Of a DNA stretch of 64,000 bases, positions 1 to 64,000 are shown one piece after another (the stretch's first letter is position 1; each line of letters opens with the position of its first letter). Origin of the DNA: Pelagicoccus sp. SDUM812005. Lineage in GTDB: Bacteria; Verrucomicrobiota; Verrucomicrobiia; Opitutales; Opitutaceae. The notes under the pieces were generated by a model, which saw only the letters and a program-made list of their open reading frames with translations, was not told the DNA's origin and searched no databases. The stretch covers positions 124,001-188,000 of the forward strand of contig NZ_JARXIA010000011.1 of assembly GCF_031127875.1 (NCBI RefSeq). The letters run 5' to 3'. The position numbers were made by a program, and so were the translations under genes.

Positions 1-1
1 A

Positions 2-1237
2 ATCGCGACCCGGTTCCTGTTAGCCAAGAAGCGCTCCATGCTGATGAGCTTGTGCGGCATCGCTTTCGGGGTGGGCTTCTTCATCGTAACGCAGGCGCAG
101 CTCAGTGGCTTCGAGGAGTTTTTCATCCGGACGATTTTGGGCACGGACGGGGCGATCCGCATCGAAGACAAGTTCCAGGCGACCTTGGCTCAGATGGAGG
201 CGGCTTCCAGCACGCGTACGGATTCCAAGTTTTTCGTAGCGGACCGCGGCAACCGCCGGTACGTGGAGGGCGTCGAGTATCCGGAAAAGATTATCGACGC
301 CTTGCAGAGCATTCCGAATGTGGCGGCGACTTCCTCGGTCTTGAAAGGGCGAGTGGAGGTGCAAAGTCCTTTGCGCATGGAGTCGGCCCAGGTTTACGGC
401 ATCGTGCTGAACGACCACCTCGCGGTTTCGGACCTGGAGGACCAGCTGGTGTTCGGGAGCATCGAGGAGTTTCGGCGGGCTCCCACTGGGATTTTGATTG
501 GGCGAAAGCTCTCGGATCGCCTGCAAGCTCGAGTGGGCGACTCTATTATAATAGAAAGCCGCGGGGAGCAGAGCCGCTATCGGGTGAGCGGGGTCTATGA
601 AACGGGAGTTTCCGATATCGATCGGGTTCGCGTTTTCATGCACTTGGACCAGGCCCGCTCCTTGCTGCGGCGTCCGCACGGCGTGACCTTCATCCAAGTC
701 AGCGTCTTCGACCGGGATCGGGCGGAGTACGATGCCTTGGTGATCGAAAACTTGGTGCAGCACGCGGCGGCTCCCTGGCAGGATCGGGAAAAGGTTTGGC
801 TAGACGTCTTCAAGGCGCTGCAGGTTTCGGCGGTGATTACGGTTTCGACGATTATCCTGATCTCCGGCTTGGGCATGTTTAACACGCTGGTGATGATCGT
901 GATGGAAAAGACGCGGGAGATCGCGATCTTGCGCTCCATGGGCTACAGCCGATCGGACATTTCGGCCATTTTCCTGTGGCAGGGCGGCATTGTCTTGGTG
1001 TTCGGCGTATTTCTTGGTTTTGCGCTCGGAGCGGGCGTGACCTATGGCGTCTCTCACTTGCCGCTGCGGGTGCGGGGGATCTTCTCGACCGATAGCTATG
1101 TGGTGGAGTGGTCCGCGATGCATTATTTTTGGGCGGCGGTGACGGCGATCGTTATCGTTTTGTTCGCCAGTCTGGCTCCGGCGCGGCGGGCAGCTCGCTT
1201 GGTGCCGGGGGATGTCATTCGGGGGACTGCCTCATGA
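2..1237 (+). CDS. ABC transporter permease, FtsX/MacB-LolC family (5' partial)
   Basis: Inner-membrane permease of an exporter that works from the periplasmic side (LolCDE or MacB type). The reading frame is open from the first bases, and the residues before the first ATG (position 38) read IATRFLLAKKRSM, which is the usual start of this family. The true start therefore lies outside the window. One membrane segment is near the N terminus. A large periplasmic domain of about 240 residues follows, then the conserved FtsX block with about three helices (SAVITVSTIILISGLGMFN; EKTREIAILRSMGYS; a last helix before the C terminus). The stop overlaps the start of the ATPase gene by 4 bp (ATGA), so the two are translationally coupled. 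The substrate is not shown: lipoprotein release and peptide or antibiotic export are both possible. Confidence 0.9.
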   Translation: MATRFLLAKKRSMLMSLCGIAFGVGFFIVTQAQLSGFEEFFIRTILGTDGAIRIEDKFQATLAQMEAASSTRTDSKFFVADRGNRRYVEGVEYPEKIIDALQSIPNVAATSSVLKGRVEVQSPLRMESAQVYGIVLNDHLAVSDLEDQLVFGSIEEFRRAPTGILIGRKLSDRLQARVGDSIIIESRGEQSRYRVSGVYETGVSDIDRVRVFMHLDQARSLLRRPHGVTFIQVSVFDRDRAEYDALVIENLVQHAAAPWQDREKVWLDVFKALQVSAVITVSTIILISGLGMFNTLVMIVMEKTREIAILRSMGYSRSDISAIFLWQGGIVLVFGVFLGFALGAGVTYGVSHLPLRVRGIFSTDSYVVEWSAMHYFWAAVTAIVIVLFASLAPARRAARLVPGDVIRGTAS

Positions 1238-1932
1238 GCGCTCGTTCCGATCAGGCGAAGGTCGCCATGTCGTGTCGCGGCCTGCACAAGCATTTGGGGG
1301 AGGGGGAGGCCCGCGTGCATGTTTTGAAAGGGGTCGATCTCGAGTTGAACCGCGGCGAGATCTCCGCGGTGGTCGGACCCTCCGGCTGCGGCAAGAGTAC
1401 GCTCCTATACTTGCTCGGATTGCTGGACCGCCAGGACGAGGGCGAGATTTTGGTCGGCGGGGAAGCGGTTCCGCTCGATCGGGACGGTGCCCATACCCGG
1501 CTTCGCTGCGAGCACATCGGTTTCGTTTTCCAGTTTCACTTCCTCTTGCCGGAGTTCTCCGCCCTCGAAAACGTCATCCTGCCGATGCGCAAGCTTGGGA
1601 AATTAAGCGAAGACGAGATGGGGGAGCGGGCGAAGGAGCTGCTGGAGCAGGTCGGCTTGGGCGACAAAACCCACCGCCGTCCCTCCCAACTTTCGGGCGG
1701 CGAGCAGCAGCGGGTGGCGATCGCGCGCTCGCTCGCGAACCGGCCGAGCGTCCTTTTGGCGGACGAGCCGACGGGAAATCTCGACCTGAAAAACTCGATG
1801 ATGGTGTTCGATCTACTGACCCGCCTTGCCAAGGAGTACCAGCAAGCGGTGCTCATCGTGACCCACAATCCCGAGCTGGCGGGGCGTTGCGACCGAATCC
1901 TGCGCATGGAGGACGGGCTTTTCGTCCAGTGA
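1234..1932 (+). CDS. ABC transporter ATP-binding protein, LolD/MacB type
   Basis: ATPase partner of the upstream permease, 232 residues, the normal size for LolD-like proteins. Visible motifs are Walker A GPSGCGKST, the Q-loop in FVFQFHFLLPEFSALENV, the ABC signature LSGGEQQR, Walker B VLLADEPTGNLD and the H-loop VTHN. The ATG at 1234 is chosen because it overlaps the permease stop by 4 bp and starts just ahead of the first conserved strand. The longer frame beginning at 1108 reads through the permease gene in another frame and is not credible. LolCDE lipoprotein release is one likely role, but the pair could equally be a MacB-like exporter, because the gene upstream is outside the window. 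Confidence 0.93.
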   Translation: MSARSDQAKVAMSCRGLHKHLGEGEARVHVLKGVDLELNRGEISAVVGPSGCGKSTLLYLLGLLDRQDEGEILVGGEAVPLDRDGAHTRLRCEHIGFVFQFHFLLPEFSALENVILPMRKLGKLSEDEMGERAKELLEQVGLGDKTHRRPSQLSGGEQQRVAIARSLANRPSVLLADEPTGNLDLKNSMMVFDLLTRLAKEYQQAVLIVTHNPELAGRCDRILRMEDGLFVQ

Positions 1933-2091
1933 TTTGCATGTACGCCGCTCATGGCTATTAGAAGTGGGATTAATAAACTGTACCTCTGCTAATAACCCCT
2001 TGCAGGCGCTCTAAAGTGTCCAACATTTTATTTGCCTTTCGATTGGCGGCTCTTTCACTGCCGTTTCCTCTAAAGCCTAACCTTCTGCTCA

Positions 2092-2274
2092 GTGAGTTCC
2101 GAAAATTCCCGCAAATCATTTCTACTTGCGATCGCTGCCGTCGTGGCTGGCGTCGTCGCATTGCCTAAGCTGCTAGCTCGTAGCAAGGCGAAGGGTAATC
2201 CTTCGAATGCTTCTACTATAAAGCTGCGCCAAGACCCTCGGTCGGTAAACCGAGAGGATTCGCGCTTCGCCTAA
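2092..2274 (+). CDS. Small membrane-anchored protein heading the alternative complex III operon
   Basis: 60 residues with a GTG start. It has an N-terminal hydrophobic segment (SFLLAIAAVVAGVVALP, about residues 9-25), a short basic stretch, then a polar tail with LRQDPRSVNREDSRFA. It lies 40 bp upstream of actA on the same strand, so it is probably the first gene of the operon. I do not recognise a family. The segment after the charged residues RK resembles a short signal anchor. The C-terminal tail looks conserved-protein-like rather than random, but codon evidence for so short a gene is weak. It may be a small accessory subunit or assembly factor for the complex, or a spurious frame. Confidence 0.5.
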   Translation: MSSENSRKSFLLAIAAVVAGVVALPKLLARSKAKGNPSNASTIKLRQDPRSVNREDSRFA

Positions 2275-2314
2275 CTGCTACTTCCCTGACAGGAACGGCT
2301 AACCTTTTACCGCT

Positions 2315-2971
2315 ATGTCTAAAGTGTTTCCAAAGTGGTCGAACGCGTTGCCACTGAAGATCGTTGTTTTCATCTTCGTCTTCGTGACTACGCTCCTTGC
2401 CGGCATCACCTACTACGTGACGCCGAATTACGTCAGAGTTGGCTATGAGCCAACCCAGCCGGTCCCATACGACCACAGTTTCCACGTGGGCGAGCTCGGG
2501 CTCGACTGCCGTTACTGTCACGATTCGGTCGACCAGTCTGACGTTGCGAACATCCCTGCTGCGGACACTTGCATGAAGTGTCACAGCATGATCAAGACGG
2601 ACAGCGACCTGCTCGCTCCGATACGCGAGAGCTACGCCACCGGCGATCCGGTTGCTTGGAAGCGCGTCCACGAAGTGCCGGACTACGTCTACTTCAGCCA
2701 CCAGGCTCACGTGACCCGCGGCGTTTCCTGCGTGGAATGTCACGGCCAGGTCAACGAGATGGAAGTCGTCTCCCACGCCGAGCCTATGAGCATGAGCTGG
2801 TGTCTCGACTGTCACCGCCATCCGGAAGAAGTCCTTCGTCCGGTCGACCAAGTCTTCAATCTCGACTGGGTACACCCAGGCGGAAAGCAGGGCCAGATCA
2901 AGGACGGCCTCAAGTTCGTTGAAGAACGCAACATCACTCCTCCTCAAAGCTGCACAGGCTGCCACCGATGA
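2315..2971 (+). CDS. actA: Alternative complex III subunit ActA, pentaheme cytochrome c
   Basis: Membrane-anchored periplasmic cytochrome of 218 residues. One N-terminal membrane helix (about residues 14-35) is followed by five CxxCH heme-binding motifs at C65-H69, C86-H90, C139-H143, C163-H167 and C213-H217. This matches the multiheme ActA subunit of alternative complex III, the quinol:electron-acceptor oxidoreductase that replaces the bc1 complex in many Bacteroidota, Verrucomicrobiota and Chloroflexota. ActA is thought to pass electrons from the iron-sulfur subunit towards cytochrome c or an oxidase. The stop overlaps the actB start by 4 bp. Upstream there is only a weak ribosome binding site. 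Confidence 0.96.
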   Translation: MSKVFPKWSNALPLKIVVFIFVFVTTLLAGITYYVTPNYVRVGYEPTQPVPYDHSFHVGELGLDCRYCHDSVDQSDVANIPAADTCMKCHSMIKTDSDLLAPIRESYATGDPVAWKRVHEVPDYVYFSHQAHVTRGVSCVECHGQVNEMEVVSHAEPMSMSWCLDCHRHPEEVLRPVDQVFNLDWVHPGGKQGQIKDGLKFVEERNITPPQSCTGCHR

Positions 2972-5900
2972 AACGCGCACCTTACAATCACCCTGAAACA
3001 GCGGAACTGTCAGGCCCGCGCTACTGGCGCAGCCTCGACGACTTGTCGCAATCTCCCGAATTCCTCGCTCAGGTAGAGCGCGAGTTCGGACCGGAAGCCT
3101 CCGAGATGAACGAAGTGGATCGTCGCCACTTCTTCAAGATCATGGCGGCATCCTTCGCGATCGGCGGACTCGGCTTTGCCGGCTGCCGCCGTCCGGAGTC
3201 CCATATCCTTCCGCATTCCAAGATGCCCGAGCACCAGATCCCTGGTCAGGCTCTTTATTATGCGACCGGTTTCCCGCTGCGCGGCGAAACGCTTCCGCTC
3301 CTTATCGAGACGCACACGGGCCGTCCCACCAAGGTGGAAGGCAACGCCGACCATCCCGGTTACAAGGGCGGCACCACCCGCAAGGCGCAGGCCGCCATCC
3401 TCGATCTTTACGATCCGGATCGCGCCACTGCCCATACCAAGGGCGGGTCCAAGATTAGCAACGCGGACGTCAACGATCTGCTTGCTTCTCTCAACAAGAA
3501 GTACGCCGCTTCCAACGGCAAGGGCGTCGCGGTTCTCGCCGAAAGCTCTTCCTCGCCAACGCGCCTTCGCCTCAAGAAAGCCTTCCTCAAGGCCTTCCCG
3601 CAAGCGACTTGGGCCGAGTACGACGCGATCGACGCGAGCAACGCTGGCATCGCAGCCGCCAAGGTTACGGGCAACGACAAGCTTCAGCCGAAGTACGACC
3701 TTTCCAAGGCCTCCCGCATCCTTGCGGTAGACGCTGACTTCCTCGACGAAGAGCAGGGCTCGGTACAGTTCTCCAAGCAGTTTGCAGAAGGCCGCCGCGT
3801 TCGTTCCAGCAAGGACGCGATGAATCGCCTCTATTCGGTAGAGAGCAATTTCTCGATCACTGGCGCCATGGCGGACCACCGCAAGCGTCTCGCTTCCAGC
3901 CAGATGGTTTCCTTCTTGGCGGCCGTCGCACTCGAGCTCGACCTCGGCGTAGAAGGCAATGCCCTGAACTCCGTTCTCAGCCCGCTCGCGAGCAAGCTCG
4001 ACGCGGAGACTCAGGAATGGGCGGCCAAGTGCGCCGACGACCTCGCTCAGCACAAGGGCGAGAGCCTTGTCTTCGTAGGCCAGCACCTCTCGCCGGAAGC
4101 CCACGCTCTCGGCCTCTTGGTCAACGAGAAGCTCGGCAACCTGAAGAAGACTGTTTCCCTCGTTTCCATAGACAACGGCAAGACCGCTTCCATCCAGGAC
4201 CTCGCATCCAGCATCGAGGCAGGATCGGTAAGCTCGCTCGTCATCCTGGGCGGCAATCCCGTGTACAACGCTCCGGCGGGAATCGACTTCTCGGCGCTTC
4301 TCGAGCAGGTAGGGGAGGTCGTTCGCCTCGGCTACTACGCCGACGAGACTTCCGAAAAGTCGACTTACCACATCACGCAAGCCCACTTCCTGGAAGCGTG
4401 GGGCGATGGCCGCACCTACGGTGGCGACGTGGTGGCGCAGCAGCCGATGATTCTTCCTCTCTTCGACGGCGTATCCGAAATCGAAGTACTCGCTCGCCTC
4501 GTTGGCGAAGCGAATCCGGACGGTTACAGCCTCGTGTACGCAACCTTCCAGGCTGCCAAGGGTACGCCCGGCAAGCGCGCCTTTGAAGCGTTCCTCAACG
4601 AAGGCTTCACCGCTGACGGCTACCGGGTTTCCAACAGCAACGTTTCCGGGCTCGAGCTCGCTAACCTGCTGAAGGGCTTCAAGGCTCCCGCGGCTCCGAG
4701 CAAGGACAGCCTCGAAGTTCGTTTCCTCAACGACGCATCCGTCGATGATGGCCGCTTCGCCAACAACGGTTGGTTGCAGGAGTGTCCGGACCCGATGACT
4801 AAGTTGACTTGGGATAACGCTATCATCGTTAGCCCCAAGTTTGCGAAGGATCTCGGCATCGTCGCTCCTGACTCCGCGATCCAAGTTGCCCGCAAGAACC
4901 CGAACAAGGTTCGCGACGGTCGCCAGTTCGCTTCGGTTGCTACCATCAAGGTGGACGGCCGCGAAGTTACCGGCGCGATCCACATCCAGCCCGGTCTCGA
5001 CAACTACACGGTTGTATTGCCGCTTGGATACGGTCGCACCAAGACGGGCCGTGTTGGTACAGGCTCGGGCTTCAGCGCTTACGCGATCCGTTCGGCTGCC
5101 GCTTTCGTCACGAACGCGACCTTGGCCCTGACCGGCGCGGAATACCAGCTCGCGAGCACTCAAGAGCATTGGTCTATGGAAGGCCGCGCCATCGTTCGCG
5201 AAGGCAATCTCGAAGACTACGAGGCAGACAAGGATTTCGTATCCAAGATGGGCATGGAGTCGCACTCCCCAGCTATTTATGCTGGAGCCGAAGACATGCC
5301 GTTGCAGGAGAAGGTGAGCGAAACGCCTCGTGGCGGCTCTATCTACGAGCATCCGGATCTCACTGGCATCCACCAGTGGGGCATGAGCATCGACCTCAAC
5401 GTTTGTACGGGTTGTAACTCTTGCGTTATCGCCTGTCAGAGCGAAAACAACATTCCGATCGTGGGACGCGACCAAGTTCGCCGTGGCCGCGAAATGCACT
5501 GGATTCGCCTCGACCGTTACTTCTCCTCTGGCGCGAAGGACAACACGGAGATCCCAGAGAATCCGCAGGCTTCGCTCCAGCCGATCGCGTGTATGCATTG
5601 CGAAACGGCGCCGTGTGAAACGGTTTGCCCTGTAAACGCGACGGTTCACGACGAAGAAGGCCTCAACGCCATGGCGTACAACCGTTGTATCGGTACCCGC
5701 TACTGCGCGAACAACTGTCCTTATAAGGTGCGCCGTTTCAACTTCTTCGATTACCAGCAACGCGAGCTCGATAAGCTCTACATGGGGCCGCTCGCTCCGA
5801 AGGGCATGCCGGAGCTCGTGCAGATGGCTCAGAATCCGGACGTATCCGTGCGCATGCGCGGCGTGATGGAGAAGTGTACTTTCTGCGTGCAGCGCATCAA

Positions 5901-6291
5901 CCAGGCGAAGATCGCCCAGCAGGCCAAGGCCGGCGACGGCGGTGACGTACGAGTCCGCGACGGAGCGATCAAGGTCGCTTGCGAGCAGGCTTGTCCGACG
6001 GATGCTATCGTATTCGGTGACCTGAAGGACGCGAACAGCCGCGTTTCGCAACTTCGCGAAAACGAGCGTTCGTACTCGCTTCTTGGATACTTGAACACGC
6101 GTCCTCGCACCACGTTCATGGCTCGTATCCGCAATCCAAATCCGGAGATGCCAGATTACTACGAGATGCCTCTCTCCAAGAAGGAGTACAAGGCAAAGGC
6201 CCCGAAAGGAGCTTCCCACGATTCCCATGGCTCGCATGACGAAGACCACCACGACTCACACTCAGATACAGCTGAAGGAGGACACCACTAA
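2968..6291 (+). CDS. actB: Alternative complex III subunit ActB, molybdopterin-oxidoreductase-like and iron-sulfur fusion
   Basis: 1107 residues. The N-terminal part carries a Tat-like signal near residues 50-72 ([20 protein letters not shown], then a Cys). It is followed by a molybdopterin-oxidoreductase-like region (about 75-780) that in this family binds no molybdenum. The C-terminal part, from about residue 800, is a ferredoxin-like electron-transfer domain with four cysteine groups: [35 protein letters not shown] and CTFC followed by [10 protein letters not shown]. These fit the [3Fe-4S]/[4Fe-4S] chain of ActB. The protein ends in a tail with about eight histidines in the last 27 residues (around 6208-6288). 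The start ATGA overlaps actA, and the TAATG junction with actC shares one base. Confidence 0.96.
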
Positions 6292-7751
6292 TGGCCGGCG
6301 CTAGCTCCCATTCTCAAGAAGTGAGACCCGCGATTCTCGATGAAGTGAATCCGGTCGATATCCCGCGCCAAGCGTGCGTGGATAACAACCGTTCCTTCAA
6401 TTGGATCACTGAGAAAATCTGCGGTATCATCGAAGAGAAGACTCCTACCTGGTGGTGGGTGTGCTTCATCATCGCTTGCGCCACCGCAAGCTTCACCTTC
6501 ATCGGTCTCGGATACCTCGTAGTCACGGGTGTCGGCGTTTGGGGTCTGGCCAATCCAGTTAACTGGGGTTGGGCGATCGTAAACTTCGTATTCTGGATCG
6601 GTATCGGCCACGCGGGTACGCTGATTTCGGCGATTCTCTGTCTGCTCCGGCAGAAGTGGCGTACTTCGATCAACCGCGCGGCGGAAGCGATGACGATCTT
6701 TGCGGTGGTCTGTGCGGGCTTGTTCCCGGTCTTCCACGTCGGTCGTGTCTGGTTCGCTCTCTATCCGGGCTATCTCTTCCCGTTCCCGAATGCGAACGGC
6801 ATCTGGCCGAACTTCCGTTCGGCGCTGCTGTGGGACGTGTTCGCGGTATCGACTTACGGTACGGTTTCCGTGCTCTTCTGGTACATCGGCCTGATTCCTG
6901 ACTTCGCGACCGTTCGCGACCGCGCCAAGACGAAGTTCCGCAAGATCGCCTACGGCATCGTGGCCATGGGCTGGCGCGGATCGAACCGCCACTGGAGCAA
7001 CTACGAGATGCTTTACCTCATCTTGGCTGGTCTCTCCACGCCGCTGGTACTTTCGGTACACACTATCGTATCCTTCGACTTCGCGATCTCCTTGGTCCCT
7101 GGTTGGCACACCACCATTTTCCCGCCGTACTTCGTTGCTGGCGCGATCTTCTCCGGCTTCGGCATGGTTATCACCTTGATGCTGCCCCTGCGCGCCATCT
7201 ACGGCCTGCAGGACCTCATCACCCAGTACCATATCGACTGTATGACCAAGATCATCTTGGCGACCGGTACCATGGTTGGTTACGCCTACGGCATGGAGTT
7301 CTTCATCGCTGCCTACGGCGCGAACGACTTCGAAATCTTCGCTTTCGTGAACCGCGCTTTCGGCAACTACGCCTGGGCGTACTGGATCATGATTTCCTGT
7401 AACGTTATCTCTCCTCAGTTCTTCTGGTTCAAAAGCATCCGCGAGAACACGACGCTGGTTTGGGTTATCTCCCTCTTCGTCAACGTCGGCATGTGGTTCG
7501 AGCGTTTCGTTATCACCGTGACCTCCCTGTCCCGTGACTTCCTTCCTTCGAGCTGGGGTTACTACTCTCCAACAGTGGTGGACATCTTCACTTACCTTGG
7601 AACTTTCGGTCTCTTCTCGGTGCTGTTCCTGCTCTTCCTTCGCTTCGTGCCTCTCATGGCCATGGCGGAAATCAAGGCAGTAACCCCGCAGGCTGATCCT
7701 CACCACGCGCACACTCACAAAGCCGGCAGCGGCGACTACGTTAATAACTAA
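6291..7751 (+). CDS. actC: Alternative complex III subunit ActC, NrfD-like quinol-binding membrane subunit
   Basis: 486 residues, about ten hydrophobic helices, of the NrfD/PsrC family. In alternative complex III this subunit provides the menaquinol or ubiquinol oxidation site facing the periplasmic iron-sulfur subunit ActB. Recognisable stretches are the N-terminal [18 protein letters not shown] helix and the conserved [14 protein letters not shown] region near residues 145-160. The C-terminal tail is histidine-rich ([13 protein letters not shown]). The start overlaps the actB stop by one base, and the stop is one base before actD. Position and size match the canonical actABCDEF order. Confidence 0.96.
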
Positions 7752-7752
7752 A

Positions 7753-8283
7753 ATGGCGGACAAATTTGGAATTCTCGCAAAGTTCGACACCCCGGCTGAC
7801 ATCATGCATGCGGCCGAGAAGGTGAGGGACGCTGGCTTCAAGCGCTGGGACGTGATCACGCCTTTTCCGATCCACGGCATGGACGGGGCCATGGGCCTCA
7901 AGCGCTCTTGGGTACCGCGTTTCACGATCGTGGGCGGCACGACCGGATTCATCACCGGTATGAGCATGATCTTCTTCACCAACGCGTTTGACTACAAGAT
8001 CCTGATCGGCGGCAAGCCGCTCTTCAGCCCGTACTTCGCCTTCCCGGTGTCCTACGAGCTCACCATCCTCTTCTCTGCCTTTGCTTCGATCATCGGCATG
8101 TTCATCCTCAACAAGCTGCCAATGCATTACCATTCGGCGCTTAAGACCGAGAAGGTGGCGGAAATGTCCGACGACAAGTTCTTCCTCTACATCGAGTCTG
8201 AAGATCCACAGTACGACGACGTTAAGACGCGCTCCTTCATCGAGGGGCTGCATCCGGTCGAAGTTTCCGACATGGAGAAATAA
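7753..8283 (+). CDS. actD: Alternative complex III subunit ActD (DUF3341)
   Basis: 176 residues. The soluble start (FGILAKFDTPADIMHAAEKVRDAG) is typical of DUF3341 proteins, followed by two membrane helices (about residues 56-75 and 96-116) and the motif KRWDVITPFPIHGMD ahead of the first helix. ActD is a small integral subunit of alternative complex III without cofactors. It starts one base after the actC stop and ends four bases before actE, within the same operon. The length is normal for the family and no anomaly is visible. Confidence 0.95.
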   Translation: MADKFGILAKFDTPADIMHAAEKVRDAGFKRWDVITPFPIHGMDGAMGLKRSWVPRFTIVGGTTGFITGMSMIFFTNAFDYKILIGGKPLFSPYFAFPVSYELTILFSAFASIIGMFILNKLPMHYHSALKTEKVAEMSDDKFFLYIESEDPQYDDVKTRSFIEGLHPVEVSDMEK

Positions 8284-8287
8284 CGAG

Positions 8288-8902
8288 ATGCGCTACGTAT
8301 ACCTGATATTTGCATTCGTCGTGATCGCGGCGGTAAGCGTGCTCGGCTTCCGAGGCACAAAGACGACAAAGCGTCCTCTCGAAATCTTCGACGACATGGA
8401 CCACATGCCAAAGTACCATCCGCAGGCGGAGAGCGCCTTCTTCGCGGATGGACGCACCGACCGCTTGCCCGTTCCCGGCACGGTCGCTCGCGGCACGTTC
8501 GAGCCGGATGCCTACAAGGCGACCGGCAAGAACGGCGAGGCTTACGGCAACGGTTTCCCGATCGAGGTGACTCAAGCCGCCATGGAGCGCGGCGAGGAAC
8601 GCTACAACATCTATTGTACGCCCTGCCACGGCGCTGCGGGTGACGGCCAAGGCCGCACGGCTGCCTTCGGCATGACGGCGATCGCCAACCTGACAGCTGC
8701 TCCTTACACGGACATGGCGGATGGCGAACTCTACCACTACATCGCAAACGGTAGCCGCAGCGGACGTATGTTCGGCTACAAGGAAAAGCTTTCGGTCGAA
8801 GACCGTTGGAAGGTCGTTCTCTACGTCCGCGCTCTCCAGCGCGCAGCGAACGGCTCCGTCAAAGATTTAACTCCTGCTAGCAAGGAGGAACTAGGACTAT
8901 GA
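8288..8902 (+). CDS. actE: Alternative complex III subunit ActE, monoheme cytochrome c
   Basis: 204 residues. The N-terminal membrane anchor (RYVYLIFAFVVIAAVSVLGF) is followed by a periplasmic linker with the ActE-typical IFDDMDHMPKYHPQAESA stretch. The cytochrome c domain has the heme motif CTPCH at C110-H114 and a likely axial methionine in SGRMFGY (M161). The ATG at 8288 was chosen because it sits four bases after the actD stop and directly precedes the anchor. A longer frame starting at 8081 lies inside actD and is rejected. The stop overlaps actF by 4 bp. ActE is an electron exit subunit of the complex. Confidence 0.95.
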   Translation: MRYVYLIFAFVVIAAVSVLGFRGTKTTKRPLEIFDDMDHMPKYHPQAESAFFADGRTDRLPVPGTVARGTFEPDAYKATGKNGEAYGNGFPIEVTQAAMERGEERYNIYCTPCHGAAGDGQGRTAAFGMTAIANLTAAPYTDMADGELYHYIANGSRSGRMFGYKEKLSVEDRWKVVLYVRALQRAANGSVKDLTPASKEELGL

Positions 8903-10125
8903 GTGCAGAACGCGACGCTTCGCTTCCGAACCCAACTAAGTGGCTATTGATCGGTGCCGTTGGCCTGATCATCTCGTTTATCGGCATGTTCGTCGATCCA
9001 CGGATGGCCTCCTTCTGCTATCTGATCGGCATGATCTTCACCACGTCGATCACCATCGGAATGCTGTTCTTGGTGATGATTCACCATATCTTCGACGCCT
9101 ACTGGTCGACCGTTATCCGTCGTCAGGCGGAGAACTTCCTCGCTGCCCTCCCATGGATGGCGGTGCTCTTCATCCCGCTCTTCCTCATCACGTACCTCTA
9201 CAAGCAGGATACGCTTTGGATCTGGATGGATCTCGACCATGAGCTCCATGGACACGGCACCGTCGGAACGGATCCCCTCTACCTCAAGAAGACTTGGTGG
9301 TTGAGCGAGACCTTCTTCTGGATTCGCGCGGTGGTCTGCTTCCTCGCATGGATCTACTTCGCTCGCACCTTCCGTCGCAACTCCTTCTCCCAGGACGAAG
9401 ACGGATCCGCAGAGCACACCTATTCGAGCCGCAAGCACGCCGCGGGTGGATTGATCGTGGTGGCCCTCACGTGGTCCATGGCCGGCTTCGACTGGATTAT
9501 GTCCCTCGAGTACCACTGGTTCTCCACCATGTTCGGGGTTTGGTTCTTCGCCAATTCCATGCGCGCCGCGCTCGCGGTCTTGGTATTGGTCGCGGCCTTC
9601 CTGGTGGCGAAGGGGCCTCTCAAGGGCATCTTCAACACGAAGCACCTGCACGACCTCAGCACGTTGTGCTTCGCCTTCACGGTTTTCTGGGCCTACATCA
9701 GCTTCTCCCAGTACTTCCTGATCTGGAACGGAAACATTCCTGAAGAAACCTTCTGGTACAACTTCCGCGAGGAGGGCATGTGGTACGGCGTATCCATGTT
9801 CCTGATCTTCGGTCACTTCCTCTTCCCGTTCCTGTTCATGCTACAGTTTCCGCTGAAGACCAAGTACCCAGCCATGGTGTTCATGGCTTGCTGGATCCTC
9901 TTCATGCAGTTGTTCGATCTGATCTTCAACATCCTCCCGTCCTTGAAGGTGCATGGGCATACCGCTCAGCTTTTCCACCAGCCTCTCGGCTTCCTTTGGC
10001 TCGCAGCTTCCGTGCTGGGTGGCATCGGAGTCCTGCTCTGGGCGTATTGGACCAGCTACTACAAGGTTAAGATCATCCCAATTCGCGACCCTCGCATAGG
10101 GGAGTGCTTGAACCACAACCACTAG
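8899..10125 (+). CDS. actF: Alternative complex III subunit ActF, NrfD-like membrane subunit
   Basis: 408 residues with about ten membrane helices, homologous in fold to ActC (NrfD family). Recognisable stretches include MLFLVMIHHIFDAYWSTVIRR near the second helix and TWSMAGFDWIMSLEYHWFS in the middle. In this complex ActF is the second NrfD-like subunit and its quinone site is generally considered degenerate or absent. The start overlaps the actE stop by 4 bp. The stop TAG lies eight bases before the next small gene, so transcription very probably continues into the oxidase-like genes. Confidence 0.95.
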   Translation: MSAERDASLPNPTKWLLIGAVGLIISFIGMFVDPRMASFCYLIGMIFTTSITIGMLFLVMIHHIFDAYWSTVIRRQAENFLAALPWMAVLFIPLFLITYLYKQDTLWIWMDLDHELHGHGTVGTDPLYLKKTWWLSETFFWIRAVVCFLAWIYFARTFRRNSFSQDEDGSAEHTYSSRKHAAGGLIVVALTWSMAGFDWIMSLEYHWFSTMFGVWFFANSMRAALAVLVLVAAFLVAKGPLKGIFNTKHLHDLSTLCFAFTVFWAYISFSQYFLIWNGNIPEETFWYNFREEGMWYGVSMFLIFGHFLFPFLFMLQFPLKTKYPAMVFMACWILFMQLFDLIFNILPSLKVHGHTAQLFHQPLGFLWLAASVLGGIGVLLWAYWTSYYKVKIIPIRDPRIGECLNHNH

Positions 10126-10133
10126 TTTCTCAA

Positions 10134-10415
10134 ATGACACAAGCGCACACACCATCGCGTAGTTCATTCCCGGTCGTCGTCGCAATCATTGGATTGTTCC
10201 TGCTTTTCTGGTTCCTCACCAGCAAGGTATACGTCGACTCGACCGAGACTGAAGAAGTATCGAACTTCACAGTGCCAGACAAGACGCTTGCGGAACACCG
10301 CGGCGAGGCTGAGTCACTCCTCTCAACGACCAAGGTTACCGATGCCGCTAACGGCAAGGTTCGCCTTTCTATCGAGCGAGCTAAGGAGCTCGTGATCGCC
10401 GAAAACGCCAAGTAA
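10134..10415 (+). CDS. Small single-helix periplasmic-facing protein between actF and the ccoN-like gene
   Basis: 93 residues. A basic start (MTQAHTPSRSS) is followed by one membrane helix (about residues 12-31, PVVVAIIGLFLLFWFLTS) and a charged periplasmic tail ending KVRLSIERAKELVIAENAK. The last block resembles the short 'VR-I-RAMELV' motif I associate with small proteins of oxidase and complex III operons, but I cannot name a family with certainty. The ATG at 10134 is preferred over the upstream start at 10104, which lies inside actF. It may be a small subunit that helps dock the ccoN-like module on alternative complex III. Confidence 0.75.
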   Translation: MTQAHTPSRSSFPVVVAIIGLFLLFWFLTSKVYVDSTETEEVSNFTVPDKTLAEHRGEAESLLSTTKVTDAANGKVRLSIERAKELVIAENAK

Positions 10416-10457
10416 GAGGTTTCTCGACGCCGCGTACTCGCACTCTCGAACTAAGCT

Positions 10458-11939
10458 ATGAATTTGATCTGCAACCTCTTTTCGTCGGTCTTCCCCAGTC
10501 TGGGAGGCGACGGATCGCAGCGTGAAAGGGAACAGACGATCGACTCGTCCATGCGCTTCGCGGTGCTTGGGCTGATCAAGGGCTCAGTTTTCTGGCTGCT
10601 TGTCGCTTCCTTGCTCGGATTGATCGTTTCGATCAAGCTGCACTCTCCGTCCTACCTTTCCGAATACGGCTGGCTGAGCTATGGCAAGGCCTACCCCGCG
10701 TTCTGGAACGCATTGGTTTACGGATGGCTTTTCAACGCGGGCCTCGCTTGCGTGGCTTGGATCATCGCTCGTTTGGGCGGACGTCCGAGCGGGAACAGCG
10801 GTCTTCTCGCCATTTCCGGCGGCGCTTGGAACATCGCGGTGATCATCGGCCTGTTTGGCATCTTCAAGGGAGACCAGAATCCGTACCGCATGCTCGAATT
10901 CCCGAGCTACGCAGCTCCTTTCCTCTTCGCTGCGTTCATCGGAATCGGAATTTGGATACTGCTGGCCTTCAAGGCTCGCGCTTACCGTTCCTCCTACGCG
11001 TCCCAATGGTACGCCTTGGCGGGGGTGTTCAGCTTCGTTTGGATTTTCTCCATCGCTCAAGCCATGATCTTCTGCATGCCGGCCCAAGGCATTTTCCAGA
11101 GCGTCGTGGCTGCTTGGTTTGGAGGGAACCTGCTCGGCTTGGTCGTGGCGCCTTTCGCTTTTGCCACGATCTACTACTTGATTCCCAAGGCCCTCGGCCA
11201 GCACATCGTGGGCTACCGCCAGTCCGGCATCGCCTTCTGGAGCTGGATCTTTTTCTCCAGCGCGGCTGGCTTGGCTTCCTTGGTGAACGGTCCGTTCCCG
11301 GCATGGGTGGCCTCGGTAGGCGTGGTCGCTAGCTTCGGCCTCTTTTTGCCGCTTTCCGTATTTACGATGCAGTTCCTCTCTAGCTTGTTCGCAAGCTTTT
11401 CGAAGATCTGGGACACGCTTTCTGTGCGTTACGTCTTCTACGCGGTTTTCGCGTTCATCGTAGCCACCGCTTTGACGATCCTCGGTTCGCTGCGCGGAAT
11501 TCAGGAAGTTACGCAGTTCAGCCAGTTCAACGACGGCGTGCGTTACCTTTTCCTCGTCGGCTTCGCGGGCATGGCTTTCACTGGGATGGTCTACTACATC
11601 TTGCCGCGCTTGCTCAACAAGGAGCTTCCCAACCCTTCGCTCGCGGATCTGCAGTTTTGGGTTCAGGGCCTCGGCATATTCCTCGTAACGGTAAGCTTGG
11701 TATACGGTGGCTGGGCCCATGGAGCCCTGCTTAACGGCAGCGACGCCGATACGATAGCGATCCTGCAGAACACAAAAACTTACCTCTTCCTGACGACCAT
11801 CGGTTCGGTTCTGTTCGCGATCGGAAACTTCGCTTACGCCGTATCGTTCGTTTGGATACTCCTCTCTCCTCGCACTGAGAAAGAGCAATCCGCTGACTTG
11901 ATCGAGCCAGCTCCTGAACTCGAGTACACGCACTCATGA
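10458..11939 (+). CDS. CcoN-like protein (cbb3 oxidase subunit I homologue) lacking all heme and copper ligands
   Basis: 493 residues, about 12 membrane helices, the length of a cbb3 catalytic subunit. Landmarks of CcoN are kept: YYLIPKAL (240-247) and YYILPRLLNKE (379-389) match the two Y-x(1-2)-(I/V)P(K/R) motifs, and GYRQS and PAW occur in the expected order. All six metal-binding histidines are replaced when I align it with a remembered Pseudomonas CcoN. They become F82 (low-spin heme), G223 (CuB), A273/S274 (CuB pair) and V361/Y363 (helix-X pair), and the histidine of the YRLSIVHFW motif becomes A259. Only four histidines remain in the whole protein, none at those places. The frame is intact and overlaps the ccoO-like gene by 4 bp. 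It is probably a structural scaffold and not an oxygen reductase. Confidence 0.88.
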   Translation: MNLICNLFSSVFPSLGGDGSQREREQTIDSSMRFAVLGLIKGSVFWLLVASLLGLIVSIKLHSPSYLSEYGWLSYGKAYPAFWNALVYGWLFNAGLACVAWIIARLGGRPSGNSGLLAISGGAWNIAVIIGLFGIFKGDQNPYRMLEFPSYAAPFLFAAFIGIGIWILLAFKARAYRSSYASQWYALAGVFSFVWIFSIAQAMIFCMPAQGIFQSVVAAWFGGNLLGLVVAPFAFATIYYLIPKALGQHIVGYRQSGIAFWSWIFFSSAAGLASLVNGPFPAWVASVGVVASFGLFLPLSVFTMQFLSSLFASFSKIWDTLSVRYVFYAVFAFIVATALTILGSLRGIQEVTQFSQFNDGVRYLFLVGFAGMAFTGMVYYILPRLLNKELPNPSLADLQFWVQGLGIFLVTVSLVYGGWAHGALLNGSDADTIAILQNTKTYLFLTTIGSVLFAIGNFAYAVSFVWILLSPRTEKEQSADLIEPAPELEYTHS

Positions 11940-12562
11940 ACAGAGGACCTTTCATTTTTATCGGTGTGCTGATCATTGTCTCGCTCTCTTGGGCGGTGAC
12001 TCTCGTCAAGCCAATCCAAGAAGCGGGCAACCTGGCTCCGATCGGCAAGGGCGAATCTCGCGTTCCGACCCTGCTGGCTGGCCTAGCGCTGCAAGGCCGC
12101 GAGGTCTACCAGGAGCAGGGGTGCGTGAATTGCCATACCCAGCAGACGCTGGCCACGGTTGGATCCGACATCGCTCGCGGATGGGGCGACCGTCAATCGA
12201 TGCCGCTCGACTACGTGGACCAGAGCCCAGTTTTCACGGGCTACAACCGAGTCGGTCCGGATCTCGCGAACGTCGGCACCCGCCGCACGGATGCCGACTG
12301 GCACTACCTGCACTTCTACAATCCGCAGATCACTTCGCCTGGCAGCAACATGCCTCCTTACGCTTTCCTTTTCGAAACGCGCAAGATCATTGGCCCCGCC
12401 TCGAATCGAGCGCTCGACTTGCCGGAAGGCTACCGTCCGGAAGAGGGCTACGAAGTGGTTCCCACTCCCGAAGCGAACGCCTTGGTTGCCTACATGCTGG
12501 GACTCAGCCAAGCCTACGACATTGAAGAGGCTCCCACGCCTGAAAAGCTCGCCTACAAGTGA
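11936..12562 (+). CDS. CcoO-like membrane-anchored monoheme cytochrome c
   Basis: 208 residues. The N-terminal membrane helix (about 6-24, FIFIGVLIIVSLSWAVTLV) is followed by the CcoO pattern: a GREVYQEQGCVNCH heme motif (C63-H67), RVGPDLANVG near 105-114 and SNMPPYAFL with the axial methionine M139. Canonical CcoO of cbb3 oxidases has the same order (one heme c, GPDLxRVG, SxMPxYxWL), so the assignment is firm at family level. It overlaps both neighbours (4 bp with the ccoN-like gene, 1 bp with the next gene). With a metal-free CcoN partner, this heme would be an electron relay without a binuclear centre in the same complex. Confidence 0.92.
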   Translation: MNRGPFIFIGVLIIVSLSWAVTLVKPIQEAGNLAPIGKGESRVPTLLAGLALQGREVYQEQGCVNCHTQQTLATVGSDIARGWGDRQSMPLDYVDQSPVFTGYNRVGPDLANVGTRRTDADWHYLHFYNPQITSPGSNMPPYAFLFETRKIIGPASNRALDLPEGYRPEEGYEVVPTPEANALVAYMLGLSQAYDIEEAPTPEKLAYK

Positions 12563-13218
12563 TGCAAGACGATCAAGAACAACCACATTTGCCAGGAGTC
12601 GACGCTAGCAAGGCGAGCGACGAGAGCGTTTTGCGCGTGCACGCCCAGATTCGCCGCAAGCGTATCGAGGGATCGCCGGTCGCGTTTTTCACCGCCGCCG
12701 CTTTGATCATCGTCTTCGTTTTCGCTTGGTTCTACCAACGTCGCTATTTCGCGGAATACGATTCCAAGGGCGTACTCGCCGAAAGGCAGCACATCGCTGC
12801 CATGGAAGCCTACAAGAACCGTCCGCAGGAGCCCGAAGGTCCAGTCGTCATCGATGGCGGCAAGCTTTACGCCCAGCAGTGCGTTGCCTGTCACCAGGCA
12901 TCTGGCCAAGGCCTTGCGGGAGCGTTTCCTCCGCTGGCTGGCTCGGAATGGGTTACAGGGGCGCCGGAGATCCCGATCAAGGTTCTGCTCTCCGGTCTCG
13001 GCGGAGAAATCCAAGTCAAGGGCAGCACCTACAATGGCGCGATGCCAGCGTTCGGTGCGGTGTTCGACGATGCTGAAATCGCTGCGGTCGTAACTTACAT
13101 CCGGGGCGAGTGGGATAACGGAGCCAGCGAGGTGACAGCCGAGCAGGTTGCGGCCATCCGATCGGAGATCGGCTCCCGTGGCGCTTGGACCGCCGCTGAG
13201 TTGGCGGAACACTTCTAG
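12562..13218 (+). CDS. CcoP-like membrane-anchored monoheme cytochrome c
   Basis: 218 residues. A cytoplasmic start of about 38 residues is followed by one membrane helix (about 39-57) and a periplasmic cytochrome c domain with CVACH (C107-H111), a FPPLAGSEW segment and the axial methionine in NGAMPAFG (M161). Canonical CcoP has two hemes in tandem, whereas this protein has one, so it is a CcoP-like or generic cytochrome c oxidase cytochrome. The start ATG at 12562 shares a base with the preceding TGA. An in-frame GTG three bases earlier is also possible. It is the last gene before the terminator and so ends the alternative complex III operon. Confidence 0.88.
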   Translation: MQDDQEQPHLPGVDASKASDESVLRVHAQIRRKRIEGSPVAFFTAAALIIVFVFAWFYQRRYFAEYDSKGVLAERQHIAAMEAYKNRPQEPEGPVVIDGGKLYAQQCVACHQASGQGLAGAFPPLAGSEWVTGAPEIPIKVLLSGLGGEIQVKGSTYNGAMPAFGAVFDDAEIAAVVTYIRGEWDNGASEVTAEQVAAIRSEIGSRGAWTAAELAEHF

Positions 13219-13243
13219 GATTTTTCCCTAACGAAACTTTTTC

Positions 13244-13275
13244 AGGCCATCCCTCGGCGGGATGGCCTTTTTTTG
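13244..13275 (+). terminator. Intrinsic terminator of the alternative complex III / ccoNOP-like operon
   Basis: The perfect stem AGGCCATCCC / GGGATGGCCT (13244-13253 and 13259-13268) has a five-base loop and is followed by a run of seven T residues. It lies 26 bases after the last operon gene. Confidence 0.92.
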
Positions 13276-13442
13276 GCTTCTTACCATTTCGAGCGCAGGG
13301 GAGGGGTCGGGGAAGGCAGGCCCGATTCGTTGTTTCCGTATCTGCGGGGCATGTTTTTTTCGCTTGGGATTGTCTCGGCGAGGATCTCGCCTAGGTATTT
13401 TTGAGATTGTTCTGCGAAATGTTGCCCTGGAGTAAACGATAC

Positions 13443-15515
13443 ATGGAAGTTCGGTACCCGAGCCGAATGCGCGCAAGCGCTTGGATGGACGCGTGGCGGG
13501 GGGCGCTCCGGGTAGCAGCCTTGCTCGGTATCAGTTTTTGCGGCACTGTTTCTGTCGCGGACACGGGCGATCTGATGTCCTTGAGTCTGGATGAGCTGCT
13601 GGATGTGAGGATCACCGGAGCTTCGCTGATCGAAGAGAAGCAACGATGGGCCCCGGTCTCGACCACTGTGTTCACGGGGGAAGAGATAAAACGCATGGGG
13701 GTGGAAAGCATCGAGGCTTTGATGGATTACGTTCCCGGTTTCCAATCCTACCAGATGGGCGAGTCGGGCCATTCCCTGCCGTTTTCTTCGCGGGGGCGGA
13801 AGGTGGGTACCACCAGTCGAGAGGTGCTCGTCTTGCTGGATGGAGAGCGAGTGGATACAACGCTTTATGGCGGCGGCGCCTTTGCGGTTCCATTGATCTC
13901 GACCCGTAGCGTCGAGCGAGTCGAATACCTGAGGGGCCCCGGCTCGGCCTTGTACGGAACCGGAGCCTTTCTCGGCACGGTGAATATTGTTACTCGCAGG
14001 AACGCTCGAAGCTATGGAGCTCAAGTGGGCGCGAACGGCAGCCGCGAAGCCTACTTGTCCGCCAGCGGGGATACGGGGCCGCTTTCTTATAGCGTAAGTT
14101 TGCGGGCCTATGAGGACGATGGCGAGCGCCTGGCTGCCTACGATCCCTTTTCCGGATTTACCGAAACGACCGACCCTTTTACCGGTGAAGACCTCTCCTT
14201 GGGTCTTGAGCTCGAAGGGTGGCGGCTTACGTATCGGCGGAACCGTCGTCTGGCCGAGGACTTCTACGTGGTCGGGACTTTGAAGGATGGTTTCAACAAG
14301 TACGAAACGGTGTACGAAAGCGTCCACCTCCGTAAGTCGAAGGATTGGTCCAGGGAGCACCGGACCGAGTTTTCCCTAGGCTGGAAGGATTGGGAAGAGC
14401 AGGTCCGTTTCGTCTTTTTGCCGGAGGGGTACCTATCGGATGTGAGCGAGCCGGCGAGCGACGCTGAATTTCAGGCGAATACGCTTTTGAGGGAAAAGGA
14501 GTGGGGCGCGCGAGCGGTTCACGAATGGTGGTTCGGCAGCGAGGGGAGCTTGGTGTTCGGCGGGGAGTGGAGGTCTCCCCGGCTTAAGCAGGGTGAGGCC
14601 TACAGCAACTATGACCTCGGCGCGCTGGCGCGCGGGGATTTTCCGCTGCGCTACTATGGCGATTTGGACCAATCGACTCCCTTGTACGCGAAGAACGATC
14701 GCGAAGTCTTAGGCGCCTTCGGTCAGTTGAAGACGCATTTGGGTCATGACTGGCGTTTGACCTTAGGGCTTCGGTACGACCGGGACAGCTTGGTGTCCTC
14801 TCGCATTTCTCCGCGCTTCGGCTTGGTAAAGGATTTCGGGGAACGCGGACTGGTGCTCAAGTTCTTGTACAGCGAGGCGTTTCGCAGCCCTTCGTCGGTA
14901 GAAATGTTCACCATGAACAATCCCTTGATCATCGGGAATCCGGGATTGAAGCCGGAGGTGGTAGAGACTTGGGAAGTCGTCGCTCTCAAGGAGTTTGAGA
15001 ATCAAGCTCTGAGCGCATCCCTCTTTGAGAATCGCTTTCGTGATTCCATCGTGAACGGGTTCATCGACGGGACTCGAACGTTCGTGAATAGCGAAGAGGA
15101 GCGGAACCGCGGGCTCGAGCTCGAGTATCGGATCCAGGCGAGCGAATCCTTGCTGCTGCGTTCTTCCTACACCCGTTTCTTTTCCCAGCCGGAATCGACC
15201 TTTCGGGAGGCGAGTTCCTTGGCGTCGTGGGCAGCCAACTACGAGCTCGATCGCTGGAACGTTTCGCTCGGTAGCTCCTACCATGGCGAGCGCTCGATGC
15301 TGACCCCGGTCGAAGGCGAGCACTTGGAGCTCGATTCTTATTGGAGTACCAGGGGTAGCATTCGCTACGAGGTGAACGAGGCGGTCGACCTTTACGTTCA
15401 TGTGCTAAACGCTCTGGACGAACGGTTCCAAACGCCGCCCCAAGTCGAAACCTTGATCAGCGGTCTCGAGAACCGTGGCCGGCAATTCCGCATCGGATTC
15501 GATGCGGAATTCTAG
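13443..15515 (+). CDS. TonB-dependent outer-membrane receptor
   Basis: About 690 residues. A signal peptide is followed by a plug domain (SLDELLDVRITGAS, then VSTTVFTGEEIKRMGVESIEALMDY and the REVLVLLDGERVD / VERVEYLRGPGSALYG motifs) and a beta-barrel ending in aromatic-rich GRQFRIGFDAEF, the usual C-terminal outer-membrane signature. The start is uncertain. ATG 13443 has a GGAG eleven bases upstream, while 13467 and 13485 give shorter signal peptides (the hydrophobic core is ALRVAALLGISFCGTVSVA). The family resembles siderophore, vitamin B12 and metal receptors. No substrate clue lies nearby. It converges with proC, leaving only eight bases between the stops. Confidence 0.9.
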   Translation: MEVRYPSRMRASAWMDAWRGALRVAALLGISFCGTVSVADTGDLMSLSLDELLDVRITGASLIEEKQRWAPVSTTVFTGEEIKRMGVESIEALMDYVPGFQSYQMGESGHSLPFSSRGRKVGTTSREVLVLLDGERVDTTLYGGGAFAVPLISTRSVERVEYLRGPGSALYGTGAFLGTVNIVTRRNARSYGAQVGANGSREAYLSASGDTGPLSYSVSLRAYEDDGERLAAYDPFSGFTETTDPFTGEDLSLGLELEGWRLTYRRNRRLAEDFYVVGTLKDGFNKYETVYESVHLRKSKDWSREHRTEFSLGWKDWEEQVRFVFLPEGYLSDVSEPASDAEFQANTLLREKEWGARAVHEWWFGSEGSLVFGGEWRSPRLKQGEAYSNYDLGALARGDFPLRYYGDLDQSTPLYAKNDREVLGAFGQLKTHLGHDWRLTLGLRYDRDSLVSSRISPRFGLVKDFGERGLVLKFLYSEAFRSPSSVEMFTMNNPLIIGNPGLKPEVVETWEVVALKEFENQALSASLFENRFRDSIVNGFIDGTRTFVNSEEERNRGLELEYRIQASESLLLRSSYTRFFSQPESTFREASSLASWAANYELDRWNVSLGSSYHGERSMLTPVEGEHLELDSYWSTRGSIRYEVNEAVDLYVHVLNALDERFQTPPQVETLISGLENRGRQFRIGFDAEF

Positions 15516-15523
15516 GGAGTCTT

Positions 15524-16324
15524 CTAGCTCTGGGAGAGCTCGATGGAGCGGTCTGCCGCGTCTTGGGTGGACTGGTCGATGATGGCAGGCAGTCCTTGGC
15601 GGTCCAAGCTGGTGAGCAGGGCATGGGTGACGCCATTGGGCGAAACCACCTCGTCGATGAGGTCCTGGGGATCGCGCTTGCTGGCCATGAGCAGCTCGAG
15701 GGAGCCGATTCCGGTTTCGGCTGCTAGCTGGAGGGCAAGGTTCTTGTCGAGTCCGCGCTTGTCGGCTGCTTCGCTGATGAGCTGGGCGATGCGGAAGTAG
15801 AAGGCCGGGCCGCATCCGTTGATAACGGTGGCGACGTGTAGTTGGTCTTCCACTACCTCGTAGGAGGTGCCGAGCGAGGCGAGCACTTCGTCGACGGTCT
15901 TCTTCTGAGCTTCGCTCGGGGCTTGCTCGAAGCAGTAGGTGGATACTCCCTTGCCGATTTGGGAAGGGGTGTTCGGCATGACGCGGACCAGGTTGGCAGC
16001 GTCGGGAAAGACGGCTTTCATGGAGGCGAGGGTGCGTCCTGCTAGAACGGATACGACGAGCTTGCCAGTGGCAGCTTTCGCTTCTTCTTCCGTTATGGTC
16101 TCCAAATGCTGCGGCTTGAAGGCGAGGACGATAATGTCCGATTGCTCGATAAGCTCTCGTTTGCTGGAAGCGACTTTCGCTCCTGTTTGCTCCGCCATTT
16201 TGGCGGAACCTTTTCCTGAGGCGCTGATGCACTGGAGGGCGTCTGCTGAGCAAACTCCCTTAGCGACCAATCCGTTTGCGATGGCGCGGCCCATGTTGCC
16301 GGCACCGATGAATCCGATTTTCAT
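15524..16324 (-). CDS. proC: Pyrroline-5-carboxylate reductase
   Basis: 266 residues, the family's usual length. It catalyses the last step of proline synthesis, reducing 1-pyrroline-5-carboxylate with NAD(P)H in the cytoplasm. The N terminus is the Rossmann motif GFIGAGNMGRAIANGL. VLAFKPQ and VRVMPNTPSQIGKGVSTY follow, and the C-terminal dimerisation domain contains GCGPAFYF, AAETGIGSLELL and the family signature region VSPNGVTHALLTSL. It is encoded on the minus strand downstream of the receiver-kinase gene, with about 50 bases between them. Nothing unusual is seen. Confidence 0.97.
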   Translation of the reverse strand: MKIGFIGAGNMGRAIANGLVAKGVCSADALQCISASGKGSAKMAEQTGAKVASSKRELIEQSDIIVLAFKPQHLETITEEEAKAATGKLVVSVLAGRTLASMKAVFPDAANLVRVMPNTPSQIGKGVSTYCFEQAPSEAQKKTVDEVLASLGTSYEVVEDQLHVATVINGCGPAFYFRIAQLISEAADKRGLDKNLALQLAAETGIGSLELLMASKRDPQDLIDEVVSPNGVTHALLTSLDRQGLPAIIDQSTQDAADRSIELSQS

Positions 16325-16377
16325 AGTTCTATCCTCCTTGGGAGGTCAGGGAAGGCGCGAGTCCGTCTGGCGAGGGA

Positions 16378-17514
16378 CTAGCGTTCTTCTCGGTTGATAG
16401 GGTGGGTGAATTTCGCGGTGACGCCTTGTCCGTCGTCGTTCGGCGAGATGCTGATCTCGCCGCCAAGGGTGCGTATCGCGTGGCGGGCAACAGTAAGCCC
16501 CATGCCAACACCAACAGTGTTCTTCGTGCTGATGAAAGGTTCGAACATGTTCTCCTCGACTTCCGGATCGATGCCGCGTCCTTGGTCGATGATGCAGAAC
16601 TCGATGTCTTGCTCGTTCTGCGAGACGACCAAGTTGATCGGGCGCTCGCCCGCAAAGTCCGGGCCATAGCTTTCCCAGGCGTTGATCACGAGCTTGGAGA
16701 GGGCGTCTTCGAAGGCCTCGATGTTCGTCTTGATGAAAATTTCGCCGACTTGGTTTTGCACTTCTACGTCGTAGTCGCGGTTGCTGTCTTCTTGAGCGCG
16801 ACGCAGGCTGCCGGAGATGAGGCGCTCCAGTCCCATCTCGTGGAGAGGGAGGCGGGTGGTGAAGGCGACGGTACTGAGCTGCTTGATGATGCCGACGATG
16901 CGATTGGAGGCGGACTCCACGCGGGCGATGTTCTTGAGGACCTTGTCCGGGTCCTTGTAGTTGACCTTGGCCAGCTCGAGGTAGCCCATGACGACGCCGA
17001 GCAGGTTGTTCAGGTTGTGGGCGATGCCTTGAGTGAGGGCGCCGATGGCGGCGGAGCGGCGGGATTCGCCGAGGCGGCGGGTCAGCTCCACGTTTGCCTT
17101 GTTGATGGCGAGGTAGCTGAGCTGGGTGCGCACGCGGGCGATGGTTTCGTCGAGGTCGATCGGTTTGGTGATGTAGTCGACGGCGCCGGCTTCGAGTCCC
17201 TCCAGCTTGCCTTTCTTGGAATTATGGGCGGTGACGAAGATGACGGGGATGGCGTTGGTTCGCTTGTCCTCGCGCAGCTTGGCGCAAACGGCGAAGCCAT
17301 CCATGCCCGGCATCATGACGTCGAGCAGGATCAGGTCCGGTCGTTCCTCCTTGGCGACTTCCAAGCACGCTTCGCCGTTGGTCGCGGTCAGCACTGTGAT
17401 CCCATCCCATTCCAGTTTGCGTTGCAGCAGTTGGATATTGATCGGCTCGTCGTCGACGACGAGCACTGTGCTTTGGGTTTTAGGCAGGTCTTGGGTTGAA
17501 GGAAGTTCGCTCAT
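16378..17514 (-). CDS. Receiver-histidine kinase fusion protein
   Basis: 378 residues, soluble, with no membrane helix. An N-terminal receiver domain (about 15-130) has the acidic pocket VDDEP, phospho-acceptor D65 in LILLDVMMPG and the conserved lysine in TKPID. It is followed by a coiled linker and a kinase core: H-box GIAHNLNNLLG (H166), N-box LVINAWES, G1 DQGRGIDPE and G2 GVGMGLTVA. The order receiver-then-kinase marks a cytoplasmic phosphorelay kinase controlled by another kinase. No partner is adjacent. The H-box has Asn-Leu-Asn-Asn after the histidine, as in the metazoan-like or NtrB-related HisKA groups. It lies between folD and proC. Confidence 0.92.
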   Translation of the reverse strand: MSELPSTQDLPKTQSTVLVVDDEPINIQLLQRKLEWDGITVLTATNGEACLEVAKEERPDLILLDVMMPGMDGFAVCAKLREDKRTNAIPVIFVTAHNSKKGKLEGLEAGAVDYITKPIDLDETIARVRTQLSYLAINKANVELTRRLGESRRSAAIGALTQGIAHNLNNLLGVVMGYLELAKVNYKDPDKVLKNIARVESASNRIVGIIKQLSTVAFTTRLPLHEMGLERLISGSLRRAQEDSNRDYDVEVQNQVGEIFIKTNIEAFEDALSKLVINAWESYGPDFAGERPINLVVSQNEQDIEFCIIDQGRGIDPEVEENMFEPFISTKNTVGVGMGLTVARHAIRTLGGEISISPNDDGQGVTAKFTHPINREER

Positions 17515-17549
17515 TCAGGAAGCGTTAGTGCTGTTGCAGGAGGGATTGT

Positions 17550-18425
17550 TTAGGAACCTGACTGAAGTTGGTGAGCTTTGAAAGTGTTTTTCATCAACAT
17601 CGCCACCGTCATGGGGCCGACGCCGCCGGGGACTGGCGTAATGCGGGAGGCTTTCGGTTCGACGGCGGCGAAATCGACGTCGCCCACGAGCCTGTATCCA
17701 GACTTCTTGGAAGCATCTTCGACGCGGTTGATGCCGACGTCGATGACGACGGCGCCCTCCTTGACCATGTCTGCGGTGACGAAATTCGGGCTACCGATGG
17801 CGGCGACCACGACGTCGCCGGCGCGGACCACTTCCGGCAGGTTTTTGGTGCGGGAGTGGCAAACGGTGACGGTCGCGTTGGCATGGGCGCCCTTTTGCAT
17901 GGCGAGCAGGGCGAAGGTCTTGCCGACGATGAGGCTACGGCCGATGACGACGACGTGCTTGCCTTCGAGGGAGATGCCTTCCCGCTGGCAGATCTCGATG
18001 ATGCCCGCGGGGGTGCAGGAGGCGAAGCCGTTCGGGTCTTCCTGCACGACGCGGCCCGCGTTTTGCACGTGGAAGCCGTCGACGTCCTTGTTGGGATCGA
18101 TCCGGTTGAAGGCGGCTTGCTCGTCGAGTCCGTTGGGAAGGGGGGATTGGATGAGGATGCCGTGCACGGAGCTGTCGGCGTTGAGCTCGTCGACCTTGGC
18201 GAAGAGTTCCTCTTGCGTGATGGTCTCGGGGAGCTCGAAGAGCAGGGGCTTGATGCCGATCTTCTCTGCGGTGCGGTTCTTTTGGCGAACGTAGGAAACG
18301 GAGGCTGGGTCTTCGCCGACGCGGATAAAGGCGATGCAAGGCTTCTGCCCTTCGATTTTAGAGACCGACTCGGTTAGTTCGGATACGATATCTTGAGAGA
18401 TTTTTTTTCCGTCGATGAGTTTCAT
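17550..18425 (-). CDS. folD: Bifunctional methylenetetrahydrofolate dehydrogenase / cyclohydrolase
   Basis: 291 residues, typical of FolD. It interconverts 5,10-methylene-, methenyl- and 10-formyl-tetrahydrofolate with NADP. The start [14 protein letters not shown] at 18425 is the family's standard N terminus. A longer open frame reaching 19067 runs through the neighbouring gene and is rejected. Visible motifs are [13 protein letters not shown] with the catalytic tyrosine and lysine, the [19 protein letters not shown] block, the [13 protein letters not shown] nucleotide-binding segment and the C-terminal [18 protein letters not shown] signature. It lies 35 bases upstream of the receiver-kinase gene on the same strand. 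Confidence 0.97.
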
Positions 18426-18475
18426 GGAGAGGAGGTTTTGAAGTGGGACGATCGGGAAGCGGCGTGGAAGGCAGC

Positions 18476-19210
18476 TTAAAATGCTTTCTTGATGGATTGC
18501 GCGGTGAGGATGACGTCGTCGCTGTCTTCCTTTTGCTTCAGGATTCCGGATACGCGCACTTCCTTGTTGATAAAGTCTTCGACGTGTATCCGCTCGGGCA
18601 CTTCGGAGGTATCGATGAAGGCGAGGGCTTTCCCGTCTAGGCCGGCCAGCTTGTAGGACATGCCGGTACGGTTCTTGCCGAGCATGCCGGTCTTTTCGAA
18701 GCGGCCGACCAGTTCGGTGATGGCGGCGGCAGGGGCTTGGGACGATGTCGATGCCTGGGGAATCGGATCGGTCGCCAAGCTGGTCACGATGCTGCTGGCT
18801 TCGATGGAAGAGCTTTGGATGTAGCCGACGATGATGGTCTCGAGCTGGACTTTGCAGTACCAGGTATCGACGCTGAGGATGTCCATCTTGTCCTTGTCGG
18901 TGGCGACCGCGAGGGTGGGCGCTTCGTTGGTCGGGGCGGTCAAGTAGGGGCGGCCCGGCTTGGCGGAGAGGTCCTTGGCGATGTCGTTGTTGTCGAGGTA
19001 GACCTCGAAGGTGTCGCGGTAGTAGATGGGCTGCCAGCCCTCGACCGGCTCTACGCCGCGCGGCCAATGGGCGGGAACGGCGAGGGAAATCGCTTCGAGC
19101 TCGCCTACTTGGAGGGAGTCCTCGGCGGCGTCTAGGTAGACGGGGATGCCGTCTGCGGCGGAAGCGATGGAGGCTAGGACGAAAGCAAGGGATGCGATGA
19201 TTAGCTTCAT
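18476..19210 (-). CDS. Exported protein with SH3-like and C-terminal OB-like regions, unknown function
   Basis: 244 residues. The clear signal peptide ([18 protein letters not shown]) is cleaved about residue 18. The first half (20-130) has short strands with [17 protein letters not shown] and a repeated 'V..Y..' pattern that looks like a bacterial SH3-type fold. A serine/alanine/proline-rich linker follows (about 140-165), then a C-terminal region with [26 protein letters not shown] and [14 protein letters not shown] that resembles an OB-fold. I do not recognise a named family. It is probably periplasmic. It sits between folD and the pseudouridine synthase on the same strand, which is probably co-transcription without shared function. 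Confidence 0.75.
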
Positions 19211-19232
19211 GGTCGTTTGGTTTTAAGGGAGT

Positions 19233-19985
19233 TTACAGGTCGGTGTCGGCCTTGAAGAGCAGGCTGATTTCGCGGGAGGTGAGGGCGATTCCGGCACCTT
19301 TGGGCATGCCCTTGATGCTGTATCGACCGATCTGATACCGCTTTAGCTTTTTTACGTCGAAGTGGAGAGCTTGGAAGAGGCGGCGGATCTCGCGCTTCTT
19401 GCCGTGGTGCATGGCTAGGTCGAGCTCCGTGGACTCCTCCTTGTTCTTGTCTCCTGCGAAGACCGCCTTTTCCACTTTTAGTTTCTCGCCTTCCACGGTG
19501 ACGCCGCGCATGAGGCGGAAGAGCTTGGATCGCGGGTAGGGTTGCTTGAGCGAGACTTGGTAGCGCTTGGTGATGAGGTTGGACGGGTGCATGAGGCGGT
19601 TGGCCAGGTCTCCGTCGTTGGTGAGGATGAGCAGACCCTCCGAGTCCTTGTCCAGGCGGCCGGCGCAGAAGAGGCGTTCGCCGGTGAAATCTTTCGGCAG
19701 GAGGTCGAAAACGGTGCGTTCGTTGTGCGGGTCGTCGTTGCTGCAGATGAAGCCCTTCGGCTTGTTGAGGGCGATGACGAGCTGCTTCTTGCTCTTGACC
19801 GACTTGACGCGGCGTCCGTTGAGGCGCACGTCGTCGACTCCGGGTTGGACTTTGGAGCCCAGTTCAGCGGTTTTGCCGTTGATGGTGACTTCCCCGTTCT
19901 TGATGTATTCCTCCGCGACGCGTCGCGAGCAAAGGCCGGCGTCGGCGAGGAGTTTTTGAGTTCTTATCAGTTGTGGCGAGTCCAT
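19233..19985 (-). CDS. RsuA/RluB-family rRNA pseudouridine synthase
   Basis: 250 residues. The N-terminal S4 RNA-binding domain (about 8-55: TQKLLADAGLCSRRVAEEYI, VTINGK) is followed by the synthase domain with the catalytic motif GRLDKDSEGLLILTNDG, whose aspartate is the nucleophile, and the family's LNKPKGFICSN and GKKREIRRLFQAL segments. It modifies ribosomal RNA in the cytoplasm. The start at 19985 (MDSPQLIRTQ) gives a normal length. The much longer frame reaching 20783 is antisense to fabG and is rejected. RluB and RsuA cannot be told apart here with certainty. Confidence 0.93.
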   Translation of the reverse strand: MDSPQLIRTQKLLADAGLCSRRVAEEYIKNGEVTINGKTAELGSKVQPGVDDVRLNGRRVKSVKSKKQLVIALNKPKGFICSNDDPHNERTVFDLLPKDFTGERLFCAGRLDKDSEGLLILTNDGDLANRLMHPSNLITKRYQVSLKQPYPRSKLFRLMRGVTVEGEKLKVEKAVFAGDKNKEESTELDLAMHHGKKREIRRLFQALHFDVKKLKRYQIGRYSIKGMPKGAGIALTSREISLLFKADTDL

Positions 19986-20159
19986 CGGAAAAAACGGCAG
20001 ATCGTGCAGGGGAAACGGGCCGTGGCAATGTTTCTTATGCCTGAGAATTGCTTTCCCTAAAACTATCGTTGCCAAGCGGCAGGCGAGGCGTAGTCCTTTT
20101 TGTCTTTTGGTAGCCAGACCGTGGCGGTCGAGCTCGAAAACCGCAACCTTTCCCAATCT

Positions 20160-20906
<747 letters not shown>

Positions 20907-20943
20907 TCCCTCGTGAATTTTATAACTTATTTTTTGACCGAAA

Positions 20944-21204
20944 ATGGCTGACGAAAAAACAATCGAACAACGGGTCTCTGAGATCATCGTAAACCAGCTC
21001 AACGTCAACGAAGAGCAGATCACTCCAGGTGCATCTTTCCTCGACGATTTGGGCGCTGACTCTCTCGATACAGTCGAGCTTATCATGGCCTTCGAAGAAG
21101 AGTTCAAGGATGAGATCAACGGTGAGATTCCTGAGTCCGACGCTGAAAAGCTGCAGACTGTTGGCGATGTAATCAGCTACATCAACGGCAAGGCTGGCGC
21201 GTAA
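20944..21204 (+). CDS. acpP: Acyl carrier protein
   Basis: 86 residues. It carries growing fatty acyl chains on a phosphopantetheine attached to Ser40 in the invariant motif [12 protein letters not shown]. The protein is acidic with four predicted helices, and the sequence [20 protein letters not shown] is typical of helix III and the preceding loop. It lies between fabG and fabF, as in many bacteria. An intrinsic terminator sits just downstream, before fabF. Confidence 0.98.
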
Positions 21205-21238
21205 GCGACCGAGCTTTATAAATCAATTTTCGACGAGA

Positions 21239-21272
21239 GTCGCTTGGAAGTCTTTGCTTCAAGCGACTTTTT
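21239..21272 (+). terminator. Intrinsic terminator or attenuator between acpP and fabF
   Basis: AGTCGCTTGGAAG (21239-21251) pairs with CTTCAAGCGACT (about 21257-21268) with one bulged G, and five T residues follow. It lies 34 bases after the acpP stop and 23 bases before the fabF start, so fabF is either expressed by read-through or has its own promoter. The arrangement would give more acpP than fabF message. Confidence 0.8.
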
Positions 21273-21294
21273 CGTACAAAAACCACAGCATTCT

Positions 21295-22545
21295 ATGAGC
21301 GAATTGCCGGATAATCAAAGAGTGGTAGTGACAGGCCTGGGCGCCGTCACCCCTATCGGCTTGGATGTCGATAGCTTCTTCAATGGCCTGATCTCAGGCA
21401 AAAACGGAATCAGCCGCGTCGACGCTTTCGATACGGAAAAGTTTACCTGCAAGATCGGTGGACAGATCCGCGATTTCGATCCCGCCGCCGCGATGGACCC
21501 CAAGGAAGCGCGTCGCAACGACCGTTTCGTGCAGTTCGCCTTCGCGGCAGCCAAGGAAGCCGTCGAGCAGTCCGGACTCGAGTTCGACAAGGAGGACCCC
21601 GAGCGTATCGGCGTTTTTGTCGGCTCTGGTATTGGCGGCATGGATACCATGGAAAAGAACGCCCAGAAGCTGATCGAAGGCGGTCCGCGCAAGGTGTCTC
21701 CTTTCCTGATCCCAGCTCTCATTTCCAACATGGCTTCCGGCGTGCTCGCCATCGAGTACGGAGCGATGGGGCCGAACTTCTCCATCGTCAGTGCCTGCGC
21801 GACGGGAGCTCACGCGATCGGCGAGGCGCTCAAGACGATCCGACTTGGCGAAGCCGACGTGATGATCTGCGGCGGCAGCGAAGCGACCATTACGCCTCTC
21901 GCGTACGCGGGCTTCTGCTCGATGAAGGCGATGACTACCAACAACGACGACCCCGAGCACGCCAGCCGTCCCTTCGACGCAGGTCGCGACGGTTTCGTGA
22001 TGGGTGAGGGCGCCGGCATCATCGTGATCGAGTCGCTCGAGCACGCCAAGAAGCGTGGAGCCAACATCATTTGCGAAGTGGCGGGATACGGCGCTTCTTG
22101 CGATGCGAACCACATCACTGCTCCGCACCCGGAAGGCAAGGGACTGATCTCGGCCATGAAGCGGGCCTTGCATTCCGCGAACCTAAACGCTGAGCAGATC
22201 GAGTACATCAACGCTCACGGCACTTCGACGCCTTATAACGACAAGTTCGAAACGGCTGCGGTTCGCGGTCTGTTCGGAGCTCATGCGGATAAGCTTATGA
22301 TCAGCTCGACGAAGTCCATGACGGGCCACCTTCTCGGGGCTGCTGGCGGTATCGAGTCGGTTGCCTGCGCCAAGATGCTGCAAGAAGGCAAGATCGCTCC
22401 GACCATGAACTTGCAGACTCCGGATCCGGATTGCGATCTCGACTACGTGCCGAACGAAGCCCGCGACGCGAAGCTCAGCGTAACCATGAGCAACAGCCTC
22501 GGATTTGGCGGCCAAAACGCCTCTTTGATTTTCCGCTCCGTGTAG
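21295..22545 (+). CDS. fabF: 3-oxoacyl-[acyl-carrier-protein] synthase II
   Basis: 416 residues. It is the condensing enzyme of fatty acid elongation. The catalytic triad is visible: Cys168 in VSACATGAH, His in INAHGTSTPYND and His in KSMTGHLLGAAGG. The C terminus NSLGFGGQNASLIF is typical. The start MSELPDNQRVVVTGLG at 21295 is chosen because the upstream TTG frame overlaps the terminator hairpin. It is the last gene of the fab cluster. ndk follows after 43 bases. Confidence 0.97.
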   Translation: MSELPDNQRVVVTGLGAVTPIGLDVDSFFNGLISGKNGISRVDAFDTEKFTCKIGGQIRDFDPAAAMDPKEARRNDRFVQFAFAAAKEAVEQSGLEFDKEDPERIGVFVGSGIGGMDTMEKNAQKLIEGGPRKVSPFLIPALISNMASGVLAIEYGAMGPNFSIVSACATGAHAIGEALKTIRLGEADVMICGGSEATITPLAYAGFCSMKAMTTNNDDPEHASRPFDAGRDGFVMGEGAGIIVIESLEHAKKRGANIICEVAGYGASCDANHITAPHPEGKGLISAMKRALHSANLNAEQIEYINAHGTSTPYNDKFETAAVRGLFGAHADKLMISSTKSMTGHLLGAAGGIESVACAKMLQEGKIAPTMNLQTPDPDCDLDYVPNEARDAKLSVTMSNSLGFGGQNASLIFRSV

Positions 22546-22588
22546 TTGGACCATCGATACTTATCTCTCCCCTTTAACTGATATAAAA

Positions 22589-23005
22589 ATGGAAAAGACA
22601 TTCATCATCCTGAAGCCAGACTGCATGGAAAAGGGCCTCGCTGGCCAAGTGCTCGCTCGCTTCGAAAAAGAAGGTTTCGAAATCGTGGCCAGCAAGATGT
22701 CCAAGCTTGGCTCCGACATCCTGCGCGAGCACTACGCTCACGTGGCGGACAAGCCGTTCTTCCCGGAGATCGAGGCTTTCATGAGCTCGCGTCCCGTGAT
22801 CTTCGTCGCTCTGCAGGGCGAGAACGTGATTGCTCGCGTGCGCGATCTGCTCGGCCCGACGGATTCCACCAAGGCTCCTGCCGGAACGATCCGCGGCGAC
22901 TTCGGTACGGACATGATGCGCAACGTCGTCCACGCTTCCGACGGTCCTGACACGGCGGCGGCGGAGCTCAAGCGCTTCTTCTCCGACGACGAGATCTACG
23001 CGTAA
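22589..23005 (+). CDS. ndk: Nucleoside diphosphate kinase
   Basis: 138 residues, the standard length. It transfers the gamma phosphate from ATP to nucleoside diphosphates through a phosphohistidine. The N terminus KTFIILKPDCMEKGLAG and the active-site region MRNVVHASDGP (the histidine is the phospho-acceptor) are clear. A terminator follows 27 bases after the stop. Nothing is unusual. Confidence 0.98.
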   Translation: MEKTFIILKPDCMEKGLAGQVLARFEKEGFEIVASKMSKLGSDILREHYAHVADKPFFPEIEAFMSSRPVIFVALQGENVIARVRDLLGPTDSTKAPAGTIRGDFGTDMMRNVVHASDGPDTAAAELKRFFSDDEIYA

Positions 23006-23032
23006 GCGAACTGGATACCGATCGAATTTAAG

Positions 23033-23062
23033 AAACGCCCTGCGGAAGTGGGGCGTTTTTTT
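23033..23062 (+). terminator. Intrinsic terminator after ndk
   Basis: AAACGCCC / GGGCGTTT (23033-23040 and 23051-23058) with a ten-base loop is followed by a T run. It separates ndk from the convergent epimerase gene. Confidence 0.88.
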
Positions 23063-23093
23063 GTGCGTCACGCAGGGCAGCCGCGCTGGGAGG

Positions 23094-24014
23094 CTATTCT
23101 ACGGAAACGGTGACGGAGAAGGCTTGGGTTTCTCCGGGGCCGACGTGGTGGAGGCCGATCTCGTTTTCGGGAGCGTTGGGCGGTCCCATCCAGGGCTCGA
23201 TGCAGAAGAAGGGGGACTTGTCCGATTCGGTCCACGTGACGAGGGCGTATCCGGGATTTGGAGTCGCTTGGGTTCCGACCTCGATTTTCAGCCGCGAGTC
23301 GTCTTGTTTGCAAACGCACTCGACGAGGGGCTGTGTAAGTTGGTAGTGGATACGGTCGACGATGGCTGGGTTGGCGATCGATTCGACTTTCTTGTGTCCC
23401 TTCACGGGGTCCAGGCTCCCGTCGGGCGCGTGGCGAACTGCTTTTTTGGCGGGGATGCGCAGGTCGTAGTCGGCCCGCGTGGTGCCGTCGAGCCAGGGAA
23501 TGGTGAAGTAGAAATGATGTCCGGCTGACCAAGGGATGCTTTCCTTGCCGTGGTTGGCTAGGCGAAGCTCGACGCTGAACTCCTTTTCCTGGAAGCGGTA
23601 GATGACTTCGAAGTCGTAGTCGAAGGGGTAGGCTTCCTGGTCCGCTTCGGTTTGGGTTAGCTTGGCGGCGAAGCCGGTTTTGTCCACGCGAGTGATTTCG
23701 AAGGCGTTTTGGCGGGCGATGCCGTGCATGGGCATGGGCCGCGTCTTGCCGTCGGGAGCGACCCACTTTTGGATTTCGCCCTTGGAGTAGGTGCGGGCCG
23801 AAAAGGGGAAGAGGATGGGGTTGCCGCCGCGGGCTTTGACGAGCTTGTCGATGGAGTCGATGTCGGGCCAGTGGATGATGTCGCGGAAGGTGCCGTCAGC
23901 GTAGCTGAGGTTCCAGTTCATCAAGCGGGCTCCGCGAGTGGGCGAGGCTAGGTAGGTCGAGGCGCCGACTTCCCAGCGGTAAATGGTTTCTCCAAGGTAC
24001 TCTATTTCCTCCAT
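23094..24014 (-). CDS. Aldose 1-epimerase / mutarotase family protein
   Basis: 306 residues, of the galactose-mutarotase-like beta-sandwich family. Family features include the GGNPILFPFSART segment, the histidine in PMPMHGIARQNAF, AGHHFYFTIPW and the C-terminal CIEPWMGPPNA containing the conserved glutamate. The divergent architecture (for example 'WNLSYADGTFRDIIHWPD' at the N terminus) fits the glucose-6-phosphate epimerase or uncharacterised 'LacX-like' branch better than classical GalM. It has no signal peptide and is cytoplasmic. It lies alone, convergent with ndk and divergent from the nfeD operon. Confidence 0.88.
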   Translation of the reverse strand: MEEIEYLGETIYRWEVGASTYLASPTRGARLMNWNLSYADGTFRDIIHWPDIDSIDKLVKARGGNPILFPFSARTYSKGEIQKWVAPDGKTRPMPMHGIARQNAFEITRVDKTGFAAKLTQTEADQEAYPFDYDFEVIYRFQEKEFSVELRLANHGKESIPWSAGHHFYFTIPWLDGTTRADYDLRIPAKKAVRHAPDGSLDPVKGHKKVESIANPAIVDRIHYQLTQPLVECVCKQDDSRLKIEVGTQATPNPGYALVTWTESDKSPFFCIEPWMGPPNAPENEIGLHHVGPGETQAFSVTVSVE

Positions 24015-24133
24015 GTTAGTCGTGGGGACTAAAGTGCGTTTTGTGGGATTTTGGAAATCAAAAGTTCAGGAAAGAGAACTGCAACGGGTCGGTCTTGCAT
24101 TTCGTCTTTCGAGACGACACTGTTCTTCAACCC

Positions 24134-25606
24134 ATGATAATTCGTTGTTGTACCCTGATTTGCTTCGTTGTGATGGCATCGTTCGCGAATTCGACCGCCT
24201 CGGCCCAAGTTGCTGCTGGGGACGCTGAAAACGCGGAATCGAGCAAGGCTCTCGAAGGGAAGCCCCAGGATGCCTCCTCGAAGTTTTACGTGATTCCGGT
24301 GCAGGGGCCGATCGGCCAGCCTACCTTGTACGCGATTCGCGGCGGGGTGAAGACGGCCATTAGCGAGGGTTATGACACGGTAGTGCTGGACATGAAGACG
24401 CCGGGAGGGCGGCTTGATTCGACCTTGGAGATCATGGAGATCCTCGACCGTTTTCCGGGAAAGACGATCACTTACGTGAACGACGAGGCCATTTCGGCGG
24501 GCGCCATTATCGCTTCGGTGACGCATGAGATCTATTTCACGTCCAAGGCGGTGATCGGCAGCGCGGAGCCGGTGACGGGGCAGGGGCAGGACATCAACGA
24601 GTCGATGAAGCGCAAGCTCATGTCCTACCTGAATGCCAAGATGGAAGCCTACACGGACCAGTACCCGTTTCGCAGCGACGTGATTCGGGCCATGATGGAT
24701 CCGGAGTTCGAGTTTAAGGTGGGGGACGAGATCATCTCGCCGAAAGGGGAGCTGCTGAACCTGACGGCCAAACGCGCCCACGAAGTGTACGGGGACCCGC
24801 CCATGCCCTTGCTCGGTTCCGGCATCGTGGATGACTTGGATAAGTTGATCGGTAGTTTGGCGATGGATACGGATCCTGTGGTCACTCGCTTCGAGGCTTC
24901 TTGGTCGCTCAATCTCGCCGAGTTCATCGTCGGCTTGGCTCCATTCCTGTTGGCGGTCGCGGTGATCAGCGTGTACGTGGAGTTCCAGTCTCCGGGGTTC
25001 GGGGTGTTCGGGATTGTAGGCGTGGTCTTTTTCTTGATCGCTATTTTCGGCCACAACGTGGCGGGACTTTCGGGGCATGAACCCTTGCTCCTGTTTATCA
25101 TCGGGGTGGCGCTTTTGGCGCTGGAGGTTTTCGTGGCGCCGGGCACCCTGTTTTTCGCCATTCCGGGATTTGTCTTGATGCTGGCGAGCTTGGTTTGGGC
25201 CATGGCGGATATCTGGCCTGCGGAAACCCCGGACTTCGTCTGGAGTTGGGAGATGTTCGAAAAGCCGGTCCAAAACCTCATCGGGGGCGTCTTGATGGGG
25301 GTGGTCGGAGTGCTGGTGTTGGCTCGGTTCCTGCCGAAGACCTTTCTCTGGGACCGCTTGGTGCTTAAGGAGTCGATCGCGGGTGTGGGCAGGGAGGTCG
25401 AGCTTCCGAGCGAGGCTCCCGTTGAATCCAGCTTGGTGGGGGCGATCGCGGTGGCCGCTACGGATTTGATGCCCGGGGGACAGATCGAGATCGAGGGGCG
25501 GCGCTTCGAAGCGAAGCTCAATTTTGGATCGGCAGATCGCGGAGCTCAGGTGCGGGTGCTTGCGAAGTCGGATTTTGGATACGTCGTGGAGCTGGTGGAA
25601 TCATGA
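24134..25606 (+). CDS. NfeD-family membrane serine protease (long form, ClpP-like)
   Basis: 490 residues. The signal peptide (ending near SAQVAAG) is followed by a ClpP-class protease domain (about 50-230) with VVLDMKTPGGRLDST and the catalytic serine in NDEAISAGAIIAS. The catalytic lysine is likely in the following KAVIGS/KRKLM region. Four or five membrane helices (about 255-420) and a C-terminal OB-like NfeD domain complete it. These proteins are encoded with flotillins and are thought to act on membrane proteins in flotillin-rich domains. The start at 24134 opens directly on the signal peptide, so longer frames are not needed. It overlaps the next gene by 4 bp. Confidence 0.93.
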   Translation: MIIRCCTLICFVVMASFANSTASAQVAAGDAENAESSKALEGKPQDASSKFYVIPVQGPIGQPTLYAIRGGVKTAISEGYDTVVLDMKTPGGRLDSTLEIMEILDRFPGKTITYVNDEAISAGAIIASVTHEIYFTSKAVIGSAEPVTGQGQDINESMKRKLMSYLNAKMEAYTDQYPFRSDVIRAMMDPEFEFKVGDEIISPKGELLNLTAKRAHEVYGDPPMPLLGSGIVDDLDKLIGSLAMDTDPVVTRFEASWSLNLAEFIVGLAPFLLAVAVISVYVEFQSPGFGVFGIVGVVFFLIAIFGHNVAGLSGHEPLLLFIIGVALLALEVFVAPGTLFFAIPGFVLMLASLVWAMADIWPAETPDFVWSWEMFEKPVQNLIGGVLMGVVGVLVLARFLPKTFLWDRLVLKESIAGVGREVELPSEAPVESSLVGAIAVAATDLMPGGQIEIEGRRFEAKLNFGSADRGAQVRVLAKSDFGYVVELVES

Positions 25607-26067
25607 GCGTAATAATCGGTTTAATGGTGCTGGGGCTCGCCCTCATCATGTTGGAAATTTTCATCCCGGGCGGAATCGTTGGGATCTTCGGCGGGATCAG
25701 CCTGCTTGCGGCGGTGGCGTTCGCGTACGAGACCTATGCGATCGAGGGAGCGATTATCGTCTTTGGCGTGGGGCTCGTTGGAGTCATTGCCTGCCTTTGG
25801 TTCGAATTCAAGGTGCTGCCCAAGACGGCGGCAGGTAAGAGGTTCTTTTTGCAGGACCAAGTCGACGGCAAGAGCCAGCCGGACGTTTGCAAGAGCGAGC
25901 TGGTCGGCAAGGAAGGGGTCACCGCGACCGTGCTTTCCCCCTCCGGCTACGTGGTGGTCGACGGTCAGAAGTTCGAGGCGTTCTCGCGTAGTGGATTTCT
26001 GGAGAAGGGCGAACTGGTGAAAGTCGACTCCTTCGATGAATTTAGAGTAACTGTATCCAAATTATAA
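25603..26067 (+). CDS. NfeD-like short protein
   Basis: 154 residues. Two or three membrane helices (about 1-70; [20 protein letters not shown] is the usual NfeD opening) are followed by a soluble OB-fold (about 90-150; [25 protein letters not shown]). It is a truncated form of the NfeD C-terminal half, encoded directly after the long NfeD. The ATGA overlap with the long form and five bases to floA put it in a translationally coupled operon. It probably anchors or modulates the flotillin. Confidence 0.93.
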
Positions 26068-26072
26068 ATATA

Positions 26073-27092
26073 ATGAGTAGCACAATGATCACAATAGCCC
26101 TCGTTGTCGCGGGCATCATCGGACTGGTAATCTTCCTCTACCTGCTGTCCTTCTTCCAAACTTGGCTTAAGGCGATCCTTTCCGGAGCGGGCGTGAGCTT
26201 CACGACTTTGGTCGCGATGCGCTTGCGTAGCGTTCCTTACGGTACGGTGGTCGATGCGAAGATTACGGCGATCAAGGCTGGAATCGACCTGCAGGAAGGG
26301 CCGCTGGAAGCGCACTACTTGGCGGGCGGCAACTTGATCCCAACGGTGCAAGCGATCATCGCGGCCAAGAAGGCCGGCATCAAGTTGGAGTGGGTGCAGG
26401 CCTGTGCCATCGACTTGGCGACCAAGGGCTCGGGCAAGTCGGTCGTGGAAGCGGTACGCACTTCGGTCGACCCGAAGGTTATCGATTGCCCAAGCCAAGA
26501 CGGCCCGAAGAAGTCGATCGACGGGGTTGCCAAGGACGGCATTCAGGTGAAGGCCAAGGCCCGCGTCACGGTTCGCACGAACTTGGATCGTTTCGTAGGG
26601 GGCGCGAAGGAGGAGACGATTATCGCTCGCGTGGGCGAAGGTATCGTAACCACCATCGGTTCGGCGGACAGCTACAAGAAGGTTTTGGAAAGTCCGGACA
26701 GCATATCCAAGGTGGTGCTGCAGCGCGGCTTGGACGTGGGCACGGCTTTCGAGATCCTTTCGATCGACATCGCCGATGTGGACGTCGGGCAGAACGTGGG
26801 CGCCATGCTCCAGGAAGCCCAGGCGGAAGCGAACAAGAACATGGCTCAGGCCCAAGCGGAAATCCGTCGCGCCGCGGCGGTTGCCCTTGAGCAGGAGATG
26901 CAGGCCCGCGTGCAGGAAATGCGCGCCAAGGTGGTAGAAGCGGAAGCTCAGGTGCCGCTGGCCATGGCGGAAGCGTTCCGTAGCGGAAACTTGGGCATCA
27001 TGGACTATTACAAGATGAAGAACGTCGAGTCGGATACGCGGATGCGCGACTCGATATCGGGCACGGGCGAGAGCGAAAAGGAAGCCCGCTAA
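26073..27092 (+). CDS. floA: Flotillin-like protein FloA
   Basis: 339 residues, the family length (UPF0365/FloA). An N-terminal membrane hairpin (about 5-50) precedes the SPFH-like region ([30 protein letters not shown]). A long alanine/glutamate-rich helix follows (about 240-300, [21 protein letters not shown]), then a C-terminal [12 protein letters not shown] stretch. FloA organises functional membrane microdomains and assists assembly of membrane protein complexes. It follows the two nfeD genes as in Bacillus. A small gene with a coiled-coil start comes next. Confidence 0.96.
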
Positions 27093-27098
27093 TCGGCC

Positions 27099-27674
27099 AT
27101 GGATTGGCTTTTTGACAATCTCGGGAAGTTTGCCCCAGTCGTAATCTTTCTGCTCTATATGATCTCTTCCCTCAAGGGGAAGCGGCCAGAGGAGGAAGAG
27201 GAGTACGACGCGGACGCGGCGGAACGAGCTCGCAAGATCCAAGAGGAGATTCGCCGGAAGATCCTGGAGCGCCAGCGCGAAAGCGCCGGACCGACGGCGG
27301 AGCCGCCGAGAAGCTTGGTATTCGACGAGCCGGAGGAAGTGGAAGCGATTCCAGAGCGTCCGGTTGCGGTCCCTCGCCGACAGGAACCGGCCGTGGAGGC
27401 CGTGGAAGAGGTTCCCTACGGGCAGGCCGATCCGTTCGAGAAGCGCCGCTTGGAGATCGAGCAGAAGCTCGAAGAGGCGAAGAAGGCTCACCAGTTGGCC
27501 AAGGAAAAGGCCGGCTCGATCGCGAAGGCCAGGTGGCAGGTGCCGATCAGCGAAAGCTCTGTATCCGGCGGCCAAATACGTCACCGCGTTAAGCGGAGTT
27601 TGGGAGATCGAGGTTCGCTGAAGACCGCCATCGTGTTGCGCGAAGTTCTGGATACGCCGGTGGGCATGCGCTGA
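27099..27674 (+). CDS. Membrane-anchored coiled-coil protein in the flotillin operon
   Basis: 191 residues. The N-terminal membrane helix (FAPVVIFLLYMISSLKG) is followed by a strongly charged helix rich in Glu and Arg (about 28-70) and a proline-containing middle. It ends with a conserved-looking motif, RSLGDRGSLKTAIVLREVLDTPVGMR. Similar C-terminal 'L-R-A-IVLREIL-P' blocks occur in proteins of planctomycetes and verrucomicrobia. I do not know their function. Six bases separate it from floA, so it is probably made with the flotillin. It may be a cytoplasm-facing partner or a membrane-domain adaptor. Confidence 0.8.
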   Translation: MDWLFDNLGKFAPVVIFLLYMISSLKGKRPEEEEEYDADAAERARKIQEEIRRKILERQRESAGPTAEPPRSLVFDEPEEVEAIPERPVAVPRRQEPAVEAVEEVPYGQADPFEKRRLEIEQKLEEAKKAHQLAKEKAGSIAKARWQVPISESSVSGGQIRHRVKRSLGDRGSLKTAIVLREVLDTPVGMR

Positions 27675-27698
27675 GATCCGTTGGTATCTTATATTTCG

Positions 27699-27731
27699 AG
27701 GCCGCTTTCCTTTGGGGAGAGCGGCCTTTTT
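27699..27731 (+). terminator. Intrinsic terminator of the nfeD-floA operon
   Basis: AGGCCGCTTTCC / GGGAGAGCGGCCT (27699-27710 and 27715-27727) with a four-base loop is followed by a T run. Confidence 0.88.
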
Positions 27732-27791
27732 GTGGTCGGATGGGCAGGGGTGGGGCGTTGGTCTGTCGCGGCGGTCCAATGGGAAGGCACG

Positions 27792-27820
27792 AAAAAGCCG
27801 CAGCGATTAGGCTGCGGCTT
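27792..27820 (-). terminator. Intrinsic terminator of mscS (minus strand)
   Basis: The stem AAGCCGCAGC/GCTGCGGCTT (27795-27804 and 27811-27820) is followed on the minus strand by T residues (27791-27796 read in complement). It lies about 25 bases beyond the mscS stop and may act on both strands. Confidence 0.8.
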
Positions 27821-27845
27821 GTCTTGGGAAATTGCTGATGGCGGT

Positions 27846-28736
27846 TTAGTCGACCTTGTGCAGGTGAACGTCGCGCTGTGGGAAGGGGATGGATACGCCT
27901 TCCTTGTCGAGGCGTTGCTTGATGGTCTTCTGGAAGTCGAAGAAGACGCCCCAGTAGTCTTCCTTCTTGGTCCAAGGGCGAACGTGGAAGTTGACGCTGC
28001 TGTCGGCGAGGGCCGATACCACGACTTGCGGGGCTGGCTCTGGGAGTACGCGCTCGTCGGCCTTGAGGACGTCCTTGATGATGTCGGTCACCTTGTCCAG
28101 GTCGTCGGAATAGCTGACGCCTACGGACATGTCGACGCGTCGAGTGTCGTTGGCAGTGATGTTGGTGATGCTGCCGGACATGATGGCGGAGTTCGGGACG
28201 ATGATCTTCTTGTTGTCCGGGCTGTGCATGATGGTGACGAGCACGCCGATTTCCTTGACGGATCCGACGTGGCCGCCGGCGTCGATGACGTCGCCGATGC
28301 GGAAGGGGCGGAACATGATGATGAGCACGCCGGCCGCGAAGTTGGAGAGGGAGCCTTGCAGGGCGAGACCGACGGCGAGGCCGGCGGCACCGATGATGGC
28401 CACGAGGGAGGTGGTCTGGAAGCCGATTTGCTGGATGGCTGCCAGGATGACGGCGATCATCAGCATGTAGTAGAGGATGCTGCTGCCGAAGGAAACGAGG
28501 GCCGGGTCGACCTGCTTCTTTTCCATGGCTTTCTTGACGCCGTTGCGGATTTTGCCGACGACCCACTTTCCGATTACGAAAATGAGGATTGCGGCGATGA
28601 GCTTGAGGCCGTTGGCGGCTGCCCATTCGATGATGCTGTTGATTCGATCTTCGGTGAAGAAGGCCGTGATGCCGTCATTTGAGGATTCCGCTGACTTGGC
28701 GGCGCTAGTTGCTGTGTCGATGTTTTCTTGTGCCAT
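27846..28736 (-). CDS. mscS: Small-conductance mechanosensitive channel
   Basis: 296 residues, the length of E. coli MscS. It releases solutes on hypo-osmotic shock. Three membrane helices are seen. The pore helix TM3 contains AAGLAVGLALQGSLSNFAAG, followed by the beta domain start VLIIMFRPFRIGDVIDA and the conserved PNSAIM loop and NxTAND motif. The C-terminal mixed domain is complete (VSIPFPQRDVHL). It is a single gene with a terminator downstream. The 190 bases upstream show no gene. Confidence 0.95.
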   Translation of the reverse strand: MAQENIDTATSAAKSAESSNDGITAFFTEDRINSIIEWAAANGLKLIAAILIFVIGKWVVGKIRNGVKKAMEKKQVDPALVSFGSSILYYMLMIAVILAAIQQIGFQTTSLVAIIGAAGLAVGLALQGSLSNFAAGVLIIMFRPFRIGDVIDAGGHVGSVKEIGVLVTIMHSPDNKKIIVPNSAIMSGSITNITANDTRRVDMSVGVSYSDDLDKVTDIIKDVLKADERVLPEPAPQVVVSALADSSVNFHVRPWTKKEDYWGVFFDFQKTIKQRLDKEGVSIPFPQRDVHLHKVD

Positions 28737-28928
28737 ATAGGATGGTTTTTGTTGGTGGTGGAAGGAACTGTAAGAAAAATGGTAAAGCGGGTTGCTATCC
28801 AGTTTTTTCTCTTGGTAGTGAGCGATTTACGAAGAGAGCTTACGCCCCGTATTCGCCAGATTAGACTAGGGCGAAAGTCGTAAAGTCACAAGTTTTCCGC
28901 TAAATTTACGCGGAAGGCCTTGGAAGCC

Positions 28929-29774
28929 TCAGAACCCTTCGGCGACGAGCTTGGGGGAGAGCTCCGTTTCGAGCTCGTCCTCCTCGGCTTCGACCAGGAC
29001 GCTGTCGCCTTTCATCGGGTACTCTAGGACGAAGTCCTTGAAGTGCAGCAGTTCGAAGCGGCCGTCCTCGTGCTCTACGATCGCGGAGAGGGATTCGACC
29101 CAGTCGCCCGAGTTGAGGTAGTGCAGCTTGTCGAACTGCTTGTCCGCCGGGGTGTGGATGTGGCCGCAGATCACGCCGGTGCAGCCGCGCGATTCGGCGA
29201 GCTTGGCCAGCTTTTCCTCGAAGTCGGAGATGAAGCTTACGGCCTTCTTGACCTTGGCCTTGATGGCCTTGGAGAGGGAGTAGTATTCCTTGCCGCGCCA
29301 GGAGCGGTACTTGTTGTACCAGCGGTTGAGGCCCATGAGCATCTTGTAGCCCCAGTCGCCGAGGTGTGCGAGGAAGGTGAAGTTCTTGGTGATGGTGTCG
29401 AAAACGTCGCCGTGCAGGACCAGGTAGCGGCCATTCGGGTTTTCGTGGATGTAGTCCTCTACGATCTTCACGGTGGCGAACTCCATGGGGAGGAAGCGGC
29501 TGAGGATGTCGTCGTGGTTGCCGCGCAGGTAGATGACTTCCTGCTGCTGCTTCTCGACTCGCTTGAGGATGTAGCGCACGAATTTCGTGTCCATCTTGCT
29601 CCACTTGCTGCCGCGGCCCAGCTGCCAGCCGTCGATGATGTCGCCGTTGAGCACGAGGCGGTCGCAACGAGTGTTTTTGAGGAAGTGCAAGCACTCCTTC
29701 GCCTTGCAGTTCAAGGTGCCGAGATGGACGTCCGAGATGAAGATCGTCTTGAATCTGAGCGGAGGCTTCTTCAT
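28929..29774 (-). CDS. UDP-2,3-diacylglucosamine diphosphatase-like metallophosphatase
   Basis: 281 residues. All calcineurin-like metal motifs are present: SDVHLGT, NGDIIDGW, RGNHDD, LHGDVFD and GHIHTP. The arrangement and the LNCKAKECLHFLKN opening match the YbbF/LpxH-like group. That group removes UMP from UDP-2,3-diacylglucosamine in lipid A synthesis, or acts on related substrates. It is cytoplasmic or membrane-associated. It is divergent from miaA with about 140 bases between. A lipid A role is likely for a Gram-negative host but the exact substrate is inferred. Confidence 0.87.
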   Translation of the reverse strand: MKKPPLRFKTIFISDVHLGTLNCKAKECLHFLKNTRCDRLVLNGDIIDGWQLGRGSKWSKMDTKFVRYILKRVEKQQQEVIYLRGNHDDILSRFLPMEFATVKIVEDYIHENPNGRYLVLHGDVFDTITKNFTFLAHLGDWGYKMLMGLNRWYNKYRSWRGKEYYSLSKAIKAKVKKAVSFISDFEEKLAKLAESRGCTGVICGHIHTPADKQFDKLHYLNSGDWVESLSAIVEHEDGRFELLHFKDFVLEYPMKGDSVLVEAEEDELETELSPKLVAEGF

Positions 29775-29912
29775 GAGTTGCGAGCTGACCGAGGAGGTTT
29801 GGTGCGGTGACGCTCTTTTTAATGACGCTCGAAATGGGTGGCGCGAGTCAATTGTTTTCGCTGGAAGGAGTTGTTGCCGACACGTAACGGCCTAGTTGCG
29901 CAATAGTCACAA

Positions 29913-30875
29913 ATGCGAGGGAACAGACAGGAAAAGGAGGCGGAGGATCGTCCGCTGGAGCGGATTTATTGCCTGAGCGGATGCACCGCGGTCGGCAAGA
30001 CCGAGCTGGCCCTGCAGTGGGCGGAGCGCGAGGGGGCGGAGATCGTGAACTGCGATTCGCTGCTCTTCTACCGCGGCATGGACATCGGTACGGCAAAGCC
30101 GACTGCGGCAGAGCGTGCTCGGGTGCCGCACCATTTGATCGATTTTTTGGAGCCTTCGGAACCGATGGACATCGGTCGATTCGTGGAGGCGGCGATCGCG
30201 AGCATCCGCGAGATCCAGGGGTGCGGCCGCAAGGCGCTGGTGACGGGAGGAAGCGGGTTTTACTTGAAGGCTTTTTTTGCTCCCGTGATCGATGCGGTGA
30301 GCGTTTCGGAGGCGACGGTGGAGCGGGTGCGTGCGTTGATGGAGACGGGCTTGGAGCCTGCGGTCTCGGAGCTGCGACGGCTCAATCCCGAGGGCTTGGA
30401 CGGTTTGGACGCCGCGAATCCGCGTCGGGTGGCCAAGGCCTTGGAGCGCTGTCTGGAGTCGGGGCAAACCTTGCTCGAGCTGAAGGCGGCCTTTGCTGCC
30501 CAGACGAACGCTCTGGTGGAGGCTCCCAAGTCGCTGTGCATTCTCGAGCGCGAGAAGGAGGAGCTGAACGAGCGGATCGGCCAGCGGGTGTCGATCATGT
30601 TGGACGCGGGCTTGGTGGCGGAGGTGCAGTCTTTGTTGGAGCGGGGGATCGAGCGGAACCCGAGCGCCTGCAACGCTATCGGCTATCGGGAAACGATCGC
30701 GTATCTGAGGGACGAATACGATTTGGAGGCATTGGCGGAAAAGATCGCCACCAATACGCGTCGCTTGGCCAAGAAGCAGCGGACTTGGTTTCGCGGGCAG
30801 TTGCCGGAAACGGGCCAGCGCCTGGATCTGACGGGCGGACGCGAGGTGGAGCTGGACGAGTTGTTCGATCGTTGA
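29913..30875 (+). CDS. miaA: tRNA dimethylallyltransferase
   Basis: 320 residues. It adds a dimethylallyl group to A37 of tRNAs that read UNN codons. Visible motifs are the P-loop LSGCTAVGKTELAL, NCDSLLFYRGMDIGTAKP, the VPHHLIDFLEP segment, the VTGGSGFYLKAFF motif and the C-terminal KKQRTWFRGQ. The length is normal. It stands alone upstream of an unrelated membrane-protein gene. Confidence 0.97.
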   Translation: MRGNRQEKEAEDRPLERIYCLSGCTAVGKTELALQWAEREGAEIVNCDSLLFYRGMDIGTAKPTAAERARVPHHLIDFLEPSEPMDIGRFVEAAIASIREIQGCGRKALVTGGSGFYLKAFFAPVIDAVSVSEATVERVRALMETGLEPAVSELRRLNPEGLDGLDAANPRRVAKALERCLESGQTLLELKAAFAAQTNALVEAPKSLCILEREKEELNERIGQRVSIMLDAGLVAEVQSLLERGIERNPSACNAIGYRETIAYLRDEYDLEALAEKIATNTRRLAKKQRTWFRGQLPETGQRLDLTGGREVELDELFDR

Positions 30876-30959
30876 AAGCTCGGGTTGATCGCCGGAAGCG
30901 ATGCTGAACCGAATTTTGCCTCGCCACCAAGGAAACGAGACTGCAATGCTGCCCGAATC

Positions 30960-31481
30960 ATGAGTGAGATGAACGAACGCGAAGAGGAACAAATCGTCGA
31001 CCTGGATACCTGTCCCAAGAAGAAGTCGATATTGATCGCCGCGGCGATTACGGCCGTGCTCGGATTTGTCGGCTATAGCTACCTGTTTCTTTGTATCCAC
31101 TATATTATCGGCGGATTTGCGGCAGCTGGCGGTTTCGCGAAGCGTCACAGCATTTCGATCTCGGCTGGAACGGGAGCGAAGCTGGGGGCGGTTTCTTCGT
31201 TCCTGGGCATGCTGGTGGCATTCACTGTTTTCGCTATCGTGTTCTACAACGGTTTTGCCGAGGCGGATTTCGAAACGGCGCGCGAAGAGATCTTGCGTAA
31301 GTTCTACGAGGACGGTCAGCCTGAAGCCGCCGAATTCGCGGAGAATTTGACCTTGGAGCAAGTGCGTCCGCTGGTGGTGGGAGTGATGCTCGCTGCCGGT
31401 TCTGCTCTTTCCCTTATCCTCGGCGCGTTGGGTGGCGTGATCGGCGCCAGCGTCTTCAAGCGAGGCCCGCAAGCGCGATAA
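30960..31481 (+). CDS. Predicted membrane protein with three helices, unknown
   Basis: 173 residues, starting MSEMNEREEEQIVDLD. Three or more hydrophobic segments are seen: about 23-45 (ILIAAAITAVLGFVGYSYLF), 75-97 (SFLGMLVAFTVFAIVFYNGF) and 140-165. A charged segment with a helix lies between the second and third. The start at 30960 is chosen in place of an upstream ATG within the preceding spacer because the shorter form has the typical acidic N terminus. I do not recognise a family. It lies between miaA and prmA, 17 bases from prmA. Confidence 0.78.
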   Translation: MSEMNEREEEQIVDLDTCPKKKSILIAAAITAVLGFVGYSYLFLCIHYIIGGFAAAGGFAKRHSISISAGTGAKLGAVSSFLGMLVAFTVFAIVFYNGFAEADFETAREEILRKFYEDGQPEAAEFAENLTLEQVRPLVVGVMLAAGSALSLILGALGGVIGASVFKRGPQAR

Positions 31482-31498
31482 TCTGAACCTAAGCTATC

Positions 31499-32365
31499 AT
31501 GTTCGAAATCACTGTATTCGTTTCCCAAGAGGAATTCGCAATTTTGGAAGAAGCGGTCTTCGAGGTTGAAGACGCGACTCGCTGGAACCTCTTCGAGGAC
31601 TTCGAAGCCAAGGGGTACCGCGTGCAAGGTATCTACGATACGGCGGCGGAAGCCAAAGCAGCTTGGGCGGAACTATCCGGCATCGCCCAGGTGACGGGCG
31701 ATGCGAAGCTGCGCGAAATCCAGGATTCCGATTGGAAGGACAGCTACAAGGAGCACTTCAAGCCTTGGGCGATCGGTCCGCTGCATTGGGTGCCGGTGTG
31801 GTTGAAAGGTGAATACGAACTGCCAGCAGGGCACGAAGCGGTTTGGCTGGATCCGGGCATGGCGTTCGGTACGGGCAACCACGGTACGACGCGCCTGTGC
31901 GTGGAGCGCTTGATCGAGGCTCGCGAGCGGATCGGAACCGATAAGATCGGAAGCCTCAAAGTGGTGGATGCAGGTTGCGGCTCGGGCATCTTGGCGATTT
32001 CGGCGAAGCGACTCGGTTTTGGCGAAGTGACTGGTTTCGACAACGATCCGGACGCGGTGCGCATCGCCGTGGAGAACGGGGAGCTCAACGAAACCCCGGA
32101 AGTGCCTTTCACGGTAGACGACTTGGAGAGCGGTTTTTCGGGACAGCCCTACGATCTCGTTTTGGCGAATATCCTCGCGGTGGTCTTGATCGAATTCTGC
32201 GAAACCATCGCTCCCGTAGTTGCGGAAGGGGGCACCTTGATCTTGAGCGGTATCCTAACGCACGAAGCGGAGAAGGTGAAAGCTGCCTTTGCTCCGCTGC
32301 GCGAGTGGAAGGACATGCAGATCCACGAGCTGGGCGAGTGGTCGAGCGTGACGCTCCTGGCGTAG
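31499..32365 (+). CDS. prmA: Ribosomal protein L11 methyltransferase
   Basis: 288 residues. It is an S-adenosylmethionine methyltransferase that trimethylates ribosomal protein L11. Features are the substrate-recognition region with WLDPGMAFGTGNHGTTRLC, the SAM motif VVDAGCGSGILAIS, the acidic residue region FDNDPDAV and LVLANILAVVLIEF (the conserved NILA). The length matches the family and the gene is complete. A terminator follows. Confidence 0.95.
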   Translation: MFEITVFVSQEEFAILEEAVFEVEDATRWNLFEDFEAKGYRVQGIYDTAAEAKAAWAELSGIAQVTGDAKLREIQDSDWKDSYKEHFKPWAIGPLHWVPVWLKGEYELPAGHEAVWLDPGMAFGTGNHGTTRLCVERLIEARERIGTDKIGSLKVVDAGCGSGILAISAKRLGFGEVTGFDNDPDAVRIAVENGELNETPEVPFTVDDLESGFSGQPYDLVLANILAVVLIEFCETIAPVVAEGGTLILSGILTHEAEKVKAAFAPLREWKDMQIHELGEWSSVTLLA

Positions 32366-32421
32366 CGCGAAACGTTAGCCCGCGGCGGCGCTGTAGGATC
32401 GCTTCAGCGGGCCGTCCTCCG

Positions 32422-32449
32422 AAGCTCGCCGCTGGCGAGCTTTATTTTT
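32422..32449 (+). terminator. Intrinsic terminator after prmA
   Basis: AAGCTCGCC / GGCGAGCTT (32422-32430 and 32434-32442) with a three-base loop is followed by TTATTTTT. It overlaps the last codon of the convergent sulfatase gene. Confidence 0.82.
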
Positions 32450-34232
32450 GGAAGCGCTCCAGCAGGCGAGGGCGGTAGGCCTTGGCCCAGCCCGGGATGC
32501 TTTCGTGCTCGTCGGTCAGTTGCTTGACTGAATCCGGGAGTTGGATACCGGCTGCGTGGATGTGGTCGAGGGCGACACTTGCTTGGAGGCTGAGGATGAG
32601 TTCGTTCTCAGGATAGCGGGCGTAGGAGACCAGAATCTCCATCGCTTGGTCGCGGGCCTGACGATCTTTGCTGTGCAAGGCTACGAGTTCGGCGGCTACC
32701 ACGGCCAAGCAAGCTTCGTCGTGCTTCGTGGCAGCGACGGCTTGCGGCAAGGCGGCTTGGATTTCCGCAGCGGTCGCGGAGAGCAGCTCTATGAGTTTCC
32801 AGTATTCGGGAATTGGGTACGTTGGTAGCTCGCTCCGGTGAGAGTTCGGCTCGAAGTAGGAAGCGAAGGCTTCGGCTGGAGATTCGCCGGCGAGGGCGAC
32901 CTTGCGCAGGATGGGCTCTGGAATGAAGGAGAGGTCGCGAGTGCGGCTTTGGTGGGCGCTGAGCTCGGCGCGGAACGTGGATAGGATTCCTTGGTAGTCG
33001 GGGCTTTCGGCTAGGTTGACGGTCTCGTGCGGATCGTTGACGAGGTCGAAGAGTTCCTCGGAGGGGTGAGGCTCCCAGAAGGCGGATTGTAAGGAGTCGA
33101 GCTTGCCGTCCTTGAAAAGCTGATACCACTGGCTCGTGGTTTGGGTCTGCTGTTGGTACCAAAGGAACTGGCCGTGCGGCAGGTGCGGATAGTAGTTGCG
33201 GATGTAGACGTAGCGTCCGTCCGTTACGGTGCGGCACTCGTCGGTGCGTTCGTCCATGCGGCCCTTGAATCCGTAGGAATAGCGAGGCGCGGCTGCCACG
33301 TTTTCACCAAGGAAGGCTTGGCCGTGGTAGTAGTCGGGAGCCTCGATCCCCGCGAGGGCGAGGGTAGTGGGGGCGAGGTCGACGAAGCTGACTAGACGAT
33401 CGCTCTTGGCGCCGGGCAGGTAGTCGCTAGGGGCGAGGTGGCGGAACTTTTCAGGGATGTGGGCGATCATGGCGACGTGGAGGCCAGACCACCCGGGGAA
33501 GCGCTTGGAGCGTGGCATGCCCGACCCGTGGTCGGACCAGAAGAGCACGATGGTGTCGTCGGCGAGGCCGGCCGCCTCAAGTTCGTCGAGTCGGTCTTGG
33601 AAGTAGCGGTCGAGTTCGCTCAAGCGGTCGTAGTACTGGGCCCAGTCCTTGCGGACCTCGGGAGTGTCGGGATGGTAGGGAGGGACGGGGGCGAGGGCGG
33701 GGTCGTGGTGGGGATTTTTGTTTTCGTTGCGGATCTTGCTTTCATGGGTGCCGGTGAAGTTGAAGACGGCGAAGAAGGGCTGCTCGGGGTGGGGACGGTT
33801 TTTCCAGTGGGCGGTTTTGGAGGAGTCGTTCCAACCTTTGTCGCCGGTTTCCAGATTGTAGTCCTCCTTGTTTTGGTTGGTGGTGTAATAGCCGGCTTCG
33901 CGCAGGTAGACGGGGAAGAACTTGAGGTAGCTGGGCGACGGGACGCGACTGCGCATGTGGTGGGCGCCGAGGCTGGGTGGATACATGCCGGAAATTACAG
34001 TGGTGCGGGCGGGGGCGCAGACCGGGGCGTTGGAGCTGGCCTTGGTGAAGAGGAGGCTGCGGGCAGCGAAGGCGTCCAGGTTGGGGGTGGTGGCGTACTC
34101 GTCGCCGTAGCAGCCGAGGTGCGGTCCGTGGTCTTCGGCGGATATCCAGAGGATGTTGGGGCGATCGTCCGCGAAAAGGACGCTGGCGAACGCAAGCAGG
34201 CACAGGAGCAAGGGGGGGAGGGGGAATTTCAT
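32442..34232 (-). CDS. Sulfatase, formylglycine-dependent (S1 family), exported
   Basis: 596 residues. The signal peptide (MKFPLPPLLLCLLAFASVLF) is cleaved near residue 21. The sulfatase domain has the metal-binding opening PNILWISAEDHG. The formylglycine motif CAPAR is at C72 to R76, where the cysteine is oxidised to the catalytic aldehyde, and GMYPPSLGAHHMR follows. Further metal ligands lie in LFWSDHGSGMPRSKRFPGWSG. The substrate is not shown. Sulfated polysaccharides are common in marine verrucomicrobia, but no other sulfatase, anaerobic maturase or glycosidase lies next to it. The C-terminal 130 residues form an extra helical region after the usual domain. Confidence 0.95.
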   Translation of the reverse strand: MKFPLPPLLLCLLAFASVLFADDRPNILWISAEDHGPHLGCYGDEYATTPNLDAFAARSLLFTKASSNAPVCAPARTTVISGMYPPSLGAHHMRSRVPSPSYLKFFPVYLREAGYYTTNQNKEDYNLETGDKGWNDSSKTAHWKNRPHPEQPFFAVFNFTGTHESKIRNENKNPHHDPALAPVPPYHPDTPEVRKDWAQYYDRLSELDRYFQDRLDELEAAGLADDTIVLFWSDHGSGMPRSKRFPGWSGLHVAMIAHIPEKFRHLAPSDYLPGAKSDRLVSFVDLAPTTLALAGIEAPDYYHGQAFLGENVAAAPRYSYGFKGRMDERTDECRTVTDGRYVYIRNYYPHLPHGQFLWYQQQTQTTSQWYQLFKDGKLDSLQSAFWEPHPSEELFDLVNDPHETVNLAESPDYQGILSTFRAELSAHQSRTRDLSFIPEPILRKVALAGESPAEAFASYFEPNSHRSELPTYPIPEYWKLIELLSATAAEIQAALPQAVAATKHDEACLAVVAAELVALHSKDRQARDQAMEILVSYARYPENELILSLQASVALDHIHAAGIQLPDSVKQLTDEHESIPGWAKAYRPRLLERFQK

Positions 34233-34365
34233 AAGGAGAAGGTTAGGGGGAGTTGGGGAGAGCGCAATTGTAGTTGGGCTCTATTTCATGTTGGAAAGCG
34301 TGACGCGTTCCTTGGGAAAGGGGGGGCAGGCCTTGTAGAGGGAGACTGGATACTTGCGGCGCGGT

Positions 34366-35241
34366 TTAGTAGGTGATGCGGCCGTTCTTGAACCAGTGAC
34401 TTCCCGTGTAGTCGCTGGTTTCTTCCGGCTTGCTGTTGATCCAATAGAATTCGCGATTGAACATGGTTTCGGGAACGTAGTCTTTGGCGAGCTTGGCCAG
34501 TGGGTAGGAGCTGAAGAGTCGCCGCAGCTTCTTGTCGGTGGATTCTAGCAGGAAGGTCCCCTTTTCGCGGATGAGCACGACCCAGGCGTGCCCTCCGCCC
34601 TTGTGGGTTCCGGTTACGACTCGGGCGTCCTCTCCCATTTCGATGAGCCAGTCGGCGAGGGCGATGGCGTGGTCCTCGCAGTCGCCGCGTCCGCGCTGGA
34701 AGGCCTCGTAGGAGGTTAGCCAGACTTCTTGGAAGCCGGCGAAGTTGTCCTCGTCGAGCTGATACTTGAGTCGCATGGTGAGCACCTCGTGCGGCATCCA
34801 AATTTCGCTGACGTCGAATGGCTTGTAGCCGACGAGAAAGCAGTTCTGGAAGTGGTGCTTGAAATCGAGTCCGAGCTTGGAGGCGGCGAACTTTTGCTGG
34901 TTGGCGTCGATGAAGTAGTAGCCTTTGTCCTGCTTAATATCCGGCGAGTTCTTGGGTTTGTTCTTGATATCTCGCTCGCGAATGCGGGTGCGGGAGGAGA
35001 GGGAGCGAGCCAGGGCGTCGGCGGGAAGGACGTAGGGCCGCTCGTCCTCCGTCTGAGTGGCGAAGTCCAGCAGAGTCAGCTCTAGCTCGTCCACGAAGAT
35101 CGTATCCGAGGCTTCACTACGATCGGGAAGTGTCGGGGGTTGGGGCGGGCGTTCCTCCAAGCCCTGTTGGATGAAGAGAGCAAGGGTCCAGCAGGCTAAA
35201 GGCAGGACGATCCAAAAAAGTTTGAGCGGCTTTTGCTTCAC
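34366..35241 (-). CDS. Transglutaminase-like cysteine peptidase family protein
   Basis: 291 residues with a GTG start. An N-terminal membrane anchor (LKLFWIVLPLACWTLALFI) precedes a periplasmic domain. The C-terminal part has the transglutaminase-like triad: Cys in GRGDCEDHAIALADWL, His in GGHAWVVLI and Asp in LLESTDKK. The GDCEDHA pattern is typical of the bacterial transglutaminase-like peptidases. Whether it cross-links, cleaves or is inactive cannot be told. The GTG overlaps by one base the TAG of the DUF350 gene upstream, so the two are translationally coupled and probably work together. No substrate is known. Confidence 0.85.
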   Translation of the reverse strand: MKQKPLKLFWIVLPLACWTLALFIQQGLEERPPQPPTLPDRSEASDTIFVDELELTLLDFATQTEDERPYVLPADALARSLSSRTRIRERDIKNKPKNSPDIKQDKGYYFIDANQQKFAASKLGLDFKHHFQNCFLVGYKPFDVSEIWMPHEVLTMRLKYQLDEDNFAGFQEVWLTSYEAFQRGRGDCEDHAIALADWLIEMGEDARVVTGTHKGGGHAWVVLIREKGTFLLESTDKKLRRLFSSYPLAKLAKDYVPETMFNREFYWINSKPEETSDYTGSHWFKNGRITY

Positions 35242-35471
35242 TAGGCGCGCAGGCCGAAGGATATGATGATGGCCACGAATAGGAGCAGGCTGGAGGCGAA
35301 GATGGCGACCGAGATGTTGTTCTTGCCGAGCTCTTCTTCGATATCGATTTTCTTGAGTAGGTAATGGTCGATCAGTTTGATCGCGTAAACCCCGCAGAAG
35401 AGCGAGATGATGGTGTAGGTAACGCTGAGTAGCAGGTTGGCGAAAGAGGCGAGGAGGAAGTGCAAATCCAT
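35241..35471 (-). CDS. DUF350 small membrane protein
   Basis: 76 residues with two membrane helices (about 7-30 and 50-72), a highly conserved middle (YAIKLIDHYLLKKIDIEEELGKNN) and the tail IISFGLRA. This matches one DUF350 repeat; family members usually have one or two such units and unknown function. The start at 35471 is chosen because the more upstream in-frame ATG would add an unconserved stretch. It overlaps the transglutaminase-like gene by one base. Confidence 0.85.
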   Translation of the reverse strand: MDLHFLLASFANLLLSVTYTIISLFCGVYAIKLIDHYLLKKIDIEEELGKNNISVAIFASSLLLFVAIIISFGLRA

Positions 35472-35568
35472 GGCGATAGGGTGGAGGGAATTCGCGGGGG
35501 AGTGAAGCGCGAAATGCGGCGACGAGGTTGGGCTTGATTCTTTGGGCAAGTCGGGACTTGTTGGATAC

Positions 35569-36978
35569 ATGAGCGCATTGCTGAGTGGACGGGAAATCTT
35601 GATCGTTGAAGATGAACTTTTGCTGAGGAAGCGTTTGACGGCTTACTTGGAAAGCCAAGGGGCGGCCTGTACGGCGGTAGGAACCCTGCAGGAAGGGCGC
35701 AATGCTTTAGAGAACTTGCCGTTAGATTACGTCTTGGCGGATGTTAACTTGCCGGATGGACTGGGCCTGGATCTGATCGAGGTCGCTCAGGAGCAGGGTG
35801 AAATCCCGATCGTGATCATGACGGCGGATGGAGGCGTAGCGGTGGCGGTGGATGCGATCCGTCGCGGTGCCAGCGACTACCTGGCCAAGCCCTTCGATCC
35901 GCAGGAGCTGCCGTTGGTTTTGGGGCGAGCTCAAAGCGGGCGTCGCGAGTCGCGCTTGAAGCGTCACCGGAATCGCCCGAGCAATCAGGCGTCTTCGGAC
36001 GAGGGTCTGTTTTTCGGGGAGTCGCTGGAGGCTTTCCGCGGTCAATTGGAAAAGGTGATCGAGGCGGACCGCCGCCTGACCGATAAGCTGCCGCCGGTAT
36101 TGATCGAAGGGGAAACGGGAACGGGGAAGTCGAGTGTTGCCCGTTGGTTGCATGCGAACGGTTCGCGCAGCGACAAGGAGCTGGTGGTGGTGAATTGCGC
36201 GGCTTTGCCGGAGCAATTGGCGGAGTCGGAGCTTTTCGGGCACGAGAAGGGGGCGTTCACGGATGCCAAGCAGGCCCGCATCGGCTTGTTCGAGGCGGCG
36301 GACGGCGGGACTCTCTTTCTGGACGAGATCGCGAGCTTGAGTCCAGCCTTGCAGGCTAAGGTTTTGACGGCGATCGAGGACGGACGGATTCGCAAGGTGG
36401 GGAGCAGCAAGCAGATCGACGTGAACGTACGTCTGATCGCGGCTTCGAACCGCTCGCTCAAGGAACTGTCCGCTACGGGAGAGTTCCGCGAGGACTTGTA
36501 CCATCGGCTCAACTTGTTGAGCTTTACGATTCCTCCCTTGCGCGATCGAGGCGATGACGCCTTGCGCTTGGCGGAGCATTTGCTGACCGGGCTTGCTCGA
36601 AAATATGGATACAAGAAGGCTTCCTTTTCCGAACGTTGCCGCAGGTGGATTTGCAATTACGAATGGCCGGGCAACGTGCGTGAGCTGCAGCACGAGATCG
36701 AACGGGCGTTGGTCTTGGGCGACCCGGAGTGCCTGGAGTTTATGGGGATGCCGGGAACCACAGGGAGCTCCGATGCGGCGACCTCGGATTCCAACAACGG
36801 GGACTGGCTGAACCCGGCTTGGTCGCTGCCGGAGGAAGGTTTTATGCTGGAAGCAGCGATCGATCGCTTGATCGATTTGGCGATCGACGAGTGTGGCGGG
36901 AATGTATCCAAAGCAGCACGACGTATTGGGGTGGCTCGCGACTACATTCGTTATCGCAAGACGAAGAAGGGGAAGTAG
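35569..36978 (+). CDS. NtrC-family sigma-54-dependent response regulator
   Basis: 469 residues. Receiver domain (about 8-120) with acidic residues in VEDE, phospho-acceptor D58 in LADVNLPDG and lysine in AKPFDP. AAA+ domain (about 150-395) with Walker A GETGTGKSS, Walker B TLFLDE and the loop GAFTDA at 228-233. The usual sigma-54 contact loop is GAFTGA, so one position is changed. The C-terminal Fis-type helix-turn-helix is GGNVSKAARRIGVARDYIRYR. No kinase gene is adjacent, so it is an orphan regulator. The start follows a GGATAC copy immediately upstream. Confidence 0.93.
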   Translation: MSALLSGREILIVEDELLLRKRLTAYLESQGAACTAVGTLQEGRNALENLPLDYVLADVNLPDGLGLDLIEVAQEQGEIPIVIMTADGGVAVAVDAIRRGASDYLAKPFDPQELPLVLGRAQSGRRESRLKRHRNRPSNQASSDEGLFFGESLEAFRGQLEKVIEADRRLTDKLPPVLIEGETGTGKSSVARWLHANGSRSDKELVVVNCAALPEQLAESELFGHEKGAFTDAKQARIGLFEAADGGTLFLDEIASLSPALQAKVLTAIEDGRIRKVGSSKQIDVNVRLIAASNRSLKELSATGEFREDLYHRLNLLSFTIPPLRDRGDDALRLAEHLLTGLARKYGYKKASFSERCRRWICNYEWPGNVRELQHEIERALVLGDPECLEFMGMPGTTGSSDAATSDSNNGDWLNPAWSLPEEGFMLEAAIDRLIDLAIDECGGNVSKAARRIGVARDYIRYRKTKKGK

Positions 36979-36988
36979 ATTCCCGTCG

Positions 36989-37570
36989 CTAGGTGTTTGG
37001 CAATTCTGGGGTCTGCGTTTCGGATATCACGTCGTCTTCGCTCCAGTGGAGCCGATCGGGGCCTGCGGAGCGGACTTCGATGCGGTCGCGGCTGAGGGCG
37101 TGGAAGAAATAGGGTGTGCCCCAGCGGTCGACGACTTCGCCGTCGGCGTTTAGGTTGGGATCGTCGTCGGGGATGTATTGGATTTCTCTAGGATTCGCTC
37201 CTTGGAGGAAAGCGACGATTTCTTCGTTTTCTCCGATCGGGAGCTTGTGAAAAACGGTACGCGCCTGTACGAGCAGGTGCTCAATGATGCGGATGTCGGT
37301 TTGCGGATCGGAGGTCGGATTGTTGAGCGCGGCAAGGGCGTTGATCCGCGTGGCGGTTGTAGTTGGCTCGTCGGGAACCGTTATTTGCGGAGCTTTCGGT
37401 TTTGGGATGCTGCGAACGCGCTTGATCTCCTCAGGGCTTCGAAGGGGCGAGATTTGGCTGCTTTCAGCATCTAGGGGCGAAGGTCGAAAGACGGTGCCTA
37501 AGTAGATACCGCCGCCGAGGAGGGCGAGAGCGGCGATTGGTACGAACGTGTATTTGAATTTTGAGGACAT
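36989..37570 (-). CDS. Membrane-anchored protein with a pseudopilin-like C terminus
   Basis: 193 residues. One N-terminal helix (about 7-24, FVPIAALALLGGGIYLGTVF), a proline- and charge-rich linker and a C-terminal region with DRWGTPYFFHALS and RSAGPDRLHWSEDDVI. The last motif matches the calcium-binding 'DPWG-PY...GPDG..GT-DDI' pattern of GspG-type pseudopilins. The N terminus lacks a clear prepilin cleavage site (no G-F-[TS]-L-x-E). The ATG at 37570 is preferred over an upstream one. It lies 39 bases upstream of the DUF1501 gene's stop, convergent with the regulator. Function unknown. Confidence 0.75.
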   Translation of the reverse strand: MSSKFKYTFVPIAALALLGGGIYLGTVFRPSPLDAESSQISPLRSPEEIKRVRSIPKPKAPQITVPDEPTTTATRINALAALNNPTSDPQTDIRIIEHLLVQARTVFHKLPIGENEEIVAFLQGANPREIQYIPDDDPNLNADGEVVDRWGTPYFFHALSRDRIEVRSAGPDRLHWSEDDVISETQTPELPNT

Positions 37571-37609
37571 GGGTGAGTTGCGAAGCGGAAGCAAGCTTCG
37601 CGGGCGAGC

Positions 37610-39004
37610 TTAGCTCATGAAGCCTAGGTTGGAGGTGGCGAAGTTTCCGATGTTGGGGAAGACGGTTGGGAGTTCGCTTTCGGGAATGCCGAACCAGCGG
37701 GCGAGGGTGGCTCCGTACTGGTCGACGGAGGTGGTCGGAAGCCAGCGGCCCCGTCCGGTGTCGTGGGCGCTGCCGAAGTTCAGGTCGGGGAAGTCTCCGT
37801 AGATTCGTTGTCCGTTTACGGCTCCGCCCATCACGATATGGTGACCGCCCCAGCCGTGGTCGGAACCGCGGCCGTTGGTGTCAAAGGTACGGCCGAAGTC
37901 GGAGGCAGTGAAGGAGGTGACGCAGTCTTGGGCTTCGATGGAGCCGAGCGCTTCGTGGAACCCTTTGATGGCGGAGTCGAGTCCGCCGAGAAGTCCGGCG
38001 TGGGAATCCAGCTGCGGACCGTGGGTGTCGAATCCGCCAGTAGCGACGAAGAAGACTTGGCGGCGTTGTCCGAGGGCCTTGCGCGATTGGATCATCTTGG
38101 CGACCATGCGAAGCTGGCGGCCGAGGCTGGAGTCGGGCAGCATTTCGAAATCGTTGGCGGTCGCGATGGCTTCGTTGAACGTATCCGCATTCTTGATCGC
38201 TGAGTTCGATATGTCGGCGAAGGCTTTTTCCATGAGGTTGGCGTAGTCCTTGTCGAGAAGTTGGCGGAAGCCTTCCGCTCGAGTGGTGGCGTGGCTGTCC
38301 CAGCCGTTTAGGATATCGTAGGTTGAGGATCCGTTGGAGTCGGTGCGGAAGGGGAGGAGAGTACGGCCGACCTGAAAGAAATTTGAGCCGGACAAGGAGA
38401 CGAGCATGGAGATGCTGGAATCGTTGTGGGTGGAGTGAATCAGGTCCGCGATGCGTCCGCCCCAGCCGGTCGGGTCCACGGACGCGTTTTCGTTGATGGA
38501 GGTTTGCCAGAGAACCTGTTGGTCGCTGTGCGAGAAGAGGTGGTCGGGAATGGCTGCGGTTCGGTTGCGGTAGTCGGAAAGGGTTGCGGGAGCGAGCAGG
38601 GTGCCGACATTGGCGACCAAGGCGAGGTCGCCGGCGTTGAAAAGCTCATGGCAACCTGTCATGGAAGGATGGATACCGAAGCTTCGTCCGTCTGCATTGA
38701 GGGAGTTGAGGGCGAGCAGCTGGTTTTGGGGGATGGCGAGTTGCTCGCGTCCGGCTGCGTAGGTGGCGTAGGTGGCGGCGTCGCTGGGAATTAGCAGGTT
38801 GTTCGAATCGTTTCCGCCGTAGAGGAAGATGCAGACGATGGCCTTGTAGTCGTCATCGTCAGTGCCGCTTGCCGCAGCTGCAGCGTTGAGTTGGCGGAGG
38901 TTGAAGAGGGTGGAGAACAAGCTGGAGGTGCTTACTGCCGCGCAGGCCGAGAGGCGAAGGAAGCTGCGGCGGTTTACGTTTTTGAGATCGGTATCTGGAT
39001 TCAT
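37610..39004 (-). CDS. DUF1501 family exported protein
   Basis: 464 residues. A Tat-type signal (NRRSFLRLSACAAVSTSS) is followed by the DUF1501 fold, which resembles the alkaline-phosphatase/sulfatase superfamily. Family features are VCIFLYGGNDSNNLLIP, TGGFDTHGPQ and SDFGRTFDTNGRGSDHGWGGHHIVMGGAV. These proteins are very common beside DUF1800 proteins in verrucomicrobia and planctomycetes, and their activity is not established. The next gene upstream on the same strand is the PA14-DUF1800 giant, about 60 bases away, so they are probably one operon and one functional pair. Confidence 0.92.
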   Translation of the reverse strand: MNPDTDLKNVNRRSFLRLSACAAVSTSSLFSTLFNLRQLNAAAAASGTDDDDYKAIVCIFLYGGNDSNNLLIPSDAATYATYAAGREQLAIPQNQLLALNSLNADGRSFGIHPSMTGCHELFNAGDLALVANVGTLLAPATLSDYRNRTAAIPDHLFSHSDQQVLWQTSINENASVDPTGWGGRIADLIHSTHNDSSISMLVSLSGSNFFQVGRTLLPFRTDSNGSSTYDILNGWDSHATTRAEGFRQLLDKDYANLMEKAFADISNSAIKNADTFNEAIATANDFEMLPDSSLGRQLRMVAKMIQSRKALGQRRQVFFVATGGFDTHGPQLDSHAGLLGGLDSAIKGFHEALGSIEAQDCVTSFTASDFGRTFDTNGRGSDHGWGGHHIVMGGAVNGQRIYGDFPDLNFGSAHDTGRGRWLPTTSVDQYGATLARWFGIPESELPTVFPNIGNFATSNLGFMS

Positions 39005-39066
39005 GGTGGCCTGCGTTGATTTGCGTTTGAGAGTTGGCGAGTGGCGGTTAGGATTGCGGCGCCGCC

Positions 39067-42000
39067 CTACTTTTGAATGGAGAACTCGGGGCTGGTGATC
39101 AGCAGCTTGAGGGCGGTTTTTACCCGCTCTTCGGGTTCGTCGATGGTTTCGATTGTGGCTTTGACGATGGCTCTTGTTTCGGCGGTGAGGCTGCCGGACA
39201 TGAGGAGAATATCGAGTTCGTCGAGTATGGCGTCCGTATCCGCAGCGATGGCGGTGAGGGCGGACAAGTTAGGCCGGATCGTGGTCGAGTAGCGCCACCA
39301 GAGAGGAACGTCCTCGCCAACCGTTTCGTGGAGGAAGTTCGCGGTGTCCACGGTTGTTATTTCCGTGGTGGTGGCGAATTCGGGCGCGACCAAGCCGCGA
39401 TTCATCAGCTCTCCGGGCGGAGCGTAGTCCGGTTCGAAAAAGTTGAATACGCTGGGCGCTTGGAGAGGAGATTGGGCGAAGGCGCTTGTGGTGTTGGTGA
39501 TCGGATAACGGCCGAAGACGGGGGGATTGCTGGAAGAGTCGGCCTCGAAACTGCGCAGGAGGTGCGTGAGCCGGAGGATGGGCTCGCGCAGCTTTCCGAA
39601 GCGGTTGCGGCCGTAGGTTTCCGGGGCTCGAGCTTCCGGATCGAGCAGGATGGCCTTCACGACTGCCGCCAGATTGCCGCGTACGCCGTTCCCATCGTTA
39701 TCGTAGGTCTTTGCCACTCGATAGATGTATCCAGGACTTGGATTCGAAGTGGTTAGGCGTTGGATGAGACGGTATCCGATGAAGGGTCCGACGTTCGGAT
39801 GGTCGGCGAAGTGCTTGACGGCTCGGCGAAGGTCTTCGGAGGGGGAAAGCCCTTGCGGCAAGGTGAACCCGCCGGTGAGAGTTTTCTTTCCGAAGTCGTG
39901 GTGCGCGTCGAAGGGAACCATGGGGGAGAAGTAGTCGGTACCGCCGTAGGGCGTGTAGTTGAAATTCTCGGAGCCGGCGTAGGTCCAACCGGTGAAGGCG
40001 CGGGCGAGCTCGATGATGAGCTCGTTGTCATAGGTCGGAATGTCGTGTCCGTTGGCATCGCAGAGGGGAGTGCCGTCGGGGTTGAGCATTATCAGACCGA
40101 TAGAGAAGAGCTGCATGATTTCTCGGGCGTAGTTCTCGTCTGGAGACGACTTATCGCTGCGGATCAAGGTGAGGTACTCTCCCATGAGGGGGTTGAGGGT
40201 GACCTCCTGAAGGATTTGCTCGTAGCTGCCGAGACCGTTGCGGACAAGGATGTCGTAGTAGTTCGCGGTCGCGAGTCCGAGTCGACCAAAGGTGTTTTTG
40301 TCTGAGAGGACGACGATTTCACTAAGGGCGAAGGCGACGCGTTGGCGGAGTTGGTCGGGAGCGGTGATAGCGGTGGTCCACCACGTGACCAGACGTTCGT
40401 CGGAATAGGCCCGGAAATCGAGTTCGTCGAGGGCGGGGCGCAGGGCCAGCATTTGGTCCATGTGATACGACGGAGCGATGGCGATCTGTTCGTCGATCCA
40501 TGCTTCGTATCCAATCTCCATGACACGTGCGATATCTTGCTTGGTGGGGCCGAAGGTTGCTTGGGCGAGGAAGCGCGACGCATCTGCTTCCGAAATTTGT
40601 CCCGGCGCTGGCTCCTCCCATTCTACCATCAGAGGCGGACGGCACGACGGGTCCGGATAGATGGCAGGATGGCTTTCGGCTGGCACGACCTTGACGGTGC
40701 GTACGACAGTTTCGGCGAAGCCAGTGCTCGGGTTGACCACTTGATAGCGAACGGAATAGGTGCCCGCGATCTCGGTGTTGACGTGGTTGGTTACTACAAC
40801 TTGGTCGTTAATGTTTTGGCCGCTGCTGTTGACGGCGAAGAATCCGGGGTCGACGAAGGTGTCGCCGATGTTGAGGGTTGTAGTGGGATTACCCAGAACC
40901 ACGATTTCTGGCGTGTCGATGACCGCATCCGCATCGAGGGGCGATAGGTAGGCGCCTTGGATGATTTTCATCTCTTCCTCGTCGGGACGGAGCCAAGCGA
41001 CGGCGAAGTGGTCGTGCGAGCTATGTTCCTTGTGGCGGATTTCGAGGTAGTACTTTTGGTTCGCGTCCAGTTCGATCTCTGTAGATGTCTGGTATTCTGG
41101 ATACTTGTCCCATTCGTATTGATTGGTTGCCGCTGGAGTGAAGCAAACGAGGGCTTTGCGTTCGGCAGAGTCGTCCGGGCTGAGCCAGAGTTCGACCCAA
41201 TCGTCGCCGGTTACGCTGAAGCGATAGGTGCCGCTAACGGGCGGGTGAACATAACCGGTTACGAGGGTGCCGTATTTTTCTCCGCTGTTGTTGGTTTCCG
41301 TATCCAGCTGCGGGATCGGGCCTTGGGTGTCGGGAGCGTTGGGAAACTTGTCGCTGGATACGAGGTGTACCACGCGGTCGCCGGAAATATCGGTGTAGAC
41401 CGAGCGGGTGGCGGCTCCGGTTCGGGTAGAGAGGGCTGCTTCGATGACGATGCTCATCTCATCAAAGATTTCCTCGCTTCCGTCGGAGGCGTAGAGGCGG
41501 ACCGTGTATTGGCCGGGCGCGGACACGTGCACGTTGGTTTCCAGGTCGACGGTTGAACTGAAGCTAAGGGTTCCCGGACCGGAAGTTTGTTCCCAACGTG
41601 TCTTCAGGGAATCCGGTCCGTAGACTCGGTCTATGGCTCTGCCGCGAAGGTCGAAGGTGTTTTGGGGCCAGCGCTGGGTAATGTCCTTGGGCGCAATGAC
41701 GATGAGGTTCTCGGATGCGGCGGGAGCCTTTGTCGCTGGTGAGAGGAAATTGCCAGCGATGACTTCGATTTGATCCGAGCCGGGGCGCTTCCATGCCAGT
41801 ACGGCGTGGTCGCCGCCGCTCTTCTCGCGATGGAGGAGCTCGATCGGGTAGGCTTGTCCCGCGTTGAGGCGGATGGGGAGCGAGGCTTGGTCGGAGCGAC
41901 GATCCCAGCGAAGATAGTCAGAGTAGCCTTCGCTGTTTATGATCTGTTGCAGTCCGTCGAACGATTGGCCGTTTGTATTTATGGATACGCGAGCGTAGTC

Positions 42001-45000
42001 GTCGGCGGATACGTAGAATTGGTAGTCGCCGCTTTCGGGAGCGATGAGGTAGCCCCGAACGCGGGTACCGTAGTAGTCGGCCCAGTGCCTAGGAAGATCG
42101 AACGAATCGATCGTATCCACGATATCAGGACTTTCGGGAAAGCGTTCGCTGTTGAGGAGATCGTCCATGCGATAGCCCGGCAGGTCTAGCCAGACTTCGC
42201 GGGTGATGGATCCGATGTTGTCCGCGTAAGCGGGCGCTACGGTTACGCGCAGGCTGTCTGTCGCGAAGTGACTGCCGTCTGACGCTGTGAGGCTGATCTG
42301 GTAGGTACCGGGTGCGGGGAAGGTGGCTTGGGTGGAGACGTCGAACCGAGTGGAAAACGCGACGTTCTCGTCCGAAGCGGACCATTGGTAGCTGAGCGTT
42401 TCAGGTCCCTCCTTTTGGTCGTAAACTCGCGCGAATAGGTCTACGGAGTCCAGTGGCCAGCGGATGGATTGGTCTTCGCCTGCGAGGACGAGGATTTCTT
42501 CGGCTGCTGCTGGGGCAGGGTAGACGGGGGAAAGGTAGCCTGCGGTGATGACTTCGCGCGGGTTGAGGCCGGGGCCGCTCCAGGCTACGGCCAGGTTGTC
42601 GGAGCGACTGCCCTCCTTGTGGAGAATTTCGACGAAGTATTTCTTGCCCGCTTCCAGAGCGATCGGTTGGGACTTTTGGTTTTCGTAGCGATCCCAGTAG
42701 CGCGGGCTAACGGCGTTTTCCATTTCCGCGATAAGGACGCTGTCTTCCGGTTTTTCGTTGGGAGAGAGATAGAGCTCTGCGGCATCGTTGCCTGCTAGCC
42801 AAAAATGGAAGGTTCCCGATGCGGGCGGGTGGATGTAGCCGATGATGTGAGTGCCGTAGTTGTCGGTCCAATTGCTCGGCGTCTCGAGGCTGGGAATGAT
42901 GTCGTCGAAGCTCGGCGAGCTGAGTAGCGGGTCGGAAAGGAGAAGGCTTTCAATGGTAGATCCTTCGGCGTTGAGCCAAACGGAGCGATTGACGCCGCCC
43001 GTTCCAGCTGCGAGGGCGGGTAGTACGCGAATGGATACATCGTCGTAGTGGCTCATGCCGGAGGTGTTCAGCGCAAGTCGGAAGCTATAGGTGCCTTCGC
43101 CTGGTACTTTGACTGAGGTCGAAAGGCTGGCTGGATCTTCGATGCTGATACCTTCCGCATCGCCGAGATAGGTCCATTGTACTTGGTGGAAGTTATCCTC
43201 GCTACCGACTTCAAGGATCTTTCCGGTAAGGTCGAAGGACGTGGTAGGGGAGTAGTAGTGTCGGTCCGGCCCGGCGTAGGCGTACTCTGGCAAGGCGGTG
43301 TCTAGCGGGAGGGCGTTCGCGTTGCTTGGTTCCAAGTTTCCTCCACCGATGGGGGCGGGAGAATTTTCGTCGCCAAAGCTCCATGACACCTCGAAGTGGT
43401 CGTTGCCGTAGTACTGCTTGTGCAGGACCTCTACGAAGTATCGATTGCCGGCAGTGAGGTGGATGGGCTCGGAGATTTGGGACTCGTCCCTGAAGTCCCC
43501 TTTGGAGCGTCGGCCGGAGCGAGCAATTTCTTGCAGAGCAGCAGGGGAACTGTCGCTCGACAGGCTGAGCGCGGCGGAGTCGTCGGCTGTCAGGTAGAAG
43601 GTGTGCGGACCGGAGCGCGTGGGGATGAGGTAGCCGGTGGAACGTGAACCGTAGTTGTAGTTCCAATTTTCAGGTCCGGCGAGGGAAGGGAGCTGGTCGA
43701 TGATGTGCGGGGTGTTGGGAAAGTCGCTGGACGCGGTCAGGTCGTCCACGGAACTTCCTTTGAGGCCGAGCCAGACTTCGCGGGTGAAGCCCCCCGTTTG
43801 GGCACTGAGGGGAGGGAGGACGGAGATGCTGACTGTATCCGATGCTTCGATACCGTTCGCCGTTACGGAGAGGTTGAACTGGTAGGTACCCTCGGTTGGA
43901 AGGGATACGGCGGTTTCCAGTTCAGTGGAAGCGGATAGGGAAGCGGCGGCGGGACCGGATAGTTGGGTCCAGGAAATGTTTTCTACGGTATAGGACTCTA
44001 GAAATTTGAGGGTCTTGCCGCGAAGGGTAAGGGAATGGTCGGGGCTGTGGATGCTGCGGTTAGGACCGGCTTCGACTACGAAGGCGCTCGCGGATTCGAA
44101 GTCTGGGGCGCTGGTTTCTGGCGATTGGGCGACGAAGAATTCTCCGCCAATCGTAGTGATGGGACCGCCTTCCTGGCTCCATGCGGCTCCGTGGAAATCG
44201 TTTCCGTAGCGAGCGACGAAGAGCATTTCGAGGTAGTAGTGTTTCCCTTTTTCCAGGAGGACGGGGTCGGAGATCTGCTCCGGGAACTTTGTCCAATCGC
44301 CGTCGCTCGTGTTTTCCGGTGTGAAGGCGATCAGGCTTTTGTTGGCCGCGGATTCGTCGGCGCTGAGGAAGAGGGCAGCATCGTCGTCGCCCATGACGTA
44401 GAAGGTGTAGTGGCCGGTATGCGGCGGTGTAATGAGTCCGCGGGTACGCATGCCGTAGCGATCGCCCCAATTTTTGGGGCCTTGGAGTTTATCGGTACTG
44501 CGGAGGAGGTGAGGGCGGGAAGGGAAGTCGTCCTGGTTGAGGAGGCCTTCGATCTGGTAGCTGTCGACCCCGAGCCAGATTTCTTGCGTAAAGGAGCCAG
44601 TGTTTTCAGCGAGCGGATCGAAAACGGAAACAGTGACGGTATCGCTGCGGGTTTCGTTCTGGTTGGATACGGTGACCTGAAAGCTGCGGTCGCCAGGAGT
44701 GGATGCGGTAATGGTGGGGGAGAGGGTGTCGGCTCCCGTTATTTGAGCGGTGGGTCCGGCCGTTTGAGTCCAGGAGATGGCGAGCTCGTCGAGCGAACCG
44801 CTTCGATACAAGGCGCTGGCTGCGAGTTGAAAGGTGTTGGCTGGCAGGAAGACATCCTTGTGGGCGCCGGCTTCGAGGTAGAGCTCGACGTTTGCATCGT
44901 AGGCGGGGGCGTCCTGGTAGGGAGTGAGCAGCGCGGTCGGGATGGCGCTGCGTTCGAAGCTACCGGGGAGTTCCCAGTGAACGTTTACGAAATCGCCGCC

Positions 45001-45489
45001 GCTGCCTTCCTTGTGCAGGGCTTCGAGGTAGTAGCTTTGTCCGGCGGTTAGGGCGATGGTGGGGGAGCGTTGCTCGGGATACTTTTCCCACTCGCTGGAG
45101 CTGGTGTATCCGGGAACGGAGGCGATGAGTTCCGCGGTCGATGCGGTTCCGTCGCTGCCGAAGTAGAGGACGCAATTGTCGTCGCCCTGTATCCAGAATG
45201 TGTATTCACCGCTTTGGGTGGGCTTTAGGTAGGCCCGCAATCGCGTTCCGTAATGGGAGGCGAAGTTGACGGGCGATCCGAAGTCGGAAAGCGCGTCGCG
45301 TAGGGTGGGGGCTTGAGGGTAGTTAGGGCTGCTTAGCAGGTTTTGGATCCCGCTGCCTTCGATGTTGGACCAGACTTCCCTGAGTACTCCGTTTTCCTGC
45401 GCGGTGGCAAGGTTGGCTGTGTATCCGATTGTCAATGACGCAAAAAGCGCGCGAAGGATGCGTCGGCGAAAAGGTTGGGTCACTCTCAT
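39067..45489 (-). CDS. Giant secreted protein with six PA14-Ig modules and a C-terminal DUF1800 domain
   Basis: 2140 residues. The signal peptide is MRVTQPFRRRILRALFASL onward, cleaved near AQ. Six PA14-like modules follow, each opening with a motif such as GGFTREVWLGLKGSS and ending with a PKD/Ig-like segment (WxQTSGP, then 'V-APG-Y--RL--SDG'). They start near residues 34, 297, 566, 831, 1093 and 1358. A DUF5011-type Ig domain lies near 1525-1605 (TTTLNIGDTFVDPGF). The DUF1800 domain starts at about 1625 with ASRFLAQATFGPTKQDI. PA14 domains often bind glycans, so this looks like a glycan-binding surface or secreted protein with an uncharacterised C-terminal enzyme. The ATG at 45489 is chosen because it opens on the signal peptide. 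Confidence 0.88.
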   Translation of the reverse strand: MRVTQPFRRRILRALFASLTIGYTANLATAQENGVLREVWSNIEGSGIQNLLSSPNYPQAPTLRDALSDFGSPVNFASHYGTRLRAYLKPTQSGEYTFWIQGDDNCVLYFGSDGTASTAELIASVPGYTSSSEWEKYPEQRSPTIALTAGQSYYLEALHKEGSGGDFVNVHWELPGSFERSAIPTALLTPYQDAPAYDANVELYLEAGAHKDVFLPANTFQLAASALYRSGSLDELAISWTQTAGPTAQITGADTLSPTITASTPGDRSFQVTVSNQNETRSDTVTVSVFDPLAENTGSFTQEIWLGVDSYQIEGLLNQDDFPSRPHLLRSTDKLQGPKNWGDRYGMRTRGLITPPHTGHYTFYVMGDDDAALFLSADESAANKSLIAFTPENTSDGDWTKFPEQISDPVLLEKGKHYYLEMLFVARYGNDFHGAAWSQEGGPITTIGGEFFVAQSPETSAPDFESASAFVVEAGPNRSIHSPDHSLTLRGKTLKFLESYTVENISWTQLSGPAAASLSASTELETAVSLPTEGTYQFNLSVTANGIEASDTVSISVLPPLSAQTGGFTREVWLGLKGSSVDDLTASSDFPNTPHIIDQLPSLAGPENWNYNYGSRSTGYLIPTRSGPHTFYLTADDSAALSLSSDSSPAALQEIARSGRRSKGDFRDESQISEPIHLTAGNRYFVEVLHKQYYGNDHFEVSWSFGDENSPAPIGGGNLEPSNANALPLDTALPEYAYAGPDRHYYSPTTSFDLTGKILEVGSEDNFHQVQWTYLGDAEGISIEDPASLSTSVKVPGEGTYSFRLALNTSGMSHYDDVSIRVLPALAAGTGGVNRSVWLNAEGSTIESLLLSDPLLSSPSFDDIIPSLETPSNWTDNYGTHIIGYIHPPASGTFHFWLAGNDAAELYLSPNEKPEDSVLIAEMENAVSPRYWDRYENQKSQPIALEAGKKYFVEILHKEGSRSDNLAVAWSGPGLNPREVITAGYLSPVYPAPAAAEEILVLAGEDQSIRWPLDSVDLFARVYDQKEGPETLSYQWSASDENVAFSTRFDVSTQATFPAPGTYQISLTASDGSHFATDSLRVTVAPAYADNIGSITREVWLDLPGYRMDDLLNSERFPESPDIVDTIDSFDLPRHWADYYGTRVRGYLIAPESGDYQFYVSADDYARVSINTNGQSFDGLQQIINSEGYSDYLRWDRRSDQASLPIRLNAGQAYPIELLHREKSGGDHAVLAWKRPGSDQIEVIAGNFLSPATKAPAASENLIVIAPKDITQRWPQNTFDLRGRAIDRVYGPDSLKTRWEQTSGPGTLSFSSTVDLETNVHVSAPGQYTVRLYASDGSEEIFDEMSIVIEAALSTRTGAATRSVYTDISGDRVVHLVSSDKFPNAPDTQGPIPQLDTETNNSGEKYGTLVTGYVHPPVSGTYRFSVTGDDWVELWLSPDDSAERKALVCFTPAATNQYEWDKYPEYQTSTEIELDANQKYYLEIRHKEHSSHDHFAVAWLRPDEEEMKIIQGAYLSPLDADAVIDTPEIVVLGNPTTTLNIGDTFVDPGFFAVNSSGQNINDQVVVTNHVNTEIAGTYSVRYQVVNPSTGFAETVVRTVKVVPAESHPAIYPDPSCRPPLMVEWEEPAPGQISEADASRFLAQATFGPTKQDIARVMEIGYEAWIDEQIAIAPSYHMDQMLALRPALDELDFRAYSDERLVTWWTTAITAPDQLRQRVAFALSEIVVLSDKNTFGRLGLATANYYDILVRNGLGSYEQILQEVTLNPLMGEYLTLIRSDKSSPDENYAREIMQLFSIGLIMLNPDGTPLCDANGHDIPTYDNELIIELARAFTGWTYAGSENFNYTPYGGTDYFSPMVPFDAHHDFGKKTLTGGFTLPQGLSPSEDLRRAVKHFADHPNVGPFIGYRLIQRLTTSNPSPGYIYRVAKTYDNDGNGVRGNLAAVVKAILLDPEARAPETYGRNRFGKLREPILRLTHLLRSFEADSSSNPPVFGRYPITNTTSAFAQSPLQAPSVFNFFEPDYAPPGELMNRGLVAPEFATTTEITTVDTANFLHETVGEDVPLWWRYSTTIRPNLSALTAIAADTDAILDELDILLMSGSLTAETRAIVKATIETIDEPEERVKTALKLLITSPEFSIQK
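41100..45410 (-). repeat. Six tandem diverged PA14-Ig modules, period about 795 bases
   Basis: Equivalent first glycines of the modules lie at 45390, 44599, 43794, 42999, 42213 and 41418, so spacings are 791, 805, 795, 786 and 795 bases. Each module begins with G(G/S)xxRxVWLxxxG and the pattern SGTYxF or SGPHTFYL follows. The modules differ clearly in sequence, which argues for old duplications kept by selection and not a recent or assembly-made repeat. Confidence 0.85.
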
Positions 45490-45954
45490 GTAAGGCTCGC
45501 AGTTTAAGTTGGCGGTTTGGTTCGTTGAACGATTGCGCAAGGGAGCGGGGTGGGAGCTGACGACCAGGCGGAACCTTGCTCGGAGATCGGTGAAAAGACT
45601 AGCTCGCTCAATCATTAAGCCGTCCACTGAGTAATATAAATTTAAACACTGGAAGGGAGGTAGGCCTGATCGCCTACGGGTGTTTGGTCGAGTGGGGAGA
45701 GCTTGCAGGTAGGAGCCTCTAAACGCCCTTGTGTGGGGGATTGCGGCGGTGACTATTTCCCGTGGAAGGAATTTTTGGGGTTCGAAGCGGTGGGTCTTAT
45801 TTCCCAAATGCTTGGGGTGCGGGAGCGCTTAGCACGGTCGGGCTTGTCGTAAGTTGCAGACAGGCAAGGGCAAATGTAGTGGCCAGGGGCTTGGCATATG
45901 CTATGCAAGGAGGTGTGGCGATCGCTGCGATCGAACCAGAGAAATTTGAGCACC
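45490..45954. other. Divergent intergenic region between the DUF1800 giant and the secreted coiled-coil gene
   Basis: 465 bases without a credible gene. It must contain two divergent promoters. An A/T-rich patch (TAATATAAATTTAAAC, about 45630-45646) stands out against GC-rich surroundings and is the best candidate for a promoter. I see no strong hairpin, repeat or RNA gene. Confidence 0.4.
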
Positions 45955-46842
45955 ATGAACAGGACACGAAAGATACTTGCGCTTGCCGTAGCCGCTTTGG
46001 CTTGCTGGTCGGCGCCCGCTTTCGCCCAAGACGGCGGGGCTGCCGAGGAGCAGGTTCTCCCGAAGAATCGTTTCCAGAAGGACGAGCATCTGATCTCGCA
46101 GCTTCTGAAAAAGCCGGATGAGGCTCCGGAGTCGATTCGCGAGGAGGTGATGGCCCTTCGCCAGTCGCAGGTGGAGATTCGCAAGGCTTGGATCGAGGAG
46201 TATCGACCGGGCGACCACGCCACGGCGGAGGAAATCCGGATGGCTCGCCAAGCGTTCCAGAAGGATTACGCGGCGGAGATTCGGGCGTCGCGCGAACTGC
46301 GGGGAAATCTGGTGCGTCGCTTGCGTTCGGGTGTGCGCGATGCGGTGAACGACGCGACCTGGAGCGAGCAGGCTCGCGCTGTGTACGCGGAGTATCAGGA
46401 GAACCAGACTGAGTTGAAACAGGCCTGGGAAGCCACGCTGGAGGAGCTGGGCGAGGGAGCGACTCGCGAGGAAGTGAAGGCGGCCCAGGCGGAATTTGAC
46501 CAGGAGAACGCGTCGACGATTGCCCGGCAAAAGGCTTTAGCGAGGCAACTGCGCGTGCTGTTGAGGGATAACCGAGAGGAGAAAGTATCGCTGCGGGATG
46601 ACCTGCCTCCGGAACTTCAAGATTTGAGGAGCGACATGGCGAACCTGCGCGATCAGGTGCGGTTTCGTCAACGCAAAGCTCGGGAGGACATGATGAACCT
46701 CAGCCGTGAGGAACGGGAGGAATATCGCCGCGCTTTGCTGGAGGAGCTCAAGCAGCTGCACGATGAGGTGAAGCTGCGCCGCCGGCAAGCGATCGAGGAG
46801 ATCCGGGAGGATCAAGCGGAGTCCCGCGGACCGAAAGGTTGA
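45955..46842 (+). CDS. Exported highly charged helical protein, unknown
   Basis: 295 residues. The signal peptide (KILALAVAALACWSAPAFA) is cleaved near residue 24. The rest is almost entirely charged helix, with heptad-like segments rich in Glu, Arg, Lys and Gln (EEVMALRQSQVEIRKAW, RQALKQA-type runs, LLEELKQLHDEVKLRRRQA). It has no cysteine after the signal and no enzyme motif, and is probably periplasmic. The start at 45955 is chosen because it opens directly on the signal peptide. A sensor kinase gene follows in the same direction after about 160 bases, so it could be a periplasmic sensor partner. It resembles no family I can name. Confidence 0.8.
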   Translation: MNRTRKILALAVAALACWSAPAFAQDGGAAEEQVLPKNRFQKDEHLISQLLKKPDEAPESIREEVMALRQSQVEIRKAWIEEYRPGDHATAEEIRMARQAFQKDYAAEIRASRELRGNLVRRLRSGVRDAVNDATWSEQARAVYAEYQENQTELKQAWEATLEELGEGATREEVKAAQAEFDQENASTIARQKALARQLRVLLRDNREEKVSLRDDLPPELQDLRSDMANLRDQVRFRQRKAREDMMNLSREEREEYRRALLEELKQLHDEVKLRRRQAIEEIREDQAESRGPKG

Positions 46843-46999
46843 TGGAGCGCTGCGTGAATTTCGGCAGAACTGCCAACAGTAGGAGAGGGCGCGGTTGGAG
46901 TGGGTTCCGGCCGCGCCGCTTTGGTGGGATCCGCGCGGCGCGACGGCCTGCTGAGGGCGCTTGATTTCGACGCGGATTGCGGTAGGTAGAAGAGTGCGA

Positions 47000-48433
47000 A
47001 TGCGAAGCGGCGAAAAAAGTGGCGTGGAAGAATCCGGGCGGCCCATGACCTTGGGGCTCGGGGTGCTGTTCGGTCTGCTCTTCGTGTTCGCGACGGTGGT
47101 GGCTATTGTGACCTTTTCGGTTCGGGAAGACATACGGTCCCAGTTGCTGGACGTGGATTCGCATGTATTGAATTTGTTGGTACGAAACGAGATCGCTCAA
47201 GTGGAGCGGGATGCGAACCTTGTGTTCGAGTTCGAGTCGATAGGTGAGATCGAGCTTTGGGGCGCTTTGCTGGAGACGGCGTCCGTGGACGGCGTCTTTG
47301 CGGTGCAGCTCTTCGACGTGCGGGGGGAGCTTGCCCAGAGCTCGTCCAATTCGCTGATTGAGCGTCGGGTTCCGGACGAGGTGATGGAGAAGGTGAGCGA
47401 GGGGCAGGTGAGTTCCGAGTTTTCGCCCGAGGTTTGGCTTTCGGATTTTATCGAGGTCGATTTCGTTTCGGATCGCTTGGTTGCGGTTTCGGACATTTAT
47501 TTGCCGCTGCGCAGCGCGGATGGGGCCTTGCCGTTGGGAACGGCCCGCTACCTCATGGATGGAAGCGCCTTGGCTAAGCAGTTCGTTGTATTGGACGAAC
47601 GACTACGGCGCCAGGCTTTGGTAGCGATTGGGCTGGGCGGTTTGGCTATCTTCGTGCTCTTCTGGCTGGCTTGGAAACGGCTGAGCGAAGCCAATGCCCG
47701 CGTGTTGCGGCATGCGACGCGCCTGAAGCGAGCGAATGCGGAGCTGGCGATGCTGGCCCGCACTTCGGCAGTCGGTTCGGTGACGGCTCATTTGATCCAT
47801 GGAATCAAGAATCCGCTGGCCGGACTGCGGCAGGTGGTGAGGGCCCGGAGTTCGGGGGATGCCTCTTTGGACGAAGAGGAGTGGCGCGGGGCCAGCGAAG
47901 CGGCGGAGCGCATGCAGCGCATGGTCGAGGAAGTGGTCGCGGTGCTGCAGGACACCAGCAGCGGCCTGCGTTACGAGACCGAATCGGGCGATCTTCTCGA
48001 GGCTTTGCAGGACCGTTTTGGCAGGAGGGCGGCGGAGCGTTCGATCGCGTTTTCGGTTTCGGGTCCGCGGGATTTGGCGATGGATAGTTCGATCAGCAGC
48101 ATCGTTTCCTTGGTGGCGTCCAATCTGGTGAAGAATGCCTTGGAAGCGACGCCTGAGGGCGGACGCGTGCGGGTGGAGCTCGCCGGCGACGGAGAGGAGG
48201 CGAGCTTGCTGGTGAGCGATACGGGGCCAGGGGTGCCTCCCGAGTTGCGCGAACAGCTTTTCGCTCCGGTGAGCAGCGGCAAGAGCGGCGGAGCGGGGAT
48301 TGGTTTGGCGATCAGTTTGCAGCTAGCCCGCCACATCGGCGGGAGTCTCCGGTATGTGGATACGACGAGCGAAGGCGCGGTTTTCGAGCTGGCTTTCTCG
48401 CTGCGGGAGCGGTCTCTAGGTGATGAAGGTTAA
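47000..48433 (+). CDS. Membrane sensor histidine kinase
   Basis: 477 residues. Two membrane helices (about 17-40 and 195-215) flank a periplasmic sensor domain of about 150 residues. A cytoplasmic coiled linker leads to the kinase core: H-box LIHGIKNPLAG with H267, N-box NLVKNALEATPEGG, G1 VSDTGPGVPPE and G2 GGAGIGLAISLQL. The HxxKNPL motif matches the NtrB-like group, which often pairs with sigma-54 regulators. No response regulator is adjacent. The start could also be the GTG at 46994; ATG 47000 is preferred because it begins a plausible cytoplasmic N terminus. Confidence 0.93.
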   Translation: MRSGEKSGVEESGRPMTLGLGVLFGLLFVFATVVAIVTFSVREDIRSQLLDVDSHVLNLLVRNEIAQVERDANLVFEFESIGEIELWGALLETASVDGVFAVQLFDVRGELAQSSSNSLIERRVPDEVMEKVSEGQVSSEFSPEVWLSDFIEVDFVSDRLVAVSDIYLPLRSADGALPLGTARYLMDGSALAKQFVVLDERLRRQALVAIGLGGLAIFVLFWLAWKRLSEANARVLRHATRLKRANAELAMLARTSAVGSVTAHLIHGIKNPLAGLRQVVRARSSGDASLDEEEWRGASEAAERMQRMVEEVVAVLQDTSSGLRYETESGDLLEALQDRFGRRAAERSIAFSVSGPRDLAMDSSISSIVSLVASNLVKNALEATPEGGRVRVELAGDGEEASLLVSDTGPGVPPELREQLFAPVSSGKSGGAGIGLAISLQLARHIGGSLRYVDTTSEGAVFELAFSLRERSLGDEG

Positions 48434-48756
48434 GGGGAGTTTGCTCGTTAGGGCCGTAGATTTTGGAGGCCGGCTCAGCTGTTTCCCGATCGTTGCAGTA
48501 GCGAAGCTTCTAGGGCTCCGCGCTTTAGGGATTTAGACGGGGTTGGCTTGGTGTGCAGGCTCGACTTTTGCTGTCGTTTCCCTAGGGTTTTCAGTATCGC
48601 CGCCGACGGCCTTGCTATTGCTCGCGACGCCGACGTTTTCCCAAGCAACAATCGGACACAGATACCCCGCACGTGCGCTCTTAAGGGCGTGGCTCCTAAC
48701 CTCCCGTTTTGGTGGGGACGGGAGTCTCAACATAGAAGCAAAAGGAGGTGAGCGTT
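48434..48756. other. Untranslated stretch ahead of the YbaK-like gene, with hairpin and strong ribosome binding site
   Basis: 323 bases without a credible gene on either strand. Near its end a stem CTCCCGT/ACGGGAG (48701-48707 and 48718-48724) with a ten-base loop and no T run lies upstream of AAAGGAGGTG (48741-48750), the strongest ribosome binding site I noticed in the window. It could be a structured leader. I do not recognise any riboswitch consensus. Confidence 0.5.
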
Positions 48757-49224
48757 ATGCCTATCGCTCGAATAACGGAGTACTTGGATCTGCATCGGAT
48801 CAAGTATCAGAGAATTAGCCATTCGCCTGCGTATACTGCCCAAGAGGTAGCGGCGCGAGCCCACGTCTCTGGGTGGGATTTGGCGAAGACTGTTGTGGTC
48901 AAGCTCGACGATGAACTCGTGATGGCGGTTTTGCCGGCGTCCGAAAACATCGATCTCGGGTTCTTGGCTGAAATCGTAGGTTCTAAAAGGGTGAGCCTCG
49001 CTCACGAGGAAGATTTCGTGGACAAGTTTCCCGGCTGCGACCTGGGGGCGATCCCGCCTTTCGGGAATCTGTATGGGATGAAGGTCTACGTGGCTCCGGA
49101 ATTGGCGGAGGACGACTATATCTTCTTCTCGGCGGGCACCCACACGGAGCTGATACGGATGGCGTACGACGATTTCGAATGGCTGGTTGAGCCTGAAATG
49201 CTGCCGTTTGCCGTCTTGGGCTAG
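48757..49224 (+). CDS. YbaK/EbsC-type aminoacyl-tRNA deacylase
   Basis: 155 residues. The fold of the YbaK/ProX editing domain is visible: SHSPAYTAQEVAARAHVSG at the N terminus, the AKTVVVKLDDELVMAVLPA strand with the lysine, the ESDF-like region SLAHEEDFVDKFPGCDLGAIPPFG and the FSAGTHTELIRM segment. Proteins of this family hydrolyse mischarged tRNAs in trans (Cys-tRNA-Pro or Ala-tRNA-Pro) in the cytoplasm. The start ATG 48757 follows AAAGGAGGTG with seven bases spacing. A GTG at 48748 lies inside the ribosome binding site and is rejected. Confidence 0.88.
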   Translation: MPIARITEYLDLHRIKYQRISHSPAYTAQEVAARAHVSGWDLAKTVVVKLDDELVMAVLPASENIDLGFLAEIVGSKRVSLAHEEDFVDKFPGCDLGAIPPFGNLYGMKVYVAPELAEDDYIFFSAGTHTELIRMAYDDFEWLVEPEMLPFAVLG

Positions 49225-49262
49225 GCCCTGATTGGGAAGCGGAGGGATGCTTCCAAAGCGAA

Positions 49263-49292
49263 AGAGGCTACGCCGACGGGGCGTAGCCTCTT
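49263..49292. terminator. Intrinsic hairpin between the YbaK-like gene and the TonB receptor
   Basis: AGAGGCTACGCC / GGGCGTAGCCTCT (49263-49274 and 49279-49291) with a four-base loop is followed on the plus strand by TTGTTTGTG. It probably terminates the YbaK-like gene and, being symmetric, may also act on the convergent receptor gene. Confidence 0.78.
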
Positions 49293-49321
49293 GTTTGTGT
49301 TCAGGCTTAGGTCAAGGTGTC

Positions 49322-51826
49322 CTAGAAGGTCATGCTGACGCCTGCGTTGATGCGACGAGGGGCGCCGAAGTGGACGGCGGCGCCGTCTGCGTCGTGCAGG
49401 TCGGCGTAGTCGCCGCTGGCCTCGAAGTCGTCGTGGTAGCCGCTGAAGGAGTCGGCGTCGACGGCGTCTTGGATGTACTTCTTGTCGAAGGCGTTGAGGA
49501 CGTTGAGGAAGAGTTCGTACTCGATGTCGGTATCGGTCGGCAGCTTCCAGTTGGCGTGGAAGTCGAAGACGGTGTAGTCCGGCGCCCTCCAGCTTTGGGT
49601 ACGGTCGTCCTCGTCGGAGCGGCCGAGCGGGTCGAAGCCGGCGTAGTTCTTGCGGTTGTGACGCAGGCGGCCGGTGATGTTGAGGCCGGATTGCGGCATG
49701 TAGGTGAGGCCGGTGGTGAACTGCGTCTGCGGGGCGTCGCCGACTTTGATGTCTCTAAGGTAGAGGTTGAACTGCTGGGCGGTGGCGGGGTCGTTGTCCG
49801 GATCGAAGCGGGCGGTGACGTCGTTCTTGTACTTCCAGTCGTTGAAGGCGAGGGTGCTGTCCCACTTGAGCTGCTTGCTGAAGTAGTAGGAGCTTTCGAT
49901 CTCGAGTCCGCGGTGCCGCTGGTCGACGCCGGCGATGTTGACGTTTGCGTCGAGCACGGAGACGAACTTGGAAAAGGCGCGGTCTGACCAGTCGGTGTTG
50001 TAGACGTTGGCTCCGAGGAGGAGGGTGCCGTCTTGGTTGGTGTAGTTGAGGCCGATCTCGATATTGGTGAAGACTTCGTCAGGCGGGTTGAGGTAGGCTT
50101 CGCCGCTGCCGTCGTCGATCACGGTATCGAAGATGGGGACCTTTTCGATGTATCCGAAGTTCGCGTACACGCTGGTGGATTCATTTACGTTGTAGCGTCC
50201 GCCGAGTTTGAGCTGCATGCCGTCGAATGTGTCGGAGTCGACTTGCATCGGCTTGCCGTTCACCCAGTTGTAGTCGTCGACGAAGCTGTAGGAAATCTGG
50301 GAGAGGCCGACCATGGCAAAGCCGGAGAAGTCGTCCTTTTCGTAGGCTGCTTGCCAGTACCCGCCGAGCCAGTCGACGGTGTTGGTATTGTTGTAGTCGA
50401 TGATGCCGCCGATGGTTTTTTGTTGGCCGTTCTCGAGGTAGTAGTCGCCGCCGAGCAGGTCGCGTACTTCGCGGAAGTGCTGGATCTCGGCGGTTCGCCA
50501 GTCGAGGCCGAAGGAGGTGCTCCAGTTTTCGGAGGCTTCGTAGGTGGCCTTCGAAATGAGTCCGACGGTGTACTGGTTGTTGCGGGAGTTGCGCAGGATG
50601 CCGGTCGACTGGGCGCGTCCGGTGCTGTCGAGGTTGGCCTCGTTTTGGGCGATCTCGGCGTTCCAGTCGCGGTTGCGGTGGAAGTATCCACCGAAGTCGG
50701 ACACGCGTTCGACGGAGCCGTAGGTGCCGGTGCCGCCGCCTTCGCCGCCGGAGTAGTAGAGGACGTTGTCCCAGGACCAGCGGCTGTCTTCGGGGCGGAA
50801 GTACCAATTGGCGCTGACTTGCGGCTTGTCGTAGAAGTTTTCGCGCTCGTTGATGTAGTCGTCGAAGCGGCGGGGACCTACGCCATGGTGGTCGGCTTGG
50901 GGCCCGGCGTAGTCGGGATCGACGTAGTTCCAGGTTTCGTTGTAGGCGAATCCGCGCTCGTAGCCGTAGCTTTCTTCGAGGGCGGCGGCGTCGTAGCCGT
51001 CGAGACCGAGGGCGTAGTCGGCGCTGTAGGAGCCGATGTTGCGGGCGTAGAGGTTTTGCCCGTGCTTTTGCGGCGCTCCGAAGCCGTAGAACTCGATGGT
51101 GTTGGCATCGTTGAGCTTGAGGGAGGCGCCGAAGTACCAGCTCCAAGCGTCGGCCCACACGCCGTCGATGTAGCTGCCGCTCATCTTGCGAGCGATGGCT
51201 GCGGAGGCGGCGAACTTGTCGTTGATGAGGCCGGTGTGGCCGATGAGGGTGGTCTTGGAGAAGCCGTCGGAGCCGAACTCCTGCTTGAGCATGCCGCCTC
51301 TTTCGCGGGCGGCGGGATCGGTCATGATGTTGAGGGTACCGCCGATGGAGGGGACGGCGAGGTCGAGGTTGGAGATGCCGCGCTGGACTTGGACAGAAGA
51401 GGCGATGTCGCCGATGCCGTCCCAGTTGGACCAGTAGACCCAGCCGTTTTCCATGTCGTTGACGGGAACGCCGTTGATCATGACGGCGACGTTGCGTTGG
51501 TCGAAGCCGCGGATGTTGATGCGGGCGTCGCCCGCTCCGCCGCCTTGGTTAGTGGCGTAGACGGAGGGAGTGTAGTTGAGAGCCAAGGGGATTTCCTGGG
51601 AGGCAAGGTAGCGGTCCAGGTCTTCCTTGCTCAGTTCGGAGAAGGCGACTGGCGTTTCTCCGTAGACGGCTCGGTTCGAGAACTCTTCGAGCGGAGTGAC
51701 GGTAAAGCCTTCGAGGTCGTAGACTTTATCGGTGGTGGGCTGGTCGACGGATTGGGCTAAAAGGGAGCCCGTTCCTGCCGTGAGCAGAGCTGCTGAAATC
51801 AATGGTAGTTTAGATGCAGGTTTCAT
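49322..51826 (-). CDS. TonB-dependent outer-membrane receptor
   Basis: 834 residues. The signal peptide (PLISAALLTAGTGSLLAQ) is followed by the plug domain (KVYDLEGFTVTPLEEF, INIRGFDQRNVAVMINGVPV, VQVQRGISNLDL) and a beta-barrel ending in NAGVSMTF. The start at 51826 opens on the signal peptide; a longer frame reaches 52360 and is rejected. Family members of this length transport large substrates, often glycans or siderophores. It lies directly downstream of a GH16 glucanase gene on the same strand (222 bases), so it is plausibly a beta-glucan or oligosaccharide receptor. The link is context only. Confidence 0.93.
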   Translation of the reverse strand: MKPASKLPLISAALLTAGTGSLLAQSVDQPTTDKVYDLEGFTVTPLEEFSNRAVYGETPVAFSELSKEDLDRYLASQEIPLALNYTPSVYATNQGGGAGDARINIRGFDQRNVAVMINGVPVNDMENGWVYWSNWDGIGDIASSVQVQRGISNLDLAVPSIGGTLNIMTDPAARERGGMLKQEFGSDGFSKTTLIGHTGLINDKFAASAAIARKMSGSYIDGVWADAWSWYFGASLKLNDANTIEFYGFGAPQKHGQNLYARNIGSYSADYALGLDGYDAAALEESYGYERGFAYNETWNYVDPDYAGPQADHHGVGPRRFDDYINERENFYDKPQVSANWYFRPEDSRWSWDNVLYYSGGEGGGTGTYGSVERVSDFGGYFHRNRDWNAEIAQNEANLDSTGRAQSTGILRNSRNNQYTVGLISKATYEASENWSTSFGLDWRTAEIQHFREVRDLLGGDYYLENGQQKTIGGIIDYNNTNTVDWLGGYWQAAYEKDDFSGFAMVGLSQISYSFVDDYNWVNGKPMQVDSDTFDGMQLKLGGRYNVNESTSVYANFGYIEKVPIFDTVIDDGSGEAYLNPPDEVFTNIEIGLNYTNQDGTLLLGANVYNTDWSDRAFSKFVSVLDANVNIAGVDQRHRGLEIESSYYFSKQLKWDSTLAFNDWKYKNDVTARFDPDNDPATAQQFNLYLRDIKVGDAPQTQFTTGLTYMPQSGLNITGRLRHNRKNYAGFDPLGRSDEDDRTQSWRAPDYTVFDFHANWKLPTDTDIEYELFLNVLNAFDKKYIQDAVDADSFSGYHDDFEASGDYADLHDADGAAVHFGAPRRINAGVSMTF

Positions 51827-52047
51827 GATTTGACTCGTTTGACTGTTGTCGCTCAGCGATTCGGATACGTACGAATCCGCAGTGGATCGCTGTATCGAAA
51901 GCGCTGATACGATGGTCGAATCGTTTGCCTGAAACCTTGCGAGGGTCAACGAGCGGCGCTTGCCTTCACGGAAGCTTAACCGGCTCTTTGAAAAAACGTA
52001 ACTTGCTTTACGGGAGTGGCGCGGGCGTTGCCTTGGCGGCGCGCGGC

Positions 52048-53859
52048 CTAGTCCTGAATCGGGGGATTGGCGCTGATTTTTATGCGTGAAAAGGGAAGCG
52101 TAACCTCCTCGACGTCCTCCCAGTGGGTGAGGTCGGCGCTGTGTTGGCGGGTGAGGGATATTTCTTCTTCGCGCCCTTCGAGATCTAGGTTGAGGGAGGT
52201 GGTCGCTTGTCCGTTGTTTATGGATACGGCAGCGATCGGAGCGTGGGATTCGGGGGAGAAGGGATCGGTTTGGCGAAGGTATTCGAGGAGGTTTGGCAGG
52301 AGGTCGCGATCGGGGTTGGCGTCGTCGTCGATGGGGCGGATGTTGTGGTCTCGTTTCCACGATTCGTAGGGGGAGAGCGCGTTTTGGTCCAAGTTGACGA
52401 GTCGCACCTTGTCGATCGCGACGGCGCCGAGCTGGGTGCCGAGGCGGAACTCCACGCGGGCGTTGGCTTCGCTAGCTTGGCTGTGGGTGAAGGCGAGGGT
52501 ATAGGTCTGCAGGGCGCTGGCGAGGGCGACGGGCTCGGCTTGGAAGGTGGCGTAGGGGGCTCCGTTCTGGGAGAGGGCGGCGATGAGTTTGGGGGCGCCG
52601 CTTAGGGATTTCGCTTCGAAGGTGAGCTCGTAGCGGCTTCCGTTTTCTAGGGCGAAGCCGCCTTGTCCGAACTGGACGTGCCAGTCGGCGGTTCCGGTGT
52701 CGGTGACGGTGATGGTGGCTTGCCCTTCGGCGTTAACGGCTAGGGTGGCGGCGGCGGCGGAGTCGACGTAGTTGTACCATCCATCGAAGCCGGCGTCGAA
52801 GGCAGGGTTTTGGATGAGCGAGGTGGGGTCGACGAAGTCGGCTTCGATCTGGAAGGATCGGTCGACCTGCAGTTCCGTTTTTAGGGAGCGGGCGACCTGG
52901 GCGTTTTTCCATTTGCCGAGCCGCATGCCAACGTCTGGATCGGCGATGAGGGTGACGATTTCGCCGGCGTCGTAGGAGTCCTTTTGCGGCTCGATGCGCA
53001 GGGAGCCCGGGCCGCGGGCGGTGAGGTCGACGGTGTAAGGTGGGCTTTCGGGGCGTTGGTAAACGCGCACGTAGTCGATGAGGAACTGGGTGGGGTAGAG
53101 GGACGGGTCCACGCCAAAGGCTCCGCCCCAGTCGCCTCCGATGGCGAGGTTGAGCTTGAGGTGCTGGGGCCGGTGGAAGGGCCAGGTGGCGTCGTTGCCT
53201 TGGCCGTCGTTGGTGAAGGTGTAATAGAGAACGTCGTCGACGTAGAAGCGGATCTCCTCCGGCTCCCATTCGACGGCGTAGGTATGCATGGCTTGGGTAA
53301 GGTCGTCGTAGTCGATGCTGCCGCCCCGGGCGGTGTTTTGGATGTGGTTATAGGAGGTGGTGTGTACAGTGCCGTGCACGGTGTCGGGGTCGTAGCCCAC
53401 GAATTCCATGATATCGATTTCGCCGCAGTGGGGCCAACCGACTTCACCGATATTGTCGCCCAGCATCCAGATGGCGGGCCAGGTGCCGCGTCCGGGGGCG
53501 ACTTTGGCCCGCGCTTCGATGCGTCCGTAGGTCCAGCTGGCGGCCCGCTGGCTGGTGAGGCTGGCGGAGGTGACGGCATTGCCTTGATAGTGGTCGTTTC
53601 GCGCTTCGATGATCAGGTGTCCGTTTTCCTGGCGGCAGTTTTCGAGGCGCTTCGCGGTGTAGTATTGCAGCTCGTTGTTGCGCAGGTACCCGACCTCGAA
53701 GTCCCACCACTGGGAATTGGGCAGGCCCTCGCCCTCGAACTCGTCGGACCAGACCAGTTGCCATCCCTCGAGGGGAGCGGATTTCAAGGGGAGCAGGGGG
53801 GCCAAGCAGCTCAAGCAGAGAGCAGCGAGGGAACGCGGGGGGCATTTTAACATTTTCAT
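52048..53859 (-). CDS. Exported GH16 beta-glucanase with C-terminal binding domains
   Basis: 603 residues. The signal peptide is cleaved about residue 27. The GH16 domain (about 30-265) carries the catalytic motif GEIDIMEFVG (glutamates 147 and 152 flanking D149), WTYGRIEARAKV and the GTWPAIWML segment, typical of laminarinase-type (GH16_3) enzymes that cut beta-1,3 bonds. After it come a beta-rich repeat of the InlB/Big type (about 270-345) and a CBM4/9-like jelly roll (about 350-495), then a short C-terminal tail of the kind seen with sorting or secretion. It is divergent from a TonB receptor. A candidate operator lies 27 bases upstream of its start. Confidence 0.94.
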   Translation of the reverse strand: MKMLKCPPRSLAALCLSCLAPLLPLKSAPLEGWQLVWSDEFEGEGLPNSQWWDFEVGYLRNNELQYYTAKRLENCRQENGHLIIEARNDHYQGNAVTSASLTSQRAASWTYGRIEARAKVAPGRGTWPAIWMLGDNIGEVGWPHCGEIDIMEFVGYDPDTVHGTVHTTSYNHIQNTARGGSIDYDDLTQAMHTYAVEWEPEEIRFYVDDVLYYTFTNDGQGNDATWPFHRPQHLKLNLAIGGDWGGAFGVDPSLYPTQFLIDYVRVYQRPESPPYTVDLTARGPGSLRIEPQKDSYDAGEIVTLIADPDVGMRLGKWKNAQVARSLKTELQVDRSFQIEADFVDPTSLIQNPAFDAGFDGWYNYVDSAAAATLAVNAEGQATITVTDTGTADWHVQFGQGGFALENGSRYELTFEAKSLSGAPKLIAALSQNGAPYATFQAEPVALASALQTYTLAFTHSQASEANARVEFRLGTQLGAVAIDKVRLVNLDQNALSPYESWKRDHNIRPIDDDANPDRDLLPNLLEYLRQTDPFSPESHAPIAAVSINNGQATTSLNLDLEGREEEISLTRQHSADLTHWEDVEEVTLPFSRIKISANPPIQD

Positions 53860-53885
53860 GGGGGTGGATAAGGATGCTTTTAAGG

Positions 53886-53899
53886 TGCAAAATAATGCA
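53886..53899. promoter_or_regulatory. Candidate operator TGCA-N6-TGCA between GH16 and TonB receptor genes
   Basis: TGCA at 53886-53889 and 53896-53899 separated by AAATAA. It lies 27 bases upstream of the GH16 start and 193 bases upstream of the divergent TonB receptor start. The same 14-bp layout recurs at 60773 and 61969, the latter ahead of a LacI-type gene. Confidence 0.65.
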
Positions 53900-54091
53900 A
53901 ATATTAAATTGACGCATCGGAAAAATTGTACTGAAGTGCACCTTACAACCCCAAAGGGCTTTATACCTCGCCTCGTCGGTACACCAACCGATCAATCGTA
54001 GCCTTGCCCTTTTTTTTACCCGATAGGGAGCTATTGTATTTTGGCATTCGGCTCCGAATCTACCTACCACCCCCCAAACCAGACTAGACAA

Positions 54092-56998
54092 ATGGATATC
54101 AAACGAATGAGTCAGCAATCTAAGGTATTGTCTTCGTGGAAGCTTGTCGGCTTCGCGACGCTTGGCTTAGCGGCGTCTTTGAACGCCCAGACGGAGGCTC
54201 CTGAAGAAGAAGAGGAAATTTTCGAACTTTCTCCCTTCCAAGTGGATGCGTCCAAGGACAGTGGCTATCGCGCCACCAACACAATCTCCGGTACTCGCTT
54301 GAATGCCGCGATCAAGGACATCTCGATGCCGATCGAGGTGATCACCGACCAATTTATCAAGGACACGGGCTCTACGGACCTGCGGCAGTCCTTGGCCTAC
54401 AGCGCGGGCATGATCATGTCCTCGCAGAACGACGCGGGTAAGGGCAACAGCTTCGGAACCATCGGTGGCGTGCACAACCCGGAGGGTGCGACCAGCAACA
54501 AGACGCAGACTTCCTACAAGGTGCGCGGCTTCATCACGGATGCGACCTTGCGCGACGGCTATCGCCGGCAGTTCGCGACGGACGCGGCCAACATCGGCCG
54601 TGTGGAAGTGATTCGCGGTCCTGCTGCCCTTTTGTACGGGATCGGCAACTTCGGTGGTATCGTGAACTACCTTCCAAAGCTGCCGACCGCTGACGAAACC
54701 CAGCACATCACGGTGAGCGTGGGCAACCAGAAGCACTACCGCGTGGTCTACGAAGCGGGCGACACGCTCGATAACGACATGAAGTTCGGCTATTACGTGA
54801 CAGCGGTGCACGAGCAAAACGGCAGCTACACCGAGCTCGCGGAAAACAATCGCCAGTTCATCTCCCCGATCTTCACCTTCCGCCCTACGGAGAAGACCGA
54901 GATCACGGTCGACTTGGAGTACGGCAAGGAAGACAAGAATGCGGTTGGCTTCCAGAGCGTGCGCGCTCGCGGCGACCTCTCCAGCGAGAACGTTGCGAAC
55001 CAGCAGGACCGTTTGGAGCGTGCCGGTTTCTTGCAATTCCCGGACAAGGAAATCCGCACCATGCGTTGGAGCGGACCGGATACCTTCCTGAACACCGAGT
55101 CGCACAACATTCGCTTGCAAGCCACGCACAGCTTTAGCGACAACCTGAATGTACTTCTTGGATACAACAGCTCGAAGGTCGAATTCGACTCCCGCGACGT
55201 ATCCGGTGGCGTGACGAACAACGTGGGTCCCGAAAACCTCCGCAACACGATCACCGTGATTCCAGCGAGCGTTGAGAACGGCGACGCGGAATTCATCTTC
55301 GGCGAAGTAACGGACGCGATCTTCCAAGGTTCTTGGAACGACAAGAACGAGATTATCGATCGCAACCAGATTCGCGCCGAACTTAACTACAACTTCGATC
55401 TCTTCCAGGATAGCGAACTCTTCGGTCTGCAAAACAGCTTCTTGCTCGGCCGCTCCGAGGAAAAGTCTGAAAAGTCGGTCTTCTCGCGGGGCACGATCCA
55501 GAACCAGTACTTCTATTGGGATCCAACCGATTCGTCCTACATGCGCTTCGGCGTGAACGGCGACGGTACTGCTGCGCCAGGCATGGAGGATGCCAGCTAC
55601 ATCAATGACCTCTCTTGGAACCAAGGAACCTACCTTGTCTATCAGGGCAGCTGGTTGAACGAGCGTCTCACCGCAGTAGCCGGCATGCGCCGCGACCGAA
55701 ACGATTTCCGCGGCATGGTGGAAGATTTCCGTCAGGACACCATCACCAACAACAACCCGGGGGCCAAGGAAAAGGACACTTCTCAGGCCGGTATCACCTT
55801 CAAGCTGACCAACAACATCTCCGTTTACGCCCTGAAGGCGGAAGGCATTATGCCTAACTTTGACGGCAACCGTGACGTCTACGGAAATGCGATGGACGCG
55901 GTCACGGCCGAGAGCGAGGAAGCTGGCATCAAGTTCGACATGCTGGACGGCAAGCTCAGCGGTACCATCAGCGCCTACCGTATCAAGCAAACGGGTACGC
56001 CAATCTTCTACTGGTGGGCGCCTTCGCCAGCCAAGGGGCGTTTCGATCGCGATGCGGCTATCGTGTACAACGTAGCTGACTTTAACCCAACGGTTGAAGC
56101 GGAGTGGCGCAATGGTTCCTTCACGGTGGCGAAGCCGCAGTGGGATGCTGCGGTCGATTCCGGCGCGGCTTACCAGATCGACGACACTTGGTACTTGAAC
56201 GCCTCTACCACGGAAGGCGCGGCGTACATGGATACGGTTTTCAACGCTTCCAAGACCACCAACCCTGGATGGCCAGGCTGGTTGTACGCTCAGGACGACA
56301 ATACCAACAACGCTACGCTCGACTTCGCTTCCGCTGAAGCGGGAGGATACGATGCTTACGTTAGCGGCGACCAAGAGTCTTCCGGTTGGGAAGCGCAGTT
56401 CAACTACGCGCCGACTGATAACATGCAGTTCGTACTGAACTACGCGCAGACCAAGCGTTCTGTGGTCAATGCAGGCGCCTTCGCCGAGTACCCATGGGGT
56501 GCAGGTGGCGTTGACAAGTGGGCTGTTTGGTACTTCCCAGATGGCGCGTGGGGACTTTCTGGATACTCGCTGGAAGACCAGTACCTGAATCCTGAGGATA
56601 CCTCCACTTGGCAGGGTCGTGGTTACGGCGCGGGCGAAAAGCAGGACGACACGCCTCGCCACTCGCTTAGCGGTTGGGGCAACTATCGCATCGACGATGG
56701 CGCTCTGGCAGGTTTCTCGTTCGGACTTGGCTTCCAGTACGAAAGCGAGCGCGAGTACTTCTCGGGCATCACGGACGGTTCCGGCCAGTTGGTCACGGAT
56801 ACGAACGGTCAACGCGTCGTGCTCGAGACGGATACGCGACTCAATATCGATGCGATGGCTAAATACGACTTCAAGCTCGGTGAACGAAATGCCCACCTGC
56901 AGCTCAATGTTTATAACGTGATGAACGATCAGCACGCGTACGGATACATCTACGCGAAACCAACTGAGTACCGACTCCAGTTCGGTATGGATCTCTAG
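54092..56998 (+). CDS. TonB-dependent outer-membrane receptor of the Opitutae type
   Basis: 968 residues. The signal peptide (KLVGFATLGLAASLNAQ) is followed by an acidic stretch and the pattern FELSPFQVDASKDSGYRATN, which I recognise as typical of the large family of receptors in Opitutae. Plug motifs are PIEVITDQFIKDTGSTD, TSYKVRGF and RVEVIRGPAALLYGIGNFG. The barrel ends RLQFGMDL. The start at 54092 opens on the signal region. It is divergent from a GH16 gene with a shared operator candidate, and a GPH transporter follows downstream, so a beta-glucan oligomer is the likely substrate. No SusD homologue is present. Confidence 0.94.
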   Translation: MDIKRMSQQSKVLSSWKLVGFATLGLAASLNAQTEAPEEEEEIFELSPFQVDASKDSGYRATNTISGTRLNAAIKDISMPIEVITDQFIKDTGSTDLRQSLAYSAGMIMSSQNDAGKGNSFGTIGGVHNPEGATSNKTQTSYKVRGFITDATLRDGYRRQFATDAANIGRVEVIRGPAALLYGIGNFGGIVNYLPKLPTADETQHITVSVGNQKHYRVVYEAGDTLDNDMKFGYYVTAVHEQNGSYTELAENNRQFISPIFTFRPTEKTEITVDLEYGKEDKNAVGFQSVRARGDLSSENVANQQDRLERAGFLQFPDKEIRTMRWSGPDTFLNTESHNIRLQATHSFSDNLNVLLGYNSSKVEFDSRDVSGGVTNNVGPENLRNTITVIPASVENGDAEFIFGEVTDAIFQGSWNDKNEIIDRNQIRAELNYNFDLFQDSELFGLQNSFLLGRSEEKSEKSVFSRGTIQNQYFYWDPTDSSYMRFGVNGDGTAAPGMEDASYINDLSWNQGTYLVYQGSWLNERLTAVAGMRRDRNDFRGMVEDFRQDTITNNNPGAKEKDTSQAGITFKLTNNISVYALKAEGIMPNFDGNRDVYGNAMDAVTAESEEAGIKFDMLDGKLSGTISAYRIKQTGTPIFYWWAPSPAKGRFDRDAAIVYNVADFNPTVEAEWRNGSFTVAKPQWDAAVDSGAAYQIDDTWYLNASTTEGAAYMDTVFNASKTTNPGWPGWLYAQDDNTNNATLDFASAEAGGYDAYVSGDQESSGWEAQFNYAPTDNMQFVLNYAQTKRSVVNAGAFAEYPWGAGGVDKWAVWYFPDGAWGLSGYSLEDQYLNPEDTSTWQGRGYGAGEKQDDTPRHSLSGWGNYRIDDGALAGFSFGLGFQYESEREYFSGITDGSGQLVTDTNGQRVVLETDTRLNIDAMAKYDFKLGERNAHLQLNVYNVMNDQHAYGYIYAKPTEYRLQFGMDL

Positions 56999-57012
56999 TC
57001 ATTTGGTAGTGG

Positions 57013-57060
57013 GAGCGACGCTGGCGTAGGTAACTGCGTTCTAGCGTCGCTCTTTTTTTT
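57013..57060 (+). terminator. Intrinsic terminator after the TonB receptor
   Basis: GAGCGACGCT / AGCGTCGCTC (57013-57022 and 57043-57052) with a partly structured loop is followed by eight T residues. It separates the receptor from the GPH transporter, which therefore has its own promoter or relies on read-through. Confidence 0.9.
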
Positions 57061-57212
57061 AGCTCGATTTCAACTCTGCCGCGCTTCCTCGGAAAATGGG
57101 AGGCAGGTGCATTTTGTTTTGTAACGAGGTGCGTCGTAAGCGACGAACCAATAGGGATGCCATCTTAGGTTTGGGCATCTGGGCGTATTGAAACGCTCAC
57201 TACGATTTTTCT

Positions 57213-58607
57213 ATGCCAAACGAAAACGAACGTCTTAGCGTCTCGGAGAAGCTTAGTTACGGATTAGGCGACACGGCCTCTAACTTCTTCTTCCAGACTT
57301 TTAATCTCTTTTTGCTGTATTACTACACCGATGTTTTCGGCATTGGTCCAGCCGCGGCTGGAAGCATCTTTTTGGCGGCTCGCGTGGTGGATATGTTTAG
57401 CGATCCGATCATGGGAGTGATTGCGGACCGAACGGAAACGCGCTGGGGGAAGTTTCGGCCTTACCTTTTATGGATGGCGATCCCGTATGGTCTCATTGGA
57501 TACTTGATGTTCGTGGTGCCGGATATCAGCGAAAGCGGGAAGCTTGTCTACGCATACGTGACCTATATCGCCATGATGCTTGCCTACACGGCTATTAACA
57601 TTCCTTACTCCGCCTTGTTGGGGGTCATTTCGCCCTCGTCCACGGAGCGGACCTTGGTTTCGAGCTACCGCTTCTTCGGGGCATTCGCCGGTGGGCTGCT
57701 GATCTCCATGTTCGTGCGTCCGCTGGTTTATTCGATCGGGGGCGAGGACAACGAGGCCTTTGGCTTCCAGATGACGATGGCCATCTTTGCGGCGGTTTCG
57801 GTGCTCATGTTCTTCGTGACCTTCAAGGGCACCAAGGAGCGGGTTCAGCCTCCGGTGGGGCAGAAGAACAACCTGGGCGAGGATTTGAGCGCACTGGTGA
57901 AGAACCGCGCCTGGCTGGTCTTGTTTTTCGTAGCGGTGTTTACGTTGGCCAACGTGGCAGCTCGCGGAGCGGCGACGGTGTATTATTTCAAGTACTACGT
58001 GGGCGCCTCGGACGCCCCGATGTTTTTGATTTTCGACCAGACGAGTATCATCATGACCTCGGGTATGTTGGGCTTGATTGCGGGCGTTTGGCTTTCCAAG
58101 CCTTTGGCGGCCCGTTTCGAGAAGCGGTCCATCATGATCTGGTTCTCTTTGCTCAACGCGGCTTGTATGGCCTTGTTCTTTATCGTTCCGCCGGACCTGT
58201 TTTGGCTGATGTTCGCATTGAGCGTCTTGGGCGGCTTCCTTGCCGGCCCGACGGTTCCGTTGGTTTGGTCGATGTACGCGGACGTGGCGGATTACGGCGA
58301 GTGGAGGTGGGGAAGGCGGTCCACGGGGCTCGTGTTCTCGGCTGCCTTGTTCGCCCAGAAGATGGGCTTGGCGATCGGCGGCGCGATGGCGGGTTGGTAT
58401 TTGGGTCTTGTCGGTTTCGAGGCGGGCGCGGACCAGGGTCCGGATGCCTTGATGGGGATCCGTATCCTTTTCACGCTCTTCCCCGCGGGCTTGGCGATGG
58501 CTGCCATCGTGGCCTTGTTGTTTTATCCGCTGAAGACGGCGTTGCTGACTCAGATCGAGTCTGAGCTGGGAGCGCGTCGCGAGCAGGCTTCGGGAGGGGA
58601 GGCGTAG
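57213..58607 (+). CDS. GPH-family sugar:cation symporter
   Basis: 464 residues with about 12 membrane helices. The N terminus LSVSEKLSYGLGDTASNFFF is the hallmark of the glycoside-pentoside-hexuronide family. The conserved RVVDMFSDPIMGVIADRT motif, RWGKFRPYLLW and PYSALLGVISP also fit. It imports oligosaccharides or glycosides across the inner membrane with a cation. The glycosidase gene follows two bases later. Its neighbourhood points to beta-glucan oligomers. Confidence 0.95.
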   Translation: MPNENERLSVSEKLSYGLGDTASNFFFQTFNLFLLYYYTDVFGIGPAAAGSIFLAARVVDMFSDPIMGVIADRTETRWGKFRPYLLWMAIPYGLIGYLMFVVPDISESGKLVYAYVTYIAMMLAYTAINIPYSALLGVISPSSTERTLVSSYRFFGAFAGGLLISMFVRPLVYSIGGEDNEAFGFQMTMAIFAAVSVLMFFVTFKGTKERVQPPVGQKNNLGEDLSALVKNRAWLVLFFVAVFTLANVAARGAATVYYFKYYVGASDAPMFLIFDQTSIIMTSGMLGLIAGVWLSKPLAARFEKRSIMIWFSLLNAACMALFFIVPPDLFWLMFALSVLGGFLAGPTVPLVWSMYADVADYGEWRWGRRSTGLVFSAALFAQKMGLAIGGAMAGWYLGLVGFEAGADQGPDALMGIRILFTLFPAGLAMAAIVALLFYPLKTALLTQIESELGARREQASGGEA

Positions 58608-58609
58608 GG

Positions 58610-59845
58610 ATGTCCTTGATCGGTAGCGATAGGCCAGCTCGCGTGGAGGTCCGAAAGACGGAAAGCGGGTATTCGCTTTTTCGAGACGGGGTTCCGTTTT
58701 TCGTCAAGGGGGCGGCCGGGTACGAACATGTGCGGGAGTTGTCGGAAGCGGGGGGCAATTCCTTGCGTACTTGGGGAATGGACCAAACGGAGAAGGCATT
58801 GCCGGAGATCCGTCGCTACGGGCTCTCCTTGTGCGCCGGGCTTTGGATGGTTCCGCCGCGTCAAGGATTCGACTATTCGGATGCCGCGGCCCGTTCGGCT
58901 CAACTGGAGGAGATCAAGAAGCAAGTGCTGTGGCTCGCCTCGGAGCCGTCGCTGTTGGTCTGGGGGGTTGGCAATGAGTTGGAATTGGGCGTCTCGAAGG
59001 TGAGTCCGGAGGTTTGGAAGGCGGTCGAGGAGGTGGCGTCTTTCATTAAGGAAGTAGATCCTTTGCGTCCGGTGATGACGGTGCTGGCTTCGGTGGACGA
59101 GGCGGCGCTGCAGTGTATCGAGGCGTTGTGTCCATCGGTCGATTTTGTCAGTTTTAATTCCTATGGGGACCTGGAGCTGGTGCAGTCCAAGTTGGATACC
59201 ATCGGCTGGACGCGTCCGTATTTGGTCACGGAGTGGGGGGCCAATGGGCATTGGGAAGTGCGTCAGACCGCCTGGGGAGCGGAGATTGAGCCGACTTCGA
59301 CTGAAAAGGCGGCGCAGGTGCGGCGTCGGTATCAGCGGCTGAACGGTAGCCACGGTCAATGTCTCGGCAGCTATATTTTTCTTTGGGGAAACAAGCAGGA
59401 GCGGACGCCGACCTGGTACGGGCTTTTCGACCAGGAAGGTCGAGCCACGGAATCGGTGGATGCCATTTCGTCGCTTTGGTCGCTGAAGGGAGAAGCGGGG
59501 GCGTGTCCGCAGATCTCCAGTTTGCGCCTCGCCTCGAAGGAGGTGACTGAGAGCGTGACGGTGAAGGCGGGGGATTGGGTCGAGGCGGAGTGCGAGCTTG
59601 CTCGAGGTCGGTTCGTATCCGAGTCGGCGAGGTGGTCGATCGCCTGCGAAAGCGAAGACAAGAAGATGGGGGGCGATCGCGAAGCGGTTTCGGAGGAAAT
59701 CGAGACCCGGTTCGAGGAGCTCGGCGAGGGCCGAGTGTGTTTCGCTGCTCCGCTTGCCGGCGGTTGCTACCGTTTGTATGTGGAGCTGCGCTCGGGCGAT
59801 CGTTGGGTTGCGACGGCGAATTTCCCCTTCTGGGTGGAGGGTTAG
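58610..59845 (+). CDS. Cytoplasmic TIM-barrel glycoside hydrolase
   Basis: 411 residues without a signal peptide, so the enzyme acts on imported oligosaccharides. The fold is a GH2/GH5-clan TIM barrel: KGAAGYEHVRELSEAGGNSLRTWG, then WGVGNELELG with acid/base E123, VSFNSYGD and the nucleophile in LVTEWGANGHW at E208. A small beta domain ends it (about 310-411). In a laminarin-type locus a beta-1,3-glucanase or beta-glucosidase activity is likely, and the GH158 family (described from Victivallis) is one candidate. The family cannot be fixed by eye. It starts two bases after the symporter stop, as a bicistronic unit. Confidence 0.88.
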   Translation: MSLIGSDRPARVEVRKTESGYSLFRDGVPFFVKGAAGYEHVRELSEAGGNSLRTWGMDQTEKALPEIRRYGLSLCAGLWMVPPRQGFDYSDAAARSAQLEEIKKQVLWLASEPSLLVWGVGNELELGVSKVSPEVWKAVEEVASFIKEVDPLRPVMTVLASVDEAALQCIEALCPSVDFVSFNSYGDLELVQSKLDTIGWTRPYLVTEWGANGHWEVRQTAWGAEIEPTSTEKAAQVRRRYQRLNGSHGQCLGSYIFLWGNKQERTPTWYGLFDQEGRATESVDAISSLWSLKGEAGACPQISSLRLASKEVTESVTVKAGDWVEAECELARGRFVSESARWSIACESEDKKMGGDREAVSEEIETRFEELGEGRVCFAAPLAGGCYRLYVELRSGDRWVATANFPFWVEG

Positions 59846-59938
59846 ATCCTTTTTCCCAGGTTCTTCGCAGGCTTTTGTGTTTGGGGAGGGCAAGCCGACC
59901 TTTCGGCGGGGCGACTTGCGGGAAGGTTTCTGAAGGCT

Positions 59939-60760
59939 TTACTGCTTTTGGTAAACGCGGACGTAGTCGACCTCCATGCGTTGGGGGAAGCGATCTTCGT
60001 CGATGCCCTTGGCGGCTCCCCAAAGCCCTCCCACGGCTACGTTGAGCAGCAGGTAGTAGTCGCGTTGGTAGGGCCAGGATTCCCAGCCTTTTCCTTCGTT
60101 CTGGAAGGTGAAGAAGAGTTCGCCGTCGACGAAGGCCTTTACCTCCGTTTCGTCCCACTCGAGGGAGTAGGTGTGGAAGGCTTCGGTCGCGTCAGGCACT
60201 GAAACGGTGGCCGTCTTCTGGGTGCCGGCTTGCCATTGGTACGCTTTGGAGTGGGCGGACGCATGGACGGTGCCGACTTCGTAGCCTACGTGCTCCATGA
60301 TATCGAGTTCGCCAACGTCGGGCCACTTGCCGGATCCGAGGTTCCAGTCGACCGGGAGCATCCAGATGGCGGGCCAGGTGCCGCGTCCTTCGGGGAGACG
60401 AGCTCTGATTTCGAAGCGTCCGTAGGTCCAGCTTTGCGTCTCGCGGGTCACCAAGCGGGCGGAGGTGTAGTCGGAACCTTCATGGTTTTCCTTGTGGGCT
60501 TCGATGATGAGGATGCCGTCTTCGACGCGGGCGTTTTTGGCTTCCGCCTCGGTGTAGTACTGCAGCTCCTTGTTTCCCCAGCCGTGGCCGCCCACGTCGT
60601 AAGTCCACTTTTGGGAGTCGGGGAGGCCGTCGGTCTCGAATTCGTCGGACCAAACCAAGGTCCAGTCTTCCTCGCTCGCTGTGCAACCAGTCATGGCGCT
60701 TGCCGCGCAAAGGAGTAGAAGGCCGTTCGGCAGCCATTGGGATACGGGGTGTTTTTTCAT
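59939..60760 (-). CDS. GH16 beta-glucanase, lipoprotein
   Basis: 273 residues. A lipoprotein signal ends at the lipobox SAMTGC (C26), so the enzyme is attached to the outer or inner membrane. The GH16 domain is complete, with the catalytic motif GELDIMEHVG (glutamates 151 and 156), WTYGRFEIRARLPEGRG, GTWPAIWMLP and the C-terminal VDYVRVYQKQ. It is the single-domain counterpart of the larger GH16 at 52048 and is likely laminarinase-like. A TGCA-N6-TGCA operator candidate lies 13 bases upstream of its start. It is convergent with the glycosidase. Confidence 0.95.
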   Translation of the reverse strand: MKKHPVSQWLPNGLLLLCAASAMTGCTASEEDWTLVWSDEFETDGLPDSQKWTYDVGGHGWGNKELQYYTEAEAKNARVEDGILIIEAHKENHEGSDYTSARLVTRETQSWTYGRFEIRARLPEGRGTWPAIWMLPVDWNLGSGKWPDVGELDIMEHVGYEVGTVHASAHSKAYQWQAGTQKTATVSVPDATEAFHTYSLEWDETEVKAFVDGELFFTFQNEGKGWESWPYQRDYYLLLNVAVGGLWGAAKGIDEDRFPQRMEVDYVRVYQKQ

Positions 60761-60772
60761 TGCTTATTAAGG

Positions 60773-60786
60773 TGCAAAAGAATGCA
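60773..60786. promoter_or_regulatory. Candidate operator TGCA-N6-TGCA upstream of the GH16 lipoprotein
   Basis: TGCA at 60773-60776 and 60783-60786 separated by AAAGAA. It is 13 bases before the GH16 start on the minus strand and 45 bases after the stop of the LacI-type gene. Confidence 0.65.
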
Positions 60787-60830
60787 ACTAAAACAAGCAA
60801 AAAACGAATTAGCCCGAGTTCGGAGGCGCC

Positions 60831-61886
60831 TTAGTTGCGGGGAGGTCCGGAGGTTTCGCCGGCAACGAATTCGCCTGAGACCTGCACGTTGCGCCGGCTG
60901 GTGTTGGGGTGGTCGATCTTGCGGATGAGGGAGCTCACGGCGGAAATTCCGATATCGCGAAAGGGGATGCGCACGGAGGTGAGCAGCTTTTTCCCGGGAG
61001 GCGGGGTCAGGCCGTCGAAGCCGGTGATGGAGCAATCTTCCGGGACCGAGACGCCGAGCTTTTCGAAGGATTCCTGCAAGTGGTAGGCTTGGTGGTCGGC
61101 GGCGCAGACCCAAGCGGTGACGCCTTTGGTACGGGTGTATTCTGCGGCGAGCCGGTCCAGCTCGTCGAGCGGGAGCTGTTCTTCGAGTCGCAGGTTGAGG
61201 ATGATTTCCGGATCGAGATCCAGTCCGAAGCGATAGAGGTTTTCGACGTAGGCGCCGAGGCGCCGCTCCACCCAAGGGGTGTTGACGGCGTACTTCCAGC
61301 TGAGGAAACCGATGCGTTTGTGTCCCAGCTGCGCGAGGTGTTGCATGATGCGGGAAACGCCGCGGATTTGGTCTGGATGGATGCAGTCGACCTCGCAGTC
61401 GTCGTAGTCTTCCAGGACGGAAACGGTGGGGAACTTGGCCATGATATTGGACACGGCCTCTTCCTTGAGCGGGTAGATGATGATGGCCCCTTTCCAGTCG
61501 AGGCAGCTGACGCCTTTGATGATTTGGCGAGCGCGGGGCTGGGGGAGGAACTCTTGGGGGTCGACGTAGAAGACTTCGACCTCGAGCTTTTCGATGGCGG
61601 CTTTTTCGGTGATGCCGGTGAGCAGCGCCTCAGCTGTCTTGATGTCGATTTTTGAGCGTTGGGCCTCGCTGATGCCCACGATGACGGCGAGCTTCTTGCG
61701 TCCCTGCAGTTTGACGTTGTTGCCGCCGCGTTGGGCCGAGTAGGAGTAGCCCATTTCGGCGGCTAGCCGGAAGACCTTGGCCCGTGTCTCCGGATTGATT
61801 TTAGGGTGGTTGGTGAAGCAGCGGGAGACGGTGGTGCGGGAAAGGTTGAGCTGGTCCGCGATGTACTTTTGGTTCAGTTTGGCCAT
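60831..61886 (-). CDS. LacI-family transcriptional regulator
   Basis: 351 residues. The N-terminal helix-turn-helix is YIADQLNLSRTTVSRCFTN, followed by the hinge region of LacI proteins and a periplasmic-binding-protein-like sensor domain (VIVGISEAQ, VSVLEDYDDCEVD, ITGFDGLTPPPG). It is the only transcription factor in the glucanase locus. A TGCA-N6-TGCA site lies 83 bases upstream of its start, so it probably represses itself and the GH16 genes. The inducer would be an imported oligosaccharide. The start at 61886 gives the standard N terminus; an earlier ATG at 61913 is less likely. Confidence 0.94.
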   Translation of the reverse strand: MAKLNQKYIADQLNLSRTTVSRCFTNHPKINPETRAKVFRLAAEMGYSYSAQRGGNNVKLQGRKKLAVIVGISEAQRSKIDIKTAEALLTGITEKAAIEKLEVEVFYVDPQEFLPQPRARQIIKGVSCLDWKGAIIIYPLKEEAVSNIMAKFPTVSVLEDYDDCEVDCIHPDQIRGVSRIMQHLAQLGHKRIGFLSWKYAVNTPWVERRLGAYVENLYRFGLDLDPEIILNLRLEEQLPLDELDRLAAEYTRTKGVTAWVCAADHQAYHLQESFEKLGVSVPEDCSITGFDGLTPPPGKKLLTSVRIPFRDIGISAVSSLIRKIDHPNTSRRNVQVSGEFVAGETSGPPRN

Positions 61887-61968
61887 GGTGGGAAGAGGTG
61901 GACGTTTTGGCACTTGCCAGGGGTGTTAAGCCTCAATAAAAAAGGGAGCTCCGGTATTCTTTGTTAGA

Positions 61969-61982
61969 TGCAATTTGATGCA
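61969..61982. promoter_or_regulatory. Candidate operator TGCA-N6-TGCA upstream of the LacI-type gene
   Basis: TGCA at 61969-61972 and 61979-61982 separated by ATTTGA, with the same 14-bp layout as the sites at 53886 and 60773. It lies 83 bases upstream of the regulator start, consistent with autoregulation. Confidence 0.6.
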
Positions 61983-62006
61983 ATCCAAAAGGGGGCTCCG
62001 CTGTTT

Positions 62007-62681
62007 TTAGGCTTTGGCCAGCTGGATGCTTTCGCGAACGGCGGCAGCGGTGTCGGGGGCGCAGAGCGCGTCGGATACGGTTACGAACCTCGAAGCGCCG
62101 GCTGCGATGACTTGCGGGATGTTGCTGCGGTTGATCCCTCCGATGCAGAAGAAGGGCAGGCTCGGTTTTTGGGCTGCGACGAATTTGATCAATTCGAGCC
62201 CGACGGGGACGTAGGTGGGTTTGGTTTGGGTGGCGAAGATGGGGCCGACTGCGAAGTAGTTGAGGACTCCGTCGGGCAGGTTCATGGCGGCCGTCGCTTG
62301 CTCGGGGGAGTGAGTGGAAAGGCCGAGCAGGCGATCGGGGCCGAGGCGGTCGCGAGCTGCCTCCGGGGAGAGGTCGTCCTGTCCTACGTGCAGACCGAGG
62401 CCGGGGTAGCGCAGGGCGAGGTCGATATCGTCGTTGATGATGAGGTGAGGTTGCGGGGCGGAGCTGTTTGAGCGATGCGCGACGATTTGCTCGGTGAGTT
62501 GGTAGCGTTCGGCCTCGGTCGAGCCCTTGGCGCGAATTTGTACGATGCTGGCTCCTCCGGAGACGAGGGCTTGGTATTTGGCGGTCCAGCTTTCGGGGGC
62601 GACGTAGCCGGTGTCGAGGATGCCGTAGTAGGTCGAGTTGGCGAGGGAGGTGTTCATTGATTCAAGGAAGGGCTGGATCAT
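62007..62681 (-). CDS. thiE: Thiamine phosphate synthase family protein
   Basis: 224 residues. It joins the thiazole and pyrimidine phosphates into thiamine phosphate. Motifs of the family are VQIRAKGSTEAERY, LIINDDIDLAL, GLHVGQDDLSPEAAR, the GLSTHSPEQA segment, VGPIFATQTK and the phosphate-binding FCIGGINRSN. Length and order fit, although TenI-like homologues without synthase activity look similar. No other thiamine genes are adjacent. The start could be the internal ATG at 62657 if the first eight residues are not used. Confidence 0.88.
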   Translation of the reverse strand: MIQPFLESMNTSLANSTYYGILDTGYVAPESWTAKYQALVSGGASIVQIRAKGSTEAERYQLTEQIVAHRSNSSAPQPHLIINDDIDLALRYPGLGLHVGQDDLSPEAARDRLGPDRLLGLSTHSPEQATAAMNLPDGVLNYFAVGPIFATQTKPTYVPVGLELIKFVAAQKPSLPFFCIGGINRSNIPQVIAAGASRFVTVSDALCAPDTAAAVRESIQLAKA

Positions 62682-62732
62682 TCTGCTTTTCTAGCGTCAG
62701 TCGAGCGGCTAAGGGATCAGTCTGTGCTTGGA

Positions 62733-64000
62733 ATGTCAAAATCAGGAAATGCGGAAAGTCGGAGGGGCGATTTTGGGGATGACGGTGAGGCTGGCGGCGA
62801 TTTTCGCTGGTTTTGCGGGGCGGCGTTTCTGTCCCTGTTGCTGGGTGCGGTTGTTTTCTGGAAGATGGTGCCGGTTGCTGGGGCGGCGGACGCCAGCGGC
62901 TACTTGAACTATGCTCGTATCTTGGAGGAGGGGCGCGTGCTGGAGGAGCTTAGAGTGCCGGAGGGAGACGGGTTCGCGGCGTTGCCGCAGTCTTTGTTTC
63001 AGCCGCTGGGCTTTGGCTATCGCTTGGAGACGGATCGGCTGTCGCCGACTTACCCGATCGGTCTGCCCTTGCTCTTGTCGCTCGGCGGCTTGCACGGATC
63101 GGAGTGGGGGCTGCGTGCGGTGTATGCCGTGGTGGCGATGCTTGTCTGCCTAGGAACGTGGACCTTGGCCGCGGAGCTTGGGCTGGCAGCGTCGTGGCGT
63201 TTTTATGCGGTGGCCTTGATGGCGAGCTCCCCCTTGTTGCTCTGGAGCTCGCTGATCCCGATGTCGGATGCCCTGGCGAGCTGCCAAGCGATCTGGCTGG
63301 TCTGGTTGGCCTTGCGTTCTCGCAGTTCGAATGTCGCTGCCTTGCTATGCGGCGCCTTGCTTGGCTGGGCGGTTCTGACGCGACCGTCGAACGTTCTGCT
63401 CTTTCTGCCGGTACTGGTGGCGTTTCTTGAGATGCGGGTAAGCTTGGTTAAGGTTTTCTGGACCGGCCTGGGCGGTTCGCCGGCTCTGGCGCTCTTCGGA
63501 TGGAGCAACTGGACGCTGTACGGGAGTCCGTTTGCCAGCGGCTACGGAGACTTGTGGTCCTGGTTCTCCTGGAGCAATGGGCTGCCGACTCTTTTGCACT
63601 ACGCTAAGACGCTGCTCTATGCCTTGTTTGCCTTGGCGGCGCCGACCGCCCTCATGGGGGCGTTTAAGTGGAGGAGCGGGCGAACGCGCCTGCTATTGGC
63701 ATGGGCGGCGCCGGTTTTCGTGTTTTACGGGTTCTATTTCTTTACCAGCCAGACGTGGTGGTTCCTGCGCTTTGTGTTGGTCGGCCTTCCGGCGCTGGCT
63801 CTTCTGTCGGCGTGCTGGTTCGAGGAAAGGTCGGTAGGCTTCGGCATGGGAAGGAAGCAGCAAGGGTGGCTAGCGACTGGTTTGGCGGTGGCCGCGATGC
63901 TCGCTTTGCTTTTTTGGCAGGAGCGCTTGAACATCTTTGGCGAACAGGCGTTCGAGCGTCGTTACGCGGAAGAGTGCTCCTGGGCGAAGGGAAACTTGGA
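62733..64000 (+). CDS. Integral membrane protein, glycosyltransferase family 39-like (3' partial)
   Basis: At least 422 residues; the frame runs off the right edge. ATG 62733 opens a charged N terminus, then membrane helices (AAFLSLLLGAVVFW) and periplasmic loops. Further helices include AVYAVVAMLVCLGTWTL and LASCQAIWLVWLAL, and the segment GAALLGWAVLTRPSNVLLFLP-like 'LLGWAVLTRPSN' is typical of ArnT/PMT and related lipid-linked sugar transferases. The early loop with DASGYLNYARILEEG and the SPTYPIGLPLLLS motif also fit this class. It is divergent from thiE with 51 bases between. Substrate unknown. Confidence 0.8.
   Translation, partial: MSKSGNAESRRGDFGDDGEAGGDFRWFCGAAFLSLLLGAVVFWKMVPVAGAADASGYLNYARILEEGRVLEELRVPEGDGFAALPQSLFQPLGFGYRLETDRLSPTYPIGLPLLLSLGGLHGSEWGLRAVYAVVAMLVCLGTWTLAAELGLAASWRFYAVALMASSPLLLWSSLIPMSDALASCQAIWLVWLALRSRSSNVAALLCGALLGWAVLTRPSNVLLFLPVLVAFLEMRVSLVKVFWTGLGGSPALALFGWSNWTLYGSPFASGYGDLWSWFSWSNGLPTLLHYAKTLLYALFALAAPTALMGAFKWRSGRTRLLLAWAAPVFVFYGFYFFTSQTWWFLRFVLVGLPALALLSACWFEERSVGFGMGRKQQGWLATGLAVAAMLALLFWQERLNIFGEQAFERRYAEECSWAKGNL

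Follow-up and report, generated by a model that had tools for sequence, protein, structure and literature searches.

Can a heme-copper oxidase subunit lose every ligand of its metal centres and still be kept by its host? The question is raised by one gene in a 64,000-nucleotide stretch of the Pelagicoccus sp. SDUM812005 genome (contig NZ_JARXIA010000011.1, positions 124,001 to 188,000; hereafter the window). The gene, here called N, encodes a CcoN-like homologue of heme-copper oxidase subunit I and stands between genes for alternative complex III (ACIII) and two cytochrome genes, O and P (Table 1). An initial annotation had proposed that N is a conserved, non-catalytic subunit without heme or copper ligands.

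Results

A subunit I homologue without its ligands

As the initial annotation held, N is intact and free of frameshifts – 493 amino acids from an ATG start – and aligns with cbb3 subunit I. A profile search matched residues 42–452 to PF00115 (2.2e-36) and a full subunit I fold is predicted, which together place N in that superfamily; each of the five PDB sequences matched by phmmer (E up to 1) is a cbb3 subunit I. Against the model for CcoN proper (TIGR00780), N falls far below the cut-off (94.8 bits against 583.15).

Ligand positions were mapped through the family profile onto the cbb3 structure 3mk7, with numbering offsets read by eye from that alignment. Residues 82, 223, 273, 274, 361 and 363 of N pair with H60, H207, H257, H258, H345 and H347 of chain A, which we take to be the ligands of heme b, heme b3 and CuB. 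In N these places read F82, G223, A273, S274, V361 and Y363: none of the six histidines of PF00115 is present, and the four histidines that do remain (62, 249, 421 and 492) all lie elsewhere, as had been claimed. The list of replaced ligands thus holds for these six. It does not hold for position 259 (the H of YRLSIVHFW), which had also been counted; this residue lies outside the six and is glycine in 10 intact relatives. A further loss had been overlooked: residue 267, aligned with Y251 – presumably the cross-linked active-site tyrosine of CcoN – is a serine. In lacking both the six histidines and this tyrosine, N differs from the cbb3 oxidase CcoNOP (3mk7, 8smr, 6xkw).

Sequencing error as the source of these losses is ruled out, because orthologues in seven other genomes of the genus likewise have none of the six histidines. 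That N has lost catalysis is close to certain, and we infer that the protein itself is free of cofactors.

The operon

The window holds an actABCDEF operon of ACIII, in which ActC, ActD and ActF were matched directly and ActA, ActB and ActE were recognized by domains and gene order. The small open reading frame that separates actF from N matched no family in profile searches and is 50–96% identical across the nine nearest operons. On the other side of N, O matches FixO, and P carries one CXXCH motif instead of the two of canonical CcoP. The coupling of N to its ccoO- and ccoP-like neighbours, proposed from the outset, is evident in the overlaps at both junctions. The order actA–F, small frame, N, O, P is shared by the seven other members of the genus. 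Beside the operon in the window we saw no oxidase gene, and the electron acceptor is therefore a guess.

Table 1. Genes of the ACIII–N–O–P region, in window coordinates.
Feature	Position	Strand	Basis and remarks
ActA, multiheme cytochrome c	2315..2971	+	5 CXXCH; QrcA model 1e-24 (below its cut-off); PF14522
ActB, iron-sulfur subunit of ACIII	2968..6291	+	4Fe-4S domains, position, conservation
ActC, NrfD-type ACIII subunit	6291..7751	+	PF03916 2.2e-20; 6f0k chain C 2.2e-185
ActD of ACIII	7753..8283	+	PF11821 7.4e-62
ActE, monoheme cytochrome c of ACIII	8288..8902	+	cytochrome c domain, one CXXCH; start by eye
ActF of ACIII	8899..10125	+	6f0k chain F (ActF) 1.4e-62
Small open reading frame between actF and N	10134..10415	+	one hydrophobic stretch by eye
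N, CcoN-like heme-copper oxidase subunit I homologue	10458..11939	+	without six His ligands and active-site Tyr
O, CcoO/FixO-like cytochrome c	11936..12562	+	one CXXCH; PF02433 7.4e-24; 4-base overlap with N
P, cytochrome c	12559..13218	+	one CXXCH; PF13442 9.8e-13, PF00034 2.7e-12; 4-base overlap with O
TonB-receptor-like frame after P	13401..15515	+	704 residues; by eye from translation

Intact and degenerate forms in relatives

The finding proved wider than the single oddity first described. Orthologues beside act genes recur across the verrucomicrobial class, some intact (all six ligand histidines) and some degenerate (fewer than six), and the operon place that N occupies in the window is filled by an intact oxidase in many relatives. 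A near set of 38 genomes, the window's own included, gave 34 with a match, and 30 N sequences were read: the window and nine relatives have no ligand histidine, ten have all six and ten have none to three. All 29 other regions carry act genes 5′ of N and cytochrome genes 3′. Of the 384 genomes in a class-wide search, 312 gave a match, ordinary CcoN included. The sample comprised the 30 sequences of the near set, the 30 best-match loci of the class-wide search and 75 regions hand-picked for family spread, together with 80 of 386 named loci and the loci of one more search, and is not random; five further stretches that were redundant or uninformative were left out. Among the 80 named loci, three of the four closest carry Pelagicoccus in their titles. 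Twelve paralogue loci, all with six histidines, were dropped before counting (L075, L076, L279–L282, L284–L289).

Among the 202 distinct N sequences that resulted, 106 have all six histidines and 96 have fewer (L131 and L181 are a likely near-duplicate pair left among the latter). The degenerate copies keep none (42), one (38), two (11), three (3), four (1) or five (1); 80 of the 96 therefore retain at most one, and 68 replacement patterns occur overall. The column of the active-site tyrosine, which was not used to define the two classes, holds tyrosine in 106/106 intact and 3/96 degenerate copies, so that ligands and tyrosine have been lost together.

Two copies are intermediates: L142 has five ligands (HRHHHH) and the tyrosine, L240 four (HHARHH) and no tyrosine. 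Three members of family f27 (L152, L154 and L156) keep both heme b histidines without the ligands of CuB and heme b3 (HNQRYH), a pattern suggesting a form that may hold low-spin heme b only.

The fetched DNA contained no act gene at ten intact loci (L068, L071, L072, L137, L148, L151, L230, L231, L256, L266) and two degenerate ones (L254, L283), in several cases simply because the stretch ends there. Two of the former, L068 (genome G005, on a contig that begins just before N) and L071 (genome G006), are second, intact N genes with O and P genes in the window's genus. A third, L072 (genome G020, 9692–12679), has its intact N within a 995-residue frame; the same genome also carries an ACIII-linked intact N.

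Farther afield, three relatives on betaproteobacterial plasmids, picked from the five listed among 379 records, are intact, and two of these carry the annotation N-O-P; eight matches from other classes within the phylum have six histidines each. The intact plasmid copies, together with function itself, make the intact form the likely ancestral state.

N is under purifying selection in the window's genus. Its median dN/dS is 0.075, based on 18 usable pairs among 21, with dS near saturation; O, P and ActF have similar medians of 0.095, 0.078 and 0.072, and ActC, at 0.027, is far more tightly constrained. The median for N spans 0.09–0.32 in other degenerate groups against 0.05–0.13 in intact ones, from which it follows that degenerate copies are more loosely held yet still constrained. 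Their cytochrome partners retain the heme c motif: at the 78 degenerate loci with act genes, window included, CXXCH is present in 73/73 O and 77/77 P genes detected, O being undetected in five and P in one.

How often the ligands were lost

A tree of ActB and ActC (102 rows, 77 of them degenerate, the five-ligand L142 included) needs 17 changes between intact and degenerate states, 16 of them forced by branches of 95% support; a tree of O and P (95 rows) needs 14, nine forced. The states are nonetheless more clustered than chance, shuffled labels giving means of 22.7 and 21.5, respectively. For N itself the count drops to four changes, or to six in a careful 50-row tree, which could reflect fewer losses combined with movement of N from one operon to another. 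The N data are nevertheless compatible with the operon trees: in the careful tree the intact L140 and L143, the five-ligand L142 and the degenerate L170 and L177 form a single clade (99/97), and the AU test leaves two further mixed sets standing (p 0.61 and 0.44). In a larger N tree the best topology holding those five and L187 together beat the free one. If loss is taken as irreversible and midpoint rooting is assumed, the counts become 26 (ActB and ActC), 15 (O and P) and 7 (N).

Both forms occur within a single genus code (g83, family f35), where G358 is intact and G070, G377 and G235 are degenerate. Between G358 and the degenerate members ActC is 94% and ActB 79–80% identical, and N just 49–52%; in intact copies from two families the figures are 77% for ActC and 70% for N. 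N thus changed fast when its ligands were lost.

Other oxidases in the same genomes

Whether the window's genome has an intact ccoN or another oxidase gene, a question left by the initial annotation, can be addressed from its seven PF00115 genes: beside N there are a CcoNO fusion that scores above NCBI cut-offs (648.4 bits on TIGR00780) and five more. The genome also has a second, diverged ACIII cluster (L073; G000 C96:144000-160000; ActB–F 25–49% identity), which lies near its best PF00115 gene (C96:151334).

PF00115 was searched for in 79 genomes that carry a degenerate N. Each gave two or more matches, and its strongest reached 7.9e-111 or better. In contrast, N is the sole match in three of 50 genomes with an intact N (G034, G176 and G040; the 50 include G145, with five of six ligands), which is what one would expect of an intact N that works as an oxidase. 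An A-type-like oxidase gene lies 3′ of N-O-P (same strand, within about 6 kb) in at least 21 of the 79 and at least five of the 50, positions having been compared by eye and Pfam-checked in one genome of each form. In G050 (degenerate) and G180 (intact), Pfam identifies COX1, COX3 and COX2 genes after P.

Methylacidiphilum-like genomes

Genes resembling pmoA were present in all 11 genomes of family f26 that were searched. In three Methylacidiphilum-like genomes (G050, G058 and G067) the ligand places read S, E, S, H, F and V, leaving one histidine. The order in G050 is actABCDEF-N-O-P followed by aa3-type genes, and none of its six PF00115 genes matched ccoN at 1e-10 (NCBIfam). In three papers the gene adjoining ACIII in these methanotrophs is called a cbb3 oxidase (PMC8498564, PMC6688271, PMC11102522), and in one of them the high oxygen affinity of these methanotrophs is explained by the ACIII-linked cbb3 (PMC6688271).

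In G067 a nosZ/nosD/cytochrome c cluster lies between actF and the degenerate N (L290, 4336–11640), which places N2O reductase genes inside the ACIII operon; much the same nos arrangement is described in M. caldifontis IT6 (PMC11102522).

Discussion

A central issue is what remains for N to do. Probably it is a scaffold that docks two cytochromes on ACIII and so provides an electron bridge to another oxidase. This is the simplest account, since the fold and the cytochromes are kept, the catalytic site is lost and the linkage to ACIII is steady. On this view the ancestor of N was the catalytic subunit of a C-type-like heme-copper oxidase whose genes followed those of ACIII. Here, and independently in other lineages, it would have lost the sites for heme b, heme b3 and CuB and turned into a membrane scaffold that keeps O and P, both c-type cytochromes, docked on ACIII. 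Quinol electrons would then pass from ACIII through O and P to another oxidase, either A-type or the cell's true cbb3, and in some lineages the acceptors could be other periplasmic reductases. We infer the scaffold role, the physical assembly of N, O and P with ACIII and the direction of electron flow alike.

Might N simply be decaying into a pseudogene? It has outpaced its neighbours after ligand loss, as the comparison with ActC within one genus code makes plain. But decay is scarcely credible given 96 distinct degenerate sequences with long open frames, the low dN/dS in the window's genus and persistence over whole families; the same operon place in 7/7 other genus members and the recurrence across the class likewise uphold the original view of a conserved, non-catalytic subunit. 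A subtler proposal is that N has retained or acquired an activity of its own – a low-spin heme bound through other residues, a quinol site, or conduction of protons or ions along the former channel – and is no mere scaffold. Both heme b histidines survive in 5/96 degenerate copies, three of them the HNQRYH members of one family, so not all degenerate N need be cofactor-free; moreover, many polar and aromatic residues are conserved across both classes (for example D29, Q183, W184, Y185, Y239, Y240 and K244). We judge such an activity unlikely for the window, in whose genus neither heme b position holds a usual ligand (F82; Y or F363), and where the residues kept in intact copies and missing here include the six ligands, Y267, Y333 and H307, among others. 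A role outside electron flow, in the assembly or stability of ACIII or of its two neighbouring cytochromes O and P, would fit the operon linkage and conservation equally well. However, the two heme c motifs co-retained in the operon suggest that electrons still cross the module, which makes such a role quite improbable.

A separate matter, compatible with any of these roles, is how the degenerate form arose. One ancient degenerate paralogue, or a few, may have replaced intact N across many operons through recombination, as opposed to many separate losses: the N tree needs four changes against 17 for ActB and ActC, and intact N genes exist without act genes in the fetched DNA (L071, L137 and L151, for example). 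We nevertheless hold this origin to be rather unlikely, because intact and degenerate copies share a well-supported clade and two more mixed sets stand unrejected, because degenerate copies have longer branches that attract one another, and because the replacements follow so many different patterns.

A precedent for the preferred reading, N as a scaffold, is found within ACIII itself: ActB is a molybdoenzyme-like subunit without molybdenum, likewise an enzyme subunit kept structurally after loss of its cofactor, although the superfamily differs. The ACIII-linked C-type oxidase of Opitutaceae and verrucomicrobial methanotrophs, described in PMC8498564 with reference to Refojo 2010, occupies the same place behind ACIII. 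It figures in that literature as an oxidase, whereas here 96/202 copies lack at least one ligand and 80 lack five or six. In Flavobacterium johnsoniae ACIII is joined in a supercomplex to the aa3 oxidase that it feeds (PMC8361435, PMC8552683). That partner is catalytic, whereas the module encoded beside ACIII here is a degenerate N-O-P, which in some lineages lies between the ACIII and A-type oxidase genes. No heme-copper subunit I described without its ligands was found in the titles, abstracts and passages of open-access PMC text that the search covered.

On balance we favour the view that an oxidase has turned many times into a metal-free electron bridge whose cytochromes serve as the outlet of ACIII, and that the Methylacidiphilum “cbb3” is thus no oxidase. 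Genes that the literature counts among high-affinity cbb3 oxidases have lost five of six ligands in three Methylacidiphilum-like genomes. A single operon place that holds both intact and degenerate forms, once within one genus code, amounts to a natural experiment in the passage from enzyme to scaffold, and through it the onward transfer of electrons from ACIII becomes testable in cultured strains.
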